Positions 1 to 11,568 of a stretch of 11,568 nucleotides of DNA are shown in pieces; position 1 is the first letter of the stretch, and every line of letters starts with the position of its first letter. Under the pieces are notes generated by a model that saw nothing but the letters and a program-made list of their open reading frames with translations, ran no database searches and was not told the origin of the DNA. Where the stretch lies: positions 1 through 11,568 of the forward strand of contig JALHTS010000058.1 of NCBI GenBank assembly GCA_022865965.1, in the 5' to 3' direction. Origin of the DNA: Ignavibacteriaceae bacterium. GTDB lineage: Bacteria > Bacteroidota > Ignavibacteria > Ignavibacteriales > Ignavibacteriaceae. A program made the position numbers and the translations under genes.

Positions 1-56
1 GCTCCAATTATTCCTTTTAACTTTCCCGTTTGGCGGGATTTCATTTCATTCAACAT
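1..56 (-). CDS. 5' end of an unidentified protein gene (cut by window edge)
   Basis: Only the first 18 codons are inside the window, reading MLNEMKSRQTGKLKGIIGA (the last residue is inferred from two bases). The ATG at 56-54 is chosen because a full AGGAG Shine-Dalgarno site lies 6 bases upstream at 67-63. An in-frame ATG at codon 5 has no such site. The gene lies 64 bases downstream of recO on the same strand and may be the last member of the pfkB-mtnA-recO transcript, although its own strong ribosome site suggests independent translation. The start is polar and basic, followed by a small hydrophobic run (GIIGA). This is too little to assign a family. The GIIGA run recalls the N-terminus of MTA/SAH nucleosidase, but the preceding basic segment does not fit well, so no function is claimed. 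Confidence 0.6.
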   Translation of the reverse strand, partial: MLNEMKSRQTGKLKGIIG

Positions 57-62
57 TTTATT

Positions 63-67
63 CTCCT
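63..67 (-). promoter_or_regulatory. Strong Shine-Dalgarno site of the truncated gene
   Basis: On the minus strand AGGAG lies 6 bases before the ATG at 56-54. The surrounding 12 bases, CTCAGGAGAATA (70-59), are identical to those in front of the PfkB-family kinase gene (2792-2781). Most other genes in this window lack a recognisable Shine-Dalgarno site, so this one decides the start. Confidence 0.7.
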
Positions 68-120
68 GAGTTTTTTCACATTTAAGGTTATCAAATAGTA
101 GCAGATTAGCCGATAGTCAC

Positions 121-867
121 CTACTTAAAATTGTTGAAAATATTTAATGACTGAATTCCGTTAAAACCCGGAATATGATGTTTTGTATATCTATCCAAAA
201 ATATATTAGCTTGTTTAAGTAAAACAAGCGAAATATTTTGAACTGAAATTTTGTTGTTTAGACAAAAAAAGTAATTCAAAAGTTCCGCAGAGGCAAAATT
301 CAATCCTGGATGCGATTCAAAACAATTAACACAGACAAAACCTGTATCGAAATTAAAACCACCACTATTTTTACCAATTTCTTTTTTACAAATGCCGCAT
401 TCAGATGTTTGAAGCGCATATCCCAGTTCAGATAAAAAGAAAAGATAAAATCTTCCGAATAAAATTGAAGGATGTTCATTATCGGAATCGATAAGTGATA
501 GAATTCTTACCAATCCCTTGAATAATTTTTTATTAACTTCATTTTCAACAGTTAGTTTTTTTATCAGTTCAATAATTGCTAATGAATATTGAGTTTTATC
601 AAGGTCTTCTTTAATTCTTGGGTAATGTGAAATTGTATCTATACTGGAAAGTAATTGTAAATCGCGAGTGTCTTTTTTATAAACGACAATCTGAACATGA
701 TTTAGCGGATCGGCAATCATTCCCATTTTTGATTTAGGATTTCTTCCCCCTTTTATTATCACAGATATCTTACCATACAATTCCGTGAAAACGGAAATTA
801 TCAAACTTGTATCGCCGTAATTGAGCTTACTCAAAACGACGGCTTCTGTCTTTATTATTTCGCTCAT
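121..867 (-). CDS. recO: DNA repair protein RecO
   Basis: RecO works with RecR (and RecF) to load RecA onto SSB-coated single-stranded DNA during gap repair and homologous recombination, and it anneals complementary strands; it acts in the cytoplasm. The 248-residue length is normal for the family. Residues 1-80 fit the N-terminal OB fold, with the typical opening (KTEAVVLSKLNYGDTSLI) and the conserved GGRNPKSK stretch near 40-47. The rest is the helical C-terminal domain with a CxxC...CxxC zinc-finger pattern at Cys157, Cys160, Cys179 and Cys182. That zinc site is present in many RecO proteins and lost in others. The ATG overlaps the mtnA stop codon (ATGA, 4 bases shared), so translation is probably coupled; no separate promoter or Shine-Dalgarno site is visible. 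Linkage to a kinase and mtnA has no obvious functional logic. Confidence 0.93.
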   Translation of the reverse strand: MSEIIKTEAVVLSKLNYGDTSLIISVFTELYGKISVIIKGGRNPKSKMGMIADPLNHVQIVVYKKDTRDLQLLSSIDTISHYPRIKEDLDKTQYSLAIIELIKKLTVENEVNKKLFKGLVRILSLIDSDNEHPSILFGRFYLFFLSELGYALQTSECGICKKEIGKNSGGFNFDTGFVCVNCFESHPGLNFASAELLNYFFCLNNKISVQNISLVLLKQANIFLDRYTKHHIPGFNGIQSLNIFNNFK

Positions 868-1874
868 CTTATAAAATTATATGGGAAAAGAAATAAATCT
901 TCTTCAGTTATAATTCCCGTAATCAGGTGAGATGGAGTAACATCAAATGCCGGTGTAAATGTTGAATAATGCTCAGGAGCAACTTTTATTCCTTTTACTT
1001 CAGTCAGTTCTTTTCCGCTTCTGTATTCAATTTGGATTTCAGAACCGTTCGCAATATTTCTGTCTATGGTTGTTGAAGGAGCTGCAATGTAAAAAGGAAT
1101 GTTATGATAATTACAAAGTATAGCTAAATTATATGTACCAATTTTATTTGCAGAATCGCCATTCAACGCTATCCTGTCAGCACCGGTAATAACAAGATCA
1201 ACTTTGCCCTGCTGCATTAATACTGCCGCAGAAGAATCTGTGTTTATTGAGAATGGAATTTCATTTTTATCAAGTTCAAAAGAAGTGAGTCTTAACCCTT
1301 GTAATAAAGGCCTTGTTTCATCAGCAAAGACGTGAGAAATTAAATTATTATCAAAAGCGTGCTTGATAATTGCAAATGCGGTTCCGAAACCGCCTGCCGC
1401 TAATGCACCCGTGTTACAATGAGTAAGCACATTAGATTTTTTTTGGAATATTCTTAATCCGTTATGTGCAATTCTATCTGAGTATTCATCTTCTTGTTTA
1501 TGAATTAACTTTGCTTCTGCTAGTAAAATTTCAAAGGAATTATTTAGATCCTGAATTAGTTCAAATTTACTTTTTATTCTTTCGAGTGCATAAAAAAGAT
1601 TTACAGCAGTCGGACGAGTTGATACTAATCTTTTATAAGCCTGTTCAAAATCATTTTTAAAATCTTGGGAGTTTTTCAATGATAAAGCAAGTGCATAGGC
1701 TGCTGCAATGCCAATAAGTGGAGCGCCACGCAATTCAAGACGTTCAATGCCTTCGGCAATCCTTACATAACTATCAGTTGAAATATAATTTTCCTGAAGA
1801 GGAAGGACTGTTTGATCGATATAAATCAGTTTGCCTGATTCAAATTTCAGATTGTAGTAACTGTTAGCTTTCAT
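864..1874 (-). CDS. mtnA: S-methyl-5-thioribose-1-phosphate isomerase (MtnA)
   Basis: MtnA converts 5-methylthioribose-1-phosphate to 5-methylthioribulose-1-phosphate in methionine salvage from methylthioadenosine (cytoplasm, eIF2B-like fold). Family signatures are clear: RGAPLIGIAAAY at 49-60, HCNTGALAAGGFGTA with the catalytic Cys at 153, ADETRPLLQGLRLT near 184-197, ITGADRI with the catalytic Asp at 233, then NKIGTYNLA and, near the C-terminus, PAFDVTPSHLITGIITE. The length of 336 residues is usual. The start is ATG at 1874-1872; an in-frame TTG directly before it (1877-1875) could add one residue but is less likely. The start lies 11 bases inside the upstream kinase gene and the stop overlaps recO by 4 bases, so all three genes are one operon. 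The same fold is used by 5-deoxyribose-1-phosphate and ribose-1,5-bisphosphate isomerases, so a related substrate cannot be excluded. No other methionine-salvage gene is visible here. Confidence 0.92.
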   Translation of the reverse strand: MKANSYYNLKFESGKLIYIDQTVLPLQENYISTDSYVRIAEGIERLELRGAPLIGIAAAYALALSLKNSQDFKNDFEQAYKRLVSTRPTAVNLFYALERIKSKFELIQDLNNSFEILLAEAKLIHKQEDEYSDRIAHNGLRIFQKKSNVLTHCNTGALAAGGFGTAFAIIKHAFDNNLISHVFADETRPLLQGLRLTSFELDKNEIPFSINTDSSAAVLMQQGKVDLVITGADRIALNGDSANKIGTYNLAILCNYHNIPFYIAAPSTTIDRNIANGSEIQIEYRSGKELTEVKGIKVAPEHYSTFTPAFDVTPSHLITGIITEEDLFLFPYNFIR

Positions 1875-2778
1875 CAAATCTGGATAAATTCATGAATTCT
1901 CTGAACCTGTCCTTTATTCTGAATAAGGAAAGTTCTTCTAAACCTTTTGTACTGAATCTTTCTACGCAGAAGGAAGCCATAGTACTTCCATAAATAACTG
2001 CTGCCTTAAGACAATTGGGAGATAAATCTCTGTTACTATAAAGATGACCAATAAATCCTCCTGCAAAAGAATCACCTGCACCGGTTGGATCGTTAATCAT
2101 TTCCATAGGATATGCAGGCGCAGAGAAAATTATATCTTCTGTAAATAACAAGGCGCCATGTTCACCTTTTTTAATTATCAGAATTTCAGGTCCAAAATCC
2201 CGAATCTTTCTTGATGCTTTAATTAGATTTGGTTCGTGTGCAAGCAAACGTGCTTCGGAATCGTTAATTATAAGGACAGAAACTCTGGGAAGAAGTTCCA
2301 TCAATTCTTTTTTCTTTCCTTCAATCCAGTAATTCATAGTGTCACAAACTACAAATTGCGGATCATCCATCTGATCCAAAACTTTACTCTGAAGAACAGG
2401 ATCAATATTTCCGAGACAAATGTATTTTGATTTTCGTGCGCTCTCCGGAATGATCGGATCAAATTTTTCAAATACATTAAGATCTGTTGAAAGAGTATCC
2501 CGGACGTTAAGATCATAGTGATATTTGCCTGCCCAACGAAAAGTTTTTCCGCCTTCAACAATCTTTAATCCCTCAAGATCAATATTGTGTTCTTCAAGCA
2601 TCTTTATATAATTCTTGGGGAAATCACTTCCTACAATTCCAACTAAATTAACTGGTCCGGTAAAATAGCTTGCTGCAAGCGAAATGTAAGTGGCTGATCC
2701 TCCAAGTGCATCTTCGACTTTATCAAATGGTGTTGATACTGTATCCAATGCCAAAGATCCTACGACTAAGAGACCCAA
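1864..2778 (-). CDS. PfkB-family (ribokinase-like) sugar or nucleoside kinase
   Basis: This 304-residue cytoplasmic kinase is expected to transfer phosphate from ATP to a sugar, sugar phosphate or nucleoside. The N-terminal PfkB Gly-Gly motif is at 26-27 (ALGGSATYISLAASYF). The C-terminal signature DPTGAGDSFAGGF spans 230-242, with the anion hole GAGD and the catalytic base Asp236. ATP-site elements NDSEA (172-176) and IIKKGEHGALLF (201-212) are in the usual places. The start is a TTG at 2778-2776 with AGGAG six bases upstream; there is no ATG near the N-terminus. It is the first gene of the operon with mtnA (11-base overlap) and recO. The substrate is not assigned. The link to mtnA suggests a ribose-1-phosphate, methylthioribose or deoxyribose-type substrate, by analogy with archaeal pathways pairing a PfkB kinase with an MtnA-like isomerase; that is inference. 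Confidence 0.88.
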   Translation of the reverse strand: MGLLVVGSLALDTVSTPFDKVEDALGGSATYISLAASYFTGPVNLVGIVGSDFPKNYIKMLEEHNIDLEGLKIVEGGKTFRWAGKYHYDLNVRDTLSTDLNVFEKFDPIIPESARKSKYICLGNIDPVLQSKVLDQMDDPQFVVCDTMNYWIEGKKKELMELLPRVSVLIINDSEARLLAHEPNLIKASRKIRDFGPEILIIKKGEHGALLFTEDIIFSAPAYPMEMINDPTGAGDSFAGGFIGHLYSNRDLSPNCLKAAVIYGSTMASFCVERFSTKGLEELSLFRIKDRFREFMNLSRFDES

Positions 2779-2784
2779 AATATT

Positions 2785-2789
2785 CTCCT
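2785..2789 (-). promoter_or_regulatory. Shine-Dalgarno site fixing the TTG start of the PfkB-family kinase
   Basis: AGGAG on the minus strand sits 6 bases before the TTG at 2778-2776, the same spacing as in front of the truncated gene at 56. It supports a TTG start rather than a missing upstream ATG. Confidence 0.65.
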
Positions 2790-2815
2790 GAGATTTGTTT
2801 GTTTAATGACTGGTG

Positions 2816-2846
2816 CAAAAATAGATATTTATTTGATATAAGCACA
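2816..2846 (-). promoter_or_regulatory. Candidate Bacteroidota-type promoter of the pfkB-mtnA-recO operon
   Basis: On the minus strand a -7 element TATTTTTG (2823-2816) matches TAnnTTTG exactly. Nineteen bases upstream is TGTG (2846-2843), three of four bases of the TTTG -33 element. This would start transcription about 30 bases before the TTG start codon. It was found by eye in AT-rich DNA, so chance matches are possible. Confidence 0.45.
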
Positions 2847-2874
2847 ATAAATTTGTAGGGAACGAACTCTTTAC

Positions 2875-3336
2875 CTACATATTTATTTCCAATAAATTCA
2901 AAAAAATATTTTTGTTGAAAAAATAATCGACAATAACATCAACAGATTTTTTTTGACCAACCCAGGCCAAATGCTGTTTAGCTTCTTCTGATGATAACCA
3001 TTTATATTCTACATGTTCATTGCTAAGATTAATTTCACTATTATAATTTACTTTTGTTGCAAAAACCGGAACAGACGTTATGCTGTCATTCTCTGCTGTA
3101 TAAAATGAATTGACATTTGGAACAACCCACAAATTTAACGGAGTTAATCCTGTTTCTTCTTTAATTTCCCTTAAAGCACACTCGAAGGCTTTTTCATTTG
3201 GTTTGATTTTACCTGAAATCATTTGCCATAAATTTGGATAATACTGAGTTGGTGATCTCTTTAGAAGAAGAAATTCTATCTGTCCATTCATTTCTCGAAA
3301 AATGTGTGCTTCGATTAGGTTTGAGATTATGTTCAT
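2875..3336 (-). CDS. Nudix hydrolase, NudB-like
   Basis: A cytoplasmic Nudix enzyme of 153 residues that hydrolyses a nucleoside-diphosphate-linked substrate with Mg2+. The complete Nudix box Gx5Ex7REUxEExGU runs from Gly42 to Leu64, with REIKEETGL as its second half. The opening (FLLLKRSP, then YPNLWQMISGKI) and the C-terminal EHVEYKWLSSEEAKQHLAW resemble the dihydroneopterin-triphosphate pyrophosphatase (NudB) group of folate synthesis. Nudix substrates cannot be read safely from sequence, so this stays a class call. The ATG at 3336-3334 has no Shine-Dalgarno site. The gene lies 96 bases upstream of the pfkB operon and 159 bases downstream of the outer-membrane protein gene, probably as its own unit. 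A weak inverted repeat (TGTAGG at 2854-2859, CCTACA at 2874-2879) overlaps its stop codon. Confidence 0.85.
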   Translation of the reverse strand: MNIISNLIEAHIFREMNGQIEFLLLKRSPTQYYPNLWQMISGKIKPNEKAFECALREIKEETGLTPLNLWVVPNVNSFYTAENDSITSVPVFATKVNYNSEINLSNEHVEYKWLSSEEAKQHLAWVGQKKSVDVIVDYFFNKNIFLNLLEINM

Positions 3337-3367
3337 AATTGTAATTATTATTTATTGTGTATTGTTG

Positions 3368-3382
3368 AACTCCTGCGGAGTT
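3368..3382. repeat. Short perfect hairpin AACTCC-TGC-GGAGTT
   Basis: A perfect 6-base-pair stem (3368-3373 with 3377-3382) closes a 3-base loop, 32 bases upstream of the Nudix ATG. It would fall in the 5' leader if a weak promoter match on the minus strand (TTTT at 3418-3415, 19 bases, TACAATTG at 3395-3388) is real. No T-run follows on either strand, so it does not look like a terminator. It may be a transcript-stabilising stem or a member of a dispersed palindrome family. Confidence 0.4.
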
Positions 3383-3421
3383 AGTTACAATTGTAAATAT
3401 TTGTAATTTCATCTAAAATAA

Positions 3422-3477
3422 TGAATATCGAACAAGGAATAATGAAGTCAAAATAAATCTTCGTCATTCGATATTCA
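3422..3477 (-). terminator. Long inverted repeat after the outer-membrane protein gene, terminator or dispersed palindrome
   Basis: The 11-base arms TGAATATCGAA (3422-3432) and TTCGATATTCA (3467-3477) are perfect complements around a 34-base loop. The loop contains a smaller stem (GAAG 3444-3447 with CTTC 3459-3462). The element lies 18 bases past the stop codon of the outer-membrane protein gene. In that gene's direction the stem is followed by a T-rich stretch (TTATTTTAG), so it could end that transcript. A related sequence occurs at 7112-7135, which favours a dispersed repeat that may double as terminator. Confidence 0.5.
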
Positions 3478-3495
3478 AACAAATTTATTCCTAAT

Positions 3496-6400
3496 TTAAA
3501 AATACGCTCTTGCTTCAGCTCTTGCAGTATGCACTACTCTTCCTGCTCCTTGAAGCCTGCCGTCATAGCTTAGAGTTGTTTGAAGATTTGCTGATAACCT
3601 ATAATCAAAATTAACTCTCCAATAATAATTCTTTCCAATTTGATTTCCACCTGTGAGTTCAAATGGAATAAGATTCTGTGTTGTATTGGCAATCAATTCA
3701 TTACGTTCAAGCTCAATTCGTAATCTTCCTGTGCCAAGGAATGATAAGTTAAACCTTAGCATTTGAGAATTCAAATCTATAACCGTTGGACTTATCGGAA
3801 AAGTATCCTCGCTTCTACCGACTTTTATTCTGAATCCAACTTCAATGCTTCTAACAGGTCTGTACGAAAAATCAGATGTAATATTATTATTAGTAACCTT
3901 TCTTCTTCTGTTCGAGCTTTCATTTGCACTCACGTTATCAGATTCATTAATAATATCTGTTTGATTGCTTATTTCTTTTATCAATTTAAATTTTATTCTT
4001 AAGCTTCTTTCGCGATTGTATCCTTTTTCATAGCCGTCGTAAAATTCATTTAGGCTGTTGCGTTGCGCAAACCTGAATCGGAAAGACAGATCCTGATCAT
4101 TTTCAAACAAGAAAAAATCCTGTTGTAAATAGTTCGATCCGCGAATTGTAGTGGATTCATTCAAAAAGTAATTGAAGTTAAGTAAATAAATTTTTGCATA
4201 ATCAGTTTCTCTGCTGTTCTCTTCAACTCTCCAAAAAGTTTCCGTAGATACAGGACTAAGGATTTTTCCTGCAAAAGTATTCTTTTCAAAAAGATTGGCA
4301 AAATTAATTTTCCACCTTGTACTTACTTTCAAATCAATTACAGGAAATAACTCATCAGTTGGAATTGTAACCTGAATAAAATCACCATCATAAATTGTGG
4401 GTTCAAATTCATTCTCATCTGCAATGCCATTATTGTTAAGATCACCAAGATATTTGAAATTACCTGTTCCCTGTTCAACTCTTACAAAAACTTTTTGAAG
4501 CTTTGCCGATCGTTGTGTTGATACTTCATAAAACAAATCACCATTCAAAATTCTTTCCCACAATCTGAACTTTGATTGCGATCTGACTAAAATTGTTTCA
4601 CTGTTAAGAAATCCTTTTTCTTTGAAAGTATCAGAATACTTTTTATTTCTGAATGTAAAGTTAAGTGATGTATTCACTTCCTTAATTCCGGAATATGAAG
4701 CTTCATAAGAGTGAGTGTTTGCAACCGATTCATTCAACATAACGCCGTCAACTGGAAGATATTCATCACGAATGGAGTACTTTGCAACGAAGTTAAAACC
4801 GTTTACATCAACAAGCTGGATTGAAGGAATGTATTCAAAATATTTCAAACTCCCTGAAATCAACGAGTCTGTTTCTCTGCGTTTATCTGTTTTATCTTCA
4901 GCAAGAAATTCAAAAGAGGGTTTGAAAATAGAAATCACGTAATAAGCATTTGTTCTGTGTCTATACCAACTGCTTGACAATAAAACATTTTTTGATTTTA
5001 CATAATCAAGATTATAATTCAATCCAAAGGATTTATTATCGGAAAAAGTAAGAATGTTGTTAAATCTGTCGGACGAGAAGTTTTCTCCTTTTTTGAGAAA
5101 GCCTGCTGTGCTATTAAGTTTTAAATTGTCATTTGGAATTAATGTTAATCCGATTTCTCTCAGAAGTTCATCTTCGCTTTCCTGAGATTGAATTGTGTTA
5201 TAATTTCTGTTGAATTCAACTTCATTAAATCTGCCGGCTGAAGTGAATTTATCCTGAATGAATCTATCACGAAAATTCAATCCTGCTTTACCTAAGTTTA
5301 GTGATCCTATCTTAACTTCTGTAGGATCAAGTTTAAGTGAAATATTTCTTGAATAACCATAGTTATCATTATCATCCAAACTTGAGAATCTGTTTTTATC
5401 CCATAAGCTTCCAGCGTACTCAAGACTAATTGTTAAATCTTTGAAAGGATTTATGTCAACAACAAAATTTCCTATTTGTTTTAACTGCGGTGCTGGTAAA
5501 TAAATGATTGGCAAATAACCACCCCGACCAATTCCAATGAATTTATAATTACCAAGACTTTCACGTATATAATCACCTGTACCTTCACCAACATAACTGA
5601 AACTAACATTATAAATTGAATTAGGTTCACCCGGAGCATAAACGTAGTATGCATAAGGATTATCATTTATAACTGTATCAACTTTTGCGTAAACACCTTT
5701 TAGAATTCCAAGTGAATCCGGCTCCGCTAATGTTACACCGGATTTGGCAGCTTTATTTCGATCATCTCCAGCGAGCGAAAGTATTTCTTTATCCTGATCT
5801 GATAAAGTAATATCAATTGGTGCATCCTGATCGTCACCTTCACGCAAATACTGAAACTTTATATCAAGTTTATCATTAAAAAATTTTCCACCTGTTCCTG
5901 CACCGAGAAAATTTCGGGAATATCTTCTGTCTGTATATTCAAAATCTATATTTATTCTTGAAGCTGAAGTGATAAGTCGGTTTGGAGTAAATATAATTGT
6001 TGCATCAGAGTATTCGATAACATAATCATTATTCTCGCCTCGTTTCATTTCAATGCCGTCAAGAAAAACTTTTTCTGTACCTGCAATAATTGTAATATTT
6101 CTTTCATTATTTGTTCCACTTAAACGGTATGGTCCCTGAACACCATCAATTCCGTTAAATGAATTTGAATTGAATTTTCCGCGTGAACTTGCAATTGCAA
6201 TGTAACCGGAATAATCAGATACAAAAAATTCACCCATCAGTCCTTGCAGTTTTCTATCAATAACACCAAACTCACCGAATCTTTTTCTAAGTTGATAATC
6301 CCCAAAAGTACCTACTGCATTCGGATGCTTTACCTGAATAAAAACTTTATCAAGTTCTTCCAATCTTTCAGTATTTCCTTCAGGTTGGATAGGTGTATTT

Positions 6401-6969
6401 TCATCAGTCAGTGCGGCAACAATTTCAATATCATCTGAAAGTCTTCCTGACAACTGCAAACGTAATCCACTATTCAGCGAAAAATCTTTCGTAGTTCCCA
6501 CAGTAAAACCACGAACAATAGTTCCGCTCTTCTGAATTCCAGAACCAAATATTGATTCAGAAGTAAACCCTCCTCTTTCAGATTGAAGTATCCTGACGGT
6601 ATCACCAAATTGTTCATTGTATTTAACTACAAGACTTCTTCGTTTATATTCTTTTTTAAGTCCGAGTCTTATGGTTTGATAAGTAACAATTAAAGTATCA
6701 AAAATAGAGTAAGGTAAAGATTCAGATAATTGAAAAGATGCAGTAGAATAGGAAATTAAATAATCTTCTTTTCTCAGAATGTTTCCGCGAAGTACTATGC
6801 TTTCTGAATTAGGAACTATGTTTACAGCAAAAAGGAAATATTTATTTTCAAAGTTTATTGTGAGTGTGTCGGAAACAACTGTTGTGTTATAGTTTTGCTG
6901 AGCAAACATCGTATTTAGTACGAAGAAGCAAAATATATTCGTTAAAAGATAAACTGTTCGAAATTTCAA
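3496..6969 (-). CDS. Large secreted beta-barrel outer-membrane protein, function unknown
   Basis: A 1157-residue protein with a Sec signal peptide (about 1-24, MKFRTVYLLT then a hydrophobic core, cleavage likely after MFA) and no transmembrane helices elsewhere. Residues 26-130 look like a periplasmic or surface beta domain. A conserved-looking block follows at 147-222 (KSGTIVRGFTVGTTKDFSLN, then DENTPIQPEGN). The remainder is rich in alternating, aromatic-ended strands typical of a large beta-barrel, ending in AEARAYF with the terminal Phe expected of BAM substrates. A calcium-loop-like segment DLNNNGIADENE sits at 843-854. The start is a TTG at 6969-6967; no in-frame ATG or GTG lies between it and an upstream stop at 7020-7018, and the next Met is at the signal-peptide end. 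No Shine-Dalgarno site is visible. I recognise the general look of Bacteroidota/Ignavibacteria outer-membrane proteins but no named family; it is much shorter than SprA. It appears to be transcribed alone. Confidence 0.85.
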   Translation of the reverse strand: MKFRTVYLLTNIFCFFVLNTMFAQQNYNTTVVSDTLTINFENKYFLFAVNIVPNSESIVLRGNILRKEDYLISYSTASFQLSESLPYSIFDTLIVTYQTIRLGLKKEYKRRSLVVKYNEQFGDTVRILQSERGGFTSESIFGSGIQKSGTIVRGFTVGTTKDFSLNSGLRLQLSGRLSDDIEIVAALTDENTPIQPEGNTERLEELDKVFIQVKHPNAVGTFGDYQLRKRFGEFGVIDRKLQGLMGEFFVSDYSGYIAIASSRGKFNSNSFNGIDGVQGPYRLSGTNNERNITIIAGTEKVFLDGIEMKRGENNDYVIEYSDATIIFTPNRLITSASRINIDFEYTDRRYSRNFLGAGTGGKFFNDKLDIKFQYLREGDDQDAPIDITLSDQDKEILSLAGDDRNKAAKSGVTLAEPDSLGILKGVYAKVDTVINDNPYAYYVYAPGEPNSIYNVSFSYVGEGTGDYIRESLGNYKFIGIGRGGYLPIIYLPAPQLKQIGNFVVDINPFKDLTISLEYAGSLWDKNRFSSLDDNDNYGYSRNISLKLDPTEVKIGSLNLGKAGLNFRDRFIQDKFTSAGRFNEVEFNRNYNTIQSQESEDELLREIGLTLIPNDNLKLNSTAGFLKKGENFSSDRFNNILTFSDNKSFGLNYNLDYVKSKNVLLSSSWYRHRTNAYYVISIFKPSFEFLAEDKTDKRRETDSLISGSLKYFEYIPSIQLVDVNGFNFVAKYSIRDEYLPVDGVMLNESVANTHSYEASYSGIKEVNTSLNFTFRNKKYSDTFKEKGFLNSETILVRSQSKFRLWERILNGDLFYEVSTQRSAKLQKVFVRVEQGTGNFKYLGDLNNNGIADENEFEPTIYDGDFIQVTIPTDELFPVIDLKVSTRWKINFANLFEKNTFAGKILSPVSTETFWRVEENSRETDYAKIYLLNFNYFLNESTTIRGSNYLQQDFFLFENDQDLSFRFRFAQRNSLNEFYDGYEKGYNRERSLRIKFKLIKEISNQTDIINESDNVSANESSNRRRKVTNNNITSDFSYRPVRSIEVGFRIKVGRSEDTFPISPTVIDLNSQMLRFNLSFLGTGRLRIELERNELIANTTQNLIPFELTGGNQIGKNYYWRVNFDYRLSANLQTTLSYDGRLQGAGRVVHTARAEARAYF

Positions 6970-6993
6970 AAGCGGATTCGGATTTATTTGTGC

Positions 6994-7024
6994 GAAATCT
7001 AAGTGAAGTGAAACGTTTTATCAA
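6994..7024 (-). promoter_or_regulatory. Candidate promoter of the outer-membrane protein gene
   Basis: On the minus strand TTGATA (7024-7019) and TAGATT (7001-6996) are separated by 17 bases, a good sigma70-like arrangement. The -10 region extends to TAGATTTC, which also fits the Bacteroidota -7 element TAnnTTTG at seven of eight bases. Transcription would start about 20 bases before the TTG start codon. No other convincing site lies in the 175 bases upstream of the gene. Confidence 0.45.
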
Positions 7025-7111
7025 GTCCCTATAAAATAAATGAATAAATATTATGCGCTATTATTAGCCTAAATGATTTTAGATAGTCAGAGTCAGGAAA
7101 AATGGAGAATA

Positions 7112-7135
7112 GTGAATTTCGAATAAGGAATATCG
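7112..7135. repeat. Second, diverged copy of the 3421-3444 intergenic repeat
   Basis: By direct alignment 19 of 24 bases match 3421-3444; the shared core is TGAAT, TCGAA and AAGGAATA. This copy lacks the complementary distal arm found at 3467-3477. It ends 7 bases from the stop codon of the AbgT-like remnant, so it marks that gene's broken end. Confidence 0.5.
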
Positions 7136-7141
7136 TCCAAA

Positions 7142-7336
7142 TCAGAGCTTTAATAAGCCAGCACCTTTAACAGCAATTATGAGTCCAATATTTGTCCTAT
7201 TGAAATAAGAAGCAAATTGAGCAGTAAAGAAAACCAGGACCATATAAACACTTAACAATTCCATTGCCTTGCCAATCCCCTTCATAACATTATAAATATA
7301 AAGTGCAAAAAGTATGAAAAACAACTGAATTTTTTA
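7142..7336 (-). pseudogene. Remnant of an AbgT-family (aminobenzoyl-glutamate) transporter gene
   Basis: About 60 open codons on the minus strand encode a hydrophobic segment resembling the middle-to-late membrane part of AbgT/MtrF transporters. The diagnostic stretch is [20 protein letters not shown] followed by IGLIIAVKG, matching the family pattern AQFVAxFNWSNxG...AVKG as I remember it. Intact family members are about 500 residues, so roughly nine tenths is missing. Upstream, LFFILFAL joins almost directly to [10 protein letters not shown], where intact proteins have an intervening loop, suggesting an internal deletion. The conserved Trp of FNWSN is Arg here. The frame is closed by TAA at 7336-7334 upstream and TGA at 7144-7142 downstream. 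An ATG at the MKGIG position has no ribosome site. A live small membrane protein is possible but less likely. Confidence 0.65.
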
Positions 7337-7351
7337 TATTTTGCAGTTGTT
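7320..7351. promoter_or_regulatory. Inverted repeat AACAACTG-N16-CAGTTGTT, possible operator
   Basis: Two perfect 8-base arms at 7320-7327 and 7344-7351 face each other across 16 bases. The right arm begins directly after the candidate -33 element (TTTG, 7340-7343) of the hybrid kinase gene, placing it in the promoter spacer. The left arm overlaps the AbgT remnant. It could bind a repressor or be a hairpin; no regulator is identified. Confidence 0.35.
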
Positions 7352-7370
7352 AAATTTATATTTACATTTT
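7340..7370 (+). promoter_or_regulatory. Bacteroidota-type promoter of the hybrid sensor gene
   Basis: TTTG at 7340-7343, a 19-base spacer, then TACATTTT at 7363-7370 gives a full -33 element, the exact consensus spacing and seven of eight bases of the TAnnTTTG -7 element. The ATG at 7414 follows after 43 bases with no Shine-Dalgarno site between. Confidence 0.5.
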
Positions 7371-7413
7371 AAATAGTATTTTCTAACACACTAATAAAAT
7401 AATTTAACTTAAT

Positions 7414-9771
7414 ATGCAAAGTGCCAAAATAGATTTTGTTACTAAATACAACAAACTTATTCAATCAGCAGTAATTTATTCAGATGAATTTCCTTCTCAG
7501 TTGTGTGATTTTGTAACTGCTGAATTTGAATTAGAAGTTGCTGTTCTATTTAGAATAACTTCTTCACAATCTTTTGAAGTGTTGGGGAAATCCTCTTTAA
7601 CAAAAAAATATCTTACAAGATACTCGGTACTCGAATGTAAAAATTGCAAACATCTAAAAAATGAACCCGGTTCTGATGAGTTTATTTCACAATCCAATTG
7701 TAAAATTTCAATTACTGATATTGTGCATAATGAAGCTTGTTCACACATTCTTCTTTCTCCAACTGAAAAAATTATTTTCAAGATTTCGAAAAAAAGCAAA
7801 TTTACACAAGGTGAATTGGATAATCTCTCTACAGTTAATTCTAGTGTTAAAAATTTATTAAAAATATGGAGCGGAAACCGTATTATATCGGGAAATTCTG
7901 TAAGTAACATTATTTCATCAATAGCTCAGGAACTACGAACTCCCTCGAATAGCATAATGGGTTTTGCTTCGCTTCTAAATGAAGAAAATTTATCACCTTC
8001 ACAAAGTGAGTATGTTAACACACTAAAGGAAAATGCGTTTGTACTTTTATCAATTATAAACGATATAATTGATCTTGCAAAATTTGAAAACGGTTTAAAT
8101 AAAACGACAAGAACAAATGTAAAGTTAAAAGACTTTATAAATGAAGTTGTTACTCTCTTTTCTGATAAGATTGATTCTAAGAAAATCGAATTCATGATTG
8201 ACATTGACAAAGCACTTCCTGAACATTTGAACATTGACACGCAAAAACTCAGGTACACAATAATTAACATTATTACAAATTCTGTAAGAATCACAGAAAA
8301 AGGAAAAATAAGCATCTCGATTTTTGCTTCAGGAAAAGGTAAGCTAAGTTTCAGAATTACTGACACAAGTAGTGGTCTTCCGGCTAAGAAAGTTACAGAA
8401 ATCTTTCAACCTTTTGCACTAAATGAACTATTTAATTCCAAAATCGGTAACACGACAGGATTAGGTTTAACTCTTTCAAAAAAATATATTGAAGTGCTTG
8501 AAGGAGATATCTCGGTTTCAAGTGCAATCGGTAAAGGAACGACTTATACATTCTCAATTGCAGCCGATATCAGCAGCTCAATCGAATCACAGCTAAGTTC
8601 GCTACCAAAACCATCAGAGAAAAAGAATAAAGTTTTAGTTGTTGAAGATGACTATGCTACATCAAAACTTTTGAGTAATTATTTAACTAAATGGGGATAT
8701 GAACCACTAATTGTTAATTCTGCTCAACAAGCACTTAAATCAGTCGAGAATGAATCTTTCCTTGCTGTATTGATGGATATAGTTCTTCCTGATACAAACG
8801 GATTTGAACTTCTTAAACAAATAAGAGAACATCCCAAAACAAAAAATACTCCGATTATTGTTTGTTCGGTTGAAACAGAACAGCAAAAAGCTTTTCTGAT
8901 GGGTGCAGTTGAATATTTTGTAAAACCAATTAACTATAAGTACTTAGTTGAAATATTAATGAGCTACAGGCTTAAAAAAGACTCCAACATACTTATTGTT
9001 GATGATGACGTTCCCACTCTTAATTTGATGAAAGAAGCTGTTGAACAATCAGGTTTTAATGCTATTGCAGAATCTCATTCATCCAAAGTGATTAGTATGA
9101 TTGAGAATATGAGTCTCGATCTTGCAATTATAGATCTGGATATGCCGGAAATAAATGGTTTCGATCTTATAAAGCTGATTAAGTCAAATAAAAATTTTTC
9201 CAGGCTTCCTATCATTATCTATACAGGTAAAGAAAATTATCAGGATGATCTAAAGAAGATTGATGGGTTGTTCGAAGAATTGCTGCTTAAAAGCAGTTCT
9301 AATATTGAAGATCTTGCAGAAACAATTAATGCAATGATCAACAGATATGATGAGCCTTCTACACCCGAAGAAATAAAAGAAAAGGTCGATAGCGTCAAAA
9401 TACTTCTTGTTGAAGATTACAAACATTCTCAAATTATTGTAACTAGACTTTTAAAGAAAAATAATTTCGATTCAATTGTGGTTGTTGAAAACGGCGTTGA
9501 AGCTGTTGAGGCAGTTCAACATCAGCAGTACAATCTTATACTTATGGATATGCAAATGCCTGTTATGAACGGATTTGAAGCAACTCAAAAATTTAGAGAG
9601 ATACCTGAGTACAAGGACACGCCGATAATAGCTTTAACAGCTTTTGCTATGAAGGGCGACAGGGAAAAATGTCTTGAAGCAGGAGCAACCGACTACATAC
9701 CAAAACCAATTGACAGTCAGGAGTTTATTCAAAAAGTAAAATACTATACTGAAAGTAAAGTCAGTAGCTGA
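7414..9771 (+). CDS. Hybrid histidine-kinase-like protein with three receiver domains and no phospho-accepting His
   Basis: A 785-residue soluble signalling protein with no signal peptide or membrane segment. Residues 1-155 form a GAF-like input domain with Cys75, Cys78, Cys96 and Cys109. A dimerisation domain follows (165-228) whose H-box reads AQELRTPSNSIMGF: Gln172 (codon CAG) replaces the His phosphorylated in normal kinases. The ATP-binding domain (about 235-385) keeps the N-box (NIITNSVRIT, Asn289) and the G2 motif TGLGL (348-352). Its G1 box is DTSSG (317-321) instead of DxGxG. Three receivers follow, each with intact key residues: about 404-520 (acceptor Asp455, Ser485, Lys504), about 523-642 (Asp574, Thr604, Lys626) and about 660-780 (Asp712, Thr742, Lys764). 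There is no HPt or DNA-binding output domain. It likely works as a scaffold, phosphatase or phosphate sink rather than an autokinase; the partner kinase is unknown. It is transcribed alone. Confidence 0.9.
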   Translation: MQSAKIDFVTKYNKLIQSAVIYSDEFPSQLCDFVTAEFELEVAVLFRITSSQSFEVLGKSSLTKKYLTRYSVLECKNCKHLKNEPGSDEFISQSNCKISITDIVHNEACSHILLSPTEKIIFKISKKSKFTQGELDNLSTVNSSVKNLLKIWSGNRIISGNSVSNIISSIAQELRTPSNSIMGFASLLNEENLSPSQSEYVNTLKENAFVLLSIINDIIDLAKFENGLNKTTRTNVKLKDFINEVVTLFSDKIDSKKIEFMIDIDKALPEHLNIDTQKLRYTIINIITNSVRITEKGKISISIFASGKGKLSFRITDTSSGLPAKKVTEIFQPFALNELFNSKIGNTTGLGLTLSKKYIEVLEGDISVSSAIGKGTTYTFSIAADISSSIESQLSSLPKPSEKKNKVLVVEDDYATSKLLSNYLTKWGYEPLIVNSAQQALKSVENESFLAVLMDIVLPDTNGFELLKQIREHPKTKNTPIIVCSVETEQQKAFLMGAVEYFVKPINYKYLVEILMSYRLKKDSNILIVDDDVPTLNLMKEAVEQSGFNAIAESHSSKVISMIENMSLDLAIIDLDMPEINGFDLIKLIKSNKNFSRLPIIIYTGKENYQDDLKKIDGLFEELLLKSSSNIEDLAETINAMINRYDEPSTPEEIKEKVDSVKILLVEDYKHSQIIVTRLLKKNNFDSIVVVENGVEAVEAVQHQQYNLILMDMQMPVMNGFEATQKFREIPEYKDTPIIALTAFAMKGDREKCLEAGATDYIPKPIDSQEFIQKVKYYTESKVSS

Positions 9772-9807
9772 TAACTGAAATATTTTTATCCTGCCATTCG
9801 GTCTAAC

Positions 9808-9838
9808 TTTTCTTAGTCATCAAGGCTGACTAATTTTG
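9808..9838 (+). promoter_or_regulatory. Candidate promoter of gltX-glnS with a dyad in its spacer
   Basis: TTTT at 9808-9811, a 19-base spacer, then TAATTTTG at 9831-9838, an exact TAnnTTTG match. The gltX ATG follows after 34 bases. The spacer holds most of a perfect inverted repeat, TTAGTCA (9813-9819) and TGACTAA (9827-9833), so a DNA-binding protein there would block the promoter. Confidence 0.45.
9813..9837 (+). terminator. Hairpin plus T-run between the hybrid sensor gene and gltX
   Basis: A perfect 7-base-pair stem (9813-9819 with 9827-9833, 7-base loop) is followed by TTTT, 41 bases past the sensor gene's stop. The stem is AT-rich and the T-run short, so as a terminator it would be weak. 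The same bases overlap the candidate gltX promoter, and the dyad may instead be an operator. Confidence 0.35.
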
Positions 9839-9872
9839 TAATCATTATTTTTCATAGTTATTAATTAGACAA

Positions 9873-11330
9873 ATGATAAGCGAAACAGTACGTGTAAGAT
9901 TTGCACCAAGTCCAACCGGTCATCTTCATATAGGTGGATTAAGAACGGCGTTATATAATTATCTTTTTGCAAAACACCATAACGGAAAATTTATTATTCG
10001 CATTGAAGATACTGACAGAAACCGTTACGTAGAAGGTGCTGTTGAAAATTTAATCAGCGTTTTGAATTGGATTGGTTTAAAGTATGATGAAGGTCCTGAT
10101 GTTAAAGGAGAATTCGGACCTTATATGCAGTCACAACGTTTGGATATCTATAAAAAATATGCAAATGATTTATTGGAAAATGGCAAAGCATATTATTGTT
10201 TTTGCACTCCAGAAAGATTGCAAGAACTTCGTGAAGAACAACAGAGGCAAAAACTTCCTCAGGCAAAGTATGATAAACATTGTCTCAATCATACAAAGGA
10301 TGAAATAAAAGGAAAATTTGAATCAGGCATTCCGCATGTAATAAGATTGAATGTACCTTCAAATCAAAAAGTAGTGTTTGATGATGTGATTAGAGAAAGT
10401 GTTGAATTTGATACTTCCAATATTGACGACCAGGTTTTAATTAAGAGCGATGGCTTCCCTACTTATCATCTGGCAAACGTAGTTGATGATCATTTAATGA
10501 AAATAACTCACGTTATCCGTGGTGAAGAATGGTTATCATCAACTCCAAAACATATTCTTCTTTATGATTTTTTAAAATGGGAAAAACCGGTTTTTGCTCA
10601 CCTGCCGCTTTTATTAAATCCCGATAGATCAAAGCTAAGTAAAAGACAAGGCGATGTTGCAGTTGAGGACTATCAATCAAAAGGTTATTTGAAAGAAGCT
10701 TTAATTAATTTTATTGCTTTACTCGGATGGAATGCAGGTGATGATAAAGAATTTTATTATTTAGATGAACTTGTTGAAAAATTTTCTCTTGAACGAGTTA
10801 ATAAAGCCGGTGCTGTATTCGATCTTCAAAAATTAAATTGGTTAAATGCAGAACATCTCCGCAAGAAAACTAATAGCGAAATTCTGCAGATGTTGAAAGC
10901 AGAAATTCAGAATTCTGATTACGAAACTCTAATTTTTTCTGATGATTACTTGCTGACCGTAATTGAAACAATGAAGGAAAGAGTTTCCTTCGTAAAAGAA
11001 TTTATTACAAATGCTCCTTACTTTTTTGAAGCTCCAGATTCGTATGAGGAAGAAATTGTTAAGAAAAGATGGAATCAAGAATCAGCAGAGCTTCTTAAAG
11101 CACTTTCGGAAATATATTCTAAGCTGGATAATCCAACTAAAGAAGATTATGAGCACGGATTAAAATCTTTAACGGAGTTAAAACAAATTGGAATTGGAAA
11201 AATAATTCATCCATTAAGATTAGCAGTGTCCGGAATGGGAAATGGTCCGGGTGTTTATGATATCCTCCATATCATAGGAAAAGATGAAACAATCAAAAGA
11301 ATTAACAAAGCAATTGAAACATTAAAATAA
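9873..11330 (+). CDS. gltX: Glutamyl-tRNA synthetase (GluRS)
   Basis: A class I aminoacyl-tRNA synthetase that charges tRNA-Glu with glutamate using ATP in the cytoplasm. At 485 residues it is full length. The N-terminal Rossmann fold opens with [20 protein letters not shown]; the HIGH motif is HIGG at 19-22. The KMSKS loop is KLSKR at 254-258. A zinc-site pattern, CFC (Cys109, Cys111) with Tyr133 and Cys137, lies in the inserted acceptor-binding domain. The C-terminal anticodon-binding region (about 330-485) is complete and ends with a normal family tail. The ATG at 9873 has no Shine-Dalgarno site. Because a GlnRS gene follows 5 bases after the stop, this enzyme is probably the discriminating type that does not mischarge tRNA-Gln; that is inference from context. 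Confidence 0.96.
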
Positions 11331-11335
11331 ATCTT

Positions 11336-11568
11336 ATGAACGAAAACATTAGCGAAACCAACAACGAAAATAAATCTGTCACAAAAAATTTCATTGAAGA
11401 AATTATCGAAGATGATCTTAAAACTAATAAGTACAATGGAAGAGTTCACACAAGATTCCCTCCTGAACCAAACGGTTATCTTCATATTGGTCATGCAAAA
11501 TCTATTTGCCTGAACTTCGGATTAGCACAAAAATATAACGGCAAATGTAATTTACGATTCGATGATAC
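11336..11568 (+). CDS. glnS: Glutaminyl-tRNA synthetase (GlnRS), 5' part
   Basis: Seventy-seven complete codons are present before the window ends. After a short Asn/Glu-rich leader come [13 protein letters not shown] and then [20 protein letters not shown], with the HIGH motif at 50-53, and NLRFDDT. The [20 protein letters not shown] pattern is characteristic of bacterial and eukaryotic GlnRS and separates it from GluRS, which has PSPTG. The enzyme attaches glutamine directly to tRNA-Gln, making the GatCAB amidotransferase route unnecessary for this tRNA. It follows gltX by 5 bases without its own promoter, so it is co-transcribed with it. There is no strong Shine-Dalgarno site. Confidence 0.95.

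Follow-up and report, generated by a model that had tools for sequence, protein, structure and literature searches.

The window, an 11,568-nucleotide stretch from an Ignavibacteriaceae bacterium, carries a gene for a probably kinase-dead hybrid histidine kinase with gltX as its downstream neighbor. Pfam recognizes HisKA (E = 1.2e-13) and HATPase_c (E = 1.4e-17; both are whole-protein values) and three Response_reg stretches in the window protein, and gave no match to an HPt domain or a 7TMR-DISM sensor there. The N-terminal part is predicted to adopt a GAF fold; Pfam and PDB sequence searches with this domain returned nothing usable. Its four cysteines, all present in 115 of 135 near-full orthologs at nearly fixed spacing, could possibly form a metal or Fe-S site. 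A promoter and terminator scan of positions 7000-10000 yielded hits at chance level only. The assembly comprises 741 contigs, with an estimated contamination of 7.84%.

Table 1. Features of the hybrid kinase gene and its neighbor, in window coordinates.
Feature	Residues	Position	Strand	Basis
Whole gene (785 aa) for a hybrid histidine kinase that is probably kinase-dead; domain order GAF - HisKA - HATPase_c - REC1 - REC2 - REC3		7414..9771	+	ORF, Pfam and orthologs
Predicted GAF-fold sensor domain	1-155	7414..7878	+	
Four-Cys motif C75-x2-C78-x17-C96-x12-C109 in the predicted GAF fold	75-109	7636..7740	+	ortholog alignment
Degenerate HisKA (DHp) domain	164-227	7903..8094	+	Pfam; His absent inside
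Codon CAG (Gln) at the site of the phospho-accepting His	172	7927..7929	+	codon read and column statistics
HATPase_c domain, G1 box altered	275-383	8236..8562	+	Pfam and motif statistics
Altered G1 box DTSSG	317-321	8362..8376	+	read from sequence
Receiver 1, acceptor D455	406-520	8629..8973	+	Pfam and ortholog columns
Receiver 2, acceptor D574	526-640	8989..9333	+	Pfam and ortholog columns
Receiver 3, acceptor D712	662-778	9397..9747	+	Pfam and ortholog columns
REC3 acid pair and alpha1, EDYKHSQIIVTRLLKKN, near-invariant	667-683	9412..9462	+	ortholog alignment
gltX, conserved downstream neighbor		9873..11330	+	NCBIfam TIGR00464 above cut-off

Orthologs (E ≤ 1e-90) were found in 146 of the 164 genomes of the order, normally as one copy each, and in 103 of the 109 good-quality genomes; the set includes many draft assemblies, and the order and family names (Ignavibacteriales, Ignavibacteriaceae) rest on the database names of close homologs. 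From 148 extracted reading frames we kept 135 near-full rows, leaving out the 13 with at most 700 of the 785 columns filled. Where the fetched stretch continues for at least 800 bases past the gene, as it does for 136 copies, it includes a gltX homolog downstream in 121 cases; the median distance is 123 bases. This retained position supports orthology; we take the neighbor as positional evidence only and claim no functional link. In one assembly, G092, the interval between clpP and gltX holds only a 400-residue reading frame with REC1-3, the sensor and transmitter being absent, and in G157 an internal deletion and changes of frame have disrupted the copy. Outside the order, the best matches among 391 genomes sampled from the class span only the kinase-receiver part, at 33-36% identity, and fall in family f13; all five of those read have the seven canonical transmitter residues, a set that we chose from known histidine kinase motifs. 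A scan of genome contigs with an unspecific receiver motif listed at least 80 loci; four are clearly orthologs (L200-L203, at 44-70% identity), and 76 align at 23-32% identity, mainly over the kinase-receiver part. The protein cluster of the window protein has 6 member sequences. No title on this family was found in a literature coverage that leaves out most subscription papers; a Melioribacter paper mentions a different system (PMC5492636).

The original prediction, that glutamine occupies the place of the H-box histidine, was borne out, the CAG codon lying within SSIAQELRTPSN. In the best 120 of 865 database homologs, aligned around this site, the flanking E-L-R-T-P is retained (E in 119, the other four residues in all 120), so Gln172 is not a chance placement; position 172 itself is Gln in 98 of them and His in 22. 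Gln is also found in the sister genome G062 and in every one of the 13 near-full orthologs from genera g1, g11 and g12. Because it is common to the sister genome, the clade and close database homologs, a sequencing error is very unlikely and a recent mutation can be rejected. The prediction would have been undone by another phosphorylated histidine in the same helix, an alternative that does not apply to the window protein, since its translation has no His anywhere in the HisKA region (residues 162-227). Some His occurs in columns 162-227 in 35 of the 107 orthologs that lack His172, and no widely shared position was found among them, the commonest (209) accounting for 9 rows.

Two outcomes had been foreseen for an ortholog alignment at this column, a conserved Gln marking a dedicated family or His in all relatives. 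The 135 rows show neither. Position 172 is N in 35, Q in 30, H in 28, S in 10, L in 6, P in 4 and D in 4, and nine further residues occur in 1-3 rows each; Tyr is not among them. Sixteen residue states at one column point to a third outcome, repeated loss, and a family defined by conserved Gln is rejected. His172 is thus absent from 107 of 135 near-full orthologs, and in the f2 family it survives in 2 of 64 rows. On a quick LG+G4 tree in which several long branches meet, we counted no fewer than 7 switches between His and another residue.

The altered G1 box, DTSSG where DxGxG is expected, was also read correctly. Ser319 replaces Gly, and N289, D317, G321, G349 and G351 are kept, so that the ATP site of the window protein is less damaged than that of many relatives. 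All 13 rows of g1, g11 and g12 have S319 and all keep N289, D317, G321 and G349, which means that ATP might still bind. Compared with an active hybrid kinase, the window protein has complete receivers, lacks the H-box His (Gln172) and lacks a full set of N, G1 and G2 boxes (S319). None of the 135 near-full orthologs has all seven canonical residues, as against 9/9 outgroup kinases. Of the 28 rows with His172, 25 have lost the N-box Asn289; the two occur together only in G005, G006 and G061, and some relatives might therefore retain activity. Antagonism between His172 and N289 would hint that selection acts against kinase activity, but an independent-pairs test had too few informative pairs (median p 1), and we do not claim it. 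Among ten members picked for divergence and scanned at E 0.01, five lack both HisKA and HATPase_c matches, two have HisKA only and three have both; all ten have three receivers. The transmitter of G088, which has no Pfam matches, is nonetheless predicted to form DHp and CA domains (pLDDT 85.8), and GacS, RetS and DivL are among the 50 PDB matches listed for this prediction. HATPase dN/dS is 0.02 (G154/G158), 0.00 (G075/G076), 0.04 (G043/G044) and 0.08 (G107/G108) in the four of ten pairs that are readable, all with dS between 0.2 and 1, the other six being either saturated or not divergent enough; among the latter, G014/G021 gave 0.29 at dS 0.04. For HisKA, G107/G108 gave 0.18.

The receivers present a different picture. 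Each retains its Asp, Thr/Ser and Lys in the window protein, as had been claimed (REC1 D455/S485/K504, REC2 D574/T604/K626, REC3 D712/T742/K764), and the proposed selection on all three is supported by the orthologs. D574, T604 and K626 are present in 135/135 rows and D712 in 133 (one Val, in G108, and one gap); D455 is present in 125, with Asn in the other 10. These losses of the REC1 Asp, together with D712V, indicate that phosphorylation of all three receivers is not required in every member. In REC3, 62% of columns are at least 95% identical, and the alpha1 stretch is identical in 128/135 rows, with a mean alpha1 entropy of 0.03 bits; we placed the helix boundaries by eye, assuming the CheY pattern. 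Alpha1 is the face by which a receiver docks on a DHp or HPt domain. The least conserved domains are HATPase and the GAF part. In nine genomes, mean identities for HisKA, HATPase, REC1, REC2 and REC3 are 70, 51, 77, 71 and 87%, compared with 84, 63, 66, 70 and 65% for a canonical paralog in the same genomes. By this sequence measure conservation is far higher in the receivers than in the ATPase domain, a gap that the paralog does not show; HisKA (70%) is about level with REC2 (71%), and REC2 does not rise above its paralog counterpart (70%). In these nine genomes REC3 alpha1 is 100% identical in the window family and 69% in the paralog. Since the alpha4-beta5-alpha5 face of REC3 is also highly conserved there (91%), alpha1 by itself is no proof of a donor acting in trans. 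We searched for the REC3 alpha1 sequence in the other receivers at the loci fetched from the same genome and did not find it, the best match reaching 6/17 residues. An HPt match is present in 80 of the 85 order genomes that are at least 95% complete. Of the five without one (G092, G108, G121, G123, G157), G121 and G123 have full-length copies, as does G108, though its REC3 carries D712V; G092 has the receivers-only copy and G157 the broken one. This is suggestive of an HPt not being needed as partner, from small numbers and with HPts possibly missed.

That the kinase machinery is gone in nearly all relatives and the receivers are kept suggests that the signal is taken from another kinase. A functionless kinase in neutral decay would account for the progressive loss of catalytic motifs and for the broken copy in G157, but 135 of the 148 extracted rows are open and near full length, 103 of the 109 good genomes have the gene, REC1 and REC3 are more conserved than in the canonical paralog and REC3 alpha1 is near-invariant, all of which makes this hardly credible. 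We also consider it very improbable that the protein is still an active kinase using another phospho-acceptor. RcsD, which lacks the H-box His, has been reported to autophosphorylate in vitro (PMC3762810), so that loss of His alone does not prove a kinase dead, and the HisKA and HATPase_c domains of the window protein still score above the Pfam cut-off. Against this, the HisKA region of the window protein is free of His, its relatives share no alternative one widely, and many of them lack N-box and G-box residues.

Two further explanations assign a function to the transmitter. It could be a phosphatase whose ExxT (E173, T176) dephosphorylates its own or a partner's receiver, as RetS acts on GacS, the receivers being substrates or regulators. 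Position 173 is E or D in 120/135 rows, position 176 is T in 82 and N in 24, and most members of the window's own family retain RTP behind the H-box, as they do E173 and T176. The conserved His contributes but is not essential to HisKA phosphatase activity (PMC12632262), and RetS requires T428 of its HExxT (PMC5992135). However, ExxT has decayed in the f2 family (QELKNN, NELRSH and GLRNPV, for example), the HisKA match is lost in half of the ten divergent members, the domain is missing altogether in G092, and DivL, likewise without His, has no phosphatase activity (PMC4211667). The decay in f2 makes a phosphatase unlikely as the role across the order and leaves it possible in the window's own family; overall we regard it as distinctly unlikely. 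Slightly less doubtful, in our estimate, is that the transmitter is itself the output, a docking pseudokinase that would bind a partner kinase or a phosphorylated regulator in the manner of DivL or of RetS mechanism 3, with the receivers sensing phosphorylation and thereby gating the binding. The fold predicted for G088 after its motifs are gone, the low HATPase dN/dS in the readable pairs (0.00-0.08) and the ATP-site residues retained in g1, g11 and g12 speak for it, but the poor conservation of HATPase and GAF, and the one lineage that retains receivers with no transmitter, do not.

On balance we favor a kinase-dead hybrid whose receivers would be phosphorylated in trans by a partner, as in RetS networks, and judge this reading probable, if only modestly so. 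The expectation that the protein does not autophosphorylate on His is supported by Gln172 and the His-free HisKA region. Of what would mark a pseudo-histidine kinase, a kinase homolog that has lost at least one kinase function yet still signals, the sequences show the homology, the motif loss and the retention across the order. Of the roles originally proposed, a pseudokinase fed by another kinase stands as the best reading; phosphate sink, scaffold and phosphatase are not separated by sequence. By its sequence the transmitter cannot take phosphate at position 172, and in most relatives it lacks a complete ATP site, yet nearly all lineages retain it as a module predicted to fold, with the receivers as the constrained core. 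One or more receivers, above all REC3, may be phosphorylated by a dedicated partner that would bind REC3 at its near-invariant alpha1 face; the donor would be the DHp of another histidine kinase, an HPt being less likely. The pseudo-transmitter could dimerize and dock, and the four-Cys GAF domain could tune this docking through a redox, metal or small-molecule signal. Such a trans-acting receiver might serve as a phosphate sink or brake on its partner, by analogy with RetS acting on GacS, or as a phosphorylation-dependent scaffold. Replacing the acceptor His of a GacS chimera did not prevent it from restoring wild-type phenotypes, a result put down to crosstalk (PMC8175716). More tentatively, and with the odds somewhat against it, the protein may be a core signaling hub of the whole order: a kinase scaffold carrying three receivers, phosphorylated in trans by a single dedicated partner that has been fixed since the order's ancestor and is marked by REC3 alpha1, the His and ATP sites having been dismantled repeatedly and independently afterwards, to the point where one lineage dropped its transmitter completely.

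His is absent from only 0.9% of sampled HisKA domains (722/76,471; PMC12632262). Here a single orthologous family forms a graded series, from His172 with a nearly complete ATP site to a transmitter that Pfam does not recognize or that is missing, with the receivers nearly fixed throughout. It is thus a natural series for asking what purpose a pseudo-histidine kinase serves and which part of it is under selection, and the REC3 alpha1 face offers a concrete handle on the partner kinase.

RetS senses through a periplasmic 7TMR-DISM domain and carries two receivers, whereas the window protein combines a four-Cys sensor of predicted GAF fold with three receivers. The two share a hybrid architecture and degenerate HATPase motifs, the latter only partly in the window family, and RetS structures are among those listed for the divergent G088 transmitter. 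RetS does not autophosphorylate, a receiver of the protein being phosphorylated by another kinase, and it keeps the HExxT of its H-box (PMC5992135), unlike most of the window family. DivL is not known to carry C-terminal receivers. Its acceptor position is replaced too, but by Tyr, a residue found in 0/135 rows here, whereas position 172 varies widely in the window family; in Caulobacter DivL is kinase-inactive, its transmitter reused as a binding module; its sensors are PAS domains, and the regulator that it binds, DivK, is a separate protein (PMC4211667). RcsD resembles the window protein as a hybrid-type protein without the H-box His that relays with another kinase, and differs in being a membrane protein with an HPt (PMC3762810). 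RodK of Myxococcus also has three receivers, but the third is phosphorylated by its own HK domain (PMC3868531), whereas the window transmitter appears dead. ChpT and Spo0B retain a phosphorylatable His, and HPt-like phosphotransferases carry one in a four-helix bundle, unlike the HisKA region of the window protein. These two and PhyT/PhyP descend, or are believed to descend, from kinases whose catalytic domain is degenerate, and PhyP/PhyT likewise retain a phosphorylatable His (PMC5898713).

The window gene agrees in every detail with the original observation: codon 172 is CAG, encoding Gln in place of the acceptor His, the G1 box reads DTSSG, and the Asp/Thr-Ser/Lys triads are intact in all three receivers, which Pfam also recognizes. 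The HisKA region of the window protein was checked for an alternative His and contains none. The N-terminal GAF-fold domain gave no usable match in the Pfam scan and none in the PDB profile search. It carries a CxxC-x17-C-x12-C arrangement (window 7636-7740), with all four Cys present in 115 of 135 orthologs.

Positions of the hybrid-kinase gene, its motifs and domains, and two altered copies in related genomes
Feature	Position	Remarks
Hybrid-kinase ORF	7414-9771	785 aa
Codon 172	7927-7929	CAG, Gln, inside the H-box SSIAQELRTPSN
G1 box	residues 317-321	DTSSG
HisKA	residues 164-227	Pfam
HATPase_c	residues 275-383	Pfam
Receivers-only gene, genome G092	locus L166, 3995-5194	between clpP and gltX; REC1-3 intact
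Broken gene copy, genome G157	locus L283, 637-1863	internal deletion and frame changes

At E <= 1e-90, orthologs were matched in 71 of the 80 genomes of the window's own family and, across the order, in 146 of 164 (103 of the 109 of good quality), with a single match per genome; in G036 and G101, the exceptions, the gene is split in two. In the database, the close homologs carry the names Ignavibacteriaceae, Ignavibacterium or Ignavibacteriales, with one listed as Bacteroidetes; the taxonomy places both Ignavibacteriaceae and Melioribacteraceae in Ignavibacteriales. Where the fetched sequence extended 800 bases or more past the gene (136 copies), a gltX homolog followed downstream in 121, the median distance being 123 bases; the window gltX is identified by NCBIfam TIGR00464. 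A receivers-only query was run on the 18 genomes without a match at E <= 1e-90, plus G092 as a positive. It returned a C-terminal piece in G030 (end of REC2 through REC3, then gltX), the broken copy in G157 and, at the end of a contig in G112, a diverged fragment. All other matches were to hybrid kinases with 31-33% identity, and nothing passed 1e-40 in 12 of the 19 genomes. Elsewhere in the window, a minus-strand ORF of 1157 aa (3496-6969) matches nothing in NCBIfam at 1e-10 or in Pfam at 0.001; its homologs lie upstream of the hybrid-kinase gene in 8 other ortholog loci. Also on the minus strand, recO, mtnA, a PfkB-family kinase and a probable NUDIX-type hydrolase form a run (121-3336), the last called from one NCBIfam match below its cut-off.

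Of 148 extracted ORFs, 135 were near full length and were used for column counts. The pseudokinase interpretation first proposed points in the right direction, but Gln is not the defining state, as column 172 holds 16 residue types: N (35), Q (30), H (28), S (10), L (6), P and D (4 each), G and E (3 each), F, K, M, T and V (2 each), and A and R (1 each). His172 occurs in 26 of 66 rows of the window's own family and in 2 of 64 and 0 of 5 rows of the two other families. Gln172 is present in 13/13 rows of three genera (g1, g11 and g12) that form a clade containing the window (SH-aLRT 99). With nine canonical hybrid kinases as the outgroup, a quick tree, unsure in its details owing to several long branches, requires at least 7 changes between His and non-His. 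Since His172 is also seen on several early branches among genera of the window's family, the ancestor most likely had His172, which was then lost several times; the direction is drawn from the outgroup and its details are unsure.

The ATP site has decayed as well. All seven residues that we take to be canonical for the transmitter (H172, N289, D317, G319, G321, G349 and G351) are present in 9/9 outgroup kinases (four are paralogs inside the order and five belong to a different family in the class) versus 0/135 family members, the best-kept rows (n = 6) having six. Only 3 of the 28 rows bearing His172 have N289, which suggests that most members keeping the His are probably inactive too. ATP-site residues are better kept in the window and its clade than in many relatives: N289, D317, G321 and G349 in 13/13 rows, G351 in 8/13 and G319 in 0/13. 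In ten members picked for divergence, a Pfam scan (E 0.01) found three receivers in all ten, neither HisKA nor HATPase_c in five, HisKA alone in two and both in three.

Despite these degenerate motifs, the transmitter is still retained in nearly all lineages. For G088, a divergent member without Pfam transmitter matches, the predicted model of residues 1-393 (mean pLDDT 85.8) shows a pair of long helices resembling a DHp, together with a CA-like domain, and GacS (7z8n), RetS (6dk7) and DivL (4q20) are among the 50 Foldseek matches listed; the prediction is not independent of homology, because the predictor's alignment included less degenerate relatives. Among ten pairs analyzed for dN/dS, the four readable ones (all dS 0.2-1) gave HATPase values of 0.02 (G154/G158), 0.00 (G075/G076), 0.04 (G043/G044) and 0.08 (G107/G108). 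The six others were too close or saturated for reading every domain, such as the too-close pair G014/G021 (HATPase 0.29 on dS 0.04). In G092 (98% complete), the clpP-gltX interval holds a 400-aa ORF comprising only the linker and REC1-REC3, 83% identical to residues 386-783 of the protein from G094, of the same genus; tblastn with five family proteins found no trace of a GAF domain or transmitter in this interval. An assembly fault may lie behind this form. The copy in G157, a small genome close to G156, rated 100% complete and without an HPt match, starts with GAF fragments in two frames, continues with a gap that spans the transmitter and REC1, and then has REC2/REC3 fragments, again in two frames.

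The receivers are the conserved part of the protein. Over 135 rows, the GAF part has a mean column entropy of 2.37 bits, against 1.76 in HisKA, 2.31 in HATPase, 0.89 in REC1, 0.95 in REC2 and 0.51 in REC3, and the fraction of columns at least 95% identical is 0.02, 0.02, 0.01, 0.32, 0.39 and 0.62, respectively. The matched control was a paralog, a canonical hybrid kinase, taken from nine of these genomes, with identities of 84% in HisKA, 63% in HATPase and 66%, 70% and 65% in the receivers, versus 70%, 51%, 77%, 71% and 87% in the family studied here. These identities therefore indicate that constraint has been lost on the transmitter and gained on REC1 and REC3, not on REC2. In REC2, D574, T604 and K626 are invariant; D712 of REC3 is Val in one genome and a gap in one row, and D455 of REC1 is Asn in 10 rows.

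The EDYKHSQIIVTRLLKKN stretch of REC3 is identical in 128/135 rows. As receiver alpha1 is the face that docks on DHp or HPt, the near-fixity of alpha1 in REC3 points to a single partner retained throughout the order. In REC3 the alpha4-beta5-alpha5 face is highly conserved as well (91% versus 62% in the paralog), which may mean that a contact for output or dimerization is likewise fixed. His671 in REC3 alpha1 (window 9424-9426) is fully conserved, with Met or Asp there in the nine outgroup receivers. The single genome in which the REC3 acceptor Asp is Val (G108, locus L115) has no HPt match; G107, its nearest relative in the tree, keeps the Asp and has one HPt match.

The reading with the best support is that of a receiver protein built on a kinase scaffold that has been retired, with phosphate supplied from elsewhere. 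In the sequences, the window protein has no acceptor His, the ATP motifs are altered, the receivers are conserved and one lineage is missing the transmitter. The receivers would be phosphorylated in trans, with a dedicated partner acting at REC3, the GAF domain providing sensor control, and the output being that of a sink or scaffold. In one study, a GacS chimera whose acceptor His had been replaced was still able to restore wild-type phenotypes, for which the authors invoke crosstalk (PMC8175716). The feature is real and unusual, and the window gene would belong to the already known pseudo-histidine kinases as a putative member, its family standing out for its conservation across the order, its graded decay and its fixed receivers.
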